From Lishizhenia tianjinensis (GTDB taxonomy: Bacteria > Bacteroidota > Bacteroidia > Flavobacteriales_D > Crocinitomicaceae): a DNA stretch of 64,000 bases. Of this stretch, positions 1-64,000 are shown in pieces. The translations under genes were made by a program, and so were the position numbers. Position 1 is the stretch's first letter. Every line of letters starts with the position of its first letter. Where the stretch lies: the NCBI GenBank assembly GCA_943330745.2, contig CALQIX020000003.1, positions 62,001 to 126,000 of the forward strand, written 5' to 3'. The notes beneath the pieces were generated by a model. That model saw nothing but the letters and a program-made list of their open reading frames with translations. It ran no database searches and had not been told where the DNA came from.

Positions 1-628
1 AGGGCAAAAGGGATTCTCTATACTTATTTTGCGTTTCAACATCCAAATCCCCTGGACATTTCGTCACCAAAATCACATCCGCTCGATTTGCACCAGAGCG
101 CGATTCTCTCAGGTTACCCGCTGGTAGAATAAAATCGGTGAAAAAGGGCGATTGAAAAGTTGTTAACAAAATATTGAATCCTGCTTTTGTTTGTCGGTGT
201 TGAAATGCATCATCCAAAAGAATTAAACCTGTTTGAGGGCGAATCTTTATTAATTTATCTATTCCTTCATTTCTACTTTCGCAAACTGCAACAGTAATGG
301 CCGCACCAAAAATATGATGAAACATTAATGGTTCATCACCCACTTGTATGGATTCAGCATCTTCAGAAACTTCCATAAACCCTTTGGATTTCCTTCCGTA
401 TCCCCTACTCAATATCGCTGTATTTAATTGTGAAGATAAAAGATTTGCAAGATAAATCGTTACTGGAGATTTGCCCGTTCCACCAACAGATAAGTTACCA
501 ATTACAATGGACTTAACAGGGACCACTTTAGATGAGAGAATTCCCTTTTCAAACAGAAAATTACGTGTAGTCGTGATGCATTGATAGAGGAACGACAAAG
601 GAAATAAAAACAATCTAAATTTGAACAC
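1..628 (-). CDS. lpxK: Tetraacyldisaccharide 4'-kinase (3' part beyond window)
   Basis: Lipid A 4'-kinase: phosphorylates the tetraacyldisaccharide 1-phosphate at the inner membrane, late in lipid A synthesis. Reading the minus strand gives an N-terminal hydrophobic anchor, an RNFLFEKGIL segment typical of LpxK, then the Walker-type loop GNLSVGGTGKSP, SRGYGRKSKG, VGDEP, and DDAFQHR, all LpxK hallmarks. The gene runs off the left edge, so only about 209 N-terminal residues are present. No ATG is available near the expected start; a GTG at 628 gives MFKFRLFLFPLSFLY and lies three bases after a TATATTTG promoter box. Identity is very secure; the exact start is inferred. Confidence 0.93.
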   Translation of the reverse strand, partial: MFKFRLFLFPLSFLYQCITTTRNFLFEKGILSSKVVPVKSIVIGNLSVGGTGKSPVTIYLANLLSSQLNTAILSRGYGRKSKGFMEVSEDAESIQVGDEPLMFHHIFGAAITVAVCESRNEGIDKLIKIRPQTGLILLDDAFQHRQTKAGFNILLTTFQSPFFTDFILPAGNLRESRSGANRADVILVTKCPGDLDVETQNKYRESLLP

Positions 629-631
629 AAA

Positions 632-639
632 CAAATATA
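632..639 (-). promoter_or_regulatory. -7 promoter box TATATTTG for lpxK
   Basis: Minus-strand TATATTTG matches the Bacteroidota -7 consensus TAnnTTTG. It ends three bases before the proposed GTG start, so the transcript would have almost no leader. Confidence 0.5.
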
Positions 640-742
640 ACTAAAATTCAAGGAAATAAAGGCATCAATTCTATTTACAAAATGTTCAAAAATTCCCGCA
701 CGCACACGCTGAATGTAGTCTAATTATGCTGAATTTTGATTT

Positions 743-1399
743 ATGAACAAGAAATTAATTTTGTTTTTTCTGTTGTGGAATGTATCAACTATTTTTTCAC
801 AATGCCTTCCTCATGAAAAAGAGCTTATTGTTGTCATTCAGCCTGATTTGTTTCTCAGTGAAATTAGCTGGGAATTATTTGAAAACAACGCGTTGGTCTC
901 CTCCGGCAATCATTTAGGCGATACAGTCTGCGTAGACTCAACAGCATGCCTACTCTTTGTAATGAATGACTCTGGAAACGATGGATTATGTTGTGCATAC
1001 GGCAATGGATATTTTGAGCTTTTTTTGGATCAAAATAAAATAGGAAATGGGGCCGTGTTTCTAGACACCGACACAACACGATTTAATTGTCCAATAATTA
1101 ATGTTCCGACAGAAAATGATGGGATTTTTATTCCAACGGCATTTAGTCCCAACAAATATGGGAATACCCAAAACGAAAATTTTTCTATTATTGCCAATGA
1201 AACAGTAGAATCCATTGATTTTTTCATTTATGATCGATGGGGAGCGCAAATTTTCTTTAGTTCTTCACTTTATTTTTCCTGGGATGGAACCTACAAAGGT
1301 GTTGATTGCTCTTCAGGAATTTATGCGTTTCAGGCCCTGGTAATTTATGTGAATGGAAACAAAAAGATTAAAACTGGAAATATCTCTTTGCTCCGTTAA
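743..1399 (+). CDS. Secreted protein with T9SS type B sorting domain
   Basis: 218 aa. The N-terminus (MNKKLILFFLLWNVSTIFSQ) is a clear Sec signal peptide. Residues ~25-110 form a small beta-rich, Cys- and Asp-containing domain I do not recognise. The last ~90 residues (PTAFSPNKYGNTQNENF, IDFFIYDRWG, WDGTYKG, SSGIYAF) are the gliding-motility-type C-terminal domain that directs export through the type IX system and usually processing at the cell surface. It lies between divergent lpxK and pyrG as a single gene. Function beyond being an exported cargo cannot be read. The start is the only ATG before the signal peptide. Confidence 0.85.
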   Translation: MNKKLILFFLLWNVSTIFSQCLPHEKELIVVIQPDLFLSEISWELFENNALVSSGNHLGDTVCVDSTACLLFVMNDSGNDGLCCAYGNGYFELFLDQNKIGNGAVFLDTDTTRFNCPIINVPTENDGIFIPTAFSPNKYGNTQNENFSIIANETVESIDFFIYDRWGAQIFFSSSLYFSWDGTYKGVDCSSGIYAFQALVIYVNGNKKIKTGNISLLR

Positions 1400-1455
1400 T
1401 GAATAAATTATCTAATTTGTTAATAAAAAATAGGTAACCTTCTCTTTGGATGTAT

Positions 1456-1463
1456 TAACTTTG
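1456..1463 (+). promoter_or_regulatory. -7 promoter box TAACTTTG for pyrG
   Basis: An exact TAnnTTTG match 25 bases before the pyrG ATG, in the short gap after the preceding gene. The same box, TAACTTTG, precedes purB. Confidence 0.55.
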
Positions 1464-1473
1464 CGCCCCGTAG

Positions 1474-3099
<1,626 letters not shown>

Positions 3100-3104
3100 A
3101 AATA

Positions 3105-4988
3105 ATGGAAAGAAATACCGTTGTTGGAATCGTTTTACTTGGTTTATTATTAACTGTTTATACCATTGTAAATCAACCATCTGATGAAGAGATAAAAGCA
3201 GAGCAACAAAAAGAACTTGCAATTCAAAAAAAACAAGCTGTTGAAGCAAAAAAAGCAGCAATCGCAAAACAAAACAGCGTACCCAAAACACTCGTTAAAG
3301 ACAGTACCGATACAATTGCAAAAGCAGTAGTCAAAAAGGAAGAAACTCTAAAAATCGAAAACGCCAAATTAGCCATTGACCTAAGTACTAAGGGAGGACA
3401 AATCGAGGCTGTTTACTTAAAAGAATTTAATTCATATTCCACCTTCGCATCAAAATTAAACGGTAGTAAAACAGCTAATGATCGTGGATTATGTTTGTTT
3501 AAAAAAGGTGATCAGTCAACAGGAATTCAAGTAATGGATGGAAATAAATCCATTTCAACTTCTTCGCTATTTTTTGAAAAATCAACGGTTACTTCATCAA
3601 AAATTGTTTTTACGGCCAAAACACCTGCGGGAAACGAAATCATTCAAACCTATTCCATTAGTAAGGATAATTACACCTTGGATTATTCCATTAAAATGGT
3701 TGGTTTTAAAGGAAATACCGGATCAAATGTTCAATTAAAATGGAATACAAACTATTTAAAAACAGAACGTTTATTGGATGAACAAAGACGCGTTTCAACC
3801 ATTTGTTACAACCAGAAAACAGATGGGTTTAGTTATTTGAGTGAAGCAAGTGATGACGATTTGGCTGCGGAAGATGATTTAACGTGGATTGCATACAAAC
3901 AAAGTTATTTCTCTTCCATTTTACGCCCAGAAAAACCAATTTTAAAAACGGGAAGTAACATGGCTGTTCAAAACTATACAGAAACAGACCCTAAATTTCA
4001 ATCACACATTAAAAACTACAGGTCTACACTTGTTTTGGGAACAATTCAGGGGGGGGAAACTACCTTTAATATGAATTGGTTTTTTGGACCAAATGATTAT
4101 GAAGTGTTACAATCTATGGGTCAAGATTACGACATCATATTAAATTTTGGTTGGGGACTTTTCCGATGGATAAATATTTACGCCGTTCAGCCAATATTCA
4201 GTGTATTAGTTGATAATGGCGTTAGCGTGGGTATTGCCATATTATTACTGACTTTAATATTGAAATTAATATTGATGCCGGTGCAATGGAAAATGTTTAC
4301 CTCATCAGTTAAAATGAGAATTTTAAAACCGGAAATTGATGAATTAAATGCCCGTTTCCCGAACAAGGAAGATGCAATGAAAAAACAAATGGAGATGATG
4401 AATCTCTATAAAGAATCCGGTGCCAGTCCATTGGCTGGTTGTGTTCCAATGCTCATTCAAATGCCGATTCTACTTGCTGTATTCCGATTTTTCCCTGCAG
4501 CGTTTGAGTTAAGACAACAATCGTTTTTGTGGGCAGAGGATTTATCTTCTTTTGATTCCATTCTCGATTTTAGTTTTAGCATTCCTCTTTATGGTGATCA
4601 CGTGAGTTTGTTCACTCTATTGATGGCAGCCGTTACACTACTCTACACTTTCATGAATAGTGGAAATATGCAACAGCCTCAGCAACCGGGAATGCCGAAT
4701 ATGAAAATCATCATGTATATATTTCCTTTTATGATGATCTTCTTCTTCAATAATTACTCTTCCGGTTTGAGTTATTATTACTTTATCTCCACGCTTTTCT
4801 CCATTTTTATCATGCTAGCTATAAAATACTTCTTTGTGAATGAGGAAAAACTGAAGCTAAAAATGGCTGATCGAAAAGCAAAAAATGTGGCAAGCGGTGG
4901 AAAAGAAAAGAAAAAATCACGCTTTCAAGAAAAATTGGAAGAGATGCAACGCAAGCAGCTGGAAATGAATAAAAACAAGAAAAAATAG
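3105..4988 (+). CDS. yidC: Membrane protein insertase YidC
   Basis: Inserts and folds inner-membrane proteins, alone or with SecYEG. 627 aa, normal for Bacteroidota. Residues ~6-22 form the first membrane segment; residues ~30-340 are the periplasmic beta domain, preceded by a Lys/Glu/Ala-rich linker. The conserved C-terminal five-helix core runs from about residue 350 to 590, including LLLTLILKLILMPVQWK and the cytoplasmic loop MEMMNLYKESGASPLAGC. The tail is strongly basic (many Lys), typical for ribosome contact. It sits tightly between pyrG and the transaldolase. Confident call. Confidence 0.97.
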   Translation: MERNTVVGIVLLGLLLTVYTIVNQPSDEEIKAEQQKELAIQKKQAVEAKKAAIAKQNSVPKTLVKDSTDTIAKAVVKKEETLKIENAKLAIDLSTKGGQIEAVYLKEFNSYSTFASKLNGSKTANDRGLCLFKKGDQSTGIQVMDGNKSISTSSLFFEKSTVTSSKIVFTAKTPAGNEIIQTYSISKDNYTLDYSIKMVGFKGNTGSNVQLKWNTNYLKTERLLDEQRRVSTICYNQKTDGFSYLSEASDDDLAAEDDLTWIAYKQSYFSSILRPEKPILKTGSNMAVQNYTETDPKFQSHIKNYRSTLVLGTIQGGETTFNMNWFFGPNDYEVLQSMGQDYDIILNFGWGLFRWINIYAVQPIFSVLVDNGVSVGIAILLLTLILKLILMPVQWKMFTSSVKMRILKPEIDELNARFPNKEDAMKKQMEMMNLYKESGASPLAGCVPMLIQMPILLAVFRFFPAAFELRQQSFLWAEDLSSFDSILDFSFSIPLYGDHVSLFTLLMAAVTLLYTFMNSGNMQQPQQPGMPNMKIIMYIFPFMMIFFFNNYSSGLSYYYFISTLFSIFIMLAIKYFFVNEEKLKLKMADRKAKNVASGGKEKKKSRFQEKLEEMQRKQLEMNKNKKK

Positions 4989-4991
4989 GTT

Positions 4992-5648
4992 ATGCAATTT
5001 TTTATCGATACAGCAAATTTATCTGAGATTAAAGAAGCGAATGACATGGGAATCCTAGATGGGGTTACGACCAATCCATCACTTATGGCGAAGGAAGGAA
5101 TTACCGGAAAGGAAAATATTTTAGCGCATTATGTAGCCATTTGTAACATAGTTGATGGTCCCGTTAGCGCAGAGGTTATTGCAACGGATTTTGAGGGAAT
5201 GGTGCGCGAAGGAGAACAATTAGCGGCTTTGCATAAAAACATTGTGGTGAAAATTCCAATGATTCCTGAGGGGATCAAAGCAATCAAGTATTTTTCGGGT
5301 AAAGGAATTAGAACAAATTGCACCTTGATTTTTTCAGCCGGACAAGCACTTTTAGCAGCAAAAGCTGGAGCATCTTATATTTCTCCGTTTTTAGGAAGAT
5401 TAGACGATGTTTCTACTGATGGTATTGCGCTGATCGAACAAATAAGAACGATCTACGACAACTATTTGTTTGAAACGGAAATTTTGGCGGCTTCTGTTCG
5501 TCATCCTATGCACATTATACATTGTGCGGAAATTGGAGCAGATGTAATGACCGGACCACTAAGTGCGATAAAAGCGTTAGCCAAACATCCTTTAACAGAT
5601 TTAGGCTTGCAACAATTCTTGGCTGACCACGCTAAAGGAAACAACTAA
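4992..5648 (+). CDS. Transaldolase-like fructose-6-phosphate aldolase (FSA/TalC family)
   Basis: 218 aa, the short FSA/TalC/MipB class of transaldolase. The start [15 protein letters not shown] and [13 protein letters not shown] are family signatures. The Schiff-base lysine is in NIVVKIPM at about residue 86. SPFLGRLDD and the C-terminal [10 protein letters not shown] segment are also conserved. Either transaldolase (sedoheptulose/fructose phosphates) or fructose-6-phosphate aldolase activity is possible; sequence alone does not decide, though Bacteroidota members are generally annotated as transaldolase. It is three bases downstream of yidC and three bases upstream of the DUF4268 gene. Confidence 0.92.
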
Positions 5649-5651
5649 TTC

Positions 5652-6116
5652 ATGTTATCAAAAGAAGAACGAAAAGAACGCAATGAAAAGTTCTGGTCGG
5701 CCTTCAAAGAGGTTATGCGCAGAACCCAGTCATCTGGAGGAAGGCGTGTTAATTGGGCAACCTACCCCACTCAAATTAAAGATGTGTATGTGAGGTTAAT
5801 TTGCGATGGCAAACAAACTGCTATGTGCTTAGATCTTCAATTCAAAGACACCGGAGTGCGCTCAATTGTATGGGAGCAATTAGGAGAATTGAGGAGCATC
5901 ATGGAAAAAACCATGACAACAAATGGAAATTGGATGGAAGAATATCATACTTCCGAAGGATTAATAATCAGTCGAATATGTTGGGAATTGGAAGATGTTG
6001 ATTTTCATCGAGAAGCGGATTGGCCTAAAATTCATTCTTTTTTCAAACAACAGCTTATTGAATTTGATTCTTTTTATCAAGAATTTAAAGATATTTTAAT
6101 ACTATTAGTTGAATAA
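5652..6116 (+). CDS. DUF4268 domain protein
   Basis: 154 aa cytoplasmic protein. I recognise the family pattern: N-terminal FWSAFKEVMRR, then VNWATYP, VYVRLICDGK, LDLQFKD and a C-terminal FFKQQLIEFDSFYQEFKD. In restriction-associated proteins this domain lies beside nuclease domains, but the stand-alone form found in Bacteroidota has no established role. No membrane segment or signal peptide. It is the last gene of the pyrG-yidC-transaldolase run, three bases after its neighbour. Confidence 0.8.
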   Translation: MLSKEERKERNEKFWSAFKEVMRRTQSSGGRRVNWATYPTQIKDVYVRLICDGKQTAMCLDLQFKDTGVRSIVWEQLGELRSIMEKTMTTNGNWMEEYHTSEGLIISRICWELEDVDFHREADWPKIHSFFKQQLIEFDSFYQEFKDILILLVE

Positions 6117-6119
6117 CCG

Positions 6120-6127
6120 TATTTTTG
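6120..6127 (+). promoter_or_regulatory. -7 promoter box TATTTTTG before the T9SS gene
   Basis: Exact TAnnTTTG match only five bases before the ATG at 6133. It begins just after the stop codon of the DUF4268 gene. It also shows that the longer frame starting at TTG 6109 is unlikely to be the real start. Confidence 0.5.
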
Positions 6128-6132
6128 CTCTT

Positions 6133-6942
6133 ATGAATAAGCTAGCTGTGTTACTTGTATTTAGTTTCATTTTAATGAATGGAATTTCTCAAAACATTTT
6201 ATTATCTACTGATTTTCAACAGGGTATACCAAGTGCCTACTCCATCGTAAATAATGACAATTTCACGCCGGATGCTTCCATGACTGATTTTTTAGGTCAA
6301 AATGCATGGATTGTACTACCCGACCCAGAAAATCCATTGGATACGGTTGCAGCTGCCACTTCATTTTTTGAGACAGCCGATTCAGCAGATCGCTGGTTAA
6401 TCACCCCTCCCCTTGCATTAGCATCATTTGGAAACTACCTTTCTTGGAATGCAAAATCACATGATCCTTCCTTTCCGGATGATTACTTGGTACTTGTTTC
6501 CACCACAGACAATCAATTGGCCAGTTTCACGGATACGATTGGCAATATCGAACAAGAAAATTTTGAGTGGACCAATCGCGAAGTGAATTTGAGTACATCA
6601 GGATACAATGATTCGACCATTTATGTAGCATTTGTTTTGAGGACATTTGATGGATTTAAATTGTATTTAGACGACATTCAAGTGCGCAGCGAAGATCCGG
6701 TTGGCATCAACGAAACAGCAGCTCTTGATGTGGTTGTTTATCCCAATCCTACATCAGGAAGCGTGCATGTAAGCACGGATGCAATGGTAGAAAAAATTCA
6801 AGTTTTCTCTGTAAACGGACAATTATTAAAAACAGAGTTTCAATCCGAAATCAGTTTAGCTGATTTGAACACGGGAAGCTACCTTCTTCAAATCACCACA
6901 TCAAAAGGCATCACAAGCAGACGAGTAGCTAAAGTTGATTGA
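6133..6942 (+). CDS. Secreted choice-of-anchor/cleaved-adhesin-like protein, T9SS type A tail
   Basis: 269 aa from the chosen ATG. It opens with a signal peptide (MNKLAVLLVFSFILMNGISQ). Residues ~22-185 form a jelly-roll-like domain of the choice-of-anchor J / cleaved adhesin kind: DFQQGIPSAYSIVNNDN, NAWIV, RWLITPPLAL, SWNAKSHDPSFPDDYLVLVS, YLDDIQV. The last ~75 residues (VVYPNPTSGSVHV, VFSVNGQLL, LNTGSYLLQI) are a type A T9SS sorting domain. Probably a surface or secreted protein with an adhesive or carbohydrate-contacting role (inference). A longer reading from TTG at 6109 exists, but it would spoil the signal peptide and overlap the promoter box. Confidence 0.87.
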   Translation: MNKLAVLLVFSFILMNGISQNILLSTDFQQGIPSAYSIVNNDNFTPDASMTDFLGQNAWIVLPDPENPLDTVAAATSFFETADSADRWLITPPLALASFGNYLSWNAKSHDPSFPDDYLVLVSTTDNQLASFTDTIGNIEQENFEWTNREVNLSTSGYNDSTIYVAFVLRTFDGFKLYLDDIQVRSEDPVGINETAALDVVVYPNPTSGSVHVSTDAMVEKIQVFSVNGQLLKTEFQSEISLADLNTGSYLLQITTSKGITSRRVAKVD

Positions 6943-7234
6943 TTTTAAAATCCGGAAAACTTGTAGGAAATTAAATCAGCTTCCTAGTTAGGTAATATCG
7001 GTTCATGTTAGTTTAAAAACAACTTACAGCGAAGCAGCATCCATGTTAAATATACACACACATTAGCACGACAATTTAACAACAATTTCGTTAGCCTATT
7101 CATGATTTGTAAAAATTATTATTATTTTAGCCTAACGAAATAAACCTACGCACATACAACAAGATTTAGTTTATTGAAGAAGGTTTGTAGCGTGTATAAG
7201 TAAGTTAGGCACAATAATTAAAGACAACATATCA
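6943..7234. other. Non-coding gap with inverted repeats
   Basis: 292 bases without a credible gene. It holds a 10-bp inverted repeat (ATTTCGTTAG at 7085-7094, CTAACGAAAT at 7132-7141) and a second pair, GCCTAAC at 7130-7136 and GTTAGGC at 7204-7210, whose outer ends are 81 bases apart. The latter fits the RYYYAAC...GTTRRRY outer boxes of an integron attC site, but the inner boxes do not pair well. Confidence 0.4.
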
Positions 7235-8347
7235 ATGAATCTAAATTCGAGAAGAACATTTCTAAAAAACGGCATCAAGGCGACTTTCTTTATCGCCTTT
7301 TTGTCTCCATTTCGACTACTCTTCGCTTCTTCGAAAAATGAAACTAAATTTCCATCTTGGACAGAATTAGTAGAATATGCCCGTTGGTGTCCTAATGTTC
7401 ATAATTTGCAACCACATAAAATCAAAATCATTTCAGAAACTGAAGCTGATTTATATTACGACCCGACTCGACTTTTGCCAGTAGGAGACCCTAATGCGAT
7501 TTTTGTTACTGTTGCAATGGGTATTTTTGTTGAGCATCTTTCTATTTCTGCTGCTTCTTATGGAATGAAAGTTGAAATTACCGAAGTGTATAATCCAATA
7601 ACAACAAGCGCAACAGTTCAAACCCTATTTGCGAAATTAAAACTCTCCACCGCTCTTGAAAAAGAAGAACTCGACAGAGAACTAATTACAAAAAGAAGAA
7701 CATCTCGCTTACATTACGATGGAAATCCGCTTAAACAGGACACCCTTGATAAAATGAAAAAGCAGTCAGATCATTTTGAACATGAATTCTTTTCCTCATG
7801 TGACAAAGAGTTAGTAGATTTTGTAATAGAACTGAATCAGCAAACATTATTTGAAGACCTTGAATCAAAAGCAGATAGGGACGAACTTTACAAATTGTTT
7901 CGTTATACGAAAGAAGAAGCTAACATGAAAAAAGACGGGCTATGGGCGAAGTGCATGGGTTTTTCAGGCTCGCTGTTGAAATCAGTTCTTCTGCATCATG
8001 AAAGATGGACAAAGGGTTTGAGAAAAAAATTATTAAGCAGTCATTATAAAGATTCATTCAAGGGAACTACTACAATTTGTTGGATTGGCGGAAAATTCAA
8101 TGACACAAATGACTGGCTTCATGCAGGGAAAATGTTAGCTAGAAATTGGCTTTTGCTAACAAAAGAAGGAGCTTATTTGCATCCTTTTGGCTCTTTAATC
8201 ACAAATACAGGGGCTTACAAAAAAATCAATGAGAAATTTACTCAACCAACAAAAGGAAAAAATATTTGGATGATTTTTAGAGCAGGGTATTCTGATGAAC
8301 CTACAAGAAGTTATCGACTCAGTACTGAAGAAATAATAATCAAATAG
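7235..8347 (+). CDS. Tat-exported nitroreductase-family (Acg-like) protein
   Basis: 370 aa. The N-terminus NLNSRRTFLK followed by a hydrophobic stretch is a twin-arginine signal, so the protein is probably exported folded with its flavin. The body resembles the divergent Acg-type nitroreductases: YARWCPNVHNLQPHKIKI for the FMN-binding start, ITKRRTSRLHYDGNPL, and a C-terminal half with WLLLTKEGAYLHPFGSLITN and IWMIFRAGYSDEP. The substrate is unknown. The next gene, an adenylate-forming enzyme, begins 5 bases later, so the two form a pair. Long non-coding DNA on both sides suggests an acquired unit. Confidence 0.8.
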   Translation: MNLNSRRTFLKNGIKATFFIAFLSPFRLLFASSKNETKFPSWTELVEYARWCPNVHNLQPHKIKIISETEADLYYDPTRLLPVGDPNAIFVTVAMGIFVEHLSISAASYGMKVEITEVYNPITTSATVQTLFAKLKLSTALEKEELDRELITKRRTSRLHYDGNPLKQDTLDKMKKQSDHFEHEFFSSCDKELVDFVIELNQQTLFEDLESKADRDELYKLFRYTKEEANMKKDGLWAKCMGFSGSLLKSVLLHHERWTKGLRKKLLSSHYKDSFKGTTTICWIGGKFNDTNDWLHAGKMLARNWLLLTKEGAYLHPFGSLITNTGAYKKINEKFTQPTKGKNIWMIFRAGYSDEPTRSYRLSTEEIIIK

Positions 8348-8352
8348 GAAAT

Positions 8353-9855
8353 ATGCGACACTTACTCATTTTGTTTTATGCATGGTTACTTGAGCTTTAC
8401 CGTAAACCTCTTATGTTATCTAATGCAACTATAAAACTGCTTTTCATTCCTGGGTTCAATAAAATTCGTGCTTTTAATTCTAAGGCAAGGGCTTATGCTG
8501 AGTTTGTTAAAGCAAAGAGAAGGGTTCCGGCTTATCGGGAATTTTTAAGGTCAAACGGATTTTCAAAACCATCATTCAGCGGAATGATTCCCAACATACA
8601 CGAAATACCATTTACCGATAAGGAAAATTATGTAAAAAGATATTCTATGGATGAACGATGTGTAAATGGAAAAGTGCCAACGACAGGTGTCATTATTGAT
8701 GAATCATCGGGCAGTAGTGGAACTGCAACAAATTGGGCAAGGGGGAAAAAAGAAAGAAAAAGAAATGCGAGAATCATAAAATTTGGAATGCGCAACTTGC
8801 TAGGCAACGAACCTCTCTTTATTATTAATGCTTTCGCCTTAGGCCCTTGGGCAACTGGAGTAAATATTACAATGAGTTGCGTAAACTTTTCTAAATTAAA
8901 ATCTCTTGGTCCCGACAAAATTAAAATTGAAAATACACTTAAGCATTTCGGCAAGGAGCATAAATATATAATTATGGGTTATCCTCCATTCCTGAAATTG
9001 TTAGTCGACAATTCGGAAATAAACTGGAAAGAACACGATGTTTCATTTATATTTGGAGGAGAATCTATGTCTGAAGGCATGCGGGATTATTTAATGGAAA
9101 AGGGGATTAAAAAAGTGTTCAGTTCACTTGGCGCATCAGATTTAGAACTTAATATATCTGCCGAGAATGATTTTACTATAAGCTTAAGAAAATTATTACG
9201 GTCAAATATTGAACTAAGAGAAAAAATATTAAAACATGCGGGAGCTTTGCCTATGCTGTTCCAATTTAATCCTAGCGACTTTTTAATTGAATCTTCCGAA
9301 ATAGGAGAGCTAATTATCACTATTTGCCGCCCAGATTATATTGCTCCTAAGATTAGGTACAACATACACGACAGGGGTCATGTAATGCAAATAAAAGAAT
9401 TGTATTTGATTTTGAAAGAGTTAAATATAAAAGAAACAGAATTAACAAAACCTTCAACTGACTTGCCAATACTTTTGCATTATGGCAGAACTGACATGAC
9501 TGTTTCTTTCTTTGGTGCTAATATAAGTCCTACAGATATTCAGGAAGCACTCTATACTTTGCCTGAATTAACAAATATTGTAAATTCTTTTTGTCTTAAT
9601 GCTATTGAAGATAAAGATGGAAATAAACAATTAGTGGTTTCTTTTGAAATACAGAAAAATAAAAACCAAACACAAATTGATTTGAAGCAAACACAAATTG
9701 ATTTTTTTGAACAACTTACAAAAACGAACCAAGACTTTAGAGAAGCAAAAAAAATGACAACAAATAGCGACCAAACAGTTATTCGATTTTATGAGTTTGC
9801 ACAAGGACCATTTGAAAATAATGACATTAGAATAAAAGCGAAATACATAAACTAA
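8353..9855 (+). CDS. Phenylacetate-CoA ligase-like adenylate-forming enzyme
   Basis: 500 aa cytoplasmic member of the ANL superfamily, closest in pattern to the PaaK/CapK group. The P-loop is DESSGSSGTATNWARG (residues ~116-131); FIFGGESMSEGMRDYL, ASDLELNISAEN and the C-terminal LLHYGRTDMTVSFFGANIS (catalytic Asp region) follow. It would adenylate a carboxylate, then pass it to CoA or another acceptor. The substrate cannot be read. It is paired with the upstream Tat nitroreductase. A 17-base unit is repeated with a 21-base period at 9667-9704, duplicating QTQID in the C-terminal domain, probably replication slippage. Confidence 0.82.
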   Translation: MRHLLILFYAWLLELYRKPLMLSNATIKLLFIPGFNKIRAFNSKARAYAEFVKAKRRVPAYREFLRSNGFSKPSFSGMIPNIHEIPFTDKENYVKRYSMDERCVNGKVPTTGVIIDESSGSSGTATNWARGKKERKRNARIIKFGMRNLLGNEPLFIINAFALGPWATGVNITMSCVNFSKLKSLGPDKIKIENTLKHFGKEHKYIIMGYPPFLKLLVDNSEINWKEHDVSFIFGGESMSEGMRDYLMEKGIKKVFSSLGASDLELNISAENDFTISLRKLLRSNIELREKILKHAGALPMLFQFNPSDFLIESSEIGELIITICRPDYIAPKIRYNIHDRGHVMQIKELYLILKELNIKETELTKPSTDLPILLHYGRTDMTVSFFGANISPTDIQEALYTLPELTNIVNSFCLNAIEDKDGNKQLVVSFEIQKNKNQTQIDLKQTQIDFFEQLTKTNQDFREAKKMTTNSDQTVIRFYEFAQGPFENNDIRIKAKYIN

Positions 9856-10379
9856 GACAAATAGTTTATTACCTTAGGAAAATTACTACGCAACAGGATT
9901 TACCCAATACGAGAGGTTTAGCTTAGCTGATTTTCAATTCGTGTTCTAAGATAGTTTGTGGTTTATGAAAATTTTGTTTTTCACGCCATCGAAATGCTCC
10001 ACAGACGCATCCTCAAATCGAACAACATTTTCCTTATCGATAAATTCTTCATGCTACGCATCTAAATTTGAAACCGATCCGGAACAACTAAGTAACTTGT
10101 TTTTATAGATTTATACTGACTGAAATAAACAAAGTTTGTAGCTCGTTTTCACTCTTTAATTCCTATATTTATCAACCGATTAGAGTTAGTTTTTCACAGA
10201 ATGGTGTTATTGGCAAGTTTAAAAAACGACACGACATGAGCAGACTAATAAGGGACCACCGAACACAATAATTCTCGACAGTTCTTAACGGACTTCTATT
10301 GTGAAAAATGTGGAGAACAGCGAACAACAATAAAAACAGGACGATAATAATTTTCAACAACAAATAAAAAATTAATAAA
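9856..10379. other. Long non-coding gap
   Basis: 524 bases with stops in all frames and no recognisable gene, RNA gene or repeat. The reading frame seen opposite 10172-10507 is a shadow of the following gene and has no plausible composition. The gap may hold decayed coding DNA. Confidence 0.4.
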
Positions 10380-10685
10380 ATGGCAGTAAGAAAAAGTAAA
10401 GAAGAAACCTTTTCAGTAAAAGGTAATACAGAAGAGTGGTTATTGAAGGCTGAACAAGCTTTGCATAAGGGAGGTTTTGCAAATGTTAAAACCAACAAAC
10501 TACTCAATCAAATTACAGGGGATTATAAAAAATTGACCGTTTGGGGCCAAATAATTGTGACGCTTTTGCCGGAAGCGGACAATGTAAAAATCAATGCCAA
10601 ATCAACTGCTAACACTGATAATATCTATGCATTATTCCGTAGTCCTAATCAAAAAATATTAGACCAATTCAAAAATAATTTCTGA
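10380..10685 (+). CDS. Small conserved-looking protein of unknown function
   Basis: 101 aa, no signal peptide or membrane segment. It starts MAVRKSKEETFSVKGNTEEWL and has an alternating hydrophobic pattern (LTVWGQIIVTLLPEADNVKINAKS) that suggests an alpha/beta fold of a beta sheet with one or two helices. I do not recognise a family. The ATG follows an A-rich stretch, the usual ribosome-entry context in Bacteroidota. It lies alone between two long non-coding gaps inside the accessory block. Confidence 0.6.
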   Translation: MAVRKSKEETFSVKGNTEEWLLKAEQALHKGGFANVKTNKLLNQITGDYKKLTVWGQIIVTLLPEADNVKINAKSTANTDNIYALFRSPNQKILDQFKNNF

Positions 10686-11122
10686 CAATGAGTGGGCGAA
10701 GGCAAGCTTAAACCAAAATATTACGGCTGTTGCCGAAAATCCAATTTTCTTCATTTCCGCGCAACTGGATTTAGTGGGTTTAACGAGCACCTTTCCGGCT
10801 TTCATTCAATGAATTATCAACTTCAATTTGGTCTTCCTTGATAAAAAACAGTAATGTCGAATTTTGACGAATTTGGGTGGTGAAATCATTCTTAAAATTT
10901 TAAAGTTGCCTCCTGTAAACGATAAATACTTATCTTTAGATAATGGAAACACGATGCAAACTGGCGAAGCTTGTGGTCAACAGCATACAAGCGCCATAAC
11001 TCTACCTAAGCTGCCACACAGTTAACGATCGCCTAGAATAAGTCGTTATTGTATAGCTAACAAAGGTCATTTAGTAGCCTACTCTACAGACAAAAACAAA
11101 TTAACAATAAAAAAAGTAGATC
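10686..11122. other. Long non-coding gap
   Basis: 437 bases without a gene I can support. No terminator with a U-run or TAnnTTTG box stands out. An A-rich stretch (11094-11120) leads into the next ATG. Confidence 0.4.
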
Positions 11123-12388
11123 ATGAACGAAATTATTTGTCCAAATTGTAAAAAAGCCTTCAAAGTTGATGAAGCAGGATTTGCGGATATTTTGAAACAA
11201 GTTAGAGACCATCAATTTGAGGAAGAGTTGGAAAAACGACTTAAACTTGCAGATAATGAAAAAGAAAGTGCGATAAAACTTGCAGAAGCAAATCTTAAAA
11301 ATAAAATGCAAGAAGATCTGGCTAAAAAGGATAAAGAGTTACTAGAATTAAAGGCTAAAACTGAAAAAGACTTCGCCGACCAACTTGCCAAAAAAGAAAC
11401 CGAACTTGCTAGTGCTAAGGCGAAATTAGAAAATGCTGAGACCGAAAAAAAACTTTCAGTCACAGAGGCGGTTCAAAAAATTGAAAAAGAACGAGATGCA
11501 TTTGCTAATGAAGTTAAGAACAAAGAACTAGAAAAAGTAAATTTGGAAAGTACTTTGAAGCAACAATTTGCTACTGAACTAAAGACCAAAGATGAAATCA
11601 TCAAAATGAAAGATGAAGAGATTACTTTGCGCAAGGACATGAAATTGAAACTGTCCACTAAAATGATTGGTGAAACATTGGAGCAACACTGCGAAACAGA
11701 ATTCAACAAACTAAGAGCAACTGCTTTTCAAAATGCTTATTTTGAAAAAGACAATAATACAAGTTCAGGAAGTAAAGGTGATTTTATCTATCGAGAAAAT
11801 GATGAACACGGCAACGAAATCATTTCCATTATGTTTGAGATGAAAAATGAATCGGATACAACAGCCACAAAAAAACGAAATGAGGATTTCTTCAAAGAAT
11901 TAGATAAGGACAGAAACGAAAAGAAATGTGAGTATGCAGTATTAGTTTCATTATTAGAGGCAGAAAGCGAATACTACAACACAGGGATTGTAGATGTTTC
12001 TCACAAATTCACTAAAATGTACGTAGTTCGACCACAATTCTTCATTCCCATTATTACATTGCTACGCAACGCGTCGATGAACTCAATGCAATACAAAGCG
12101 GAACTTAGTTTGATGAAAAATCAAAATATCGACATTACTAATTTTGAAGAAAATATAAATTCATTTAAAGTAGGATTTGCCAAAAACTATGACTTGGCAA
12201 GTAGACAATTTAAAACGGCAATTGATGAAATAGATAAAACAATGGACCATCTTCAAAAAACTAAAGATGCTCTTCTGGCATCAGTCAACAATCTGCGATT
12301 AGCGAACAATAAGGCTGAAGACTTAACAATTAAAAAACTGACTTATAACAATCCAACGATGAAAGCAAAGTTTGATGAGCTTAAATAG
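11123..12388 (+). CDS. DUF2130 protein: zinc-ribbon, coiled coil, nuclease-like C-terminus
   Basis: 421 aa. Residues ~1-15 contain a CPNCKKAF half zinc ribbon. Residues ~30-180 are a long charged coiled coil (Lys/Glu/Leu/Ala-rich). The C-terminal half is the DUF2130 domain, with [38 protein letters not shown] and [16 protein letters not shown]. The GDF...EMKNE arrangement resembles the D-(E)xK core of restriction-endonuclease-like folds, but activity is not shown for the family, so this is inference. The architecture recalls RmuC-like proteins. It is a stand-alone gene in the accessory block. Confidence 0.85.
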
Positions 12389-12421
12389 ATTTATTTAATA
12401 CATTTACCGTTAATTTTCCTA

Positions 12422-13054
12422 ATGAACATCAAGAACAAAAATACACTGCCCATCCTTCTCGGGATAATGCTATGCGCACAAAACGTAAGTTTTTCTCAAA
12501 ACTAATTCATCACCTTATCAAAGGATACAATCGCTTGTAAACAGATTAATTTTTTCGACACAAACGCACAAGGAAAAATGATTGACATTGAATACGTTAA
12601 TCAAAATAATGAGACCATTCGACTTAAGAAAAAGGATGTGCCTGAAATTAACCTTTTGTGTCAAGATGGGGCAATTTACTTGCGAATGCCATTAAAAATT
12701 AAAAAAACAGATGGGTATTATCGGTATGGTAAACGAATGGTGAAAGGTAAAATTACTGTGGACGTGTATGATGATGTGCAAACGAGCTATATATTGAAAG
12801 AAAATTTTAACGGGTCGTACAATGCACAGGGTGTGATGAAGGAAAGTAGAGAGGGGCTTTATATGCGCCACGTTAGAATGCCGAATGGTACTGTTTACGA
12901 AGTTTCTGGGCTAAAAGGAATTAAAGCATTAAAATCCATCCGAAAATACATGTTTGAATGCGAGCAATACAAAAAAGAATATTTTTCAAATCCTAAATAT
13001 CAAACTTGTACTTTTGAGGAAGCTGTGAGTGATTATAACCGAATGTGTCCCTGA
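12422..13054 (+). pseudogene. Secreted protein interrupted by an in-frame stop codon
   Basis: Starting at the ATG at 12422 the frame encodes a signal peptide ending MLCAQNVSFSQN, then TAA at 12503-12505, then continues open in the same frame as FITLSKDTIACKQINFF and on through the 158 residues from 12578 to the stop at 13054. Bacteroidota have many small secreted proteins that begin signal peptide - Gln - aromatic - I.TL..GDTI.C, so the TAA most probably replaced a Tyr codon (TAT/TAC). Without readthrough the gene cannot make an exported product; translation from the internal ATG at 12578 would give a cytoplasmic fragment. A sequencing error is the main alternative. Confidence 0.75.
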
Positions 13055-13125
13055 ATAATTTAACATCTAAGGATTCAATTTTTTGAAATATACTTCGCTG
13101 GTTAAATTTGATAAACTAATTCGTT

Positions 13126-14022
13126 TTACCGCGATTTCGATCTTCGCGTATTTGGTTTTTTGTTCGCTCCTTTCAGGTTGTTCTTTTTGGGAGTTCCACC
13201 AAACTTACCCGCGTCCGAGTGTGGTTTTTTAGATCTTGAACCGTGCGTTGGTGAAGAATGACTGCCGGTTTTGGCTTTTTGAATACTCGACTTTTTTACT
13301 GGTTTTCGCGCGTCTTCGTTCGACGAACCTTCCACTAATTTGTTAATAACCTCCATTTCCGCATCTGTCAAATCCCTCCATTCTCCCAAAGGCAATCCTT
13401 TTAATGCGATGTTCATTATGCGCACTCGTTCTAACTTAATTACCTCATAACCAAAATGTTCGCACATGCGCCGTATCTGGCGATTTAATCCTTGAATCAA
13501 TGTAATCCTAAAAACAGTCGTTGCCTCCTGAACCACTTTGCATTTTTTTGTATTTACTCCCATTATAGGAACACCTTTTGACATCGCAGCAATCATTTCT
13601 TGCGTTAAAGGCTTATTTACAGTGACCACATATTCTTTTTCATGCTTATTTCCTGCACGTAAAATTTTATTAATGATATCCCCATTATTCGTTAAAAAAA
13701 TGAGCCCTTGAGAATCTTTATCGAGTCGGCCGATGGGGAAAATACGTTTACTGTGATTGACAAATTGAACAATATTATCACGCACACTTTCTTCTGTAGT
13801 GGACGTAACACCGACGGGTTTATTAAAGGCAATAAAAATGATGTCTTCACCTTCCCGAGGTTCCAAGTCATTTCCGTTTACGCGCACTCTATCACCTGCA
13901 TTGACTTGATCACCAATGGTGGCTTTCCGATTATTAATGAATACTAAACCACGTTCAATAAATCGATCTGCCTCGCGACGAGAACACAAACCACTTTCAC
14001 TAATGAATTTATTAAGTCGCAT
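13126..14022 (-). CDS. rluF: 23S rRNA pseudouridine synthase (RluF-type)
   Basis: 298 aa. Residues ~1-45 are an S4 RNA-binding domain ([21 protein letters not shown]). The RsuA/RluB/E/F-class catalytic domain has the key Asp in [19 protein letters not shown], followed by [10 protein letters not shown] and [20 protein letters not shown]. These motifs match RluF, which modifies U2604 in E. coli 23S rRNA. Residues ~225-298 are a Lys/Ser/Arg-rich disordered tail, common in Bacteroidota members and probably used for RNA contact. The modified position is inferred from the family. Confidence 0.92.
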
Positions 14023-14078
14023 GTACTATTTGTCTTAGTTTAAACCTAACTCTTTAGGTTGTGAATTTACTAAATAAA

Positions 14079-16577
14079 TTACTCCCCTGCTTTCAAACCA
14101 AACCACTTAAAATCTTTTAGGCTAGGAACGGTCTCAAAATGAATTTCAATTTCCTTCTTACCGGGCAAAATGGTCATGTCATTTTCCGAATAACCGATTC
14201 CTTTTTGAGTAGAATACAGCCAAAAATGTTGAATCGGATGCTTTGCCTTTAGTTTCAAAATCAACGATTTGTTCTTTCGGTCAATTTTCGAAATTTTCAG
14301 TTTAACATCACGATAAGCCACTTTGTGAGGAGGTTGATTTTTAATCCAAAAAATGCGATTGTACTTTTGACCATCTAGTTCCCAACAGACTTCTAATCCA
14401 TGCGTGGAGTTAGAAATAAAATATTGATTCAGCTCATCTCTGCTAAAAATAGATTTATTGTTCAAGAATTCTAGTTGTAGCGAATCAGAAATCAATTTGT
14501 TATTAATCCACTTACCATTAATTTTTCGAATTGCGTTAATTGAATATTTAATACTGATACTTTTTGAAACATCTGAAACAAAATGCAAATTGAACCCATT
14601 TTTATCTTCTTCGTGTAAAACCGTAACAGCTTGCATGACCTGCTTCATCCGATAATGCATGATTTTACGATTCCCAAGGTAATCTACACTCGACCAAGTA
14701 GGTGCTGGATAACAATCGTTCAATTGCCAATAAATTGAACCCATGCAACGAGGAGCATTCAACCGGTGAGCGGAAATAGCTTGTCCCATGGCGTCTGCTT
14801 GTATCAGTTGTGAATAATAGACGAATTCCATGAATTTCTCTGGTTGTGGAAAGGACTTTTTGATTTCGGTTAGAATTTTACCATTTCCAACATAGCTTTT
14901 CTGGTGCTTTTTTATCGCTAAAGAATCTAAATTCCAGGAAGATTCTAGAGTAATTTCAGCCATCGTTGAATGCTCTGGAAAACTCTGATAGCCGAATTCA
15001 GCATTGAATCGACCAATGTTATTGGAAAAATCAGCAATCGGATCATTCCCGTGCCACACTCCCCAATAATGCTGAGAACCGTGATTGTATCTTTCAGGTG
15101 CGCCCCAATTGCTTAAAGGCGATGTATGAACGTATGGAATATCTGTAAAAGAACTTACCCACCCTGGAATTTGCTCTTGAAATAAAGTACGGTAATCGTT
15201 GGAAATATGAATGGAATCAGATTCAGTTATTTGATATTGTTTTTGCAAACCCCAATTCTTCCATGCGACATCCACCTCATTATTACCATTGAAAAGTACA
15301 ACCGAAGGATGTTCTGCAATACGTGGAATTTGATACTTCATTTCAGACTTGACATTCAGTAAGAACAAGGAATCTGCCGGATAAAGGGCACAAGCAAACA
15401 TGAAATCTTGCCAGACCATAATTCCTTCCTCATCACAACGCGTCAGAAAATAATCATTCGGATACAAACCACCACCCCAAACACGAACCATATTGAAATG
15501 CTGTTCTTTCATGAGTTGGATTTGCTCCTCCCAAACAGCATCCGTGATTTGTCCCGGAAAAACCGAAGGTGGAATTAAATTTGCTCCTTTACAAAAAATT
15601 GCTTTGTTATTGATTTTCAAATAATAACTTGTTCCCCATTCATCTTTTTCTTGAACCAATTCTGTTTTTCGAATGCCAAATTGGATAAGCTTGGATTCGA
15701 GTAAAACTCCTTTTTTAGAGAAAATTTGAAGGGTGTCCTTGTATAAAAAAGATTCGCCTTGACCGTGAGGAAACCACAATTTGAGTTTATTTAATCCATT
15801 TACCCAAGAAGCAATTGTATCATTTGATTTCAATGTTAATGAACCAAAGAGGGTACTTTTAATTTCAATTTCTTCATTCAAGGAATTGAAAAGGAAGTGA
15901 TACTTTACCACAGCAGAATCTGCACTTAAAAATGTGGTTTGAAGGTGAAAATCTTCGAGTTTATTGTTACTTTGAATTCCCCAATGAACCGGTTCTAAAA
16001 AACCAATGGTGTTCATTCGCGCCACCCAATCCCATCCAAATTGATATTGAGGCTTGCGGGTTAGGTTTGAAACGGCTATTGGATTTGGATCATTTGGGGC
16101 AGGATAATGAAATGTTTCATCCTTAAATCGTTTTTCATGATACAAAACGGGCGGCGTAAAGAGTGCCTTCAGTACATTTCTTGTATTGGGAAGCAATATA
16201 ACTTGAATTTTATATGGTCTGAAGGCATTTTCGGTTAAAAGAACCAATGAATCATTCCAATATATTTTAGCATATGTATCCACCGATGGAAATTGAATAT
16301 CGATAACTTTTGATTCGTTAAATCCTCCAAAAATAGGTTCAGAAACCAATTCCCAATTATGATTTTCAATCCAGTTGAATTTTTCCTCATTTAATTCAAA
16401 AAAGGGCGAAGGTAGCTCCTTTGATTCAATTAATTTCTCTTGTATCGAGCCATGTGTTTGATACGGAAACCACGTTTTTTTAATCGGGTGAAAATAGTTC
16501 CATTTCAATTCATGTTGCCCATACAAGCTAGTGAATGCTTGAAAAAACAGAAAGAAAAGTAAGCATATTTGCTTCAT
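14079..16577 (-). CDS. Glycoside hydrolase family 2 (beta-mannosidase-like)
   Basis: 832 aa from the ATG at 16577, which overlaps the upstream stop as TAATG; a frame from TTG 16583 also exists. A signal peptide (MKQICLLFFLFFQAFTSLYG) sends it to the periplasm. Residues ~25-190 are the sugar-binding jelly roll, then an immunoglobulin-like domain, then the TIM barrel with FNMVRVWGGGLYPNDYF, the acid/base Glu in VVLFNGNNEVDVAW, and the likely nucleophile Glu in NAEFGYQSFPEHS. The PxCMGSIYWQLNDCYPAPTWSSVDY stretch (shortened here) is typical of beta-mannosidases. Together with the next gene upstream, a glycosylasparaginase, it points to breakdown of N-glycan remnants. Confidence 0.9.
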   Translation of the reverse strand: MKQICLLFFLFFQAFTSLYGQHELKWNYFHPIKKTWFPYQTHGSIQEKLIESKELPSPFFELNEEKFNWIENHNWELVSEPIFGGFNESKVIDIQFPSVDTYAKIYWNDSLVLLTENAFRPYKIQVILLPNTRNVLKALFTPPVLYHEKRFKDETFHYPAPNDPNPIAVSNLTRKPQYQFGWDWVARMNTIGFLEPVHWGIQSNNKLEDFHLQTTFLSADSAVVKYHFLFNSLNEEIEIKSTLFGSLTLKSNDTIASWVNGLNKLKLWFPHGQGESFLYKDTLQIFSKKGVLLESKLIQFGIRKTELVQEKDEWGTSYYLKINNKAIFCKGANLIPPSVFPGQITDAVWEEQIQLMKEQHFNMVRVWGGGLYPNDYFLTRCDEEGIMVWQDFMFACALYPADSLFLLNVKSEMKYQIPRIAEHPSVVLFNGNNEVDVAWKNWGLQKQYQITESDSIHISNDYRTLFQEQIPGWVSSFTDIPYVHTSPLSNWGAPERYNHGSQHYWGVWHGNDPIADFSNNIGRFNAEFGYQSFPEHSTMAEITLESSWNLDSLAIKKHQKSYVGNGKILTEIKKSFPQPEKFMEFVYYSQLIQADAMGQAISAHRLNAPRCMGSIYWQLNDCYPAPTWSSVDYLGNRKIMHYRMKQVMQAVTVLHEEDKNGFNLHFVSDVSKSISIKYSINAIRKINGKWINNKLISDSLQLEFLNNKSIFSRDELNQYFISNSTHGLEVCWELDGQKYNRIFWIKNQPPHKVAYRDVKLKISKIDRKNKSLILKLKAKHPIQHFWLYSTQKGIGYSENDMTILPGKKEIEIHFETVPSLKDFKWFGLKAGE

Positions 16578-17569
16578 TACCAATTTCGATCGAAGGTTGA
16601 ATCAACCATTTTATCGTCCGATGCTGTTTTTAGTGCATAATTAAATCCTGCATAAACCGAATGTGAACCTATATTTCCTTCTTTATCAATGGCTAAAAAA
16701 CAACATTGTAAATTGGTTAAATCTTTGTGTTTTGCTAAAATTCGTTTAACCGCCTCCTCACAAGCTTTTTGAGGGGAATATCCATGGCGCATTAATTCAA
16801 CCACAGTGTGACTCCCTGCAATTCGAATAATGGCTTCGCCTAAACCAGTCGCGGTAGCAGCTCCAACTTCATTATCCACAAAAAGTCCTGCACCAATAAT
16901 GGGAGAATCCCCTACTCGACCGTGTAATTTATAGGCCCATCCGCTGGTTGTGCAAGCCCCACTCAAATCGCCATTTTTATCCATCGCAATTAAACCGATG
17001 GTGTCATGGTTTTCGTGATTAATTCTAGGTTTAACAAATAAATCCTTGTTTTCTTCCCGCCATTTTTTCCACTCTTTTTTCACTTCTGGCAAGGGAGTTT
17101 TTGCGGTTTCGAAGCCTTGTTCAATCGCAAATTTACGAGCTCCTTCACCCACTAGCATTACGTGTTGCGTTTTTTCCATCACCGCACGAGCAACTGAAAT
17201 GGGATGAGCAATACCTTCTAAAAATGCTACTGAACCGCAACGAGATTGTTCATCCATAATACACGCATCTAGGGTAACATGCCCATCTCGATCCGGTCTA
17301 CCTCCAACACCAACACTTCTATTGGTTAAATCAGATTCTGTTACTCTTACACCCGCCTCAACAGCGTCAAGTGCTTTGCCTCCTTTAGACAAAATTTCCC
17401 ACGCTGCTCGATTTGCTTCCAGCCCATGAATCCAAGTGGACAAAACAATTGGAGCATCCGTTTTTCCAACAAACGATTTCTCTACAAACAACTGACTTCC
17501 AAAAACATTCCGTGATAAGGTCAACACACCTGTTGCCAATCCCAACCGAAAAAATGTCCTTCTTTTCAT
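16577..17569 (-). CDS. N4-(beta-N-acetylglucosaminyl)-L-asparaginase
   Basis: 330 aa Ntn hydrolase. The N-terminus KRRTFFRLGLATGVL looks like a Tat signal (RR-x-FF plus hydrophobic run), suggesting periplasmic location. The conserved autoprocessing site is HDTIGLIAMD, with Thr as the new N-terminal nucleophile, preceded by VGVGGRPDRDGHVTLDA and followed by GRVGDSPIIGAGLFVD. It cleaves the GlcNAc-Asn link of glycoproteins. The stop overlaps the start of the GH2 gene (TAATG), so the two are translationally coupled and probably act together on glycoprotein glycans. Isoaspartyl peptidase is a less likely alternative. Confidence 0.92.
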   Translation of the reverse strand: MKRRTFFRLGLATGVLTLSRNVFGSQLFVEKSFVGKTDAPIVLSTWIHGLEANRAAWEILSKGGKALDAVEAGVRVTESDLTNRSVGVGGRPDRDGHVTLDACIMDEQSRCGSVAFLEGIAHPISVARAVMEKTQHVMLVGEGARKFAIEQGFETAKTPLPEVKKEWKKWREENKDLFVKPRINHENHDTIGLIAMDKNGDLSGACTTSGWAYKLHGRVGDSPIIGAGLFVDNEVGAATATGLGEAIIRIAGSHTVVELMRHGYSPQKACEEAVKRILAKHKDLTNLQCCFLAIDKEGNIGSHSVYAGFNYALKTASDDKMVDSTFDRNW

Positions 17570-17571
17570 AA

Positions 17572-18636
17572 TTATTTCTTTTTGGATTCTTGATCAGCAA
17601 TCCATGTTTGATATTTCTTAGCGTTTTTTACATGCTCCACATCTGATACCGCAAAATTATGTTTTCCTGAATAATCGGGAGTTGCACACATAAAAAGGTA
17701 GTTTACATCGGAAGGATTCAAAACAGCATCAATCACTTCGGTTGGGGTAAAACAAATTGGTCCTGGAGGAAGACCTTTGATTTTATAAGTATTATACGCA
17801 CAATCAATGTCTCGGTGTTTTTCTAATAACCGTTGAGTACCTTTCAACGCATCGCCCCAGCAATAACGAAATGTGGGATCACTCTGTAATTTCATGTCTT
17901 TTTTCAATCGATTTAAATAGAGTGCTGAAATGATCGGCCATTCCTCTTTGTTTCGGCTTTGTTCGGCATATACAATACTTGCCAACTTCACTGCATCCGC
18001 AGGAGATTTTAAACCTAACTGTTTTAATTTATTTGTTTTATTGGCCGTCCAAAATGAATCAAATTGTTGCTTCATTTTTTCCACAAATTCTTTTTCATCC
18101 GTGTCAAATTGAAGTTGGTATTCACCCGGAATAAAAAGTGCACTCAGTTCTTCTTTGTTCCTAAATCCAAGTTTTTTAATGGTTGCTGCTTGTTGCAAAT
18201 AATTAATTAATGATGAACTATCTAGTGCTAAACATTTATGAGCCATTGATGCCATCTGATTGATATCCCGAAATTTATACACCAATACTTTAACCAACAC
18301 TTCATCATTTCCTAAACCATTTTTGTTCTTAACAAATCCAACAGCTAAGTCTTTCATTTTTGTTTTTGGTTTAATCCGGTATTTGCCCGCAGCCAATGTT
18401 TGATCTGTTAATCCATTGGTTTTAGATACATCAATAAAATCCGAGGCTTCATCAATAATACTTTTGTTTTTTAATTCTTTTGCCAACTGAGAAACGGTGA
18501 TTTTTCGTTGAACAATAAATGTGATTTCTTTTTCATTGTTTGTTTTATTCCTACCCGAAAGAAAAGAACAACTTGCAAACTGAATCACAATTCCAAAGAG
18601 GACAAAATACCCTAAAAATAAAGCTAGTTTTCTCAT
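17572..18636 (-). CDS. mltG: Endolytic peptidoglycan transglycosylase MltG
   Basis: 354 aa. One N-terminal membrane anchor (ALFLGYFVLFGIVIQFASC) puts the enzyme in the periplasm. A LysM-like segment (ITVSQLAKELKNKSII) precedes the YceG catalytic domain: LASIVYAEQSRNKEEWPIISALYLNRL with the catalytic Glu, then LQSDPTFRYCWG and GLPPGPICFTP. It cuts nascent glycan strands, terminating synthesis. The start ATG overlaps the end of the upstream GNAT gene by four bases, and the stop is two bases before the glycosylasparaginase start, so it is in an operon. Confidence 0.95.
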   Translation of the reverse strand: MRKLALFLGYFVLFGIVIQFASCSFLSGRNKTNNEKEITFIVQRKITVSQLAKELKNKSIIDEASDFIDVSKTNGLTDQTLAAGKYRIKPKTKMKDLAVGFVKNKNGLGNDEVLVKVLVYKFRDINQMASMAHKCLALDSSSLINYLQQAATIKKLGFRNKEELSALFIPGEYQLQFDTDEKEFVEKMKQQFDSFWTANKTNKLKQLGLKSPADAVKLASIVYAEQSRNKEEWPIISALYLNRLKKDMKLQSDPTFRYCWGDALKGTQRLLEKHRDIDCAYNTYKIKGLPPGPICFTPTEVIDAVLNPSDVNYLFMCATPDYSGKHNFAVSDVEHVKNAKKYQTWIADQESKKK

Positions 18637-19148
18637 AAAATTAGTTGATAAATATATTCATCTTCACGTTTACTATCCACTAAAAACCAATCGATTCTTG
18701 TTCCAATTTTTAGGTAATTACATTTTTCAAACAGTCTTTGACTCGATATATTACTAGATTGAATTCCGCACGTTAAGTTGTTCAATTGAAGATGTTCCTT
18801 GGCATATTGGGCTAATAAATTCAACGACTCAGCAGCAAATCCCTTTTTACGGTATTGTTCTTCAGCAATTAAAATCCCAACAGTACCAAAACCATTTTTA
18901 AAATCGATGTTGTAAATATCAACTGCGCCAATTGCAACAGAGGTACTTTTTTCTTGAATGATTAATCGCAATTGTCCAGATTCTCGAACGGCTCTTTGCT
19001 CTTCAATTAATTGATAAATTTCAAACATGGAAAGGGGTGCGTCTGTATTCGTGAATTTCCAATTAGAAGTGTCATTCTCCCATAAATAAATTAAGGTAGA
19101 ATCACTTGGCTCTATCGCACGTAAATTAATTTTTTCTCCTTGTAGCAC
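18633..19148 (-). CDS. GNAT family N-acetyltransferase
   Basis: 171 aa from a GTG at 19148, giving LQGEKINLRAIEPSD, the standard start of RimJ-like acetyltransferases; a TTG at 19175 would add nine residues. The fold motifs are seen: VAIGAVDIYNIDFKNGFGTVGILI, the acetyl-CoA loop EEQYRKKGFAAESLNLL, and SSNISSQRLFEKCNYL near the C-terminus. Such enzymes acetylate proteins, sugars or small molecules; in flavobacteria neighbours do not reveal the substrate. It overlaps the unknown gene upstream and mltG downstream, so it is part of the dapF-to-GH2 run. Confidence 0.87.
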   Translation of the reverse strand: MLQGEKINLRAIEPSDSTLIYLWENDTSNWKFTNTDAPLSMFEIYQLIEEQRAVRESGQLRLIIQEKSTSVAIGAVDIYNIDFKNGFGTVGILIAEEQYRKKGFAAESLNLLAQYAKEHLQLNNLTCGIQSSNISSQRLFEKCNYLKIGTRIDWFLVDSKREDEYIYQLIL

Positions 19149-19647
19149 GTTGTAATTTTTCAATTCTTTCCTCAATATCCGACTGAGAATATTGCTTTAT
19201 TCCCAATTTCGATTCTATGACGTTGAAAGCAAAAATACTAGAAATAAGTTGATTCTTTTCAAGAATTCGAAGTAAATCAGGTAGCATCATTTGACCACTG
19301 ATTTCGAATAAATTCAAAATGGGTGACAAACAAGTATTTTCGTGATGGGATAAAGTTGGGTGTTTTTCAAACGCTTCTTGAACTTGGTTCAATGCATATT
19401 CATTAACTACTTCTACTAAAATGAACTCACATTTTTTAGCTTTCAATGAATTAAAAACTCGATTTACGGGTAAATTAAAATCACTTCCCGTTGCTTTCAA
19501 ACTGAAATAAGAATCAAACGCAGAAAAACCAATGTGAGGAGGAATTTTGTTGGAATGAATTATCCAAAGAAACGAGCATTCCCAATTTTTGGGCGTCACA
19601 TCGACTGAAAAGGATTCAAAAAGATAATTATAGGTCGCAGATTCCAT
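19126..19647 (-). CDS. Unknown protein between dapF and GNAT genes
   Basis: 173 aa from the ATG at 19647 (MESATYNYLFESFSVD); a longer frame from 19671 exists. No signal peptide, no membrane segment. It is rich in aromatic and hydrophobic residues with predicted mixed alpha/beta structure, and ends in a basic tail (RIEKLQRATRRKN). I do not recognise a family. It overlaps dapF by 20 bases and the next gene by about 23, so it is translated within the operon. Confidence 0.6.
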   Translation of the reverse strand: MESATYNYLFESFSVDVTPKNWECSFLWIIHSNKIPPHIGFSAFDSYFSLKATGSDFNLPVNRVFNSLKAKKCEFILVEVVNEYALNQVQEAFEKHPTLSHHENTCLSPILNLFEISGQMMLPDLLRILEKNQLISSIFAFNVIESKLGIKQYSQSDIEERIEKLQRATRRKN

Positions 19648-20416
19648 GGAAAACAAATTGCGCTGGACCAATTAAATAAATTTGACGAAATTCCCCCAAT
19701 TCAAACTGATCAAATTCTACACTCAAATCTCCTCCACGTGCACGTACAAAAACGGATTGAATACCTCTTAAATTATTTTTGACAGCTATTGATAATGCAG
19801 CAGCAGTAATTCCAGTTCCACATGCAAGGGTTTCATTTTCAACGCCACGTTCATAGGTTCTGATAGCAATTGATTTCGAATCTATTTCCTCAATGAAATT
19901 AATATTAATTCCGTTATGTTTGAATTTGTCCGAAAATCGAATGGTTGCACCTTTTGAAACCACGTCTAATGAACTGATAGATTGTTCAACGATTACTAAA
20001 TGAGGAGAACCCGTGTTTAATTCAAATGAATCGGAATCATTCATCTCAATTGAATCTACATCATTCATTTTCAATCGTATTTGATCATTATCATCAATGA
20101 TTGCTTCATGTAAACCATCAATAGCTTCAAAAGTTACTAACGACGTTATATCGGTTAATCGACAAAACAAAGCTACTGCGCACCTGGCACCATTTCCACA
20201 AAAACTTTTGGTGGCATCCGGGTTATAAAAATCCATGTAAAAGTGCAAAGATCCATGTGCGGACAATTTAATTAGGCCATCCGAACCAATTCCAAAATGT
20301 CGATCACACAAACGGATTATCTGTTCGTTGGTTAGGAAATCAAATTCACCCAAACGATTATCCATTAGAATGAAATCATTACCAGCACCTTGATATTTAT
20401 AAAATGATACCTGCAC
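19628..20416 (-). CDS. dapF: Diaminopimelate epimerase
   Basis: Converts LL- to meso-diaminopimelate for lysine and peptidoglycan. 262 aa. The N-terminus FYKYQGAGNDFILMDNR, the first catalytic Cys in SFCGNGARCA and the second in ETLACGTGITAA are all present. The start codon is GTG at 20416, eleven bases after a TATTTTTG -7 box. It is the first gene of a minus-strand operon running to the GH2 hydrolase, and is divergent from htrA. Confidence 0.96.
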   Translation of the reverse strand: MQVSFYKYQGAGNDFILMDNRLGEFDFLTNEQIIRLCDRHFGIGSDGLIKLSAHGSLHFYMDFYNPDATKSFCGNGARCAVALFCRLTDITSLVTFEAIDGLHEAIIDDNDQIRLKMNDVDSIEMNDSDSFELNTGSPHLVIVEQSISSLDVVSKGATIRFSDKFKHNGININFIEEIDSKSIAIRTYERGVENETLACGTGITAAALSIAVKNNLRGIQSVFVRARGGDLSVEFDQFELGEFRQIYLIGPAQFVFHGICDL

Positions 20417-20426
20417 TTTTTTTAGA

Positions 20427-20434
20427 CAAAAATA
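20427..20434 (-). promoter_or_regulatory. -7 promoter box TATTTTTG for dapF
   Basis: Minus-strand exact match to TAnnTTTG, ten bases before the GTG of dapF, in the 123-base gap that separates dapF from the divergent htrA gene. Confidence 0.55.
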
Positions 20435-20539
20435 GCAGTTTTTATGGTAAAAGGATGCTTAACATTCTTTAACAATGGTAACATAACATCAAAATTGTCT
20501 TTCTGTTATTATTGTATTGAAAATTAAAAAGCGTAAATT

Positions 20540-22009
20540 ATGAAAACAGCAATCATGAAACAATTAGCGCTGGGTATAATTGGTGGTCTACTCCCACTCT
20601 CAGCCTATTTAACAATTAATTTTGTTACCAATGAATCTAAGCTTTCAGACAGAGTATTGGATGGTAATCGACAAGCAACTGCCCGCTTTGCAAGTATGCA
20701 AGGAACACCAGTGGATTTCATTCAAGCATCTGAGAACTCAATAAATTCAGTGGTTCACGTGACCACCAAAGTGGTTCAAACCTCCTTTCAACGGGATATT
20801 TTCCAAGAGTTCTTTAATGGTCCGGGCGCAGGTGGCAGAGAATTTAAGCAATATGGTTCTGGATCCGGTTCGGGTGTAATCGTTTCATCTGAAGGGTACA
20901 TTGTTACGAACAACCACGTAATTGAAAACGCAAGTGAAATTGAGGTGATTCTCAACGATAATTCAAAATACACGGCCAAAATAGTGGGAACCGACCCATC
21001 CACGGATATTGCCATTTTGAAAATTGAAGGATCCGGATTTCAACCTATTCCACTTGGAAACAGTGACGATTTAAGAATTGGCGAGTGGGTGCTAGCCGTT
21101 GGAAATCCATTTAATTTAACCTCTACAGTAACAGCAGGAATTGTGTCTGCTAAAGCAAGAAACATTAACTTACTTTCCGATCGATCAAAACAAGATGTCA
21201 TTCCAATTGAATCATTCATCCAAACAGATGCTGCTGTTAACCCGGGAAATAGCGGTGGTGCCTTGGTAAACACAAAAGGAGAATTGGTTGGAATTAATAC
21301 GGCAATCGCATCGCAAACTGGAAGCTACTCTGGATATTCTTTCGCCGTTCCGGTTAACCTTGTGGAGAAAGTAATGCGCGATCTAATTGATTATGGAATT
21401 GTGCAACGCGGTTATTTGGGCGTTCAAATCAATGATATTACCCAGGAAATCAAAACCAAAAACAACTTACCAAGCACAAAAGGAGTTTTTGTAACAAAGG
21501 TTGTTGAAGATGGAAGTGCTGACAAAGCAGGGATAAAAGATGGCGATGTGATTTTAAAAATCGGAACGAAAGAAGTGAATTCTGTTGCTAGTTTGCAAGA
21601 AGAAATTGGCAAAAGAAGACCAGGAGACAAAGTAGGAGTTACCATTCGTAACAAAAAAGGAGATGAAGAAATCGTTGAGTTAATTCTTCGCAACAAGGAA
21701 GGAGAAACAAAATTGATTTCGAAAGAAGAAGTGAGTAAAAATGTTGCTTTGGGAGCTTCCTTTGTTGAACTAACCGACAAAGAAAAAAAGGAATTGAATA
21801 TCTCTTTTGGAGTAAAAATCAAAAGTATTCAAGCCGGAAAATTAAAGGCAATCGGCTTAACGGAAGGAATGGTAATTAGTAAGATAAATAATGAACCTAT
21901 TGAAACAGTTGAAGAATTAACAACCAAATTAAATGGGGTAAATAGAGGAGTTTTACTTGAGATTATTACGGAATCAGGACAAAAAGATTACAAAGGATTA
22001 GGACTGTAA
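20540..22009 (+). CDS. Periplasmic serine protease HtrA/DegP-type with two PDZ domains
   Basis: 489 aa envelope quality-control protease. A membrane or signal segment lies at residues ~8-30. The trypsin-like domain has the triad His in VTNNHVIENA, Asp in PSTDIAILKIE, and Ser in NPGNSGGALVN. PDZ1 spans ~residues 290-385 (GYLGVQINDIT, GVFVTKVVEDGSADKAGIKDGDVIL), and a shorter PDZ2 covers ~410-489. The long loop after residue 75 with EFFNGPG is a DegP/DegS-like LA loop. It is monocistronic: dapF is divergent, and the rpoD leader is downstream. Confidence 0.95.
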   Translation: MKTAIMKQLALGIIGGLLPLSAYLTINFVTNESKLSDRVLDGNRQATARFASMQGTPVDFIQASENSINSVVHVTTKVVQTSFQRDIFQEFFNGPGAGGREFKQYGSGSGSGVIVSSEGYIVTNNHVIENASEIEVILNDNSKYTAKIVGTDPSTDIAILKIEGSGFQPIPLGNSDDLRIGEWVLAVGNPFNLTSTVTAGIVSAKARNINLLSDRSKQDVIPIESFIQTDAAVNPGNSGGALVNTKGELVGINTAIASQTGSYSGYSFAVPVNLVEKVMRDLIDYGIVQRGYLGVQINDITQEIKTKNNLPSTKGVFVTKVVEDGSADKAGIKDGDVILKIGTKEVNSVASLQEEIGKRRPGDKVGVTIRNKKGDEEIVELILRNKEGETKLISKEEVSKNVALGASFVELTDKEKKELNISFGVKIKSIQAGKLKAIGLTEGMVISKINNEPIETVEELTTKLNGVNRGVLLEIITESGQKDYKGLGL

Positions 22010-22147
22010 CTAACAAAAAGTACAAGTTTTCAACAATGGGCAAATTTGATACTAAAAAAGAAAAATAAATTTTTAAAATCACATTTTTTGGTGTTACTTT
22101 GCCGTTATACATCGTTATAGCTTAAATTTAAAATCCTTTTAAAAAGC

Positions 22148-23014
22148 ATGAGACAACTAAAGATTACCAAATCGATTACCAATCGCGAAAGTCAGTCATT
22201 AGACAAATACTTACAAGATATTGGGCGTGAAGAGCTGATTACAGCAGAAGAAGAGGTCGAATTGGCCAGAAAAATTAAACAAGGTGATCAATTAGCATTA
22301 GAGAAACTTACTCGAGCCAACCTACGTTTCGTTGTTTCTGTTGCAAAACAATACCAAAATCAAGGATTAACATTACCCGATTTAATCAACGAAGGTAATT
22401 TAGGTTTGATTAAGGCTGCTCAAAAATTTGATGAAACACGTGGATTCAAATTTATTTCATACGCTGTTTGGTGGATTCGTCAATCAATTCTTCAAGCTTT
22501 AGCAGAACAAGCACGGATTGTTCGTCTACCATTGAATCAAGTAGGTTCTCTGAATAAAATCAATAAAGCTTTTTCTCGCTTAGAACAAGAATATGAAAGA
22601 CCACCTTCTGCGGAAGAATTAGCGGAGGCACTTGAAGTTCCGGAAGACAAAATAAAAGAAAGTTTAAATGTTTCTGGTCGTCACGTATCTATGGATGCTC
22701 CCTTAACGACAAACGAAGATGGGGGAACACTAATGGATGTAATGGCAAACAATGACGCGCCAAAAACAGACCACATGTTAATGGCAGAATCACTTCAAAA
22801 AGAAATTGAGCGTTCATTGAGCACATTAACCGACAAAGAGCGTGAAATCATTCGATTATTTTTCGGTATCGGCATGAATCATGGATTGACTCTTGAAGAA
22901 ATTGGAGCAAAATTCAATTTAACAAGAGAACGTGTTAGACAAATTAAAGAAAAAGCTATTCGTCGATTGAGACATACCTCTCGCAACAAATTGTTGAAAT
23001 CTTATTTAGGATAA
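22148..23014 (+). CDS. rpoD: Primary sigma factor RpoD/SigA
   Basis: 288 aa. Short primary sigma factor typical of Bacteroidota, lacking region 1.1. Region 1.2 begins at [16 protein letters not shown], region 2 has [31 protein letters not shown] and [17 protein letters not shown], region 3 lies at ~150-200 and region 4 has [28 protein letters not shown]. It recognises the TAnnTTTG -7 and TTG -33 promoters. The near-consensus TTACTTTG at 22094-22101 lies 46 bases upstream. A strong terminator follows directly. Confidence 0.97.
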
Positions 23015-23031
23015 ACTGAAATTTTCTATTG

Positions 23032-23061
23032 AAAAGGCTGCCAATTTGGTAGCCTTTTTTT
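23032..23061 (+). terminator. Rho-independent terminator of rpoD
   Basis: Nine-base-pair stem AAGGCTGCC / GGTAGCCTT (23034-23042 with 23048-23056, one G-T pair), loop AATTT, then a run of T. The T-run merges directly into the promoter box of gap. Confidence 0.85.
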
Positions 23062-23068
23062 ATTTTTG
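23061..23068 (+). promoter_or_regulatory. -7 promoter box TATTTTTG for gap
   Basis: Exact TAnnTTTG match 24 bases before the gap ATG. The TTG at 23066 that opens the longest frame is part of this box, so it cannot be the start. Confidence 0.6.
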
Positions 23069-23092
23069 CGTCATCAATCAAAAAAAAACAGA

Positions 23093-24544
23093 ATGGATAA
23101 AGGACAAGGGTATGAATTAGAACTAAAGTCGCATTTAGAGCGAGAACGTGCTGCTGTAAAATTGCAAAGCAAAGTAGGTGAACTTTTATATGAAAAAGGA
23201 ATTGAACTCGTGCTTTTCAGAAATCACTTGACTGATGTAACGATTTCAGAAATATTGAACCTTCATGAGTATGCAAAAAAAGTGGTTAACAAACCGATTG
23301 ATGTATTCACAACTTCTGAATTAGCTGCAGAAATTTCTACCATGGATATTGTTCCTTCTAAATTAGACATTGGTAAACTGGCTTCTGAATGGTTACTTGA
23401 TCATGCGAACTATGCTTCGAAAAAAGAATTTTTAAACACCAAATTGAATGGTTTTTCTAGCGCTAAAAGCGAGGCTGTAGAACCAAGAGATGTAATCCTT
23501 TACGGTTTTGGACGAATTGGTCGATTAGCTGCAAGAGAATTGATAAAACAAGCCGGAAAAGGGCAACAATTAAGATTGCGTGCCATTGTTACTCGTGGAT
23601 GTTCCGATGCTGACATTATTAAACGAGCTGCCTTGTTGCGTAACGATTCTGTTCATGGAGCTTTTAAAGGATCTGTTATCGAAGATTTGGAAAATAAAGC
23701 GTTAGTTATCAATGGACAAATTGTTCAAATGATCGACGCGTCAAATCCAGAAGATGCAGATTACACGAAATATGGAATTTCAAATGCTTTGGTAATCGAC
23801 AATACAGGAGTTTTCACTAATCGTGAAGCATTGTCAAGACACTTAAAGGCCAATGGAGTTTCCAAAGTATTATTAACCGCTCCAGGAAAAGAAATTCCAA
23901 ATGTGGTGTATGGCATTAATCAAGGTGAGTTGGATATTGAAAATGAAAACATCTATTCAGCTGCTTCTTGCACAACAAACGCAATTTCACCTATTTTGAA
24001 AGTGGTGAATGATAAATATGGTGTGGTGAAAGGTCATATTGAAACGGTTCATGCCTATACCAATGATCAAAACTTGTTGGATAATATGCACAACAAACCA
24101 AGAAGGGGTCGTTCTGCGGCAATTAATATGGTGATTACTTCAACTGGTGCAGGAAGTGCCGTGACTAAAGTTATTCCAGATTTAAAAGACAAATTAACAG
24201 CAAACGCAGTTCGTGTACCAACCCCAAATGGTTCATTAGCGATCTTAAGTTTAGAATTAGCGCAAAACACATCTGTGGAAGATGTAAATCTTGCGATTCG
24301 TGAGGCAGCATTAAACGGTGAATTAGTGAATCAAATATACTATTCACTGGATCCAGAGTTGGTTTCTAGCGATATTATTGGAAACACGTGTTGTTCTGTT
24401 TATGATTCGCATGCGACAATTGTTTCCAATGACGGAAAAAATGTTGTGTTGTACGCATGGTATGACAATGAGTTTGGATACACAAAACAAGTGATTCGAT
24501 TAGCTAAATACGTAACTAAAGTTCAGCGATCTATTTATTATTAA
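23093..24544 (+). CDS. gap: Glyceraldehyde-3-phosphate dehydrogenase, long N-terminal form
   Basis: 483 aa, about 150 residues longer than classical GAPDH; the extra N-terminal helical domain (ELKSHLERERAAVKLQSKVGELLYEKGIELVLFRN) is a known feature of one Bacteroidota class. The dehydrogenase starts at ~residue 137 with VILYGFGRIGRLAAREL. The catalytic Cys is in SAASCTTNAISP and the His in VHAYTNDQNLLDNMH; SSDIIGNTCCSVYD and WYDNEFGYTKQVI close it. It oxidises glyceraldehyde-3-phosphate in glycolysis or runs in reverse in gluconeogenesis. It is a single gene between its own promoter and terminator. The ATG at 23093 is chosen because the upstream TTG lies in the promoter. Confidence 0.96.
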   Translation: MDKGQGYELELKSHLERERAAVKLQSKVGELLYEKGIELVLFRNHLTDVTISEILNLHEYAKKVVNKPIDVFTTSELAAEISTMDIVPSKLDIGKLASEWLLDHANYASKKEFLNTKLNGFSSAKSEAVEPRDVILYGFGRIGRLAARELIKQAGKGQQLRLRAIVTRGCSDADIIKRAALLRNDSVHGAFKGSVIEDLENKALVINGQIVQMIDASNPEDADYTKYGISNALVIDNTGVFTNREALSRHLKANGVSKVLLTAPGKEIPNVVYGINQGELDIENENIYSAASCTTNAISPILKVVNDKYGVVKGHIETVHAYTNDQNLLDNMHNKPRRGRSAAINMVITSTGAGSAVTKVIPDLKDKLTANAVRVPTPNGSLAILSLELAQNTSVEDVNLAIREAALNGELVNQIYYSLDPELVSSDIIGNTCCSVYDSHATIVSNDGKNVVLYAWYDNEFGYTKQVIRLAKYVTKVQRSIYY

Positions 24545-24563
24545 TCAGTTTTCTGGTATTTCG

Positions 24564-24592
24564 AAGGCTGTCTACAAAGGCAGCCTTTTTTT
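24564..24592 (+). terminator. Rho-independent terminator of gap
   Basis: Stem AAGGCTGTC / GGCAGCCTT (24564-24572 with 24579-24587, one T-G pair), loop TACAAA, followed by seven T. It shares the AAGGCTG/AGCCTT core with the rpoD terminator. Confidence 0.85.
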
Positions 24593-24696
24593 GTTTTATA
24601 GAATTTACTTATATCCAAAAATCAATTGTTATATAATTGAATCCTATGTAAATACAAGCCCCAAATCTTTTTGTAGGTTCGTACTTATTTCACTGT

Positions 24697-25797
24697 ATGA
24701 AAACGATTCAATTTAAGAGTTTGAACCCAAAAGAAAAAGAATTTACGGAAGAACTAAAACGAAATGTAAGCGAGTATTTTAGAATCAACTCGTTATCAAT
24801 CAAAGGTAACTTTTGGTTATACTTTAAGTCTTTCGTCATTATAGGAATTTACTTGATTCCTTGGTTTCTCATCCTATTTTATCCGATGAGTGGATGGATT
24901 GCTTTGGGATTATGCATTGTCATGGGAATTGGAGAGGCAGGAGTTGGCATGTCCGTTATGCACGATGCTGCTCATGGAGCACTTTCTCGAAAAAAATGGG
25001 TGAATACACTGTTTCAATCGAGTATGTATATGCTAGGGAGCAACATTTTTAATTGGAAAATTCAACACAATCTATATCACCACACATATACCAACATCTA
25101 TAAGTATGATCCAGATATTGGTACAAAAGCAATAATTCGTTTATGTGAACATGCTAAGTTGCGAAAATACCATCGGTACCAGTATATTTATTCATTCTTT
25201 TTGTACGGATTGATGACTTTATCTAAAATCATACTGGATATCACCCAATTGCTTGAGTTCAATAAGAAAGGAATTACCAAACGCCAGCAAGCAAATCCAA
25301 AGAGAGAAATCAAGATTTTACTTGTTACAAAAGCCGTCTATTTTCTAATCTTTTTGGGAATTCCATTTTGGTTCACTGCCTTTAAGTGGTGGCAACTGTT
25401 GCTTGGATTTGGAATTATGCACATGACAGCCGGAATTATTATGAGTACTATTTTTCAAATGGCTCATGTGGTGGAAGGTGCGGAACAACCACTCCCCGAC
25501 TCCTCTAAGATCATCCCGCATGAATGGTTGGTTCATCAGCTTATGACCACCTCCGATTTTGCTCCAACCAATAAATTGTTGGGTTGGTATATTGGAGGAT
25601 TAAATTTTCAGATAGAACATCATTTATTTCCTAATATTTGTCACATTCATTATCCTAACATTGCGCCCATTGTTCGGGAAACGGCACTCAAATATGGTAT
25701 CTCTTACAATCTAAAACCCACCCTGCGGCATGCCTTTATTTCGCATGTGAAAAGGTTAAAAGAGTTGGGGTTGATGAAGAAATTAAACCATAACTAA
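24697..25797 (+). CDS. Membrane fatty acid desaturase (acyl-CoA/acyl-lipid type)
   Basis: 366 aa, about four membrane segments (residues ~48-85 and ~210-250). The three di-iron His boxes are intact: HDAAHG near residue 89, HNLYHHTY near 125, and QIEHHLFP near 307. The Q at the start of the third box is typical of front-end desaturases such as linoleoyl-CoA desaturase-like enzymes; Bacteroidota relatives are annotated this way. It adds a double bond to fatty acyl chains, probably for membrane fluidity. It stands alone downstream of the gap terminator. Confidence 0.92.
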   Translation: MKTIQFKSLNPKEKEFTEELKRNVSEYFRINSLSIKGNFWLYFKSFVIIGIYLIPWFLILFYPMSGWIALGLCIVMGIGEAGVGMSVMHDAAHGALSRKKWVNTLFQSSMYMLGSNIFNWKIQHNLYHHTYTNIYKYDPDIGTKAIIRLCEHAKLRKYHRYQYIYSFFLYGLMTLSKIILDITQLLEFNKKGITKRQQANPKREIKILLVTKAVYFLIFLGIPFWFTAFKWWQLLLGFGIMHMTAGIIMSTIFQMAHVVEGAEQPLPDSSKIIPHEWLVHQLMTTSDFAPTNKLLGWYIGGLNFQIEHHLFPNICHIHYPNIAPIVRETALKYGISYNLKPTLRHAFISHVKRLKELGLMKKLNHN

Positions 25798-25899
25798 ACC
25801 ATTTACTTCAGCAATTTCTTTTATTATTTGAGTCCTGTATACCCCACTTAGATTCATACAATTGAGCAAAACTATCTATTGCTTTTAGTGAAATAATTG

Positions 25900-25907
25900 T
25901 ATATTTG
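25900..25907 (+). promoter_or_regulatory. -7 promoter box TATATTTG
   Basis: Exact TAnnTTTG match ~240 bases before the LamG gene; the RNA starting here would carry the structured leader at 26010-26104. Confidence 0.45.
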
Positions 25908-26009
25908 TTCCGTCCCAACGGGGAAATCTTATTATAAAAAATTAGCGTTTGCTAAACATCCTGTAGAAGAAAAGACGAAATTTCATAAGAACAGGGAAGT
26001 TAAAGTAAA

Positions 26010-26104
26010 ACGCTCATGCCATAGGCGTGGGCGTTGCTTTGCTTTGTTCTTTGGGCTTCGTCTCCCACTTCTACAAGCTAAAAGCAACTGTCCCACGCTT
26101 TTTT
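26010..26104 (+). promoter_or_regulatory. Structured leader with overlapping hairpin and terminator
   Basis: Two mutually exclusive structures share bases. Hairpin 1: ACGCTCATGCC (26010-26020), loop ATA, GGCGTGGGCGT (26024-26034), eleven pairs including two G-T. Hairpin 2: GCGTGGG (26025-26031) plus GTTGCTTT (26033-26040) with AAAGCAAC (26081-26088) plus CCCACGC (26092-26098), followed by TTTTTT (26099-26104), a rho-independent terminator with a ~40-base loop. Hairpin 1 would block hairpin 2. This is the layout of an attenuator or riboswitch platform, or of a terminated small RNA. No known class recognised. Confidence 0.5.
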
Positions 26105-26151
26105 AATTAAATCAACTCACTGCGGGGCGGGTGAAACTAAAACTTCTAAAA

Positions 26152-27531
26152 ATGAGAAGAAATATGTTTACAGCCTTCGCAATTGGGCTTTGTTTAACTG
26201 CGAGTGTTTATCTGCCGGGGCAGATTATGGCTCAAGTGCCGAGTTATGTGCCAACAAATGGATTAGTAGGCTATTGGCCATTTAATGGAAACGCCAACGA
26301 CGAAAGTGGAAATGGAAACAATGGTACGGTGAATGGCGCTACGTTGACCACGGATCGATATGGGGTAGCGAATAAGGCGTATGATTTTGATGGAGTTAAC
26401 GATTTTATCGAAATATTACATAATAGTTCTCTAAACTTTAATTCTGCATATACATTATTAGGTTGGTATAATTTAGAACTTATTCCAACTATTACAGAAT
26501 TCGCATTAATTACAAAAGAAAGAAACTTAAATTTAACCGGCATAGGAATTAATATTACTAATCAAAGTATTTGTGATATTTTCATCAATAATTCTGTTGC
26601 CAATAATTACTGTTTTAATACACCTCATACTACCGGCACATGGTCACTTATCACAATGGTACATGATGGACAAATGAGAAAATTTTACATTAATGGAGTT
26701 TTGGTATATTCTGAATCATTTAATAATTCACCCTTAGCAAGTAATTTATCATTATTTATTGGGAAGGAATTTACATCACCAAATGGAGGTTCTGTTGGTA
26801 CAAATAGATTCTTCAATGGCAAACTTGACGACATCGGCATCTGGAACCGTGCTCTCAACGAATGTGAAATTCAAGATTTATACAATTCTCAAATTAATTC
26901 AGTAGCTGGTTCAATTTTAACTTCTCCGCAATCTGCAACAATAGGTTCAGTAGTTACATTATCATCCACTACTACATCTCAAAGCTTACAATGGCAAACA
27001 AATGGAGTAAATTTAGGCTGGCAAAATGTTCCTTCCAACACAACATATAGCGGCGGCAGCAATAATATATTAACTATAAACAATGTACAACTATCCAATC
27101 ACAATCAACCTTTCCGTTTAATTGCTGGTGCTGGAAGCTGCTCTGACACATCAAATATCGCCACCATCCAAATAGCGGATACCTGTATTACAAACGTAAC
27201 CGTTTATGACACGCTGCTAACTACCGTTACGGACACGCTCATTATCAATACCACACTGAGTTTACCTGCTCCAAATAACGAGAATACGATTTTGATTTAT
27301 CCAAACCCGGCAAGTGATCATATTACCATTGATAATGGAAACTTTGCAGCAATGGCAGGTTATAGCATTAAAATTGAAAATAATGCAGGTCAACAAGTAT
27401 TTCAAAGCGCCATTAATCAAGCGCAGTTTTATGTGGATTTAAGCACATGGTCGGGTAACGGTTTGTATTTAGTTCACCTCATTGATCCGCAAAACAATAC
27501 TGTTAGGGTTAGAAAGATTGTGTTACAGTAA
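26152..27531 (+). CDS. Secreted LamG-domain protein, T9SS type A tail
   Basis: 459 aa from the ATG at 26152 (MRRNMFTAFAIGLCLTASVY), a signal peptide; a frame from GTG 26131 would add seven residues. Residues ~35-235 are a LamG / concanavalin-like domain opening with LVGYWPFNGNANDESGNGNNG, a very common Bacteroidota motif, and ending with GKLDDIGIWNRALNECEIQDLYN. Residues ~245-335 form an Ig-like domain. The last ~80 (ILIYPNPASDHITI, GLYLVHLID, RKIVLQ) are the type A T9SS sorting tail. It is likely a surface glycan- or protein-binding protein. Its 3' end and 3' untranslated region are duplicated 1.05 kb downstream. Confidence 0.88.
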   Translation: MRRNMFTAFAIGLCLTASVYLPGQIMAQVPSYVPTNGLVGYWPFNGNANDESGNGNNGTVNGATLTTDRYGVANKAYDFDGVNDFIEILHNSSLNFNSAYTLLGWYNLELIPTITEFALITKERNLNLTGIGINITNQSICDIFINNSVANNYCFNTPHTTGTWSLITMVHDGQMRKFYINGVLVYSESFNNSPLASNLSLFIGKEFTSPNGGSVGTNRFFNGKLDDIGIWNRALNECEIQDLYNSQINSVAGSILTSPQSATIGSVVTLSSTTTSQSLQWQTNGVNLGWQNVPSNTTYSGGSNNILTINNVQLSNHNQPFRLIAGAGSCSDTSNIATIQIADTCITNVTVYDTLLTTVTDTLIINTTLSLPAPNNENTILIYPNPASDHITIDNGNFAAMAGYSIKIENNAGQQVFQSAINQAQFYVDLSTWSGNGLYLVHLIDPQNNTVRVRKIVLQ

Positions 27532-27586
27532 ATGGTTGAAACCATTTTAGATTTTATGTAATTTTCAAATAGGGTCGGGATTAATC
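27412..27586 (+). repeat. Left copy of duplicated T9SS tail plus 3' UTR
   Basis: Covers the last 39 codons of the LamG gene and its 3' UTR, and ends abruptly in the middle of the terminator palindrome after GGGATTAATC (base 27586). The right copy, at 28468-28643, continues with the second palindrome arm. Confidence 0.8.
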
Positions 27587-27647
27587 AGATAAACAATAAT
27601 TTATTTATTCATCGAATTTTTATATATTTAGGTAAGAATCCTAAAAA

Positions 27648-28457
27648 ATGAGTCAATTACAGAATTTCAACGACAAACCTGTCCGAACAGCTTGGAGCGA
27701 AGAACAAAACAAATGGTATTTTTCAATCGTCGATGTTATTGCGGTGTTAAGCGAAAGTATTGATCCAAATGCATATTGGAGAAAATTAAAGCAACGACTT
27801 AAAGCGGAAGGAAATGAAACCGTGACGAATTGTCACGGTTTGAAAATGATGGCAATAGATGGTAAAATGAGAATAACCGATGTTGCCGATACTGAACTAT
27901 TATTTCGATTAATTCAATCTATTCCTTCACCAAAAGCAGAACCTTTCAAAGTTTGGTTGGCGCAAGTTGGCAGTGAACGGCTTGACGAGATGGAAGACCC
28001 TGAAATAAGTATTGATCGTGCATTAGAAAATTACAGAAGGTTAGGCTATTCAGAAAATTGGATTAATCAGCGATTAAAAAGTATAGAAATACGAAAGGAA
28101 CTAACTGATGAATGGAAACGAGTTGGAGTGCACGAAGGAATGCAATTTGCGACATTGACTGATATAATTACAAAAACATGGTCAGGGTTCTCTACAAATG
28201 AATATAAAATTCTGAAAGGATTGAAAAAAGAAAATCTTCGAGACAACATGACCAATACAGAATTGATTTTAAACATGCTTGCTGAGGCATCAACCAAAGA
28301 TATTTCTTCGGCAACTAATCCAACAAATCTTAAAGAAAGCAAAAATGTAGCACAGCAAGGTGGAAACGTAGCCAAAGTTGCTCTAAAAGAATTGGAATCA
28401 AAAACAGGACAAAAAGTTGTATCAACGTCTAATGCAAAAAGAAGATTGAAAAAATGA
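27648..28457 (+). CDS. Bro-N domain (phage antirepressor-like) protein
   Basis: 269 aa. Residues ~1-110 are a BRO-N domain: KPVRTAWSEEQNKWYFSIVD, a VIAVLSES helix, YWRKLKQRLKAEGNE, and LLRLI-like RLIQSIPSPKAEPFKVWLAQVG. The rest (RALENYRRLGYSENWINQRLKS, MTNTELILNMLAEASTKDIS) follows the DinD/Bro-type C-terminal pattern. Such proteins bind DNA and act as phage antirepressors or in damage responses; a role here is not known. It lies between two copies of another gene's 3' end, so it is an insertion, probably from a phage or mobile element. Confidence 0.85.
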   Translation: MSQLQNFNDKPVRTAWSEEQNKWYFSIVDVIAVLSESIDPNAYWRKLKQRLKAEGNETVTNCHGLKMMAIDGKMRITDVADTELLFRLIQSIPSPKAEPFKVWLAQVGSERLDEMEDPEISIDRALENYRRLGYSENWINQRLKSIEIRKELTDEWKRVGVHEGMQFATLTDIITKTWSGFSTNEYKILKGLKKENLRDNMTNTELILNMLAEASTKDISSATNPTNLKESKNVAQQGGNVAKVALKELESKTGQKVVSTSNAKRRLKK

Positions 28458-28467
28458 AATAAATAGA

Positions 28468-28587
28468 ATCAATCAAGCACAATTCTATGTGGATTTAAGC
28501 ACCTGGAAAGGAAATGACCTGTATTTCGTTCACCTCATCGATCCACAAAACAATACTGTTACGGTTAGAAAGATTGTGTTACAGTGA
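28468..28587 (+). pseudogene. 3' remnant of a second T9SS type A gene
   Basis: Encodes the last 39 residues of a type A sorting domain (INQAQFYVDLSTW, NDLYFVHLIDPQNN, TVRKIVLQ, then TGA) with no gene in front. It matches the LamG protein tail with a few amino-acid changes and several silent ones (CAG/CAA, ATT/ATC, CCG/CCA), the pattern expected if both copies were once selected as protein. It is therefore more likely the end of a lost paralogue than a fresh duplication. Confidence 0.7.
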
Positions 28588-28622
28588 TAAATGGTTGAAA
28601 CCATTTTTAATGTGTGAATTTT

Positions 28623-28656
28623 CAAATAGGGTCGGGATTAATCCCGACCCTATTTG
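28623..28656 (+). terminator. 34-base perfect palindrome, bidirectional terminator
   Basis: CAAATAGGGTCGGGATT followed directly by its exact reverse complement; 17 base pairs with AT-rich outer ends, so it can terminate in both directions. The left copy at 27566-27586 lacks the second arm. Confidence 0.75.
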
Positions 28657-28767
28657 TATTTAAAATTTATTGGTTTTAAAATAAAAAATAATATATTCAC
28701 TAAAATATCATTTCAAAAACTTACCAAGTAGTAACTTACTGAATAGTAACATTTATAAAAGTAAATT

Positions 28768-29220
28768 TTATGATCGTTGACGCGTAAAGTAAGAAATAAA
28801 CTTTTTCCTTTTAAACAATGATACAACCCAATACCCCAACCAAGCCATTGGGAAATAGGCAAAAATCAAATCTATTAAATCAAACCAAAGCGGGGCAGGT
28901 AATTGCAAAACCATCATAAATCCGCCAATAAAAAACGTGAGTCCTATGGATAAAGCTAAAATTAACTTTTGAGAACGAGCCACAAGACAACAGAGAATTG
29001 CGCCAACTAAAGTTCCTAATGAATGTGCCAGAAATGGCATAATAAAATGCTTGGGTTCCATGATTGTCATCGCTTTAATCAATCCTTCCATCGTTTTCAA
29101 GTTGGCACCAGGAGGAGGTGGAATGATGTCCCCACTGATACTAATAATTCCTCCATTAATAAATGCACCTATAAAAAGGCCAATCAAAACCGCTACTATA
29201 TTTGTGATTATCTTTTTCAT
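28768..29220 (-). CDS. Small membrane protein of unknown function
   Basis: 150 aa with four likely membrane segments: residues ~5-30, ~60-85, ~88-108 and ~112-138. A Pro-rich loop GDIIPPPPGAN follows the first. The C-terminus is basic (FKRKKFISYFTRQ). The GAFINGGIISISG-PPPxG and PKHFIMPFLAHSLGTLVGA motifs are familiar from uncharacterised Bacteroidota membrane proteins, but no function is known to me. It lies downstream of paaD on the same strand, 42 bases away. Confidence 0.7.
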   Translation of the reverse strand: MKKIITNIVAVLIGLFIGAFINGGIISISGDIIPPPPGANLKTMEGLIKAMTIMEPKHFIMPFLAHSLGTLVGAILCCLVARSQKLILALSIGLTFFIGGFMMVLQLPAPLWFDLIDLIFAYFPMAWLGYWVVSLFKRKKFISYFTRQRS

Positions 29221-29262
29221 GGATTTTATTTTGTCACCGATAGAAACGCAAAAATGACTAAA

Positions 29263-29748
29263 TCACTTCAAACACTTAAAATAATCAAAGGGCTCATAGC
29301 AAGCATTACATTGATAATGAGCTTTGCAGGCTGTACTACCAAATAAACTCACCATTTTGGTATTTGAGGAATGACATTTTGGACAAGGAACTTCTGGTGC
29401 ATCGGCAAATAAAATACTTTTATCCGGTTCATCTACCGGTGGTGCAATGCCATACTCCTCAAGTTTCTTTCTTCCGTTTTCACTAATCCAATCAGTTGTC
29501 CAAGCAGGAGACAAAATGGTATCTATCGTAACGTCAGTTATTCCTTCTTTTGCTAATGCGGCTTCGATTTCTGATTCAATGACACGCATGGCAGGACAAC
29601 CAGAATACGTTGGTGTAATCGTTATTTTCACTCCCTCACCTACTGGCACAATGGAGCGAATAATCCCTAAATCGGCTATGGTAAGCACTGGAATTTCGGG
29701 ATCAGAAACTTGATCTAATATTTCCCAAACTCTTTCTTCTGTTACCAT
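29263..29748 (-). CDS. paaD: Phenylacetyl-CoA epoxidase assembly subunit PaaD
   Basis: 161 aa from the ATG at 29748; the longer frame to 29847 is not coding. N-terminal DUF59/MIP18-like domain with VSDPEIPVLTIADLGIIRSI and TYSGCPAMRVIESEI; the C-terminus is a Cys-rich zinc-ribbon-like module (CPKCHSSNTK, CKAHYQCNACYEPFDYFKC). PaaD is thought to help mature the Fe-S centre of the reductase PaaE. The start overlaps the end of paaC by seven bases. Confidence 0.94.
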   Translation of the reverse strand: MVTEERVWEILDQVSDPEIPVLTIADLGIIRSIVPVGEGVKITITPTYSGCPAMRVIESEIEAALAKEGITDVTIDTILSPAWTTDWISENGRKKLEEYGIAPPVDEPDKSILFADAPEVPCPKCHSSNTKMVSLFGSTACKAHYQCNACYEPFDYFKCLK

Positions 29749-30491
29749 TCCATGTTTGGATATGCACGTTGCATGTATTGCATTTCCGCTAACAAATGAC
29801 CTAAATGTTCTGAATGTTTTCCGATACGTCCTTCGCCAAATGACCAATTATTTGCAGGAGGCGTCAAGGTTGCTTCATCTAGAATTGATAAAACAAACAT
29901 ATCATATTCATTTCTAAACGTATTTAAATCAATTGCAATTCCTAGTTTAATTAGCTCAGCATCAACCCCATCCATGAAAAACAATTCTGTACGGTATCTC
30001 CACAAAATATTCAATGAATTTTGCACTCGATTGTGTGACTCTTCCGTTCCATCACCTAAGCGAATCACCCATTCTGACGAATGTTTTAAGTGATACCTTG
30101 TCTCTTTTAACGATTTTTCGGCGATAGCAGCCAATTGCTCATCTTTAGAATACTGAAGCTTTTCAAAAAACAACTTTCTGAAAGCATCAAACAAAAATTG
30201 ACGAACCATTGTATCACCAAAATCTCCGTTCGGTTGTTCAACTAAAACAGTATTTTTATACTCTCTGTCAATACGCAGAAAAGCTAATTTATCAGCATCA
30301 CGTCCCGCATTTTCAACAACTGCTGCGTAATTGAAGAAATTGGTTGCTTGACCAATTAAATCCAGTGAAATGTTGGTTAAAGCAATATCTTCCTCCAAAA
30401 TAGGCCCATGACCGCACCATTCAGCTAAGCGTTGACCAAGAATTAAACTATCGTCACCGATTCTTAAAATATATTCAAAAAGTGAATTCAT
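29742..30491 (-). CDS. paaC: Phenylacetyl-CoA epoxidase structural subunit PaaC
   Basis: 249 aa. Ferritin-like fold partner of PaaA, structurally related but without a full di-iron site. Recognised by LRIGDDSLILGQRLAEWCGHGPILEEDIALTNI-type start, LRIDREYKNTVLVEQPNGDF, RYHLKHSSEWVIRLGDGTEES and the HLLAEMQYMQRAYP C-terminus. It is nine bases after paaB and overlaps paaD. Confidence 0.95.
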   Translation of the reverse strand: MNSLFEYILRIGDDSLILGQRLAEWCGHGPILEEDIALTNISLDLIGQATNFFNYAAVVENAGRDADKLAFLRIDREYKNTVLVEQPNGDFGDTMVRQFLFDAFRKLFFEKLQYSKDEQLAAIAEKSLKETRYHLKHSSEWVIRLGDGTEESHNRVQNSLNILWRYRTELFFMDGVDAELIKLGIAIDLNTFRNEYDMFVLSILDEATLTPPANNWSFGEGRIGKHSEHLGHLLAEMQYMQRAYPNMEW

Positions 30492-30500
30492 ATCGCAGTA

Positions 30501-30791
30501 TTACATGTGAGAAATTCCATCCGGAACATCATAAAAGGTTGGATGCCTGTACACTTTAGACTCGGATGGCTCGAAAAACGCATCAGAATCTTGAGGATCA
30601 GAAGCAACTAAATTATTGGACTCAACCACCCAAATTGATATTCCTTCAGAGCGTCTAGTATAGACGTCACGTGCATTTTCAATTGCTAATTGTGCATCTG
30701 GAGCTCTAAGACTCCCCACGTGCTTATGACTCAATCCTTGTTTACTTCTGATAAAAACCTCCCATAGAGGCCATTCTTTTGCGTTAGACAT
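30501..30791 (-). CDS. paaB: Phenylacetyl-CoA epoxidase subunit PaaB
   Basis: 96 aa, the usual size. WPLWEVFIRSKQGLSHKHVGSL and DAQLAIENARDVYTRRSEGISIWVV are family signatures. PaaB holds PaaAC dimers together in the active complex. It sits 20 bases after paaA and nine before paaC. Confidence 0.96.
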   Translation of the reverse strand: MSNAKEWPLWEVFIRSKQGLSHKHVGSLRAPDAQLAIENARDVYTRRSEGISIWVVESNNLVASDPQDSDAFFEPSESKVYRHPTFYDVPDGISHM

Positions 30792-30811
30792 AATTCTCTA
30801 TATTTTATTAC

Positions 30812-31759
30812 CTATGCTATTCTTTTTGCGGCTCTTTTTTCGGCATGCGCCATTGCTGCTTCGCGCACCCACAAACCATTTTCTTTTGCTTCCTTGCGCG
30901 CCTTGATACGATCGTGATTACAAGGACCATTTCCTTCTACCACTTGCCAAAACTCATCCCAATTAATTGCACCAGATTCATAGTGCCCCGTTTCTTCGTT
31001 CCACTTCAAATCTGGATCAGGAACACTTAAACCAATTAATTCAGCTTGCGGAACGGTAACATCAATAAATTGTTGACGCAAATCATCATTTGAAAGGCGT
31101 TTAATTTTCCATTTCATCGATTGTTTGGAATGTTTCGATTCCTCATCATTGGGACCAAACATCATTAAAGCAGGCCACCAAAAACGATTAAAGGCATCTT
31201 GCGCCATCGCTTTTTGTTCAGGAGATCCTTGAGCTAAAACAGTCATGATTTCAAATCCCTGACGCTGATGAAAAGATTCCTCTTTACACACCCGCACCAT
31301 TGCCCGAGCATATGGTCCATATGAACAACGACACAAAGGAACTTGATTCATAATTGCGGCACCATCAACTAACCAACCAATTGCACCCATGTCTGCCCAC
31401 GTAGGAGTAGGGTAATTAAAAATAGATGAATATTTGGCTTTCCCCGAATGCAGATCATCAATTGTCTGCTCTCTATCTGCTCCTAAGGTTTCAACCGCAC
31501 TATATAAATACAAACCATGACCTGCCTCATCTTGAACTTTAGCCAGTAGAACCGCTTTCCTCCTCAAATTTGGAGCTCTTGTAATCCAGTTTCCTTCCGG
31601 CAACATTCCAACTACCTCGGAGTGTGCATGCTGAGAAATTTGACGGATCAAGGTTCTTCGATATTCTTCTGGCATCCAATCATTTGGTTCAATTCTGATT
31701 TCGGCATCTACCTTTTCCTGAAAACGAGTTTCTAATTCCACTAAACTAATTTCTTTCAT
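30812..31759 (-). CDS. paaA: Phenylacetyl-CoA 1,2-epoxidase catalytic subunit PaaA
   Basis: 315 aa from the ATG at 31759. Catalytic di-iron subunit that epoxidises phenylacetyl-CoA, the key step of aerobic phenylacetate degradation. Metal-ligand motifs: [15 protein letters not shown] and [28 protein letters not shown] and [17 protein letters not shown] are also conserved. A TAGCTTTG box lies 18 bases upstream. The operon continues as paaBCD; the reductase paaE, normally next, is not in this window, nor is paaK, paaF, paaG or paaZ. Confidence 0.97.
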
Positions 31760-31777
31760 ATCGTTTTTTAGTTTTAA

Positions 31778-31785
31778 CAAAGCTA
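31778..31785 (-). promoter_or_regulatory. -7 promoter box TAGCTTTG for paaABCD
   Basis: Exact TAnnTTTG match on the minus strand, 18 bases before the paaA ATG. Confidence 0.5.
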
Positions 31786-31863
31786 CTGAATACTAAACAA
31801 AGAAATACTGATTTTGATCACGTAAATAAATAATTTTTAGCATAAAATAATAGAAATCTGATG

Positions 31864-31917
31864 TTGTGTTTTTTTTCAATGGAGCATGAACGCACGAAAC
31901 ACAAGTTTTTTGTGTTT
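31864..31917 (+). promoter_or_regulatory. Possible operator: three TTGTGTTT / AAACACAA units
   Basis: TTGTGTTT at 31864-31871, AAACACAA at 31897-31904 and TTGTGTTT at 31910-31917. The last two form an eight-base-pair inverted repeat with a five-base spacer. The site lies in the paaA-DUF1295 divergent gap, next to a TTTATTTG promoter-like box (31914-31921). It could be a repressor site or a weak hairpin. Confidence 0.3.
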
Positions 31918-31942
31918 ATTTGTAACATTAAAATAAATCCTT

Positions 31943-32872
31943 ATGTTGTCTACCATCTTGTTGTTAATCATTACAGTTGTCGTTGTACCTGTAATTTCAT
32001 TTTATTTTGGAACACCTCTAGAACCTTTACAAAATGATATTCTTTCTTGCATGGGAATTTCCGTTTCCGTTGTAATTGGATATTGCTTTCTTGTTGGTGA
32101 ATTAGCCAAAAACAATTCGCAAGTAGATAAATTGTGGAGCATAATACCTATCTATTACGTTTGGCACATGGCCGCAATGGGAGATTTTCACCCACGCATG
32201 GTTTTTATGAGTGTTCTTGTAACCATTTGGGGAGCCAGATTAACCTATAACTTTGCCAGACGAGGAGCTTATCAATGGAAATTTTGGGCGGGCGAAGAAG
32301 ATTACAGATGGGAAATTCTTCGAAAAAAACCGGGTTTTAATAATCGTTTCATTTGGATGGCCTTTAATTTATTCTTTATTTCTGCTTATCAAAATGTATT
32401 GATTTTTCTATTCACAGTCCCAATACTTACAGTTCTTTACAGCGGTTCACCCGAGTCGATTACTATGATAGATTGGATATTAGGCCTATTATACGTTGGT
32501 TGTGTTATCATTGAATTTATCGCCGATCAACAACAATATGATTTTCAGACTGAAAAACACCGAAGAATAAATGCGGGTGAAGACCTTGGCGAATATAAAT
32601 CAGGTTTCATTGCTAAAGGTCTTTGGGGGCTTGTGAGACACCCGAATTATGCCATGGAACAATCTATTTGGTTGATCTTTTATGGTTTCAGTGTCGTATC
32701 AACCGGAGAATGGATCAATTGGTCGATGCCTGGATGTTTGCTCCTTTTAGTTTTATTCAAAGGAAGTTCAGACTTTTCTGAAGAGATCTCTGCTGAAAAA
32801 TATCCAGAATATAAAGAATACCAAAAACAAGTTCCGCGCTTCATTCCTTTTACGAAATTCTCTAAAAAATGA
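31943..32872 (+). CDS. DUF1295 membrane protein (steroid 5-alpha-reductase-like fold)
   Basis: 309 aa with about seven membrane segments. VDKLWSIIPIYYVWHMAA, WGARLTYNFARRGAY and the C-terminal GLWGLVRHPNYAMEQSIWLIFYGF are signatures of the DUF1295 family, which shares the ICMT/steroid reductase fold and the RHPNY NADPH- or cofactor-contacting motif. The substrate in bacteria is unknown. The stop overlaps the nth start by four bases (ATGA), so the two are coupled. Confidence 0.88.
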   Translation: MLSTILLLIITVVVVPVISFYFGTPLEPLQNDILSCMGISVSVVIGYCFLVGELAKNNSQVDKLWSIIPIYYVWHMAAMGDFHPRMVFMSVLVTIWGARLTYNFARRGAYQWKFWAGEEDYRWEILRKKPGFNNRFIWMAFNLFFISAYQNVLIFLFTVPILTVLYSGSPESITMIDWILGLLYVGCVIIEFIADQQQYDFQTEKHRRINAGEDLGEYKSGFIAKGLWGLVRHPNYAMEQSIWLIFYGFSVVSTGEWINWSMPGCLLLLVLFKGSSDFSEEISAEKYPEYKEYQKQVPRFIPFTKFSKK

Positions 32873-33513
32873 CCAAAAAGGAAAAAGCCAAATACGTAAT
32901 TGAAGAACTGGAAAAACTGTATCCTGAAACACCCATTCCGCTCGATCATTCGGATGCATACACCTTGCTAATTGCTGTTTTACTTTCCGCACAATGCACT
33001 GATGCTCGGGTAAATAAAATTACACCTGCGTTGTTTGCTAAAGCTTCTACTCCGCAACAAATGATTCAATTGACCGTGGAAGAAATTCGAGAAATTATTA
33101 AACCTTGCGGATTATCCCCGAAGAAATCGAAAGCTATTTTTGATCTTTCTCACTTAATATTAAACAATCACCAAGGGGAAGTCCCACAAACATTTGAAGA
33201 TTTGGAAGCACTTCCTGGCGTTGGGCATAAAACAGCATCCGTTGTTATGTCACAAGCATTTGGTGTTCCTGCATTTCCGGTTGATACGCATATTCACAGA
33301 CTTTTGATACGCTGGGGATTGACGTCTGGTAAAAATGTTGAAGAAACCGAAAAGGATGCTAAGAAACTCTTTCCCATGGAATTATGGAATAAATTGCATT
33401 TACAAATCATTTTTTACGGACGAGAATATTCTCCAGCCCGAAGTCCAAAATTGGAAATGGATTACATTACGAGGACAATTGGAACTAAAAAAGCACTTTT
33501 AGAATTACGTTGA
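32869..33513 (+). CDS. nth: Endonuclease III-like DNA glycosylase without Fe-S cysteines
   Basis: 214 aa. Helix-hairpin-helix with LPGVGHKTASVVM (catalytic Lys) and the catalytic Asp in FPVDTHIHRLLIRWGL. It removes oxidised pyrimidines and nicks the abasic site. The C-terminus, where classical Nth has four Cys binding a [4Fe-4S] cluster, reads YGREYSPARSPKLEMDYIT and contains no Cys at all, so the cluster is absent. Both catalytic residues remain, so it should be active. It overlaps the DUF1295 gene by four bases. Confidence 0.93.
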   Translation: MTKKEKAKYVIEELEKLYPETPIPLDHSDAYTLLIAVLLSAQCTDARVNKITPALFAKASTPQQMIQLTVEEIREIIKPCGLSPKKSKAIFDLSHLILNNHQGEVPQTFEDLEALPGVGHKTASVVMSQAFGVPAFPVDTHIHRLLIRWGLTSGKNVEETEKDAKKLFPMELWNKLHLQIIFYGREYSPARSPKLEMDYITRTIGTKKALLELR

Positions 33514-33584
33514 CATTAAAAATAACTGCGAATTTTTATAACTTTTTTACCACACATTCCCAAATTCAGTTTCAATAATTAAAC

Positions 33585-33592
33585 TAACTTTG
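33585..33592 (+). promoter_or_regulatory. -7 promoter box TAACTTTG for purB
   Basis: Exact TAnnTTTG match, 19 bases before the purB ATG, in the gap after nth. Confidence 0.55.
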
Positions 33593-33611
33593 TTGCTTAA
33601 TTCTAATCAAT

Positions 33612-34967
33612 ATGAACTTCAGTAGTTTAACGGCTATTTCTCCAATAGATGGAAGATACCAATCTAAAACAGAAGCACTTCAACCTTATTTTTCAGAATT
33701 TGGCCTTATCAAATACCGAGTTCAAGTTGAAGTGGAGTATTTCATAGCTTTGGCTGAAAGCAAACTCGAGCCACTTAGGGATTTTCCTTTGAATAAATTG
33801 GATGAATTAAGGAAGATTTATATAGACTTCAGCGAAAGTGATGCATTATGGATCAAGGAAAAGGAAAAAATAACCAATCATGATGTAAAAGCAGTTGAGT
33901 ATTTCCTGAAAGAAAAACTGGAAGGCCTTGAATTGAGTAAATACCTAGAATTTGTTCATTTTGGGCTCACCTCTCAAGATATTAATAACACAGCGATTCC
34001 TCTCTCTTTAAAGGATGGAATACACGCTGTTTACTTGCCTGAATTATTACAGTTAATCTCTAAATTGAAAGAATACCAAGAGACGTGGAAAGATGTATCA
34101 ATGTTGGCACGAACTCATGGTCAACCGGCTTCCCCTACTCGACTGGGAAAAGAAATTCAAGTTTTTTCCGAACGTTTAGAAAAACAACTTTCTATGTTAA
34201 ATTCAATTCCTTTTTCAGCAAAATTTGGTGGGGCAACTGGAAATTTTAACGCACATCATGTGGCATTTCCAACTGAAAACTGGGTGGAATTTGCCAATCA
34301 ATTTGTGAATTCTACATTAGGACTAGATCGAAGCCAAACGACAACTCAAATTGAACATTATGATAATTTAGCGGCACTGTTTGATGGATTAAAACGAATT
34401 AATACAATTATTCTCGATTTGAATCGCGATATGTGGACATACATTTCGATGGATTATTTCAAACAAAAAATCAAGGAAGGCGAAATTGGTTCTTCTGCCA
34501 TGCCGCACAAAGTAAATCCAATTGATTTTGAAAACTCGGAAGGGAATATTGGAATTGCCAATGCTTTATTTGAACATTTGGCGGCAAAACTTCCTGTTTC
34601 AAGATTACAACGAGATTTAACCGATTCTACCGTACTAAGAGTTGTTGGTGTTCCAATTGCACATACACTCATTGCTTTTTCATCCACACTTAAAGGATTG
34701 AACAAGTTGTTATTGAATGAATCCGCTTTTGAAAAGGATTTAAGAAATAATTGGGCCGTAGTTGCGGAAGCAATTCAATCCGTTTTACGCAGAGAAGGAT
34801 TTGAAAAACCCTATGAACTATTGAAGGATTTAACACGGACGAATGAGGGTATAACTCAAAATAGTGTTCACCTTTTTATAGATACATTAAAGGTTTCGGA
34901 GTTAATAAAAGAAGAATTAAAAGCGATAACACCACATAATTACACGGGAATTCAATTGGTAAAATAA
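33612..34967 (+). CDS. purB: Adenylosuccinate lyase
   Basis: 451 aa. Acts twice in purine synthesis: releases fumarate from SAICAR and from adenylosuccinate. Motifs: SPIDGRYQSK at the start, EVEYFIAL, FVHFGLTSQDINNTA, LARTHGQPASPT, and the signature loop GEIGSSAMPHKVNPIDFENSEGN-type with catalytic Ser. Length and order match the long PurB type of Proteobacteria and Bacteroidota. The secreted unknown gene follows after six bases. Confidence 0.97.
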   Translation: MNFSSLTAISPIDGRYQSKTEALQPYFSEFGLIKYRVQVEVEYFIALAESKLEPLRDFPLNKLDELRKIYIDFSESDALWIKEKEKITNHDVKAVEYFLKEKLEGLELSKYLEFVHFGLTSQDINNTAIPLSLKDGIHAVYLPELLQLISKLKEYQETWKDVSMLARTHGQPASPTRLGKEIQVFSERLEKQLSMLNSIPFSAKFGGATGNFNAHHVAFPTENWVEFANQFVNSTLGLDRSQTTTQIEHYDNLAALFDGLKRINTIILDLNRDMWTYISMDYFKQKIKEGEIGSSAMPHKVNPIDFENSEGNIGIANALFEHLAAKLPVSRLQRDLTDSTVLRVVGVPIAHTLIAFSSTLKGLNKLLLNESAFEKDLRNNWAVVAEAIQSVLRREGFEKPYELLKDLTRTNEGITQNSVHLFIDTLKVSELIKEELKAITPHNYTGIQLVK

Positions 34968-34973
34968 AGCTCT

Positions 34974-36542
34974 ATGAAAAAACTAATTCTTTTAGTGATA
35001 TTGTTTTTTTCAACGGTTGAAATAAATGCTCAATCGAATATCCAATGGGGTCCTCTTGAAAGAGGAAATGGCAATTTACTTTCAATCATGCCAAAAACAG
35101 CTGGAAATTTTTATTCATTACGATGGCTAGGCGGAAGAGTTTTTGGATCATACTACATTGTTGAACACGAAAATTTAACTAAGCTAGAAACTGCTAAAAT
35201 CAAGCAATCTGTTGATAATGGAATGGCAACCATGGAATATGGGGCAACCATAAATCAGTCGCCAGTAATTTTTCTATCTGATAAGAATGGTAAAAAAAAT
35301 TGCATGTATTACCAGAAATTAGGCCCGAATTTAAAACCAGTTGGTCCTGGAGAAGAATTGGTATGCTACGAAAATGATAAATTGGGAGCACAACCAGATT
35401 TCCAGATCGTACAGTCAATTAATAAAAAATTTGTCGCTATTTCTTATGAAATTCAAGGTAATAAATTAAATCAAGACACGTATGGCTTCGTTATTTTGGA
35501 TTCCAATCTTATTGAAGTTAATAAAGGGATATACACCCTTCCATTCAATGGGAATATGGCAACGATAAACGAGCATCATCTATCCAATAACGGTGAGTTT
35601 TATATGAGTGTGACAGAACATCTTTCGCCAAATGATCGCATGTTTACTAGAAATTCAAGAAACTACAAGGCAATGCATGTGTATCAAATAAAATCGGATT
35701 CTTTGAGGTCATTTCAATTAGATTTTAGTGGGAAACGTGTGGAGGCCATAGCAATGAAAAGCAACGATAGCTTATTCACCTTAACTGGCTTATATGGAGA
35801 AAAAGATGTTCAGGGATCATCCGGGGTATTTTATTTAACGTTGAATGCAAAAAACGGATCCATCAATAGGCAAGGTTTTGTTCCTTTCAGTAATGAACTG
35901 ACCAGAATTCAATGGAGTGATAACAATCGTGTTTATGGTCGAAATAACATGATGAATCAAAATTGGCAGTCTTCAAGTCAAATTTATGATTATCAGTTAA
36001 GAAACATGGATTTATTGCCCGATGGAAGCATCGTTGGCTCCGTTGAACAATACTACGTTTATTCTCGAACCAATTTTGATTCAAGAACGGGTATATCAAA
36101 CTCCGTAAATTATTACTATTATGATGATATTTTAGCTTTTAAAATTGGTGCAAGTAATAGTTTTGATTGGTGTAAAACCATTGAAAAAAGTCAAGCATCC
36201 TTAAATGATAACGGTCCTTTTAGCTCATATGCTCATTATTTTAATGATGGTAAATTTTGCTTGGTTTTTAACGATAATAACCGAAATTATTCCGATAATG
36301 GTGATTTTAAAACAACAGATGGAATTCGAACGACCAATTTCTCCAGAAACCGTACGACAATTGCTTCCGTGGAAATCGACCTAAAAACGGGAGATCTTTT
36401 GCGTAAATCAATGTTCAACCAAAAAGAGATCAATTCCATCATTGTTCCCAAATTATTTTCGGTGGATCAATTCAACAAACAACTTATTTTATACGCTGTT
36501 TCTGGCGGTAGAGAGCGGTTTGGAATTTTAAATCTCAAATAA
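34974..36542 (+). CDS. Secreted protein of unknown function
   Basis: 522 aa. Signal peptide MKKLILLVILFFSTVEINAQ. The rest is beta-rich, with repeated short strand-turn segments and many Asn, Asp, Tyr and Ser residues (NNRVYGRNNMMNQNWQSSS, YYYYDDILAFKIG), suggesting a beta-propeller-like fold. There is no T9SS tail, so it probably stays in the periplasm or at the outer membrane's inner face. I do not recognise a family. It is six bases after purB and two bases before the ThrE-like gene. Confidence 0.7.
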   Translation: MKKLILLVILFFSTVEINAQSNIQWGPLERGNGNLLSIMPKTAGNFYSLRWLGGRVFGSYYIVEHENLTKLETAKIKQSVDNGMATMEYGATINQSPVIFLSDKNGKKNCMYYQKLGPNLKPVGPGEELVCYENDKLGAQPDFQIVQSINKKFVAISYEIQGNKLNQDTYGFVILDSNLIEVNKGIYTLPFNGNMATINEHHLSNNGEFYMSVTEHLSPNDRMFTRNSRNYKAMHVYQIKSDSLRSFQLDFSGKRVEAIAMKSNDSLFTLTGLYGEKDVQGSSGVFYLTLNAKNGSINRQGFVPFSNELTRIQWSDNNRVYGRNNMMNQNWQSSSQIYDYQLRNMDLLPDGSIVGSVEQYYVYSRTNFDSRTGISNSVNYYYYDDILAFKIGASNSFDWCKTIEKSQASLNDNGPFSSYAHYFNDGKFCLVFNDNNRNYSDNGDFKTTDGIRTTNFSRNRTTIASVEIDLKTGDLLRKSMFNQKEINSIIVPKLFSVDQFNKQLILYAVSGGRERFGILNLK

Positions 36543-36544
36543 AA

Positions 36545-37735
36545 TTGACCACTAAAGAAACTTTTATTTTAGAGTTAGCGCATTCAATGCAACAATTTGG
36601 GATTCCCTCCCATCGATTAGAAAACTCCTTAAATGATGTCTGCAAATCAATCGGACTCCAAGCAACTATTATTCCCAATCCCGAATATGTTTCAATTACA
36701 TTTTTCTCGAGTGAAAACCCCTATACGATAAATAAGAAAAGTGGTCGAATTGATATTAATTTTCATCGAATTGTAGCATTGAGTGAATTAGTAGAAAGTG
36801 TTATTCAGAAAGAAATACCGATTGATCAAGCTTTAATGGATTTAGCGGGCATTCACGGAAAACCTATGCTTTATTCAAAATTGGTAAATATTTTTTCAAT
36901 TTCCCTTTCCTCCTTATCCGCTGCGTGTGTTTTTGGAGGAGGATATAATGAAATGTTTGTTTCCGGTGTAATTGGTTTATTCGTTGGAGTAATAAATGTA
37001 TGGGTTCCTCATTTCTCCAAAATTTCATTATTGCTTTCAGCCGCTTTTGCCATTGTATTCTCGCAGTTTTCAGTTTCTTTTTTAGGCACCTATTCCATTG
37101 AAATTGCATCTATTACTGGTCTTATTTTACTAATACCGGGATTTACCCTTTCTTTGGCTATTTCGGAGTTAGCCCACAGTCATGCGCAATCTGGTACGAT
37201 TCGGTTGGCTCAATCCATTATTTCTTTTGTTATGATGGCAGTTGGAATTGGTTTGGGGTATCAATTGATCTCTTATATTCCCTTTGAACATTGGTCAGTT
37301 TTTCACGTGAATCATCCGAAGTGGCTTGTTTTCATTGCTCTTTTGTTAATTCCCGCTGGTTTTTTGGTTTTATTTAATGCGCTTCCAAAACACTATCCAT
37401 GGATTTTACTAGCTTGTCTTATCTCGTATTTTAGTTTAAACTTATTTGATTTTCTTTCGGTGGATGGATTAACCGTTTTCTTTTCTGCTTTAACGTTGGG
37501 CTTAATGAGTAATGCGATTGCTCGTTGGAAAAAACTTCCCGTTTCTCTCATGCTCGTTCCAGGTATTATTTTGTTGGTTCCTGGTTCAATTGGATTTAAA
37601 AGCTTAGCTTATTTAGTAAATAATCAAACATTAACAGGCATTGACACTGCATTTTCCACCATCATTGCTGCTGTTGCCTTGGCCTCTGGATTATTATTTT
37701 CTAATATTTTATTGGATTCAAAACAAGGGTTCTAA
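36545..37735 (+). CDS. Threonine/serine exporter (ThrE/DUF1212 family)
   Basis: 396 aa. The N-terminal ~115 residues form the soluble DUF1212 start (LELAHSMQQFGIPSHRLENSL, PEYVSITFFS), then about ten membrane segments follow (residues ~120-390). It exports threonine and serine in Corynebacterium. Here both halves are fused in one polypeptide; in other bacteria they can be two proteins. The start is TTG at 36545, two bases after the previous stop. The end overlaps the convergent dnaE end by four bases. Confidence 0.88.
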   Translation: MTTKETFILELAHSMQQFGIPSHRLENSLNDVCKSIGLQATIIPNPEYVSITFFSSENPYTINKKSGRIDINFHRIVALSELVESVIQKEIPIDQALMDLAGIHGKPMLYSKLVNIFSISLSSLSAACVFGGGYNEMFVSGVIGLFVGVINVWVPHFSKISLLLSAAFAIVFSQFSVSFLGTYSIEIASITGLILLIPGFTLSLAISELAHSHAQSGTIRLAQSIISFVMMAVGIGLGYQLISYIPFEHWSVFHVNHPKWLVFIALLLIPAGFLVLFNALPKHYPWILLACLISYFSLNLFDFLSVDGLTVFFSALTLGLMSNAIARWKKLPVSLMLVPGIILLVPGSIGFKSLAYLVNNQTLTGIDTAFSTIIAAVALASGLLFSNILLDSKQGF

Positions 37736-40671
37736 TCCCGAAATCGAACATCTTCCATGAAATGCATTTTATTCATTTCACCCACTTCTATCGTATAAAA
37801 ACCAAACTCCTCCGTAATTATTCCTTTCAACTGATAAACCCCTCGTCCGCGAAAAGGAAATTTCCTTCCTGATTCAGGAAAGTGAACCGTATCAATTGTT
37901 CCTCCATGTACATCAATGAAGGTTCCAAAAAACATTACCTCTCCTTTACTTGTGTGCGATTTTTTCACTGCGGATAAATAACCAAATGTTTCAATTCTCT
38001 GGCCTAAAAACACCGGGAATTCATGAGCTAAAATATGTTTATCAATAGAAGACGACACTAAATCAAAGGGATTACGCAACGGAAAACCCAATAATTCCAT
38101 TTCTTCAAAAGCTGTTTCTAACTCATCTTCAGCTAATAAAGGCAAGGTAAACTGAACAGGTTTTTCTTCAAATAAAGTAAGAGCAACGATACGTTTGGGT
38201 GCTTTTTGATAATACTGATACGTTCGCCAAAGCATATTTTTCTTATTCTCAGGAAATGAACGAAATGCATCAATACGGATCAATAAAACAAGTTGTTCCA
38301 ACGGAATACTGACACGTTTCATCAAATCATCAAAATCCAGAAAAGATCCATTTTTTGAACGTTCCTCTAGGATGGAAAGAATCGTCTTTGCTTCAATACC
38401 ATTGATCAACATGCACCCCAGAATCAACCGCTTACCTTTCAAAACACATTCAAAACCACCTTCATTCATACACGGAGGTTCTATTATCGCTCCCCATTTT
38501 CGTGCCTCGTGCACATATACTTCCGTTCGATAATACCCTCCAAAATTATTAATTGTTGCTGTGAGGTATTCCAAAGGATAATACGCTTTCAAATAGAGAC
38601 TTTGATAACTTTCTACGGCATACGAGGCGGAATGACCTTTGGAAAAAGCATATCCAGCAAAACTTTCAATTTGCCGCCAAACAGTTGCTGTTAAATCCGG
38701 AGAATGACCTTTCGCTAAACATTTAGTGAAAAATGAATCTCTTACCTGCTGAAATTCTTCCCGTGAACGAAATTTACCCGACATCCCTCTTCGCAGTACA
38801 TCAGCATCAGCCAAGGACAATCCAGCAAAATGATGCGCCACTTTGATTACATCTTCTTGATATACCATTACACCATACGTTTCGGGCATAATAGCTAACA
38901 AAATTGGATTTGCTTGTTTTCGTCTTTCGGGATACAAATGACGTAATATATACTCACGCATCATTCCGGATTGCGAAACACCCGGACGAATAATTGAGCT
39001 TGCTGCCACCAAATCCAAATACGTTTGCACTTTTAACTTTATCATCAACATACGCATAGCAGGTGATTCAACATAAAAACACCCCAGAGCCTGAGCATTT
39101 AATAATAAGTCACGAACCCTTTCATCCGTTTTAAAATGATTCACATCATGAATATCGTGTGGTGGATTTTGGGGTTGATTGTAGCGAATAATATCCAAAC
39201 AATCATGAATTTTACCCAAACCACGTTGACTCAAAACATCAAACTTGAACAAACCAACCTCTTCTGCTTCCAGCATCGAAAATTGAGTGGTTGGATATCC
39301 TTTTGGAGGCAAAAATGTGGCCGAGTAATAGTGTATCGGTTTTTCACTGATAATTATTCCTCCAGCATGAATACTGAGGTGAGAAGGCAAACCTTGAATA
39401 TATTTACTGTATTTCAATACTAACCCAGATACTTCATCCAGTTGAGAGGCTGCCATTTTAGTTTCAACCAATTTATCAATCTCTTCTTTGGGCAAACCAA
39501 ATACTTTTCCCAATTCTCGAATCGTTGCTTTAAATTGAAAGGTATTATAGGTACAGAGCAAGGTAGCATGAGGAAAGCGCTCAAAAATATAATCAATTAC
39601 ATCATCTCGATCGCGCCACGAAAAATCAATGTCAAAATCAGGTGGGTTTTTACGAAATAAATTGATAAATCGTTCAAAATACAAATCTAATTCGATAGGG
39701 TCAACATCCGTAATCCGCAACAAATAAGCTACTAAACTATTGGCACCACTGCCTCTTCCAACGTAAAAGTATCCCTTGGATCGGGCATACGAAGTAAAAT
39801 CTCGTGTTATGAGAAAATAAGACAAATAATCTTTTTGCTTTATTACTTCAATTTCTTTATCCATTCGCTGCAAAACATCCTCAGAAGCCTTTCCATACCG
39901 ATAGCTCAATCCTTCCTCGCACAAAGATTTTAGTGCTTTCATATCTTCTTCCTTATTTTCTGTATAAGTTGCTTTGTTTTGTGGAGTTGCTTGCTCTCCA
40001 AAAGAAAACTGAATGTGACACGATTTCAAAATGGTATCTGTACGAAAGAAAATATCTGGGTAATCTTCCCATTCTTTTTGCCACGCTTCGTAGCTAATCA
40101 ATCGCTCCTGTTCATTCGCTTGTTCAGCCTTTGACAATTTTGAAAGCAAAGTATTCTTTGCAATAGAACGCAATAATCGATGGGCATTAAAATCCCGTTT
40201 ATGCCGAAATGTCATCGGTTGTAAAGCAAGTATTCGCTTACGAAGATTGGGGTATTTTGCGATGAGAAAATCTTTGTTCTGACCCGGTTGAAAAAAAACA
40301 AATTCATTAGCCAGTAAAGTGGGTGGAATTTTTCCGAAGGGATAAACCACATAACAATTTCTCAGTTCAGGGGGACGCGATGAAAAAGCTATTTCTTGTT
40401 GTATATGAGCAGTGATAAATTGATTGATTTCAAAAAAACCTTCCTTATTTTGTGCAATTAAAATATACTGTGTATCCATCCCATTTCTGACATCTACTCC
40501 CAGAATGGGTTGTATTTTTTTTTCTTGAGCACGTCGAACAAAACTCAACCCGGATCCTGTGTGATTGATATCCGTCAATAAAGCATAGGAATATCCTGCT
40601 CCAAAAGCCCAATCAATAAGCTCTTCGGGCGACAAAACACCATATTTAATACTGAAATAGGAATGTAACAT
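37732..40671 (-). CDS. DNA polymerase III alpha subunit, short (DnaE2-like/error-prone) form
   Basis: 979 aa, shorter than replicative DnaE (~1150). N-terminal PHP domain begins at MLHSYFSIKYGVLSPEEL; the usual first HxH and TDH metal motifs are altered (LHS, LLTDINHTG), so its exonuclease site is likely lost. The catalytic palm is intact, with GYFYVGRGSGANSLVAYLL and PDFDIDF at ~residue 345, then YGVMVYQEDVIKVAHHFAG and YAFSKGHSASYAVESYQS. No extended tau-binding C-terminus. It lies behind dinB and a four-helix-bundle gene, so it probably acts in translesion synthesis rather than replication. Confidence 0.88.
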   Translation of the reverse strand: MLHSYFSIKYGVLSPEELIDWAFGAGYSYALLTDINHTGSGLSFVRRAQEKKIQPILGVDVRNGMDTQYILIAQNKEGFFEINQFITAHIQQEIAFSSRPPELRNCYVVYPFGKIPPTLLANEFVFFQPGQNKDFLIAKYPNLRKRILALQPMTFRHKRDFNAHRLLRSIAKNTLLSKLSKAEQANEQERLISYEAWQKEWEDYPDIFFRTDTILKSCHIQFSFGEQATPQNKATYTENKEEDMKALKSLCEEGLSYRYGKASEDVLQRMDKEIEVIKQKDYLSYFLITRDFTSYARSKGYFYVGRGSGANSLVAYLLRITDVDPIELDLYFERFINLFRKNPPDFDIDFSWRDRDDVIDYIFERFPHATLLCTYNTFQFKATIRELGKVFGLPKEEIDKLVETKMAASQLDEVSGLVLKYSKYIQGLPSHLSIHAGGIIISEKPIHYYSATFLPPKGYPTTQFSMLEAEEVGLFKFDVLSQRGLGKIHDCLDIIRYNQPQNPPHDIHDVNHFKTDERVRDLLLNAQALGCFYVESPAMRMLMIKLKVQTYLDLVAASSIIRPGVSQSGMMREYILRHLYPERRKQANPILLAIMPETYGVMVYQEDVIKVAHHFAGLSLADADVLRRGMSGKFRSREEFQQVRDSFFTKCLAKGHSPDLTATVWRQIESFAGYAFSKGHSASYAVESYQSLYLKAYYPLEYLTATINNFGGYYRTEVYVHEARKWGAIIEPPCMNEGGFECVLKGKRLILGCMLINGIEAKTILSILEERSKNGSFLDFDDLMKRVSIPLEQLVLLIRIDAFRSFPENKKNMLWRTYQYYQKAPKRIVALTLFEEKPVQFTLPLLAEDELETAFEEMELLGFPLRNPFDLVSSSIDKHILAHEFPVFLGQRIETFGYLSAVKKSHTSKGEVMFFGTFIDVHGGTIDTVHFPESGRKFPFRGRGVYQLKGIITEEFGFYTIEVGEMNKMHFMEDVRFRD

Positions 40672-40694
40672 CTTGTTTTTATCTCCCCTGTTTT

Positions 40695-41042
40695 CTATAG
40701 TTGTTTGTGAAACGTTGCTAATTTCCTTTCTAAAGCAATTAATTTAGAGAGAAGCCGTTCTTTTTCTTTTTCCGTTAAAAGTTTCAATTGATTTGCAATT
40801 TCCAGTTGTGCAAATAATTCAAATGTCGAACTCAATGAAAACTGAATCGATTGCTTAAATTCTTTTTTGCTTTCACGAGAAGATCCCTCTGCGATATTGG
40901 AAGAAATCCGAACAGCAGAACGCCTCATTTGATCAATCATTCCATCCTTTTCATCCAAAGGAAACATTTTTGTTTTTTCATAAATTTCACTGGCAAATTC
41001 AATCGATTCACTCCAGATTTCTAAATTCCTAAAATTGTGCAT
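40695..41042 (-). CDS. Four-helix bundle protein (23S rRNA intervening-sequence family)
   Basis: 115 aa. LEIWSESIEFASEIYEKTKMFP, DQMRRSAVRISSNIAEGSSR and FKQSIQFSLSSTFELFAQLEIA are the family signature. These small proteins form pentameric four-helix bundles and occur as isolated genes or in rRNA insertions. Function is unknown. Here the gene sits inside the polymerase operon, 21 bases after dinB and 23 before dnaE. Confidence 0.9.
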   Translation of the reverse strand: MHNFRNLEIWSESIEFASEIYEKTKMFPLDEKDGMIDQMRRSAVRISSNIAEGSSRESKKEFKQSIQFSLSSTFELFAQLEIANQLKLLTEKEKERLLSKLIALERKLATFHKQL

Positions 41043-41063
41043 CGTATTTATGTTTAATTAAGG

Positions 41064-42281
41064 TTAACTTCTTCTATTCGCTAAAAGCGCAGGCGGCTCA
41101 CCCGTAAATGGATTAAATCCGCCAATGGAGCGAGCCTCCAGACCAATAGCCCGAATAATTGCTCGATCACCATACCGATTTCGAATGCGATCAAGGGCAT
41201 TGTACAACGATGGGTAATCTGTTTCGTCGCCGAACAAACTCAATTGATAATGCCCAGAAACCAACGCACTAAAACGAATACCGATCAAGCGAACCAATAA
41301 ACGACGATTGTACAATCGAGCAAATAAATCTGCAACAACCGGTAGCAACTCGTGATCAGCAGCCGTGTAAGAAATTTGTTTTTGTAGCGTTTGAGTTTGA
41401 AAATCAGAATATCGAATTTTCACAGTCACACACCCGGATAATTTATTCCCTCTGCGCAATTGAAATGCGAGATTTTCTGCCATGGCGGCCAAAATTCCAC
41501 GAAGCTTACTAACATCAATCGTATCTCTATCAAACGTACGCTCTGTTGAAATCGATTTTCGTTCATTATACGGCTCTACCGGTGACAAATCCAATCCTTG
41601 TGCCTTTTTCCAGATAGCAATTCCATTTTCTCCCAGTGCACTCTGCATCAATTCAATAGGCATTTCTTGAATAGTTTGTATTTTCTTGACCCCCAAGCCA
41701 CACAAAGTCTGATACGTTTTAAGTCCCACCATTGGTATTTTCCGTACAGATAGCGGCGCTAAAAATTGTTTTTCTGTGCCGGTATGAATTTGTATTTGAT
41801 TGTTTGGTTTCGCTTCACCAGTAGCAATTTTAGACACTGTTTTATTGATCGATTGCCCAAATGAAATGGGTAAGCCCGTTTCGTGAATAATTCGCTGACG
41901 CAGCTCTGTTGCATATTTCACCGTTCCAAAAAAACGATCCATACCAGTCAAATCCAAGTAAAATTCATCAATAGATGATTTTTCAAAAACGGGTACTGAC
42001 TCACGAATAATTTCAGTAATCAATCGCGATTCATCGGAATAAATTTGTGAATTTCCTTTGATAATTATAGCTTCCGGACAGCGTTCCTTGGCCATTTTCA
42101 TAGGCATTGCTGAATGAATACCAAATTTACGGGCCTCATAACTACATGATGCTACCACTCCCCGATCGCTGGTCCCGCCAATTAATATTGGTTTTCCAAT
42201 TAATCGACTGTCTTTTTTTCGTTCGCAAGAAACAAAAAACGTATCCAAATCCATGTGTACAATTGAACGCAATCCTTCCAT
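41064..42281 (-). CDS. dinB: Y-family DNA polymerase IV
   Basis: 405 aa translesion polymerase. Catalytic acids in HMDLDTFFVSCER and SSIDEFYLDLTG are intact, so unlike ImuB it should be active. The little-finger domain covers ~230-345. A clamp-binding motif QLSLFGD lies at about residue 347. It begins an operon with the four-helix-bundle gene and a short dnaE; a TATCTTTG box is 87 bases upstream. In other bacteria imuB-dnaE2 or dinB-dnaE2 pairs are SOS-induced; I did not see a LexA-type palindrome here. Confidence 0.94.
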   Translation of the reverse strand: MEGLRSIVHMDLDTFFVSCERKKDSRLIGKPILIGGTSDRGVVASCSYEARKFGIHSAMPMKMAKERCPEAIIIKGNSQIYSDESRLITEIIRESVPVFEKSSIDEFYLDLTGMDRFFGTVKYATELRQRIIHETGLPISFGQSINKTVSKIATGEAKPNNQIQIHTGTEKQFLAPLSVRKIPMVGLKTYQTLCGLGVKKIQTIQEMPIELMQSALGENGIAIWKKAQGLDLSPVEPYNERKSISTERTFDRDTIDVSKLRGILAAMAENLAFQLRRGNKLSGCVTVKIRYSDFQTQTLQKQISYTAADHELLPVVADLFARLYNRRLLVRLIGIRFSALVSGHYQLSLFGDETDYPSLYNALDRIRNRYGDRAIIRAIGLEARSIGGFNPFTGEPPALLANRRS

Positions 42282-42368
42282 TACCTGATTTTTAAGGTTT
42301 ATTTTTCTTGTGGTAATGTATATCGATTAGAAAAACCGGAATCGTTTGGCTCACCGGCTTTGACTCTA

Positions 42369-42376
42369 CAAAGATA
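42369..42376 (-). promoter_or_regulatory. -7 promoter box TATCTTTG for the dinB operon
   Basis: Exact TAnnTTTG match on the minus strand, leaving a leader of about 80 bases before dinB. Confidence 0.5.
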
Positions 42377-42480
42377 AAATTAATTATTGTATTCTAATCA
42401 ATTATAAAGATTATTTTTTAACCATTTTAAAATTTCAACATATTTAACATAGATTGATACAGAGTAATCGAATAAACTTC

Positions 42481-42488
42481 TATTTTTG
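42481..42488 (+). promoter_or_regulatory. -7 promoter box TATTTTTG for the lemA operon
   Basis: Exact TAnnTTTG match 17 bases before the lemA ATG. Confidence 0.55.
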
Positions 42489-42505
42489 ACTAAAATCAAT
42501 TAAAA

Positions 42506-43060
42506 ATGAAAAGATCGTATATTATTTTAGGTTCAATTGTACTACTCGTATTAATTGGATTTTTCACTTATCGCAGTATTTATAACCAAGCTGTATCAAC
42601 TCAAGAAGAGGTTGATAAAACTTGGGGAGATGTTCAGTCGGCTTATCAACGAAGAGCAGATTTGATTCCTCAATTAATTGAAACAGTAAAAGGTGCTGCG
42701 AAAAATGAAAAAGATATCTTAACTCAAGTAACCAACGCGAGAGCTGGTATTGTAAACGCAAAAACACCGGAGGACATGGAAATTGCCGGAAAAAAAATCA
42801 ATACGGCCATCAATTTAGCCTTTGAAGCATATCCTCAAATTCGTTCAACGGAAAACTTTCAGGAACTACAAGCGCAATTAGAAGGTTCTGAAAATCGCAT
42901 TAACAAATCAAGAAATGATTACAATGAGGCAGTGAAAAAATACAACACACACATTCGTGGTTTCTTTAGCAGTATGTTTTTAAACAGCGAAACATTCCCG
43001 AAGAAAGAAGCTTTTAAAGCTGCAGCTGGCTCTGATAAAGCACCTGAAGTAAAGTTTTAA
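42506..43060 (+). CDS. lemA: LemA family membrane protein
   Basis: 184 aa. One membrane helix at residues ~5-24, then a helical domain: NQAVSTQEEVDKTWGDVQSAYQRRADLIPQLIETVKG is the LemA core, followed by SENRINKSRNDYNEAVKKYN. Family role is unclear; members often pair with TPM-domain proteins, as here. It begins a three-gene operon with gaps of 1 and -4 bases. Confidence 0.93.
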   Translation: MKRSYIILGSIVLLVLIGFFTYRSIYNQAVSTQEEVDKTWGDVQSAYQRRADLIPQLIETVKGAAKNEKDILTQVTNARAGIVNAKTPEDMEIAGKKINTAINLAFEAYPQIRSTENFQELQAQLEGSENRINKSRNDYNEAVKKYNTHIRGFFSSMFLNSETFPKKEAFKAAAGSDKAPEVKF

Positions 43061-43061
43061 T

Positions 43062-43499
43062 ATGAATTTTAAATTTAGCCAGAACGATAAAAATCGAATT
43101 CTTGAAGCCATTCAGGATGCAGAAAAACAGACATCCGGAGAAATTCGCGTTCATGCTGATACAAAATGTTCAGGAGATCCTGTTCAAAGCGCGATTGCTC
43201 AATTTGAGCGTTTAAAAATGCATGAAACGAAAGATCGAAATGGTGTATTAATCTATATTGCTACACGAGATCGTAAATTGGCTATTATTGGTGATCAAAA
43301 TATCAATGAAAAAGTTTCCTCGGATTATTGGGAAACTACCAAAGACAATCTAATCACTTCTTTCAAAAAAGGAGAATACGTAAATGGAATTACGGTAGCA
43401 ATTGCTGATGTAGGCGAAAAACTTAAGGCGCATTTTCCGTATCTTTCAGACGATACCGATGAATTAGCAAATGATTTAAGCATAGGAGAAGGAAAATGA
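43062..43499 (+). CDS. TPM domain protein, cytoplasmic form
   Basis: 145 aa. A TPM (TLP18.3/Psb32/MOLO-1) fold: ILEAIQDAEKQTSGEIRVHAD, DRNGVLIYIATRDRKLAIIGDQNI, and a C-terminal GVTVAIADVGEKLKAHFP-like segment. It has no signal peptide, so unlike its neighbour it is predicted to stay in the cytoplasm or peripheral to the membrane. Function unknown; it is always found with LemA genes in Bacteroidota operons of this type. Confidence 0.9.
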   Translation: MNFKFSQNDKNRILEAIQDAEKQTSGEIRVHADTKCSGDPVQSAIAQFERLKMHETKDRNGVLIYIATRDRKLAIIGDQNINEKVSSDYWETTKDNLITSFKKGEYVNGITVAIADVGEKLKAHFPYLSDDTDELANDLSIGEGK

Positions 43500-44266
43500 A
43501 AAAGCAAATCCATATCTTTTTAGTTCTTCTATTTTCGTTAATAGGATCTCAATCTATTTTAGCTCAAGATGACATCCCTAACCAACCTTCGCCTCCGAAA
43601 TTGTACGTCAATTTATCGAAACAATTTCCTAATTTTTTGAGCCCCGAACAAGCTAATCAACTAGAAAAAGACCTTCAGAATTTCGAAAAAGAAACTTCCA
43701 ACGAAATTGTGGTTGTCATTGTAGATGACCTTAATGGGTATGAGAAAGCTGATTTTGCTATTAAATTGGGAGAGAAATGGAAAATCGGTAAAGAAAAAGA
43801 AGATAATGGCATTGTATTTCTCATTAAACCAACCAAAACAAATGGGAAACGAACTTCATTTATTGCAACCGGAAGAGGTTTAGAAGGAGCTATACCAGAT
43901 ATTACTTGTAAACGAATTGTTGAAAAAGAACTCAATCCAAACCTGAAAAACAACAAAAACTACGAAGGAATTTCAGCGTCTTTGGTTGTGCTTAAAAAAT
44001 TAGCCAAAGGGGAATTCAATCACAAAGAATATGATAAAGAAGGTGAAAGTCCTTGGTGGGTTAACTTACTTGTAATCCTCGGGATTATCCTATTTGTGAT
44101 TATTATGAGACGAAAAGGTGGCGGTGGAGGATTTACAGCCGGAGCCGCTGGTTTTTTCTACGGTGGAGGTTTTGGTGGACACGGATCTGGTGGTGGCGGC
44201 GGAGGTGGATTTGGTGGATTTGGTGGTGGAAGCTTTGGCGGTGGTGGTGCCGGAGGAGATTGGTAA
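43496..44266 (+). CDS. TPM domain protein with Gly-rich tail (YgcG-like)
   Basis: 256 aa. Signal peptide (MKKQIHIFLVLLFSLIGSQ), TPM domain at residues ~40-165 (LEKDLQNFEKETSNEIVVVIVDDL, GNIV-like DNGIVFLIKP, FIATGRGLEGAIPD), one membrane helix at ~182-202, then a Gly/Phe-rich tail (GGGFGGHGSGGGGGGGFG) facing the cytoplasm. This is the usual partner of LemA. It starts inside the previous gene (ATGA overlap). Confidence 0.92.
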   Translation: MKKQIHIFLVLLFSLIGSQSILAQDDIPNQPSPPKLYVNLSKQFPNFLSPEQANQLEKDLQNFEKETSNEIVVVIVDDLNGYEKADFAIKLGEKWKIGKEKEDNGIVFLIKPTKTNGKRTSFIATGRGLEGAIPDITCKRIVEKELNPNLKNNKNYEGISASLVVLKKLAKGEFNHKEYDKEGESPWWVNLLVILGIILFVIIMRRKGGGGGFTAGAAGFFYGGGFGGHGSGGGGGGGFGGFGGGSFGGGGAGGDW

Positions 44267-44279
44267 ACCCAAAATTTAT

Positions 44280-44750
44280 CTATTGATACAAAGGAGATTC
44301 AGTAACGTCTATCCATAAACTTTTCCGTACTTCTTCTAAATTTGTTGCCAAAGGATTCAATAATTTCCAATCTGAATATTGATGTAATTCTTGAAAATGA
44401 ACTCGTTTGATTTCGGATTCTTTAAAAATCAAGACAAACAAACGATTAAAAAAATCAACTTTCAATTCTGTACCTAATTGCTTCATCAAGCGAACCGAAG
44501 AATCAATAGAGCATCCAGAAGCATTCATCACATCTTGATCAACAGCCAATACAACCAATTGATTCATTAATACGGAACCAGAAGCCATCAATTTTGTTCC
44601 GTGCGTTGTCCATTTATTTTGAGTGAAATCCGATAACGCATCTTGAATATAATTCGACTCCGTTGCATCAAATGGTCTGTCTGATACATACAACCAAACA
44701 CGACTTGTATCAGGTAATTGAGGGAATAATTGATTAAAGTTCGGCAGCAT
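44280..44750 (-). CDS. Conserved flavobacterial protein of unknown function
   Basis: 156 aa from the ATG at 44750; the longer frame begins at TTG. Pattern TSRVWLYVSDRPFDATESNYI, DFTQNKWTTHG, LVVLAVDQDVMNASGCSIDSSV and VDFFNRLFVLIF is one I associate with proteins labelled 'ABC transporter ATPase' in flavobacteria, a misnomer because there is no Walker motif. It is predicted cytoplasmic. It overlaps the CCG protein gene by 17 bases, which conserves a link to the Fe-S oxidoreductases. Confidence 0.75.
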   Translation of the reverse strand: MLPNFNQLFPQLPDTSRVWLYVSDRPFDATESNYIQDALSDFTQNKWTTHGTKLMASGSVLMNQLVVLAVDQDVMNASGCSIDSSVRLMKQLGTELKVDFFNRLFVLIFKESEIKRVHFQELHQYSDWKLLNPLATNLEEVRKSLWIDVTESPLYQ

Positions 44751-45522
44751 TGGCAATCAATTCGGCAACATCCAATACTTGAATTTCGTTTTCTTTTTCA
44801 GCATGTTTAATGCCGTCAGTCATCATAGTATTACAAAACGGACAACCCGTGGCAATAATAGATGAATTTGTTTCAAGCGCGTCTTCTGTTCGCTCAATAT
44901 TTATCTCTTTATTTCCTTTTTCAGCTTCTTTAAACATTTGTGCTCCACCTGCTCCACAACACAAACCGTTTGTTTTGCAGCGTTTCATTTCAACTAATTC
45001 AGCGTCTAATTTTTCAATCAACGAACGAGGTGCTTCATAGACATCATTGGCTCGACCTAAATAACATGGATCATGAAACGTAATTTTCTTTCCTTTAAAT
45101 GTTTGATTTCCTTCAAGTGATAGCTTTCCGGTATTGATTAAATCTTGGATTAGTTGCGTATGATGAATCACTTCATATTCACCACCCAACTCAGGATATT
45201 CATTTTTAAGGGTGTTAAAGCAATGAGGACAGGCTGTAACAATTTTCTTTACTTCATAGCCATTCAAAACCTGAATGTTCATCATCGCTTGCATCTGAAA
45301 CGTGAATTCATTTCCTGCACGCTTAGCCGGATCTCCCGAACAACTTTCTTCTGTTCCTAAAACCGCAAACTTAACATTACAATGATTCAGTATTTTAACT
45401 ACAGCCTTGGTTATTTTCTTTGCACGATCGTCAAAACTGCCTGCACAACCAACCCAAAACAACACATCTGCGGTTTCTCCATTTGCCAGCATTTCTGCCA
45501 TTGTAGGTACTTTCAAACTCAT
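44734..45522 (-). CDS. Cys-rich CCG-domain Fe-S oxidoreductase subunit
   Basis: 262 aa. Two CCG-type repeats: WVGCAGSFDDRAKK...ESCSGDPAKR in the first half and ACPHCFNTLKNEYP, CYLGRAND, NGLCCGAGGAQMF in the second. This resembles HdrB / GlpC / LutA-type subunits that transfer electrons or bind Fe-S clusters. It is three bases behind the 4Fe-4S membrane protein, with which it likely forms one complex. Confidence 0.92.
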   Translation of the reverse strand: MSLKVPTMAEMLANGETADVLFWVGCAGSFDDRAKKITKAVVKILNHCNVKFAVLGTEESCSGDPAKRAGNEFTFQMQAMMNIQVLNGYEVKKIVTACPHCFNTLKNEYPELGGEYEVIHHTQLIQDLINTGKLSLEGNQTFKGKKITFHDPCYLGRANDVYEAPRSLIEKLDAELVEMKRCKTNGLCCGAGGAQMFKEAEKGNKEINIERTEDALETNSSIIATGCPFCNTMMTDGIKHAEKENEIQVLDVAELIANAAEL

Positions 45523-45525
45523 ATC

Positions 45526-46842
45526 TTAATCTTCGTTAGCCCAATTTAATCTATCATTCGGAGAAAATTGCCAAGGAGCGCCATTGTTCTCAATATTCGT
45601 CAACATTCCTGTCAACTCAGTCGGCATTTTAGATTCTTCCATCACCAAATACCTGCGTAAATCAACAATAATAGAGAGCGGATCAATATTTACCGGACAC
45701 TCTTGAACACATGCATTACATGACGTACAAGCCCAAATTTCTTCTTCGGAAATATAATCTCCTAGTAAACTTTTCCCATCTTGATAGTCCTTTCCATGTT
45801 TTCTCTGTGAATCACCCACTTCCATTAATCGATCACGCGTATCCATCATGATTTTTCGAGGAGATAATTTTTTACCAGTAATATTTGCAGGGCATGAAGA
45901 AGTACATCTTCCACACTCCGTACAGGTATAAGCATCGAGTAAATTTTTCCATGTTAAATCGGTAACATCCTTTGCACCAAAGCGTTGCGGAGCTTCATCC
46001 GGATTAGCAGGTGCAGCAAATGGATCAGCGGATGGGTCTAGCATTAATTTTACTTCATTGGTAACAGACTCCATGTTGGAGAATTTACCTTTCTTTTCCA
46101 AATTTGAATAATACGTATTTGGAAAGGCAAGTAAAATATGAAAATGCTTCGAATATGGAAGATAATTTAAGAACACAAACACCATGGTTATATGTCCCCA
46201 CCAACCAATTTGCTCCAATAAATGTAAGGTTTCAGTTGATTTTATTCCTCCAAAAAAGAGTGGGCCTATAAATTGACTCACTGCAAATCCATAACTAGTA
46301 TTCGAATGCAATAACTGAGCTGCTTCATCTGCACCATTCATTGTAAAAATGCAGACTAATAAAATGATTTCAAAAATCAAGATTAAATTCGCATCTTTCG
46401 TTGGCCATCCCTTCAATTCACGCATGGTTAAACGAGGAAGTTTCAACATGTTTCTGCGCGCCAAGAAAGCAACCGTTGCGAAAAAAGCAAGAACTGACAA
46501 GATTTCGATAAAACTTATCATGAAAGTATAAAAACCTCCCAAGGAATCTTTCAATGAACGATGTCCACCAGATAAACCGTCAGCAACAATCTCAATTAAC
46601 TCGATTTGAGTGATTACAAAAGCCGCATACAAACATAAGTGAAGCAAGGCTGGAATTGGACGAGTGAACATTTTTTTCTGACCAAGTGCAACTAAAAACA
46701 TGGTTTTCCAACGGTCAGCTGCATGGTCTGTGCGGTCTAGTTTTCGTCCAAGTAAAATATTCTGACGAATTTTGATGACATTCCAGGAGAAAAATCCAAC
46801 CCCTCCTGCAAAAAGTAAAGCAAATACACTAATTTGAATCAT
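45526..46842 (-). CDS. Membrane 4Fe-4S oxidoreductase subunit
   Basis: 438 aa. About five membrane segments in the first ~265 residues (nitrate-reductase gamma / HdrE-like), followed by two 4Fe-4S ferredoxin motifs, CTECGRCTSSCP near residue 312 and CTSCNACVQECP near residue 373. With the CCG protein it would form a heterodisulfide reductase-like electron transfer module at the membrane. The electron donor and acceptor are not evident. It is ten bases after the Mce gene. Confidence 0.92.
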   Translation of the reverse strand: MIQISVFALLFAGGVGFFSWNVIKIRQNILLGRKLDRTDHAADRWKTMFLVALGQKKMFTRPIPALLHLCLYAAFVITQIELIEIVADGLSGGHRSLKDSLGGFYTFMISFIEILSVLAFFATVAFLARRNMLKLPRLTMRELKGWPTKDANLILIFEIILLVCIFTMNGADEAAQLLHSNTSYGFAVSQFIGPLFFGGIKSTETLHLLEQIGWWGHITMVFVFLNYLPYSKHFHILLAFPNTYYSNLEKKGKFSNMESVTNEVKLMLDPSADPFAAPANPDEAPQRFGAKDVTDLTWKNLLDAYTCTECGRCTSSCPANITGKKLSPRKIMMDTRDRLMEVGDSQRKHGKDYQDGKSLLGDYISEEEIWACTSCNACVQECPVNIDPLSIIVDLRRYLVMEESKMPTELTGMLTNIENNGAPWQFSPNDRLNWANED

Positions 46843-46851
46843 ACGATGGAA

Positions 46852-47889
46852 TTATTCCGGAATACTATCCAATATTTTTTTCAATTTCTTTTCATCCTTC
46901 GGACTCAATTGAGTTCCTTTTACTTTGGCTCCAAAAACACTCATGTGAATGTATCGATTTGGATTTTTCTGTAAGTCTTGTAATAGATTTTGTAAATCTT
47001 TGTTTGAATTAACAAGTTCGTTATACAATTGTTTATCATTTAACAACAATCCAATTGAGCCGTCACCATTTTTAATTTTCACCAAAACATCATTAAAGTT
47101 TTTCAAAGATTCTTTAGCCTCGGAAATCACTTCCTTGTATTTTGAAGTAACAATATCATCCGTAATTTTCTTGGTGTTTCCTATGATTGAAGTTATCTCT
47201 TCGTTACTTTTCTTCAGGTTAAAAGTGATATTCTCAACGTTATTTAGAATTTTATCAAACTTAATTTTTTCATCGGCAACAAATCCTTCCATTTCATTGG
47301 CTACATTTCCCAATTTTTTAATGGCCATTTTCACTTCCTTCATGCTACCCTCAATTTCTGAAGTTGCTGTATTGTCCCAAAATGCGGAAAGGGAACCAAC
47401 CATTTTATCTACAGAGCTCATCATGGCTTGCACTTTTTGAGAAATCGGATCAGCATATTGCTTTACTTGAGAAAACATATCCACGGAAAGTTTTCCTTCA
47501 ATTGTTTCGCCAGGTTGCACAAATCCTTTCGACAAATCAGAACTTAAGTACAAAAGCATTCCTTTGTTTAATAAATCCAATGAACCAACCTCAATGCGAG
47601 ATCCTTTAGGGATTTGAATATTTTTTTCAGCAATTGAGAAACCAATTTTCACTTTTTTGTCTGGTGGATTCGATGCTACATATTCAATGGTCATTACCTT
47701 TCCAATGATCACCCCATTTAATGTAACATTGGCAGAAGGAGCAATTTGTCCTGAATTTGGGAAGTATGCATAATATATTTTATCGCCGCCGAAAAAGCTG
47801 TTTCCTTTCAAGAAATTAACTCCTGCTACCAAAAAAACGATAGCTGCAATTGCGATTAATCCTGCTTTTAATTCTTTTGAAAACTTCAC
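46852..47889 (-). CDS. MlaD/Mce family protein
   Basis: 345 aa. N-terminal membrane helix (residues ~9-26), then an Mce domain at ~38-115 (YYAYFPNSGQIAPSANVTLNGVIIGKV), then a long coiled coil (~150-300). It carries lipids or other hydrophobic molecules between membranes as part of an ABC system; the Mla ATPase and permease are not in this window. It is five bases after the amidase gene. Confidence 0.92.
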   Translation of the reverse strand: MKFSKELKAGLIAIAAIVFLVAGVNFLKGNSFFGGDKIYYAYFPNSGQIAPSANVTLNGVIIGKVMTIEYVASNPPDKKVKIGFSIAEKNIQIPKGSRIEVGSLDLLNKGMLLYLSSDLSKGFVQPGETIEGKLSVDMFSQVKQYADPISQKVQAMMSSVDKMVGSLSAFWDNTATSEIEGSMKEVKMAIKKLGNVANEMEGFVADEKIKFDKILNNVENITFNLKKSNEEITSIIGNTKKITDDIVTSKYKEVISEAKESLKNFNDVLVKIKNGDGSIGLLLNDKQLYNELVNSNKDLQNLLQDLQKNPNRYIHMSVFGAKVKGTQLSPKDEKKLKKILDSIPE

Positions 47890-47894
47890 TGCCC

Positions 47895-49115
47895 TTATTT
47901 TTCTGCTAATTTAATACCTTTTTCCAAATTAATGCGTTCACCGTTTAAAAATGCAACTACAAAAGCAGTTGAAAACCCGAGCTTTCTCACTTCATTTTTA
48001 TATTCATTTGCTCCTTTGAAATCTCGAACAAATTTACCGGTTGCGTATTTGAATAAATTATCATGTTTATACTCAAAAACTTCTAATCCTTTAAAGCGAG
48101 ATGAACTGACCGAAATTTGTTTTTCTGACATGTCGAACTGAATTCTAAATACTACAGTATCTTGCGGATCACTTTTTGAAGAATTAAATGAAACCGGTTG
48201 ATCAAATGGATTTTCTTTTTTCTCTTGGTTTGATGGTTTTGCAGGTTCTTCTTTTTCGGGAGGACTATTTGTCCCAGCCCCTGAAGACGTTTGCTCTGCG
48301 ACACCTTCTAATTTATTTTTATAGCGTTTAAAAGCCCTGAAAATCGCATCGGACATTTGTGATTGACCGTCTTTACTCCCTAAAAATTTTTCTTCATTTG
48401 GATTCGTTAAAAACCCGGTTTCAATGAGAACACTCGGCATTGTTGTTTGATGAAGCACTAAAAACCCTGCTTGCCTAACTCCCCTATCATGTCTACCCAA
48501 TGATTTAAATTCAGACTGAACGCGCTCAGCAAATAAAATAGATTGATCCAAATACACAGACATTTGTAACTGTATGATAATCAAAGCATCTGGAGACAAA
48601 TCAATATTCTTATATCGTGCTCCTTTGTCTTGCTCCAATTTAATGATGCTATTTTCACGTTCAGCCACTTGTTTTTGAGAATCTGTTTTATGCAAACCTA
48701 ACACATAAGTTTCAGCACCATAAGCACTTGGAGAGGCCGAATTAGCATGGATACAAATAAACAAATCTGCTTTGTTCCGATTCGCAATTGCAGCGCGTTC
48801 ATGAAGCTCCACAAAAACGTCCTTATCTCTTGTATAAATAACTTTTACATCCGGAAAATTCTTTTTTATAGATTCGCCAAGTTTTAGTGCAATCGATAAA
48901 CAAACGTGTTTTTCATAGTTTGAAGCGCCCAAACAACCTGAATCATGACCACCATGACCCGCATCAATAACCACCGTTTTTAACGCTGTTTTTTGAGAAT
49001 TTGCTTGAAAACTTATAAATAAAAGTGAAATAAGACAACTAACTAGCAGAGATGAAAGACGAAAAAGCACTGTTTCGTTAACAATTTTAATAGCTTTGTA
49101 TCCGTTAATTATCAT
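47895..49115 (-). CDS. N-acetylmuramoyl-L-alanine amidase with C-terminal SPOR-like region
   Basis: 406 aa. A signal/anchor (LLVSCLISLLFISFQANS) precedes an Amidase_3 domain: zinc ligands in VIDAGHGGHDSG, the NYEKHVCL Glu and FICIHANSA His, and catalytic Glu in LIETGFLTNPNEE. It cleaves the stem peptide from peptidoglycan. Residues ~250-310 are a Pro/Glu/Lys linker; the last ~90 (VFRIQFDMSEKQISV) resemble a SPOR domain that binds denuded glycan. It is divergent from lptD and co-directional with the Mce and Fe-S genes. Confidence 0.93.
   Translation of the reverse strand: MIINGYKAIKIVNETVLFRLSSLLVSCLISLLFISFQANSQKTALKTVVIDAGHGGHDSGCLGASNYEKHVCLSIALKLGESIKKNFPDVKVIYTRDKDVFVELHERAAIANRNKADLFICIHANSASPSAYGAETYVLGLHKTDSQKQVAERENSIIKLEQDKGARYKNIDLSPDALIIIQLQMSVYLDQSILFAERVQSEFKSLGRHDRGVRQAGFLVLHQTTMPSVLIETGFLTNPNEEKFLGSKDGQSQMSDAIFRAFKRYKNKLEGVAEQTSSGAGTNSPPEKEEPAKPSNQEKKENPFDQPVSFNSSKSDPQDTVVFRIQFDMSEKQISVSSSRFKGLEVFEYKHDNLFKYATGKFVRDFKGANEYKNEVRKLGFSTAFVVAFLNGERINLEKGIKLAEK
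49091..49098 (+). promoter_or_regulatory. -7 promoter box TAGCTTTG for lptD
   Basis: Exact TAnnTTTG match 39 bases before the TTG start of lptD; it lies inside the amidase coding region. Confidence 0.4.
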
Positions 49116-49119
49116 AGCA

Positions 49120-49127
49120 CAAAATTA
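49120..49127 (-). promoter_or_regulatory. -7 promoter box TAATTTTG for the amidase gene
   Basis: Exact TAnnTTTG match on the minus strand, only four bases before the amidase ATG. The box lies between the two divergent starts. Confidence 0.5.
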
Positions 49128-49137
49128 AAGAGCTTCC

Positions 49138-51678
49138 TTGAGCAAGATACATACCATATTTTTAGTTTTCTTCGTTCCATTGTTGATAATGTTTTCAAGT
49201 AGAAATTGTTACGCTCAACCAACTGGAATAAAAGATACGATCTATTTGGATGATGAATCCATGAAGGATGTATTGATTTATAATGCAAAAGATTCACTTT
49301 ACACCGATTTTAAAAACAAGAAAATCTACCTCTATGGAAGCGCTAAAGTTGAAATGACCGGAATCAATATGGTTGCTGGATACATTTTAATTGACCTTGA
49401 AAAAAATGAAATCCTTGCCTCTTACCGATTGGAAAAAGACAGTGTTAGAACTGAAATGCCCGTTTTCACAGATGGCAGTGAACGAATTGAAGCTTCGAGA
49501 ATTCGATATAACTTAAATTCCAAACGTGGATTTATAGAGGAAACAACTATCAAACAAGAAGAAACCTACTTATACATGGGGGTTTCAAAAAAACAATCCA
49601 ACGACGATATTCATTTCGTTAATGGTCGATTTACTACCTGCGATCAATTGGAACCTCATTATCATTTTCAACTCTCAAAAGCGGTGTTAATCCCTGAAAA
49701 AAGAATTGTAACCGGTCCAATGAACCTTCATATAAATGGAGTTCCTACCCCATTAGGTTTACCCTTTAGTGCTATTCCATTAAAAACGAAAGAACGAGAT
49801 AAAGGATTTATCTTCCCTGAATTTGTTCCACTTTCAGCCTACGGTTTTGGCCTTCAGAATTTGGGCTATTACATTCCAATTAACGATCGACTTCAAACTA
49901 CGCTTTATGCCAATTTGTACAACCGCGGAAGTTGGGGATTGAGAAATGAATTGGATTATGCAAAACGCTATGGCTATACAGGAAAGTTAAACGTTGGATT
50001 CCAACAGTTTTTTAGTGGATTCCCGAGTAATGACAAACCTTTTAAAGTTTCTGTAATGTGGTCACACCGAAAAGACCCAAAATCAAATCCCAATTGGAAT
50101 TTTAGCTCGAGTGTAAATTTCATTTCAGACAACCAATCAAAAAACAGTTTAGATCCGTTGAATCCCACCTATTTTAATAATAGTTTTAATTCGGACGTCA
50201 ATCTCAATAAATTATTCCCAGGAAAACCGATATCCATGGGGGTAAAAATGTCTGTGAGACAAAATTCAATCACCCGAAACATTGCACTGATAAGTCCAAT
50301 ACTAAATGTAAACGTCAATCGTGTTTTTCCATTCAAAAGCTTGGTTAAAAACCCATCGAACGAATTTGAAAAAATGCTTCAACGAACGGGATTTACCTAC
50401 TCCATGGAAGGTCAAAATCGCTCAACTTTTGGAGATTCTCTTCTCAATCAAGGAGCTTTCTCGCAAATTGGAAGTAAATTTTTCAATGGTGTATCGCAAC
50501 AAATGTCCTTGCAAACTACCTTTGGATTATTTAAAAATGCAATTAAAATTAACCCCAGTATTTCCTATGCCAATAAAATCAACTTACAACAAATTGAAAA
50601 AAATTACGACGCAACCATTGATAATACCAAAACCGATACCGTTCAAAAATTTGGGATGGCTCATGACTTCAACCTAAATGTGAATCTAACCACTGTTGTC
50701 TACTCCTACTATCGATTTATCGGGAAAAGCAAACCGATTTTGCGCCATTTAATGACTCCAACCATTGGTTATCGATATGTTCCCGGATTAAACTCACTTT
50801 CTTCTTCATTTGCTGGTGCTGGACAGACACTGATTACCTATTCTCCTTTCGAACGCAGTATCTACCAAGCCAATTATGGAAATACGTCCAGCTTTTTAAC
50901 TTTTGGGGTGAATAATACGTTTGAATTGAAACGAAAATCGAACAAAGACACATTGACTGGTTTTTCAAAATTACGGCTAGTAGACCAATTTTCGATAACG
51001 GGTAATTATGATTTTCAGCGCGACTCCATGAATCTTTCCAACATTGCCTTAAACCTACGAATAAGTCCAGCCAATTGGATCAATTTTGTATCAACAGCCA
51101 ATTTTAGTCCGTACAGCTGGAATGCGCAAACCGGAAAAACGGCAGGAAAATATGCAGTTTCAACTCAGCAAGGACTCGGTCGTTTCCTATCCACCAATTT
51201 TACCAGTACAATCACGATTGCCCCGAAAAAAAGTAGAGAAATTATCGAGGATCGCAGCGATGAACTCAATACAAATTGGAATGCTGATTATAATTACTTT
51301 GCCTTACATCCTGAGCAATTGCAACAATTTAATATCCCATGGAAATTGAATATTTCTCATGTAGTGGGTATTAATGCCAATACATTCAAAACCACAGCCA
51401 ACCCTTCTGATTACAACCTCATCCATACCCTTGTTGCGCAAGGAGACATGAGTTTTACGCGAAGGTGGAAAATGGGAGCCAATTTAAATTTCGATATGAA
51501 AAAAGGTAAAATATCCAATGCCTTTCTTTCACTTGGACGAAATTTACATTGTTGGGATTTATCGTTTTATTGGACACCCATTGGAACAAATAAAAGCTTT
51601 TTGCTGACCATTAGAAATACTTCAACTATGTTGCGGGATGCTAAACTAGATTTCAGAAAACCTCCAGTATTTTTATAA
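49138..51678 (+). CDS. lptD: LPS-assembly protein LptD
   Basis: 846 aa. Starts at TTG with a signal peptide (SKIHTIFLVFFVPLLIMF). Residues ~35-185 form an OstA-like beta-jellyroll (KDSLYTDFKNKKIYLYGSAKVE); the rest is a large beta barrel, with an outer-membrane-like alternation throughout. It inserts LPS into the outer leaflet together with LptE (not seen here). Divergent from the amidase, followed without a gap by the FAD enzyme. Confidence 0.93.
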   Translation: MSKIHTIFLVFFVPLLIMFSSRNCYAQPTGIKDTIYLDDESMKDVLIYNAKDSLYTDFKNKKIYLYGSAKVEMTGINMVAGYILIDLEKNEILASYRLEKDSVRTEMPVFTDGSERIEASRIRYNLNSKRGFIEETTIKQEETYLYMGVSKKQSNDDIHFVNGRFTTCDQLEPHYHFQLSKAVLIPEKRIVTGPMNLHINGVPTPLGLPFSAIPLKTKERDKGFIFPEFVPLSAYGFGLQNLGYYIPINDRLQTTLYANLYNRGSWGLRNELDYAKRYGYTGKLNVGFQQFFSGFPSNDKPFKVSVMWSHRKDPKSNPNWNFSSSVNFISDNQSKNSLDPLNPTYFNNSFNSDVNLNKLFPGKPISMGVKMSVRQNSITRNIALISPILNVNVNRVFPFKSLVKNPSNEFEKMLQRTGFTYSMEGQNRSTFGDSLLNQGAFSQIGSKFFNGVSQQMSLQTTFGLFKNAIKINPSISYANKINLQQIEKNYDATIDNTKTDTVQKFGMAHDFNLNVNLTTVVYSYYRFIGKSKPILRHLMTPTIGYRYVPGLNSLSSSFAGAGQTLITYSPFERSIYQANYGNTSSFLTFGVNNTFELKRKSNKDTLTGFSKLRLVDQFSITGNYDFQRDSMNLSNIALNLRISPANWINFVSTANFSPYSWNAQTGKTAGKYAVSTQQGLGRFLSTNFTSTITIAPKKSREIIEDRSDELNTNWNADYNYFALHPEQLQQFNIPWKLNISHVVGINANTFKTTANPSDYNLIHTLVAQGDMSFTRRWKMGANLNFDMKKGKISNAFLSLGRNLHCWDLSFYWTPIGTNKSFLLTIRNTSTMLRDAKLDFRKPPVFL

Positions 51679-52899
51679 ATGGGCAAAGCTAACATTGCAA
51701 TAATTGGTGGTGGTGCAGCCGGATTTTTTGCCGCTATTTCAGCCAAAAAGCATTTCCCAGATACAGAAGTGACACTTTATGAAAAATCGGATAAAGTACT
51801 TTCCAAAGTAAAAATATCAGGTGGCGGTAGGTGCAACGTAACCCATGCTTGTTTCGATAATAAACAATTGGCTGGTAAATATCCAAGGGGCGAAAACTAT
51901 TTACGAAAAGCCTTTGAACAGTTCAATGCACAAGATACTATTGACTGGTTCGAAAAACGAGGTGTTCAAATGAAAACTTATCCGGATGGGTGTATCTTCC
52001 CTGTTTCCAATGATTCTCAAACAATTATCGATTGTTTTTTGAAAGAAATAAAACAACTAGGAATTAAAATCAAATTAAAACAATCTATTACTAAAATATC
52101 GCCAACAGAAAACGGATTTGAACTACATACACGGGAAGAGAAATTTACTACCAATAAAGTAATCGTTACAACTGGCGGTCAACCGAAACGATCTGGCTTG
52201 GAATGGATTGAAAAATTAGGGCATACCATCATTGAACCGGTTCCGTCACTTTTCACCTTCAATATGCCGACAAATCCCATACGGGAATTAATGGGAAACG
52301 TAGTGGAAAAAGCTACCGTTAAAATTGAAGGAACAAAACTAATTGGCAAAGGACCTTTATTGGTAACGCATTGGGGAATGAGTGGTCCGGCAATTTTACT
52401 TTTATCTGCTTGGGGGGCGCGGATTCTTCAGGAAAAAAATTATCACTTTGCTATCCTCGTGAATTGGCTTGATGAAATGAAAGAAATAACCTTACGAGAA
52501 AAGTTGAATGATATTATTGAGGAGAATGGCGGAAAAATGATTGGTAATTTAAACCCATTTCCCGTTACCAATCGCATGTGGCACTTTCTGTTAGAAAAAT
52601 CAGAAATTAACCTCGAAACGCGCTGGAAAGACATAGGGAAAAAGAACACCAATAAACTAGTGAACACCTTGTTAAACGACAGATATGAAGTGAGCGGAAA
52701 AACTACCTTTAAAGAAGAATTTGTAACAGCTGGAGGAATCGCCTTATCAGAGATAGACTTCAAAACCATGGAAAGTAAAAAAGTACCCGGGTTGTTTTTT
52801 GCCGGTGAAATTTTAGATGTAGACGGAATCACCGGAGGGTTTAATTTTCAAGCGGCTTGGACCACGGGTTTTATAGCTGGCAAGCATATTGGAAAATAA
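51679..52899 (+). CDS. FAD-dependent oxidoreductase (HI0933/BaiN-like)
   Basis: 406 aa flavoprotein. N-terminal ADP-binding motif IAIIGGGAAGFFAAISA, then VLSKVKISGGGRCNVTHAC, VTTGGQP, and the C-terminal GLFFAGEILDVDGITGGFNFQAAWTTGFIAG, all hallmarks of the HI0933 family (also called aminoacetone-oxidase-like or BaiN). The substrate is not clear from the sequence. The start codon directly follows the lptD stop (TAAATG). Confidence 0.92.
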   Translation: MGKANIAIIGGGAAGFFAAISAKKHFPDTEVTLYEKSDKVLSKVKISGGGRCNVTHACFDNKQLAGKYPRGENYLRKAFEQFNAQDTIDWFEKRGVQMKTYPDGCIFPVSNDSQTIIDCFLKEIKQLGIKIKLKQSITKISPTENGFELHTREEKFTTNKVIVTTGGQPKRSGLEWIEKLGHTIIEPVPSLFTFNMPTNPIRELMGNVVEKATVKIEGTKLIGKGPLLVTHWGMSGPAILLLSAWGARILQEKNYHFAILVNWLDEMKEITLREKLNDIIEENGGKMIGNLNPFPVTNRMWHFLLEKSEINLETRWKDIGKKNTNKLVNTLLNDRYEVSGKTTFKEEFVTAGGIALSEIDFKTMESKKVPGLFFAGEILDVDGITGGFNFQAAWTTGFIAGKHIGK

Positions 52900-52907
52900 C
52901 GTAAATC

Positions 52908-53993
52908 CTATTCAAAATTAGAAGCATTCGGATTTAAATAATTCACTTGTTCCACAATCGATAACTTGTTGTAATTAGATGGAAAAAGAGCAAAAATTTC
53001 TTTAAATTGTAAGGAAAACACTCCCAATTGTTCTTTCTGCATCGCAGGATTTATCTGCAAAACATCGAGTAAGGTATGCAGTATCATTCGTTTTTCATAA
53101 AGCTGTGCGGCTTCCATGTGATTAACTGCAAAGTCCAAAAGCCACTCCCAATAAGGATGATTGAATCCACCTTGCATAAACAAATACAATAATCGATAGG
53201 CTAAATACCTGATTTTTGGATAAATATATAAGTCTTGTAATTCTTTGTCTGTCAAAGAAACATCTACATAAATTAAGTTACCCAATTCCAACACTTTGGA
53301 TTTATTTCTTTTGAGAAAATAATACCGTAACAACAACGAATTTGCGAAAATAAAATCTTGTAACGATTTATTTGATTCATGTGGTTTTACAGTTTCTAGA
53401 TAATAAAGTAGCCCTTTGTCGTAGTGTTGAATAGTAAAATCTGGATCTGCAAAATATTCATAGAATCCTTCTCTCACAATAGGCAAAGAATTAAACTGTT
53501 TGAAGAAAGGTAAATTTGGACTTGGATTTGTCTTTAATGAATAAAATAATTGCCTTCCTAAAAGTATTTTCTTTTCAAATGACAATTCCTGAGGAAACTG
53601 CTCGAAAAAATTATAAATGGGCTTTAAATTACCTGCATGAATAGAAAAAGTTAATAAACTTTGATAGTTTTTTTCATCCGAAAAGGCTCCGTATAAGGAT
53701 TGAAAATCAGATAAATCATAAAGCTCTTTTTCTAAATCAAACCAATACGTAAATCCTAAAAATTCAGCAAAAATATCTAAGGTATGGATATAGGGAACAT
53801 TCGTATTTTCATTCAATAAAAACATCCGATAAATCGTGCTTTCCGAAACAGATTTATTCGTTTCAAGAAAAATCAATTGGCTCAATTTCTTACAATCAAA
53901 TTTCGTCAGGATTTGATAGCTTAACTTGGTTTCAAGTTTGAACTTTAAATTATTGAGTAAAAAAAGACTTATTTTATATTTTGGTTTAGGCAT
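52908..53993 (-). CDS. HTH-like protein of unknown function
   Basis: 361 aa. Residues ~20-85 contain a Bacteroidota-type DNA-binding-like segment: LSYQILTKFDCKKLSQLIF, SVSESTIYRMF, HTLDIFAEFLGF, similar to the (S/T)xxTLRRF...LxxxxxYLGF pattern common in this phylum. The rest is helical, consistent with a tetratricopeptide-like repeat domain (many Tyr, Phe, Leu). No membrane segment. It is the last gene of the minus-strand series that contains the KAP/MORN genes, two bases after the DUF481-like gene; it could be a regulator of it. Confidence 0.6.
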   Translation of the reverse strand: MPKPKYKISLFLLNNLKFKLETKLSYQILTKFDCKKLSQLIFLETNKSVSESTIYRMFLLNENTNVPYIHTLDIFAEFLGFTYWFDLEKELYDLSDFQSLYGAFSDEKNYQSLLTFSIHAGNLKPIYNFFEQFPQELSFEKKILLGRQLFYSLKTNPSPNLPFFKQFNSLPIVREGFYEYFADPDFTIQHYDKGLLYYLETVKPHESNKSLQDFIFANSLLLRYYFLKRNKSKVLELGNLIYVDVSLTDKELQDLYIYPKIRYLAYRLLYLFMQGGFNHPYWEWLLDFAVNHMEAAQLYEKRMILHTLLDVLQINPAMQKEQLGVFSLQFKEIFALFPSNYNKLSIVEQVNYLNPNASNFE

Positions 53994-53995
53994 GA

Positions 53996-54787
53996 CTACA
54001 ATTTAATATTTATTCCTGTTGAAATTGAATAATAGTAGTTGTCAATTGGTAAAGGTCGATAAGAATCCAAATTATGGTCATAATGAATGGTAAATTCGAG
54101 GTGCTTGTTTACGGTAAAAAACAAATTTGAATCAAAGAACCAACGCGGCGTTGTAAAATGACTATTTAAAGGAAATTGAACAAAGGTTGCTCCAGCAAAA
54201 TCAATGTTTTTCGCAATTTTTAATGCGAATTTTGCTGTCAAATTCAACCGAAATAAATTGCGATTAACAATACTCAATCCACCAGAATTGAAGGCATAAG
54301 ATCCCAAAAACGGATTCCATTTTTCGGACTCATAGAAAACTCCTACTCCTGTATACAAATCTGATTTTCGTTTTTCTAACCAACGCATCCGTGCATTTAT
54401 TCCAAGCAATGATCTTCTTTCCATTCCTTGTACACCATTCCATTGATATTGAACGAACACATCGGGTGAAATTTTACGCGAGTCGTTGTCCCTAAATCGC
54501 AACTGAAAAAAACCATTGTTTTCGAGAGCCGTTAATCCATTAAACGATAATTCAGTTTTTGTTAGAAAGACAAACAAATACTTTTTCTTTAGGAAATAGT
54601 CAATTTCAGAAACATTTGCAAAATCCACCAAATTTTTCTTTTGTTTGTCGTTAGAAAACGTGAAGTTAAAATTGGCACGAACTCTGCGAAACGTTGTATC
54701 CGTTTCAATTTCTCGATCGATGTTCAGCACCTGTGAAAACAAGTTTCCCGCAAAAAACAAGCAAAGGATAAGAATAGTATTTTTCAT
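53996..54787 (-). CDS. DUF481 outer-membrane-like protein
   Basis: 263 aa from the ATG at 54787 (MKNTILILCLFFAGNLFSQ, a signal peptide); an ATG five codons earlier directly follows the previous stop. The body is a run of amphipathic strands (FLKKKYLFVFLTKTELSFNG, RRSLLGINARMRWLEKRKSDLYTGVGVFYESEKW) ending in TGINIKL, the layout of DUF481 beta barrels. It probably sits in the outer membrane. It lies between the HTH-like gene and the 72-aa membrane protein. Confidence 0.75.
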   Translation of the reverse strand: MKNTILILCLFFAGNLFSQVLNIDREIETDTTFRRVRANFNFTFSNDKQKKNLVDFANVSEIDYFLKKKYLFVFLTKTELSFNGLTALENNGFFQLRFRDNDSRKISPDVFVQYQWNGVQGMERRSLLGINARMRWLEKRKSDLYTGVGVFYESEKWNPFLGSYAFNSGGLSIVNRNLFRLNLTAKFALKIAKNIDFAGATFVQFPLNSHFTTPRWFFDSNLFFTVNKHLEFTIHYDHNLDSYRPLPIDNYYYSISTGINIKL

Positions 54788-54802
54788 TAGTGAACGTATC
54801 AT

Positions 54803-55021
54803 TTACCACACTTGGTACAACCAGCGGATAACCCACACCCAAAACGCTACTAAAATGGCAAGACCAATTATCAATGCCGCTCCCCCAACGATTTTAATCA
54901 ACTTGAATCCAAACGAATCTAAATCTCGGTTTAAGGTAGCATCGTGCTCGTAATTTTTATCTTCAATTTTTCTTCGAAAAAGCGATAAAATGGGGTTTTT
55001 GGTTTTTTTTTCGTTACTCAT
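54803..55021 (-). CDS. 72-aa membrane protein
   Basis: Charged N-terminal half (SNEKKTKNPILSLFRRKIED) and one membrane segment at residues ~42-66 (IKIVGGAALIIGLAILVAFWVWVI). It starts inside the end of the preceding gene (4-base ATGA overlap). No family recognised. Confidence 0.6.
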   Translation of the reverse strand: MSNEKKTKNPILSLFRRKIEDKNYEHDATLNRDLDSFGFKLIKIVGGAALIIGLAILVAFWVWVIRWLYQVW

Positions 55022-55407
55022 TTAATTAACGTAATTAATTTAATTTTAAATAGGGATGCAATAAAAGCTCCAATGGCTGTCTCTCCAAAAATTCTTCCTT
55101 TTATAGGATCAAGGTATTTTTCAGGTGGAGAAACAAAATAATAAACACTTTGTAATATGCTAAAAAATGAGGCTGTTCCACCCACGATAATCACGATCCA
55201 ATTCAACCAACTTAAATCAAACACTCCTTTAAAAAAACCTATTGTAATTATTGGAATTACCACACAATCAATCAATTGAAAAATCATGTTCATAAAAGCA
55301 TAATTGATGCGATAAACAGATATAACTTCATTTTTCTTTTCAATTGTTGAATCCATTTGCTTTGGCAATGGAATAATTTCATCTACTAATTCTCGAACCA
55401 GACCCAT
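55018..55407 (-). CDS. 129-aa membrane protein
   Basis: Start MGLVRELVDEIIPLPKQ at 55407; the longer frame to 55581 is not coding. Three membrane segments, residues ~36-56, ~65-85 and ~108-126. Its start overlaps the stop of the 104-aa gene as TAATG, the same coupling seen throughout this cluster. No family recognised. Confidence 0.6.
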   Translation of the reverse strand: MGLVRELVDEIIPLPKQMDSTIEKKNEVISVYRINYAFMNMIFQLIDCVVIPIITIGFFKGVFDLSWLNWIVIIVGGTASFFSILQSVYYFVSPPEKYLDPIKGRIFGETAIGAFIASLFKIKLITLIK

Positions 55408-55721
55408 TAGTTTCGTTTTAAAATGGTAAATAAAAGAATGAGTGCAGCAAGGGCATTGGCAATTAGTGACGTTATTCCGAAATAATACCAAAAGGAATCT
55501 ACAGATGGACTTGAAGTAAAATAAACGGCGCATCCCATGTACCCAAAAATGGCTATGCAAATGAGCGAAAGTAGTCCCCAACCAATTCCCGTCCCACCAT
55601 TGGATTTGGCGCGCATGGCCAGCGTACTAAAAATTAAACCAGCAAAAATGGATGAAATGAGGTATCCAAATATAATTAATAATGAGGTTTGAGATGTTCC
55701 GTTATCTTTTTTATTACTCAT
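55407..55721 (-). CDS. 104-aa membrane protein
   Basis: Three membrane segments at residues ~12-34, ~45-65 and ~75-98, ending in TILKRN. Gly/Asn-rich loop KSNGGTGIGWGLL. Its start is inside the microprotein's stop (ATGA overlap). No family recognised. Confidence 0.6.
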   Translation of the reverse strand: MSNKKDNGTSQTSLLIIFGYLISSIFAGLIFSTLAMRAKSNGGTGIGWGLLSLICIAIFGYMGCAVYFTSSPSVDSFWYYFGITSLIANALAALILLFTILKRN

Positions 55722-55888
55722 TTTCTACCGAATAAAAGTTTAAGGAACCAGCCACCAATTTTCCGTTCTGCGCCACCGCGTGTGGTTGGAATACCGGTTT
55801 TACGGGCAATGCTATTTCTGAAACCGGAAATGCCCAACAGCCTTTTCCAGGAGAATGAGAAGCCAAATTTATTTTTGAAACCGAACAT
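55718..55888 (-). CDS. SFSWKR microprotein, intact copy
   Basis: 56 aa: starts MFGFKNKFGFSFSWKRLLG, continues ISGFRNSIARKTGIPTTRGG, AERKIGGWFLKLLFGRK. It is the reference copy; the two others are the same first ~45 residues with a foreign C-terminus. A short basic protein; the S-F-S-W-K-R...TGIP...ERKIG pattern also occurs, as I recall, in small unannotated proteins of other bacteria. The start lies ten bases after the MORN1 stop and the stop overlaps the next start. Confidence 0.7.
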   Translation of the reverse strand: MFGFKNKFGFSFSWKRLLGISGFRNSIARKTGIPTTRGGAERKIGGWFLKLLFGRK

Positions 55889-55898
55889 AGCAAATGGG

Positions 55899-58469
55899 TT
55901 ATTTTATTTTAATAATAGTGATGGTTGATGTGCCCGCTTTACCGGATTTTACATCAGCATCCTTTTGCACAATATAATTTTTAGCTGAAGAATCAGATAA
56001 TGTCTGTCCTTCATGGCTTACACGAATTGTTCTCTGAATTAATTGGCCTTTTCCGTGCGTTTTTTCTGTTTTAGACATTCCCCCGTTTAACATAGCGTCA
56101 AAAAAACCACTTGCATAAGTTGTTTGATTTTTGTCCTCTTTAAGTTTAATGTTGTAAGTTATCTCAAAATACCTTGTCTTCGATTTTTCCTCGGCCTCTT
56201 GCTTGGACTTTCTTTCTTTCTCCTCGGCCTCTTCTACTTTCTTTTTTTCTTGTGCTTTTTTTCTCTCTAATTCATCAGCCTCTCTTTTCGCCTTTTCTTC
56301 ATTATGTCTAAGTTCTTCCTGCGCTCTCCTTGCTATTTCTTCACTATACCTTCTCTCATCTTCTTCTCTTTGTTTTTGTTCATTTTCTAACTGACGCTTA
56401 GTTTTTCCTAAAATCTTCCCATCTTTAAAACCTCCCTCATAACTATCACCACTCGCCCAAATATATTTCCCTGTACCATTCCAAGCTCCTTGACTATACT
56501 CACCTTCATAAGTATCTCCACCATCTAAAATCCAAAAGCCTTTTCCAGAAATAAATTCATCATTTTCCCAAGTTCCTTCTTTCTGCCAGATAGGTCCTGC
56601 TTTCCATTCTTCAGTAGGCCAGGATTGTTTCCCTTCTCCATGGCGTTTCCCTTTGATCCAATCACCCATATATCGTTGACCATTAGTCCATTTTTGTGTA
56701 CCTCTTCCATGTTTTTCTCCTTTTAAAAAATCACCTTCATATTTCTGTCCATCAGGACAAGTGTAGGTTCCTTTGCCACTCTTTTCTCCATCCTTAAACT
56801 CCCCGTCATATTTACATCCACTTTCAAAATATTCAATACTACCCTTGCCATGAAAAAATCCAATTATTTCACCATTATTTTTTTTATGTCCAACGAATTT
56901 ATATTGTGAGTTTTCTTCAATGATTGGTTTTGGAGCTTCATCAATTAGATTATCAAAAATGAGTTCACTATTTTGATTTTCAAATTTTCCATTTGTGAAT
57001 ACTCCAGAAATAATTAGAGTATCATTTTGATCGTAAAAACATCCTTCTCCACCTGGTTTAGGTGGCCAGCAGCACTCCTCAAAAGAACCTACATATTTAG
57101 TTTTGTCTGGATAAATTATTTGACCATCAGTGCAACTCCCCCCACAAAAAAATGTAGTAAGACAAGAGCTATCTCGAAAGAGATACGAGCCAAATTCGTA
57201 TATATTTTCCATCCCAACAAACTTACCTTCTTCAAAATGATCTTCTTTAAAATCATCACAAAAAAAGCATTCATCATATGAAAATACTAAAACTCCTTTT
57301 CCTTTTGGAAAACCATCTTCAACTTCACCATAATAAATAATTTCTTCAAACCCATCAGACATATTTAATTTTGGCAAATTAAGATTGATACTAAGGTCTA
57401 TTTCTTTTGGATTAAATTCGGAGCTTTCAAGAGATTTAATTTCTTCTGAAGTCATTTCCTTAATTTCATTTGTATTTTCTTCCCCGTAAAAAATAAGATC
57501 TTCTATTTTAAAATTAGCAGTTCCTTCCTCATTTTCCATGCTATCATTTAATACATAAACAATACTTTCAGCATTTTTTGGTATCCCATCACCTGCATAA
57601 AATACTTTAAATGAACTTCCTATAGATGCAATAGCACTATATATATATAAGAAATCCTGTTCCCGAATTTTGGTATTATTAATCATTTTCAATGCACGTT
57701 CACCAAAACTTGAATCACCAAGCTGTGTAATTGGAATCTTAACTTTATCTCCAACTTGAAATGTTCGGTTCAACAAAGGCACTTCAGAATCTGAAACATC
57801 TTTAATTTCCTCCACCCACTCTCCATCTTTCATCATTCCTTCTGAAATTTCTCCATCGTCATGAGTGATTTTTGCTTTTCCGTCTTTAAATTCTCCATGC
57901 ACCCAAGTTCCATCCTGAAAATCTCCATTTTCCCAAGTATAGATTCCCTTTCCGTTCAATTCCAACTCTTCATCAAAGGTTCCGCTAGCGGTATTTCCAT
58001 CCGACCAAGTTATTTTACCTTCATTTAGATTACCCTGCTCAAATATCCCTTCTTCAATTACTTTTACTCCGTCTTCATCAACATATTCTGCTTTTCCTGA
58101 AATAAATTCATCATTTTCCCACTCACCCTCGTATCGAATATTATCTTCATCCGTAAAAATATGATAACCATTCTTTGAATCGTTAGCTGGATTCTTATCT
58201 TCAACTAAAACAGCATTCCACTTTTGTTTTAATTCTCCCGGTTCAATTCCTTTTTTCCAGCGACCGTCGAAACCGGTTTCGTGAAAAGTAAGTTCCATTA
58301 ATCCTGTAACATTTACCTTTTTATTATGGAATATTGCCTTCAAGATATTTCCTTCCATTTTTCCTTCGACCGTTTCATGCCCATACTCGGAATAGATAAT
58401 TCCTGGCTCCTTTTCTTGAAATTTAACCTCTTGTTTTCCTGCTTTATAAACTGTATTTAACTTGATCAT
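55899..58469 (-). CDS. MORN-repeat protein 1 with C-terminal coiled coil
   Basis: 856 aa from the ATG at 58469 (MIKLNTVYKAGKQEVKFQEK), matching the start of its paralogue; the frame to 58499 begins at TTG. Residues ~1-85 are the shared N-terminal module (FHETGFDGRWKKGIEPGEL), ~95-235 MORN-type strands shared with MORN2, ~235-400 a unique insert, ~400-690 more MORN repeats (YEGDFLKGEKHGRGTQKWTNG). Residues ~690-770 are a highly charged coiled coil (REEDERRYSEEIARRAQEE), then a C-terminal beta domain of ~90 residues not seen in MORN2. No signal peptide or membrane segment. Confidence 0.8.
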   Translation of the reverse strand: MIKLNTVYKAGKQEVKFQEKEPGIIYSEYGHETVEGKMEGNILKAIFHNKKVNVTGLMELTFHETGFDGRWKKGIEPGELKQKWNAVLVEDKNPANDSKNGYHIFTDEDNIRYEGEWENDEFISGKAEYVDEDGVKVIEEGIFEQGNLNEGKITWSDGNTASGTFDEELELNGKGIYTWENGDFQDGTWVHGEFKDGKAKITHDDGEISEGMMKDGEWVEEIKDVSDSEVPLLNRTFQVGDKVKIPITQLGDSSFGERALKMINNTKIREQDFLYIYSAIASIGSSFKVFYAGDGIPKNAESIVYVLNDSMENEEGTANFKIEDLIFYGEENTNEIKEMTSEEIKSLESSEFNPKEIDLSINLNLPKLNMSDGFEEIIYYGEVEDGFPKGKGVLVFSYDECFFCDDFKEDHFEEGKFVGMENIYEFGSYLFRDSSCLTTFFCGGSCTDGQIIYPDKTKYVGSFEECCWPPKPGGEGCFYDQNDTLIISGVFTNGKFENQNSELIFDNLIDEAPKPIIEENSQYKFVGHKKNNGEIIGFFHGKGSIEYFESGCKYDGEFKDGEKSGKGTYTCPDGQKYEGDFLKGEKHGRGTQKWTNGQRYMGDWIKGKRHGEGKQSWPTEEWKAGPIWQKEGTWENDEFISGKGFWILDGGDTYEGEYSQGAWNGTGKYIWASGDSYEGGFKDGKILGKTKRQLENEQKQREEDERRYSEEIARRAQEELRHNEEKAKREADELERKKAQEKKKVEEAEEKERKSKQEAEEKSKTRYFEITYNIKLKEDKNQTTYASGFFDAMLNGGMSKTEKTHGKGQLIQRTIRVSHEGQTLSDSSAKNYIVQKDADVKSGKAGTSTITIIKIK

Positions 58470-58495
58470 ATTTAAAGTATTTGTGAAAATTAATT

Positions 58496-58780
58496 TCAAT
58501 TCGGTAAAAGTGTTTTTAAAATAATGTTTGCGTACTTCCCATTATTCACTCCTCTAACAGAGGCATATTTTGGATTATTCAATATGGGAGCTTTGGAACC
58601 ATTTGCTGCGCCTGATATGTGCGGAACCATAAGTAGCGAGCAGCCACTAATTTTTCGCTCTGCCCCACCGCGTGTGGTTGGAATACCGGTTTTACGGGCA
58701 ATGCTATTTCTGAAACCGGAAATACCCAATAGCCTTTTCCAGGAGAATGAGAAGCCAAATTTATTTTTGAAGCCGAACAT
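58496..58780 (-). CDS. Chimeric SFSWKR microprotein, copy 2
   Basis: 94 aa. Residues 1-47 equal the intact microprotein (MFGFKNKFGFSFSWKRLL...AERKI); the remaining ~47 (SGCSLLMVPHISGAANGSK, then NNPKYASVRGVNNGKYAN) equal the C-terminus of the UDG-like protein at the window's right end. The junction is at GAAAAAT-T-AGTGGCTG on the minus strand. The start overlaps the MORN2 stop as TAATG. Its own product may be functionless. Confidence 0.65.
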   Translation of the reverse strand: MFGFKNKFGFSFSWKRLLGISGFRNSIARKTGIPTTRGGAERKISGCSLLMVPHISGAANGSKAPILNNPKYASVRGVNNGKYANIILKTLLPN

Positions 58781-60963
58781 TAGTTTTTTATGTGTTTTAA
58801 TAAAGAAACATCGTAATACTCTGAAGTTGGTTTCCCGCGATAAACATAAATACATTTTGCGCTACTTCCGTTAATGCTTTCAATAGTCATATTTAAATCT
58901 CCAGACTTTAATGAAACAAGATCTCCGAAAGAGAATGTTAAAACTCCAATGTTCCATTTACCTTCTATTATTTCTCCGTTAGGCTTAGTCAATTTACCCC
59001 ATCCATTGAGCTTTCCATTTAAAAATTCCCCACAGTATTCACCATCATTATTATTATAATAAATGCCTTGACCTGTTTTTTTTCCAAATTTAACTTGACC
59101 TTCATATATATTTCCGCTTTTAAATGTCTTTCGAATAGAACCAGTATAAAATTCAAAATTGTCTTCACCTTCAACCCATTCTCCATATTCATAATCGCCA
59201 TTTTGATAACTTAATTTTCCTTCATGAAAACCAAAATTGTCAAAGTCAAATGTTCCCTCAAATTTTCTTCCATCTGAATAATTAATTATAACTTCCTTAA
59301 AATCATTATTCCTATCTGTTGGATTAATAAAAACTACTTCTTCCCAACGACCATCCAATATTCCGCCAGAATAAATGGTTTTTTCTCTCACCAATGAGTC
59401 ATTTGAATAATCTGAAATATAAATTGTTTTGTCACCATTTTCTTTCAACCAAACAACTTCTTTCTGAATTATTTTTTTATCATCATTATACCTATATAAA
59501 CGAGTCCATTTATTAATTTCTCCTTTTGAATTGATGTCCTCTTCCTCTTTTTTTGTTAAAATATCATTTTCATAATAAAATAAAGTTGTGCTTATTTGTT
59601 CTTGATCCCAGATATCTTTTGATGTAATTATTTGCTTTTTTATAAGGCTATTTTCCAAAAATGAAATAGAAATTTCATTATCTTCACTAGTTATTTTCTT
59701 TTCTCCATTTATGAATTCATCATCTTTCCAAATCCCCTTTTTATAGTCTCCATTGCTATAATTTTTTATCCCTTCTCCATTAAAATCTCCATCAACAAAA
59801 CCCCCTTCATAGTAATCCCGATTTGCCCAGGTATATCTTCCATTTCCATGACGAATCCCGTTTAAAGATTGTCCTTCATAAATATCACCGCTTTCATACG
59901 TTTTCTTTATCACTCCCTCAATTAATTCATCATCTTTCCAAATCCCTTTTTTGTAGTCTCCATTGCTATAATTTTTTATCCCTTCTCCATTAAAATCTCC
60001 ATCAACAAAATCCCCTTCATAGTAATCACCATTTGCCCAAGTATATTTTCCTATACCATGCCGAATAGAATTTAAAAAATCACCTTCGTATATAGAGCCA
60101 CTTTCATAATTCTCTATACCATTAGTGATAATGTTAACAATCTCTTCTTCCTCTCCCACCCATTCACCATCTTTCATCATTCCTTCCGAAATTTCTCCAT
60201 CGTCATGAGTGACTTTTGCTTTTCCATCTTTAAATTCTCCATGCACCCATGTTCCATCCTGAAAATCTCCATTGGACCAAGTATAGATTCCCTTTCCGTT
60301 CAATTCCAACTCTTCATCAAATACGCCACTCGCACAATTTCCGTCTGCCCAAGTTATTTTTCCTTCTTTTAAGACACTATGTTCAAAATTACCTTCTTCA
60401 ATAACTTTCTCTCCATCTTCATCAAGATAGGTTTGTTTTCCTTGGCCGTGTAATACTCCTTCTTCATCAAAAGTTCCTTCCTCTATCGTACCATTTTCGT
60501 AGGTGATTTTACCTGAAGTGATGATAAGATCCTTAAATTCACCTTCTTCAATTACTTTTTCTCCGTCTTCATCAACATATTCTGCTTTTCCTGAAATAAA
60601 TTCATCATTTTCCCACTCACCCTCGTATCGAATATTATCCTCATCCGTGAACACATGATAACCATTTTTTGACTCGTTAGTTGGATTCTTATCTTCAACT
60701 AAAACAGCATTCCACTTTTGTTTTAATTCTCCCGGTTCTATGCCTTTTTTCCAGCGACCTTCGAAACCAGTTTCGTGAAAAGTAAGTTCCATAATTCCAG
60801 TAACATTTACCTTTTTATTATGGAATATTCCCTTCAAGGTATTTCCTTCCATTTTACCTTCAACCGTTTCATCTCCATACTCGGCATAAACCAAACCTGG
60901 CTCCTTTTCTTGAAATTTAACCTCTTGTTTTCCGGCTTTATAAACTGTATTTAACTTGATCAT
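58780..60963 (-). CDS. MORN-repeat protein 2
   Basis: 727 aa. The same N-terminal module as MORN1 (residues ~1-85), followed by MORN-type strand pairs with the YxGxxxxGxxHGxGxYxWxxG pattern. Residues ~280-420 hold a tandem 70-residue duplication (KGIWKDDELIEG / KGIWKDDEFINGEKK). The C-terminal part ends in a short SH3-like strand set, FGDLVSLKSGDLNMTIESIN, SAKCIYVYRGKP. No signal peptide or membrane segment, so cytoplasmic. It is flanked by the two chimeric microproteins. Confidence 0.8.
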   Translation of the reverse strand: MIKLNTVYKAGKQEVKFQEKEPGLVYAEYGDETVEGKMEGNTLKGIFHNKKVNVTGIMELTFHETGFEGRWKKGIEPGELKQKWNAVLVEDKNPTNESKNGYHVFTDEDNIRYEGEWENDEFISGKAEYVDEDGEKVIEEGEFKDLIITSGKITYENGTIEEGTFDEEGVLHGQGKQTYLDEDGEKVIEEGNFEHSVLKEGKITWADGNCASGVFDEELELNGKGIYTWSNGDFQDGTWVHGEFKDGKAKVTHDDGEISEGMMKDGEWVGEEEEIVNIITNGIENYESGSIYEGDFLNSIRHGIGKYTWANGDYYEGDFVDGDFNGEGIKNYSNGDYKKGIWKDDELIEGVIKKTYESGDIYEGQSLNGIRHGNGRYTWANRDYYEGGFVDGDFNGEGIKNYSNGDYKKGIWKDDEFINGEKKITSEDNEISISFLENSLIKKQIITSKDIWDQEQISTTLFYYENDILTKKEEEDINSKGEINKWTRLYRYNDDKKIIQKEVVWLKENGDKTIYISDYSNDSLVREKTIYSGGILDGRWEEVVFINPTDRNNDFKEVIINYSDGRKFEGTFDFDNFGFHEGKLSYQNGDYEYGEWVEGEDNFEFYTGSIRKTFKSGNIYEGQVKFGKKTGQGIYYNNNDGEYCGEFLNGKLNGWGKLTKPNGEIIEGKWNIGVLTFSFGDLVSLKSGDLNMTIESINGSSAKCIYVYRGKPTSEYYDVSLLKHIKN
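59716..60135 (-). repeat. Tandem 210-base duplication inside MORN2
   Basis: Two successive units of 210 bases (start points 59716 and 59926), the second slightly diverged, encode 70 residues each of MORN repeats. Confidence 0.8.
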
Positions 60964-61010
60964 ATTTTAAGTATTTGTGAAAATTAATTTCAACTCGGTA
61001 AAAGTGTTTT

Positions 61011-61274
61011 TCAAATAAAGGTTGCGTACTTACCATTATTCACTTCTGAAACAGAGGCATATTTTGGATTATTCAATATTGGAGCTTTGTAACCATTTTC
61101 GGCACCAGAAATTTGTGTAACCAAAAGTAGCGAGCAGCCACTTATTTTTCGCTCTGCCTCACAGCGTAGGGTTGGAATACCCGTTTTCCGGGCAATGCTA
61201 TTTCTGAAACCGGAAATACCCAATAGCCTTTTCCAGGAAAATGAGAAACCAAATTTATTTTTGAAACCGAACAT
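61011..61274 (-). CDS. Chimeric SFSWKR microprotein, copy 3
   Basis: 87 aa, same design as copy 2 but more diverged: GIPTLRCEAERKI, then SGCSLLLVTQISGAENG and a truncated YATFI end caused by base changes near the stop. The start overlaps the KAP NTPase stop as TAATG. MORN2 follows after 47 bases. Confidence 0.6.
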   Translation of the reverse strand: MFGFKNKFGFSFSWKRLLGISGFRNSIARKTGIPTLRCEAERKISGCSLLLVTQISGAENGYKAPILNNPKYASVSEVNNGKYATFI

Positions 61275-63037
61275 TAACTGATTTGTTTTTCTGATAAATT
61301 ATTGAAAGCTAATTTTAACTTTTCAGTTATATCATTTGTAAACTCTAATGAGGTTTTAATTGGAATAGTTTGTGCAGAAAACTCCAATTGAACACCATTC
61401 TTTTTGAATCGAACAAATAGAAATGTTTTACTTCTGCCTTTTGGAAATTTACATGCAAATGTTATGAAATTTGGCGTGTAGTTAATCTGAATTAAATCAG
61501 AAAACAGTTTTTCAATAGTATCATGAATGGTTTTTAACGTAGAAATATATTCATCTGAAAATTTATTTCTTTTCAGAATTTCTCCTAAAGCCGCGAAACC
61601 TTCAAATCGAATTTTATCTCCTTTGGAAATTGATTTTGGAATAGGGTCTAAATTAACACTGGTTACAGCACTAAAACCTATTATTCTCGATATTTCCTCG
61701 GTTAAATTCAAATTATCGGGAACCAATTCAATAACATAATTCATTAATTGTGAAATCTGAAATGATCGTGAAGCCATGTATGGATCTTCCTGACATTTGC
61801 GAAAAAGCACTTTCTCCCATTCTTCATCAAATTCATGCGTACTATTAAGTACTACAAGTTGGGCTTCGGTTAGGTCAGAAAGACGAAGTTTCTTTGCCGT
61901 CTGTTCATTCCACTCCCTAAAGGAAGGCTCTTGTGTAAGTAATTCATAGATTTTTGGATAGGCAATTTGAATGCAAACAAGTGAGTAGTTGATTAATAAT
62001 TCGTGAATTTCTTGGCTTGTATTATTATCTATTTTACCAATAATATTTAAAAGTGACAAGGTATTAATCAATCGTTTTAGTGATCTTGGATTAGTACCAA
62101 CGGAAAGTAACGTTAAATCAGACAATTTTTCCTTTAGCGACTCACTTGTCAAAAACCGCTCGTCAATATATCCAATATCTTCTAAAGAGTGAATCAAAAA
62201 TTTAGATACATCATAGTTCGAAATAGGCATTGAAAATGGTAGTTGAATGATCTTATCAAAAAACGATCGAAATTCCCTTTCATTTTTCTCTGTCAATGGA
62301 CCAAATTTTGGAACTAGTCCCTTCACCACTACTTCATAGTCAATAGCCAAAATAAACAAACAGTTTTCAACTTCAAAGATATTTTTAACCAATTCTAGAA
62401 TTTCCACTGCAACAGGAGGATCTATCCGATCGAGGTCATCAATAAAGAAAATAAATCCTCGGTTATTATTGCCATTTTTACGGTCTTCTTCCAAACATTC
62501 ATTAATAGCATCTTGCAATGCCTGCTTAAATTGCAATAGATTTGTTTCTCCTTCTTCACTTTCCAAAAAGGAATCGACAACATCACCGTCTACCCCAACA
62601 GTACTTGCTGCTACTTTAGCACCTGCTTTGCCAAGTTTCGAAAATAAACTTTTGACTTTACTTATCGTTGCTTTCGCTTTAGTTTCATGCTTTGACTTGA
62701 TTATTGATAAAATCTCATGAGTTAAACCTCCAATGATAGAAGTTAATGCCTCGTCTTTTTCTTTCATCAATGAGTATTGCCAGGTATTTACCCAGATACC
62801 ATAAAACGGCATTTCGTTGTTGCGCTCATTTGAATTCAAGGGAGATTCGCACAGTCTATGTCTTATTTGATTTAAAAGCGATGTTTTCCCACTACCCCAT
62901 TCCCCTTGTATAGCAAGAGTTGTAGGCATTTGACATGTATTGATAAACTGAATAAGTGCATCTGAGTATTTATCTACGCCCAGTAAATCTTCAGCACCTT
63001 CTTTACGAGGTTTGTCAATGATATTTGATGTTTTCAT
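61274..63037 (-). CDS. KAP family P-loop NTPase
   Basis: 587 aa. Walker A at residues ~46-53 (GEWGSGKT), Walker B near residue 207 (FIFFIDDLDRIDPP), sensor-like NPRSLKRLINTLSLL near residue 345: the KAP P-loop pattern (Kidins220/ARMS/PifA). Between them lies a ~50-residue insert (SKVKSLFSKLGKAGAKVAASTVG) where other KAP proteins have membrane helices; here it is amphipathic but not strongly hydrophobic. KAP NTPases include phage-exclusion PifA, so a conflict role is possible but inferred. The gene starts 8 bases after the UDG-like stop and shares its stop with the microprotein start. Confidence 0.88.
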   Translation of the reverse strand: MKTSNIIDKPRKEGAEDLLGVDKYSDALIQFINTCQMPTTLAIQGEWGSGKTSLLNQIRHRLCESPLNSNERNNEMPFYGIWVNTWQYSLMKEKDEALTSIIGGLTHEILSIIKSKHETKAKATISKVKSLFSKLGKAGAKVAASTVGVDGDVVDSFLESEEGETNLLQFKQALQDAINECLEEDRKNGNNNRGFIFFIDDLDRIDPPVAVEILELVKNIFEVENCLFILAIDYEVVVKGLVPKFGPLTEKNEREFRSFFDKIIQLPFSMPISNYDVSKFLIHSLEDIGYIDERFLTSESLKEKLSDLTLLSVGTNPRSLKRLINTLSLLNIIGKIDNNTSQEIHELLINYSLVCIQIAYPKIYELLTQEPSFREWNEQTAKKLRLSDLTEAQLVVLNSTHEFDEEWEKVLFRKCQEDPYMASRSFQISQLMNYVIELVPDNLNLTEEISRIIGFSAVTSVNLDPIPKSISKGDKIRFEGFAALGEILKRNKFSDEYISTLKTIHDTIEKLFSDLIQINYTPNFITFACKFPKGRSKTFLFVRFKKNGVQLEFSAQTIPIKTSLEFTNDITEKLKLAFNNLSEKQIS

Positions 63038-63045
63038 ATTTTTTT

Positions 63046-64000
63046 TTATTGTATTATTTCACTTAAAATAATGTTTGCGTACTTACCATTATTCACTTCT
63101 GTAACAGAGGCATATTTTGGATTATTCAATATGGGAGCTTTGGAACCATTTGCGGCGCCGGATATGTGCGGAACCATTACTAAGGAGCAGCCATTTTCGA
63201 GGTTCGTTTTGAAGATTTCGTTGTTCCAGGTGGGCGGATAAATTTTATACAATTGACATATTGCATCCCTTGCTCCATTTCCTAAGGTTAGTATAGCAGC
63301 TGGGTTGACTACATTTATTTCTGATTCCAAAATTTCTCGATGAATGGCTAAGTCGGTATACGCCTTAGTCTTATTACTAATTTTGTTACCTTCCCGATAA
63401 AAAATCTTGTAAATATCTGTCAAATAGAGGTCAAAATCTTTTAAAAGTGAATAGAAGAACTGCAAATTTTCTTTCTCAGAATATTTATTTTCCTTGGAAG
63501 GGTTCTTAATTACACTAAAAGGCACCCAATCTGTTAGTTTGTCTTCCGGCAATTTTTGTTCGTTATCAGTACGCAATGGATCCATCGCGCAAATCATTAA
63601 CACAGGTCGATCTTTTCCTTTACTTAATTTTATGGGAAAATCAATTCCTATTGAGCGAACGTTTAACTCTTTCACAAAAGAAAAATCATTCACTAAATCA
63701 AACTTATACAATTGATAATCCAATTCTTCAGGTCTTTCAACCGAAAGATCGTATTGCTCGTTGAAATACGCATCAAATGCTTGATAGATCACATCGATTC
63801 CATAACTTGGGTTAACCACTTTTGATTTAAGCAATTCTTTAATTTCGGTAGGAATACTAATCTTTATTGGGCTTTCTTGCAGAATCTCGCCATTCCATTT
63901 TCCATTCAATGGACCCTGTTCTATTCCTTTTTTCCATTTTCCAACAAAACCTGTTTCATGAAAAGTTAATTCCATTATACCTGAAACATTCACTTTGGGA
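63046..64000 (-). CDS. UDG-fold-like protein with shared N-terminal module (5' part beyond window)
   Basis: The frame is open to the right edge, with codons for PKVNVSGIMELTFHETGF just inside it, so the true start is outside. The N-terminal ~30 visible residues repeat the shared module of the MORN proteins. The rest resembles the uracil-DNA glycosylase fold: LMICAMDPLRTD in the position of motif 1, VNPAAILTLGNGARDAI in the core, and VPHISGAANG near the C-terminus in the position of motif 2. The usual catalytic Asp/His residues are not in their standard form. DNA-repair, nucleotide-sensing or a different activity are all open. Confidence 0.6.
   Translation of the reverse strand, partial: PKVNVSGIMELTFHETGFVGKWKKGIEQGPLNGKWNGEILQESPIKISIPTEIKELLKSKVVNPSYGIDVIYQAFDAYFNEQYDLSVERPEELDYQLYKFDLVNDFSFVKELNVRSIGIDFPIKLSKGKDRPVLMICAMDPLRTDNEQKLPEDKLTDWVPFSVIKNPSKENKYSEKENLQFFYSLLKDFDLYLTDIYKIFYREGNKISNKTKAYTDLAIHREILESEINVVNPAAILTLGNGARDAICQLYKIYPPTWNNEIFKTNLENGCSLVMVPHISGAANGSKAPILNNPKYASVTEVNNGKYANIILSEIIQ

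What the first reader, a model, noticed from the sequence alone, without database searches (positions are those of the whole stretch)
55718..64000. Modular KAP NTPase / UDG-like / MORN / microprotein array on one strand
Seen in the sequence: a continuous minus-strand series with near-zero spacing of a UDG-like protein, a KAP NTPase, two MORN proteins and three microprotein copies, arranged as tandem repeated units with shared and divergent parts. Known: KAP NTPases include PifA, which excludes phage T7; UDG folds act on DNA; MORN repeats bind membranes or lipids. Inference: a multi-component system that senses or modifies nucleic acid at a membrane, with duplication of the variable (MORN) component, as is typical of defence or conflict loci. 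I know of no described system with this set. The alternative is a structural envelope function.
Basis: partly seen in the sequence, partly recalled or inferred. Interest (0 to 1): 0.8.

Follow-up and report, generated by a model that had tools for sequence, protein, structure and literature searches.

The report
Glycosylase-microprotein membrane operon in Bacteroidota
The window ends inside a 16-gene operon whose core, a DNA-glycosylase-like protein plus a tiny basic protein, small membrane proteins and often an NTPase, recurs in distantly related Bacteroidota, looks horizontally acquired and matches no described system; its function, perhaps phage defence, is unproven.

Summary
Minus-strand genes for a UDG-like protein, a KAP NTPase, two MORN proteins and three microprotein copies lie at the stated place with gaps of -1 to 47 bp, as a tandem array. 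It is only part of the object. The operon has 16 co-directional genes and runs from 52908 to about 3.6 kb beyond the window. A core (UDG-like, microprotein 'm', TM104, TM129, TM72, usually KAP, often OMP and regulator) recurs across families. All 10 genomes with a good UDG homologue in a 395-genome class sample have it beside other components. KAP is 81-82% identical where PheT is 62% (same family) or 49% (another family), implying horizontal transfer. The MORN proteins are accessory: no other MORN protein was found in 95 KAP loci. They share an N-terminal domain with the UDG protein. Two 'microproteins' are chimeras of m with the last ~47 codons of the UDG gene, relics of m-UDG duplications. 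I found no described system with this set. Envelope-linked defence is my leading but unproven reading (about 0.45).

The parts
63046..64000 (-). A-UDG: 366-aa protein, N-terminal A domain (~90 aa) fused to a UDG-superfamily domain; start codon at contig C3:126146, 146 bases beyond the window
61274..63037 (-). KAP-family P-loop NTPase, 587 aa, without predicted TM segments, with a conserved C-terminal tail (about residues 460-587)
61011..61274 (-). mT1: microprotein m fused in frame to a degraded copy of the UDG 3' end (87 aa)
58780..60963 (-). A-MORN protein 1: A domain plus MORN repeats, 727 aa
58496..58780 (-). mT2: microprotein m fused in frame to the UDG 3' end (about 94 aa)
55899..58469 (-). 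A-MORN protein 2: A domain, MORN repeats, C-terminal charged coiled stretch, 856 aa
55718..55888 (-). m: basic microprotein, 56 aa (13 K/R against 1 D/E), conserved across families
55407..55721 (-). TM104: small membrane protein, 3 predicted TM segments
55018..55407 (-). TM129: small membrane protein, 3 predicted TM segments
54803..55021 (-). TM72: small membrane protein, 1 predicted TM segment
53996..54802 (-). OMP: DUF481 (PF04338, 21.9 bits, cut-off 21.1), N-terminal hydrophobic segment, outer-membrane type
52908..53993 (-). HTH361: probable regulator (helix-turn-helix nature inferred from sequence only), recurs next to the system
63063..63193 (-). UDG 3' end (T) that is repeated at 61010-61140 and 58516-58646 as relics
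   Evidence: (family D5)
60708..60963 (-). A-domain DNA block, repeated at 58214-58469 and at the start of A-UDG (63891 to 64146)
   Evidence: (family D1)

Best explanation
A horizontally acquired, envelope-associated conflict system, most likely anti-phage defence. SHOWN by comparison: the operon encodes a conserved set (UDG-superfamily protein, basic microprotein m, three small membrane proteins, usually a KAP NTPase, often a DUF481 outer-membrane protein and a probable regulator) plus changing accessory modules (A-domain/MORN here; A-domain/DUF4116, TerB, OmpA-anchored p210 or sp126/sp155 proteins elsewhere). The local array arose by repeated duplication of m-UDG and A-domain cassettes, with UDG copies deleted between m and the gene's 3' end. 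INFERRED: the TM trio and m tether the complex to the inner membrane; KAP acts as an NTP-driven switch; the A-domain/repeat proteins act as exchangeable recognition arms; on activation the UDG-like protein acts on DNA (excising or binding a non-canonical base of invading DNA, as Brig1 and Brig3 do), or the membrane part harms the infected cell.
For: KAP, m, UDG and OMP are adjacent in a second genus (G061, G118), and KAP, UDG, TM set and OMP in other families (G350, G382, G451; L116-L118, L121). KAPs with the conserved tail: 10/16 loci have UDG, 10/16 OMP, 10/16 TM72; KAPs without it: 1/79, 7/79, 0/79. The UDG gene pairs with two separate KAP clades, ~35% identical, keeping the same m/TM partners. 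Reciprocally, 10 of 10 genomes with a UDG hit (E<=1e-15) in 395 have system genes beside it (6 KAP, 2 m+TM genes, 2 A-domain), 5 of them not used to build the profile. Horizontal transfer: KAP 82/82/81% against PheT 62/62/49% in G061/G118/G350. Island content differs in the closest relative G635: OMP and HTH361 kept at one end, another gene at the other. UDG has invariant MD and H motifs and a UDG fold. About 9-12 of 100 flanking proteins hit PADLOC families at 1e-30 against 2-3 of 100 controls. UDG-superfamily proteins are proven defences (PMC11078745, PMC13160076) and KAP-family Tmn is one (PMC11846954).
Against: No functional data. No component reaches membership of a known defence system; the KAP's PADLOC hits (PifA 2.9e-29, PDC-S20) show family kinship only. 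The defence-island enrichment is modest, from two samples of different taxa, with a list cut at 25 families. G621 and G258 lack a visible KAP, so KAP is not obligatory. The OMP family also occurs alone in many relatives. Two weaker UDG homologues (G050, G155) have no system genes nearby. The UDG model is of moderate confidence (pLDDT 56) and whether it is active is unknown. Not found in phage, plasmid or viral collections, so the vehicle of transfer is unknown.
Confidence: 0.45

Rival explanations
1. An envelope or DNA-damage stress-response system (related in style to TerB-containing systems), not aimed at phages: the KAP NTPase and membrane parts sense envelope damage and the UDG-like protein protects or repairs DNA.
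For: TerB domains recur among KAP partners (G061 TerB fused to the KAP tail, G382, G079); DUF481 OMP, OmpA-domain p210 proteins, ion channel and C15-like protein point to the envelope.
Against: Sporadic distribution (KAP in 15 of 249 genomes of the order at E<=1e-50), horizontal transfer and changing accessory genes are unlike a housekeeping stress response.
Confidence: 0.28
2. A DNA-uptake or DNA-traffic device at the envelope: OMP, membrane trio and KAP handle incoming DNA and the UDG-like protein checks it.
For: Outer- and inner-membrane proteins plus a DNA-glycosylase fold in one operon.
Against: No nuclease, ComEC-like channel or pilus gene was recognised in the UDG-bearing loci; OMP often missing beside UDG (G621, G258, G440).
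Confidence: 0.1
3. A peptide (graspetide) production or self-protection cluster: an 82-aa ORF and a MvdD-like ATP-grasp ligase lie directly upstream of A-UDG (32 bp from the ligase), and the membrane proteins export the product or give immunity.
For: The ATP-grasp protein scores 183 bits against TIGR04187; another ATP-grasp of this family lies near a KAP in an uncultured Prevotella (L139).
Against: The score is below the curated cut-off of 350; an ATP-grasp gene is present in only 2 of 95 KAP loci; the 82-aa ORF matches no family; no peptidase-containing exporter was recognised.
Confidence: 0.08
4. No single system: unrelated genes collected in a variable island, made to look like units by local duplication.
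For: OMP, KAP, m and sp126/sp155 each occur without the others in some genomes; the window array does contain deletion relics.
Against: Repeated co-occurrence in different gene orders and KAP clades, 5 of 5 unseen UDG homologues adjacent to system genes, and operon spacing of -4 to 68 bp.
Confidence: 0.06

Closest known systems
KAP-family NTPase defences (PifA of F plasmid, Tmn, QatA of QatABCD)
   Same: KAP P-loop domain; best PADLOC matches of this KAP are PifA (2.9e-29) and the candidate PDC-S20; NCBIfam QatA 74.7 bits.
   Different: QatA cut-off is 600 bits; no TM segments in the NTPase here, whereas Tmn is described as having two (PMC11846954); partners (UDG, m, TM trio, OMP) differ from the Qat set as I know it.
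Brig1 and Brig3, UDG-superfamily glycosylases that excise modified bases of T-even phage DNA (PMC11078745, PMC13160076)
   Same: UDG fold; the S. tokodaii family-4 UDG (4ZBY), Brig1's best structural match, is also among the top matches here; defence-type repurposing of a repair fold.
   Different: Brig1 and Brig3 each gave defence as single genes; here the protein is tied to small membrane proteins and often an NTPase. Sequence similarity to Brig was not tested.
NTPase-centred conflict systems with exchangeable modules (PMC7159879)
   Same: An NTPase together with exchangeable modules; that paper mentions a DNA-glycosylase domain as a rare effector.
   Different: No KAP, MORN, TerB or uracil-glycosylase system is described there; the core here includes a microprotein and three small TM proteins.
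UdgX and family-4 uracil-DNA glycosylases
   Same: Best Foldseek matches; Pfam UDG superfamily just below cut-off.
   Different: NCBIfam family-4 and UdgX models give 12.2 and 10.9 bits against cut-offs of 125 and 190; motif 1 reads MD(P) here instead of the GE.PG type (motif comparison from my knowledge of the family).

Membership tests
KAP NTPase family (PF07693) | KAP P-loop domain above the curated cut-off | tested here: met
   138.6 bits against 20
KAP NTPase family (PF07693) | TM segments inserted in the NTPase domain (described for many KAPs and for Tmn) | tested here: not met
   no 19-residue window reaches hydropathy 1.6; maximum 1.53
QatABCD defence system | QatA equivalog | tested here: not met
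   74.7 bits against 600
QatABCD defence system | QatB, QatC, QatD partners | tested here: not met
   no Qat model other than QatA matched the operon proteins scanned; not every operon gene was scanned
PifA | full-length PifA similarity | tested here: not met
   only the KAP domain aligns (residues 6-329, model 6-315 of 720)
UDG superfamily | UDG fold | tested here: met
   Foldseek top matches all UDGs, probability 0.97-1.00 for the best ten; TM-scores only 0.29-0.47 because the model is of moderate quality
UDG superfamily | Pfam UDG model above gathering score | tested here: not met
   21.8 and 22.8 bits against 24.3 for two members
UDG superfamily | conserved polar residue in motif 1 and His in motif 2 | tested here: met
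   Asp189 and His327 invariant in 10 sequences, Ser329 nearly so
Brig-type defence | excision of a modified phage base | not testable with these tools
   needs enzyme assay
Brig-type defence | sequence similarity to Brig1 or Brig3 | not tested
   their sequences were not compared
Anti-phage defence system (general) | located among known defence genes | tested here: inconclusive
   about 9-12 of 100 flanking proteins against 2-3 of 100 controls at 1e-30; small and taxonomically unmatched samples
Anti-phage defence system (general) | sporadic distribution with horizontal transfer | tested here: met
   KAP in 15/249 genomes of the order; KAP 81% against PheT 49%
Graspetide (MvdC/MvdD-like) cluster | maturase above curated cut-off plus recognised precursor | tested here: inconclusive
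   TIGR04187 183 bits against 350; the 82-aa ORF has no family match

The most novel reading that the evidence does not exclude
A previously undescribed class of envelope-anchored immune system in Bacteroidota in which a UDG-superfamily glycosylase, held by a basic microprotein and three small membrane proteins, is the constant effector, while the activating side (KAP NTPase or A-domain repeat proteins) is exchanged between genomes.
Probability: 0.33. Interest if true: 0.85.

Novelty: categorically new. Interest (0 to 1): 0.6.

Why it matters
If the core set works as one machine, it joins a DNA-base-excision fold to the cell envelope, a combination for which I found no described precedent, and gives a function to a microprotein and three membrane-protein families that had no accepted hit in the family libraries searched. 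It would extend glycosylase-based immunity beyond the single-gene Brig enzymes and would give a concrete gene set to test. If it is not defence, it is still a conserved, horizontally moving envelope and DNA system of unknown purpose. The 'categorically new' label refers to the gene set (no counterpart in Pfam, NCBIfam, PADLOC 2023, PHROGs or the open-access papers searched), not to a proven function.

Tried and rejected
MORN as core: rejected, no other MORN protein among 95 KAP loci by a pattern search that does recover the window proteins (a first, stricter pattern failed even on those and was discarded). TM104 as a holin: one member hits a LydA holin model weakly (0.0014, below cut-off) but only 1 of 10 homologues does, so dropped. 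Phage or plasmid carriage: no relatives of KAP, UDG, TM104 or m in IMG/VR, none of KAP or UDG in PLSDB, none of KAP in INPHARED. Structured RNA: none in 52000-64000. tRNA insertion site: none. OMP as a system-specific marker: rejected, most same-genus homologues stand alone. A clean empty site: not found; in other genomes the left flank gene has other neighbours, and in G635 the contigs break inside the island. A-domain fold: eight-stranded barrel, avidin- or fatty-acid-binding-like at best (bradavidin2 TM 0.63, E 0.27), not claimed. KAP has no solved relative by sequence.
Full report
WHAT IS THERE. The window is contig C3:62001-126000 of a 3.06-Mb, 99.9% complete genome; contig C3 is 144,258 bp. 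Reading the minus strand across the window edge gives 16 co-directional genes with gaps from -4 to 68 bp: ion channel (523 aa, PF00520), C15-like peptidase (189 aa), an 82-aa ORF, an ATP-grasp peptide ligase (328 aa), A-UDG (366 aa), KAP (587 aa), mT1, A-MORN (727 aa), mT2, A-MORN (856 aa), m (56 aa), TM104, TM129, TM72, OMP (DUF481), HTH361. Labels such as m, TM104, sp126, p210 and A are mine.

THE ARRAY. Repeat analysis shows blocks shared by the UDG gene and the two MORN genes: the A-domain DNA (3 copies), the m DNA (3 copies) and the last ~131 nt of the UDG gene (3 copies). m and the A domain occur nowhere else in the genome. The two inner 'microproteins' are m fused in frame to the last ~47 codons of the UDG gene; the joint lies at a short common stretch (AAAAT..GGCTG). 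In G061 and G118 the order KAP-m-UDG is intact, so the simplest history is duplication of an m-UDG unit followed by deletion from the end of m to the end of UDG. mT1 has lost the HIS motif and stops early, so it is decaying.

m IS A REAL GENE. Between the window copy at 55718 and copies in other genomes, synonymous differences are saturated (pS 0.68-0.90) while non-synonymous ones are 0.11-0.25. It is strongly basic (13 K/R, 1 D/E). The motif SFS.KR..GI......A.KTGIPTT..G.ERK.G is kept. It also lies near KAP genes of gut Bacteroidales.

THE CONSERVED SYSTEM. Orders seen: G350 HTH361-sp126-sp126-x-KAP-[a 61-aa antisense ORF where m would lie]-TM104-TM129-TM72-UDG-OMP; G451 HTH361-sp126-sp155-m-TM104-TM129-TM72-UDG-KAP-OMP; G502 the same over two contigs, as far as held; G061 channel-C15-sp126-TerB/KAPtail-m-TM104-TM129-TM72-KAP-m-UDG-OMP; G118 sp126-p210-KAP-m-UDG-OMP; G382 sp126-p210-UDG-x-KAP-x-m-TM104-TM129-TM72-OMP; G153 sp155-m-TM104-TM129-TM72-OMP-HTH361 without KAP; G621 UDG-x-m-TM104-TM72 and G258 UDG-(m)-TM104-TM129-TM72, both without a visible KAP. 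The TM proteins keep invariant residues.

HOW STRONG IS THE ASSOCIATION. Among 95 non-redundant KAP loci, 16 KAPs carry the conserved C-terminal tail; 10 of these have UDG, 10 OMP and 10 TM72 within 10 kb. Of the other 79, 1 has UDG, 7 OMP, none a TM gene. Some profiles were built from these loci; among the nine tail-bearing loci not used for them (L114, L116-L121, L123, L161), four have UDG and five TM72. In the reverse direction a UDG profile found 10 genomes of 395 at E<=1e-15: six carry the KAP/TM set, two the m/TM set, two A-domain genes next to UDG; five were not in the profile. In the order-level search with the single protein, five of seven genomes with UDG-body hits had system genes nearby and two weak ones (G050, G155) did not. 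The KAP tree puts UDG partners in two separate clades. A chance neighbourhood in a 3-Mb genome would be under 1% per gene.

TRANSFER AND VARIABILITY. KAP identity is 82%, 82% and 81% in G061, G118 and G350, while PheT is 62%, 62% and 49%. The closest relative found, G635 (97-99% in flanking proteins), keeps HTH361 and OMP (98% over the 49 residues held) at one end, but beside pirin at the other end has a zinc-finger gene (its G079 homologue carries a TerB-like domain) where the window genome has the channel; its contigs break inside the island. No relatives were found in the phage, plasmid or viral collections searched.

WHAT THE PARTS SUGGEST. The UDG protein keeps an invariant Asp in 'MD(P)' and His in 'H.S', the places of the two catalytic motifs of the superfamily (assignment from my knowledge of the family). 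Its AlphaFold model (pLDDT 56, pTM 0.64) retrieves UdgX, family-4 UDG, MUG, TDG and SMUG1, and the profile retrieves S. tokodaii UDG at E=0.0095. Brig1, an anti-T4 glycosylase, was itself best matched by that archaeal enzyme (PMC11078745); Brig3 is another UDG-superfamily defence (PMC13160076). KAP-family Tmn is a defence with two TM domains (PMC11846954); this KAP has none. The A domain is a small all-beta barrel found in front of UDG, MORN, DUF4116 and other bodies. UDG-fused A occurs here and in G040; A genes adjoin UDG in G213, G440 and G396.

FUNCTION. I commit to an envelope-associated conflict system with the UDG-like protein as the likely DNA-acting part and KAP as switch; defence is the best guess (0.45) because of transfer, module exchange, precedent for both enzyme families, and a modest excess of PADLOC-type neighbours. 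None of the working steps is shown.

LITERATURE. Open-access searches for KAP with UDG, MORN, TerB or Bacteroidota operons found no description. Subscription papers were not searchable; the 2004 KAP family paper was not held.

CAUTIONS. ORFs were called mechanically. PADLOC is the 2023 release. TM counts rest on hydropathy only.

Noticed in passing
L113-L191 and relatives, e.g. L153:9361-9663, L135:646-1962: A small-protein family (sp155/sp126) lies near KAP genes in about 42 loci, often in several copies, and is fused in L135 to a TM-OmpA protein (p210); together with an ~80-aa coiled-coil protein (19 loci) and a kinase family whose L151 member carries BspA-type LRRs, this looks like a second, larger undescribed KAP-linked system in gut Bacteroidales.
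   Followed up: partly
L007:179-1410 (just right of the window): An ATP-grasp ligase related to graspetide maturases overlaps an 82-aa ORF, a possible precursor peptide, directly upstream of A-UDG; a relative lies near a KAP gene in an uncultured Prevotella (L139:7864-8862).
   Followed up: partly
L007:1479-3616: An ion-channel protein (523 aa) overlaps a pyroglutamyl-peptidase-like gene (189 aa, Peptidase_C15); the neighbouring pair recurs beside KAP genes in G061 and gut Bacteroidales (L132, L135, L182).
   Followed up: partly
L054:6004-10516: In G040 an A-UDG fusion is followed by two tandem copies of the same ion-channel family (37-38% identical to the window's), without KAP nearby.
   Followed up: no
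L050:2282-13270: In G213 the UDG gene is followed by A-DUF4116, leucine-rich-repeat, A-DUF4116, A-MORN and leucine-rich-repeat genes, an array of different repeat proteins behind one shared N-terminal domain.
   Followed up: partly
L061:10167-12302 and L238:6148-9744: Large secreted-looking proteins with 'GDGCLLKSTDNGSTW'-type repeats (beta-propeller-like) lie next to UDG homologues in two unrelated genomes.
   Followed up: no
L048:7747-8526: A TerB domain is fused to a copy of the KAP C-terminal tail, suggesting that the tail is an interaction module.
   Followed up: no
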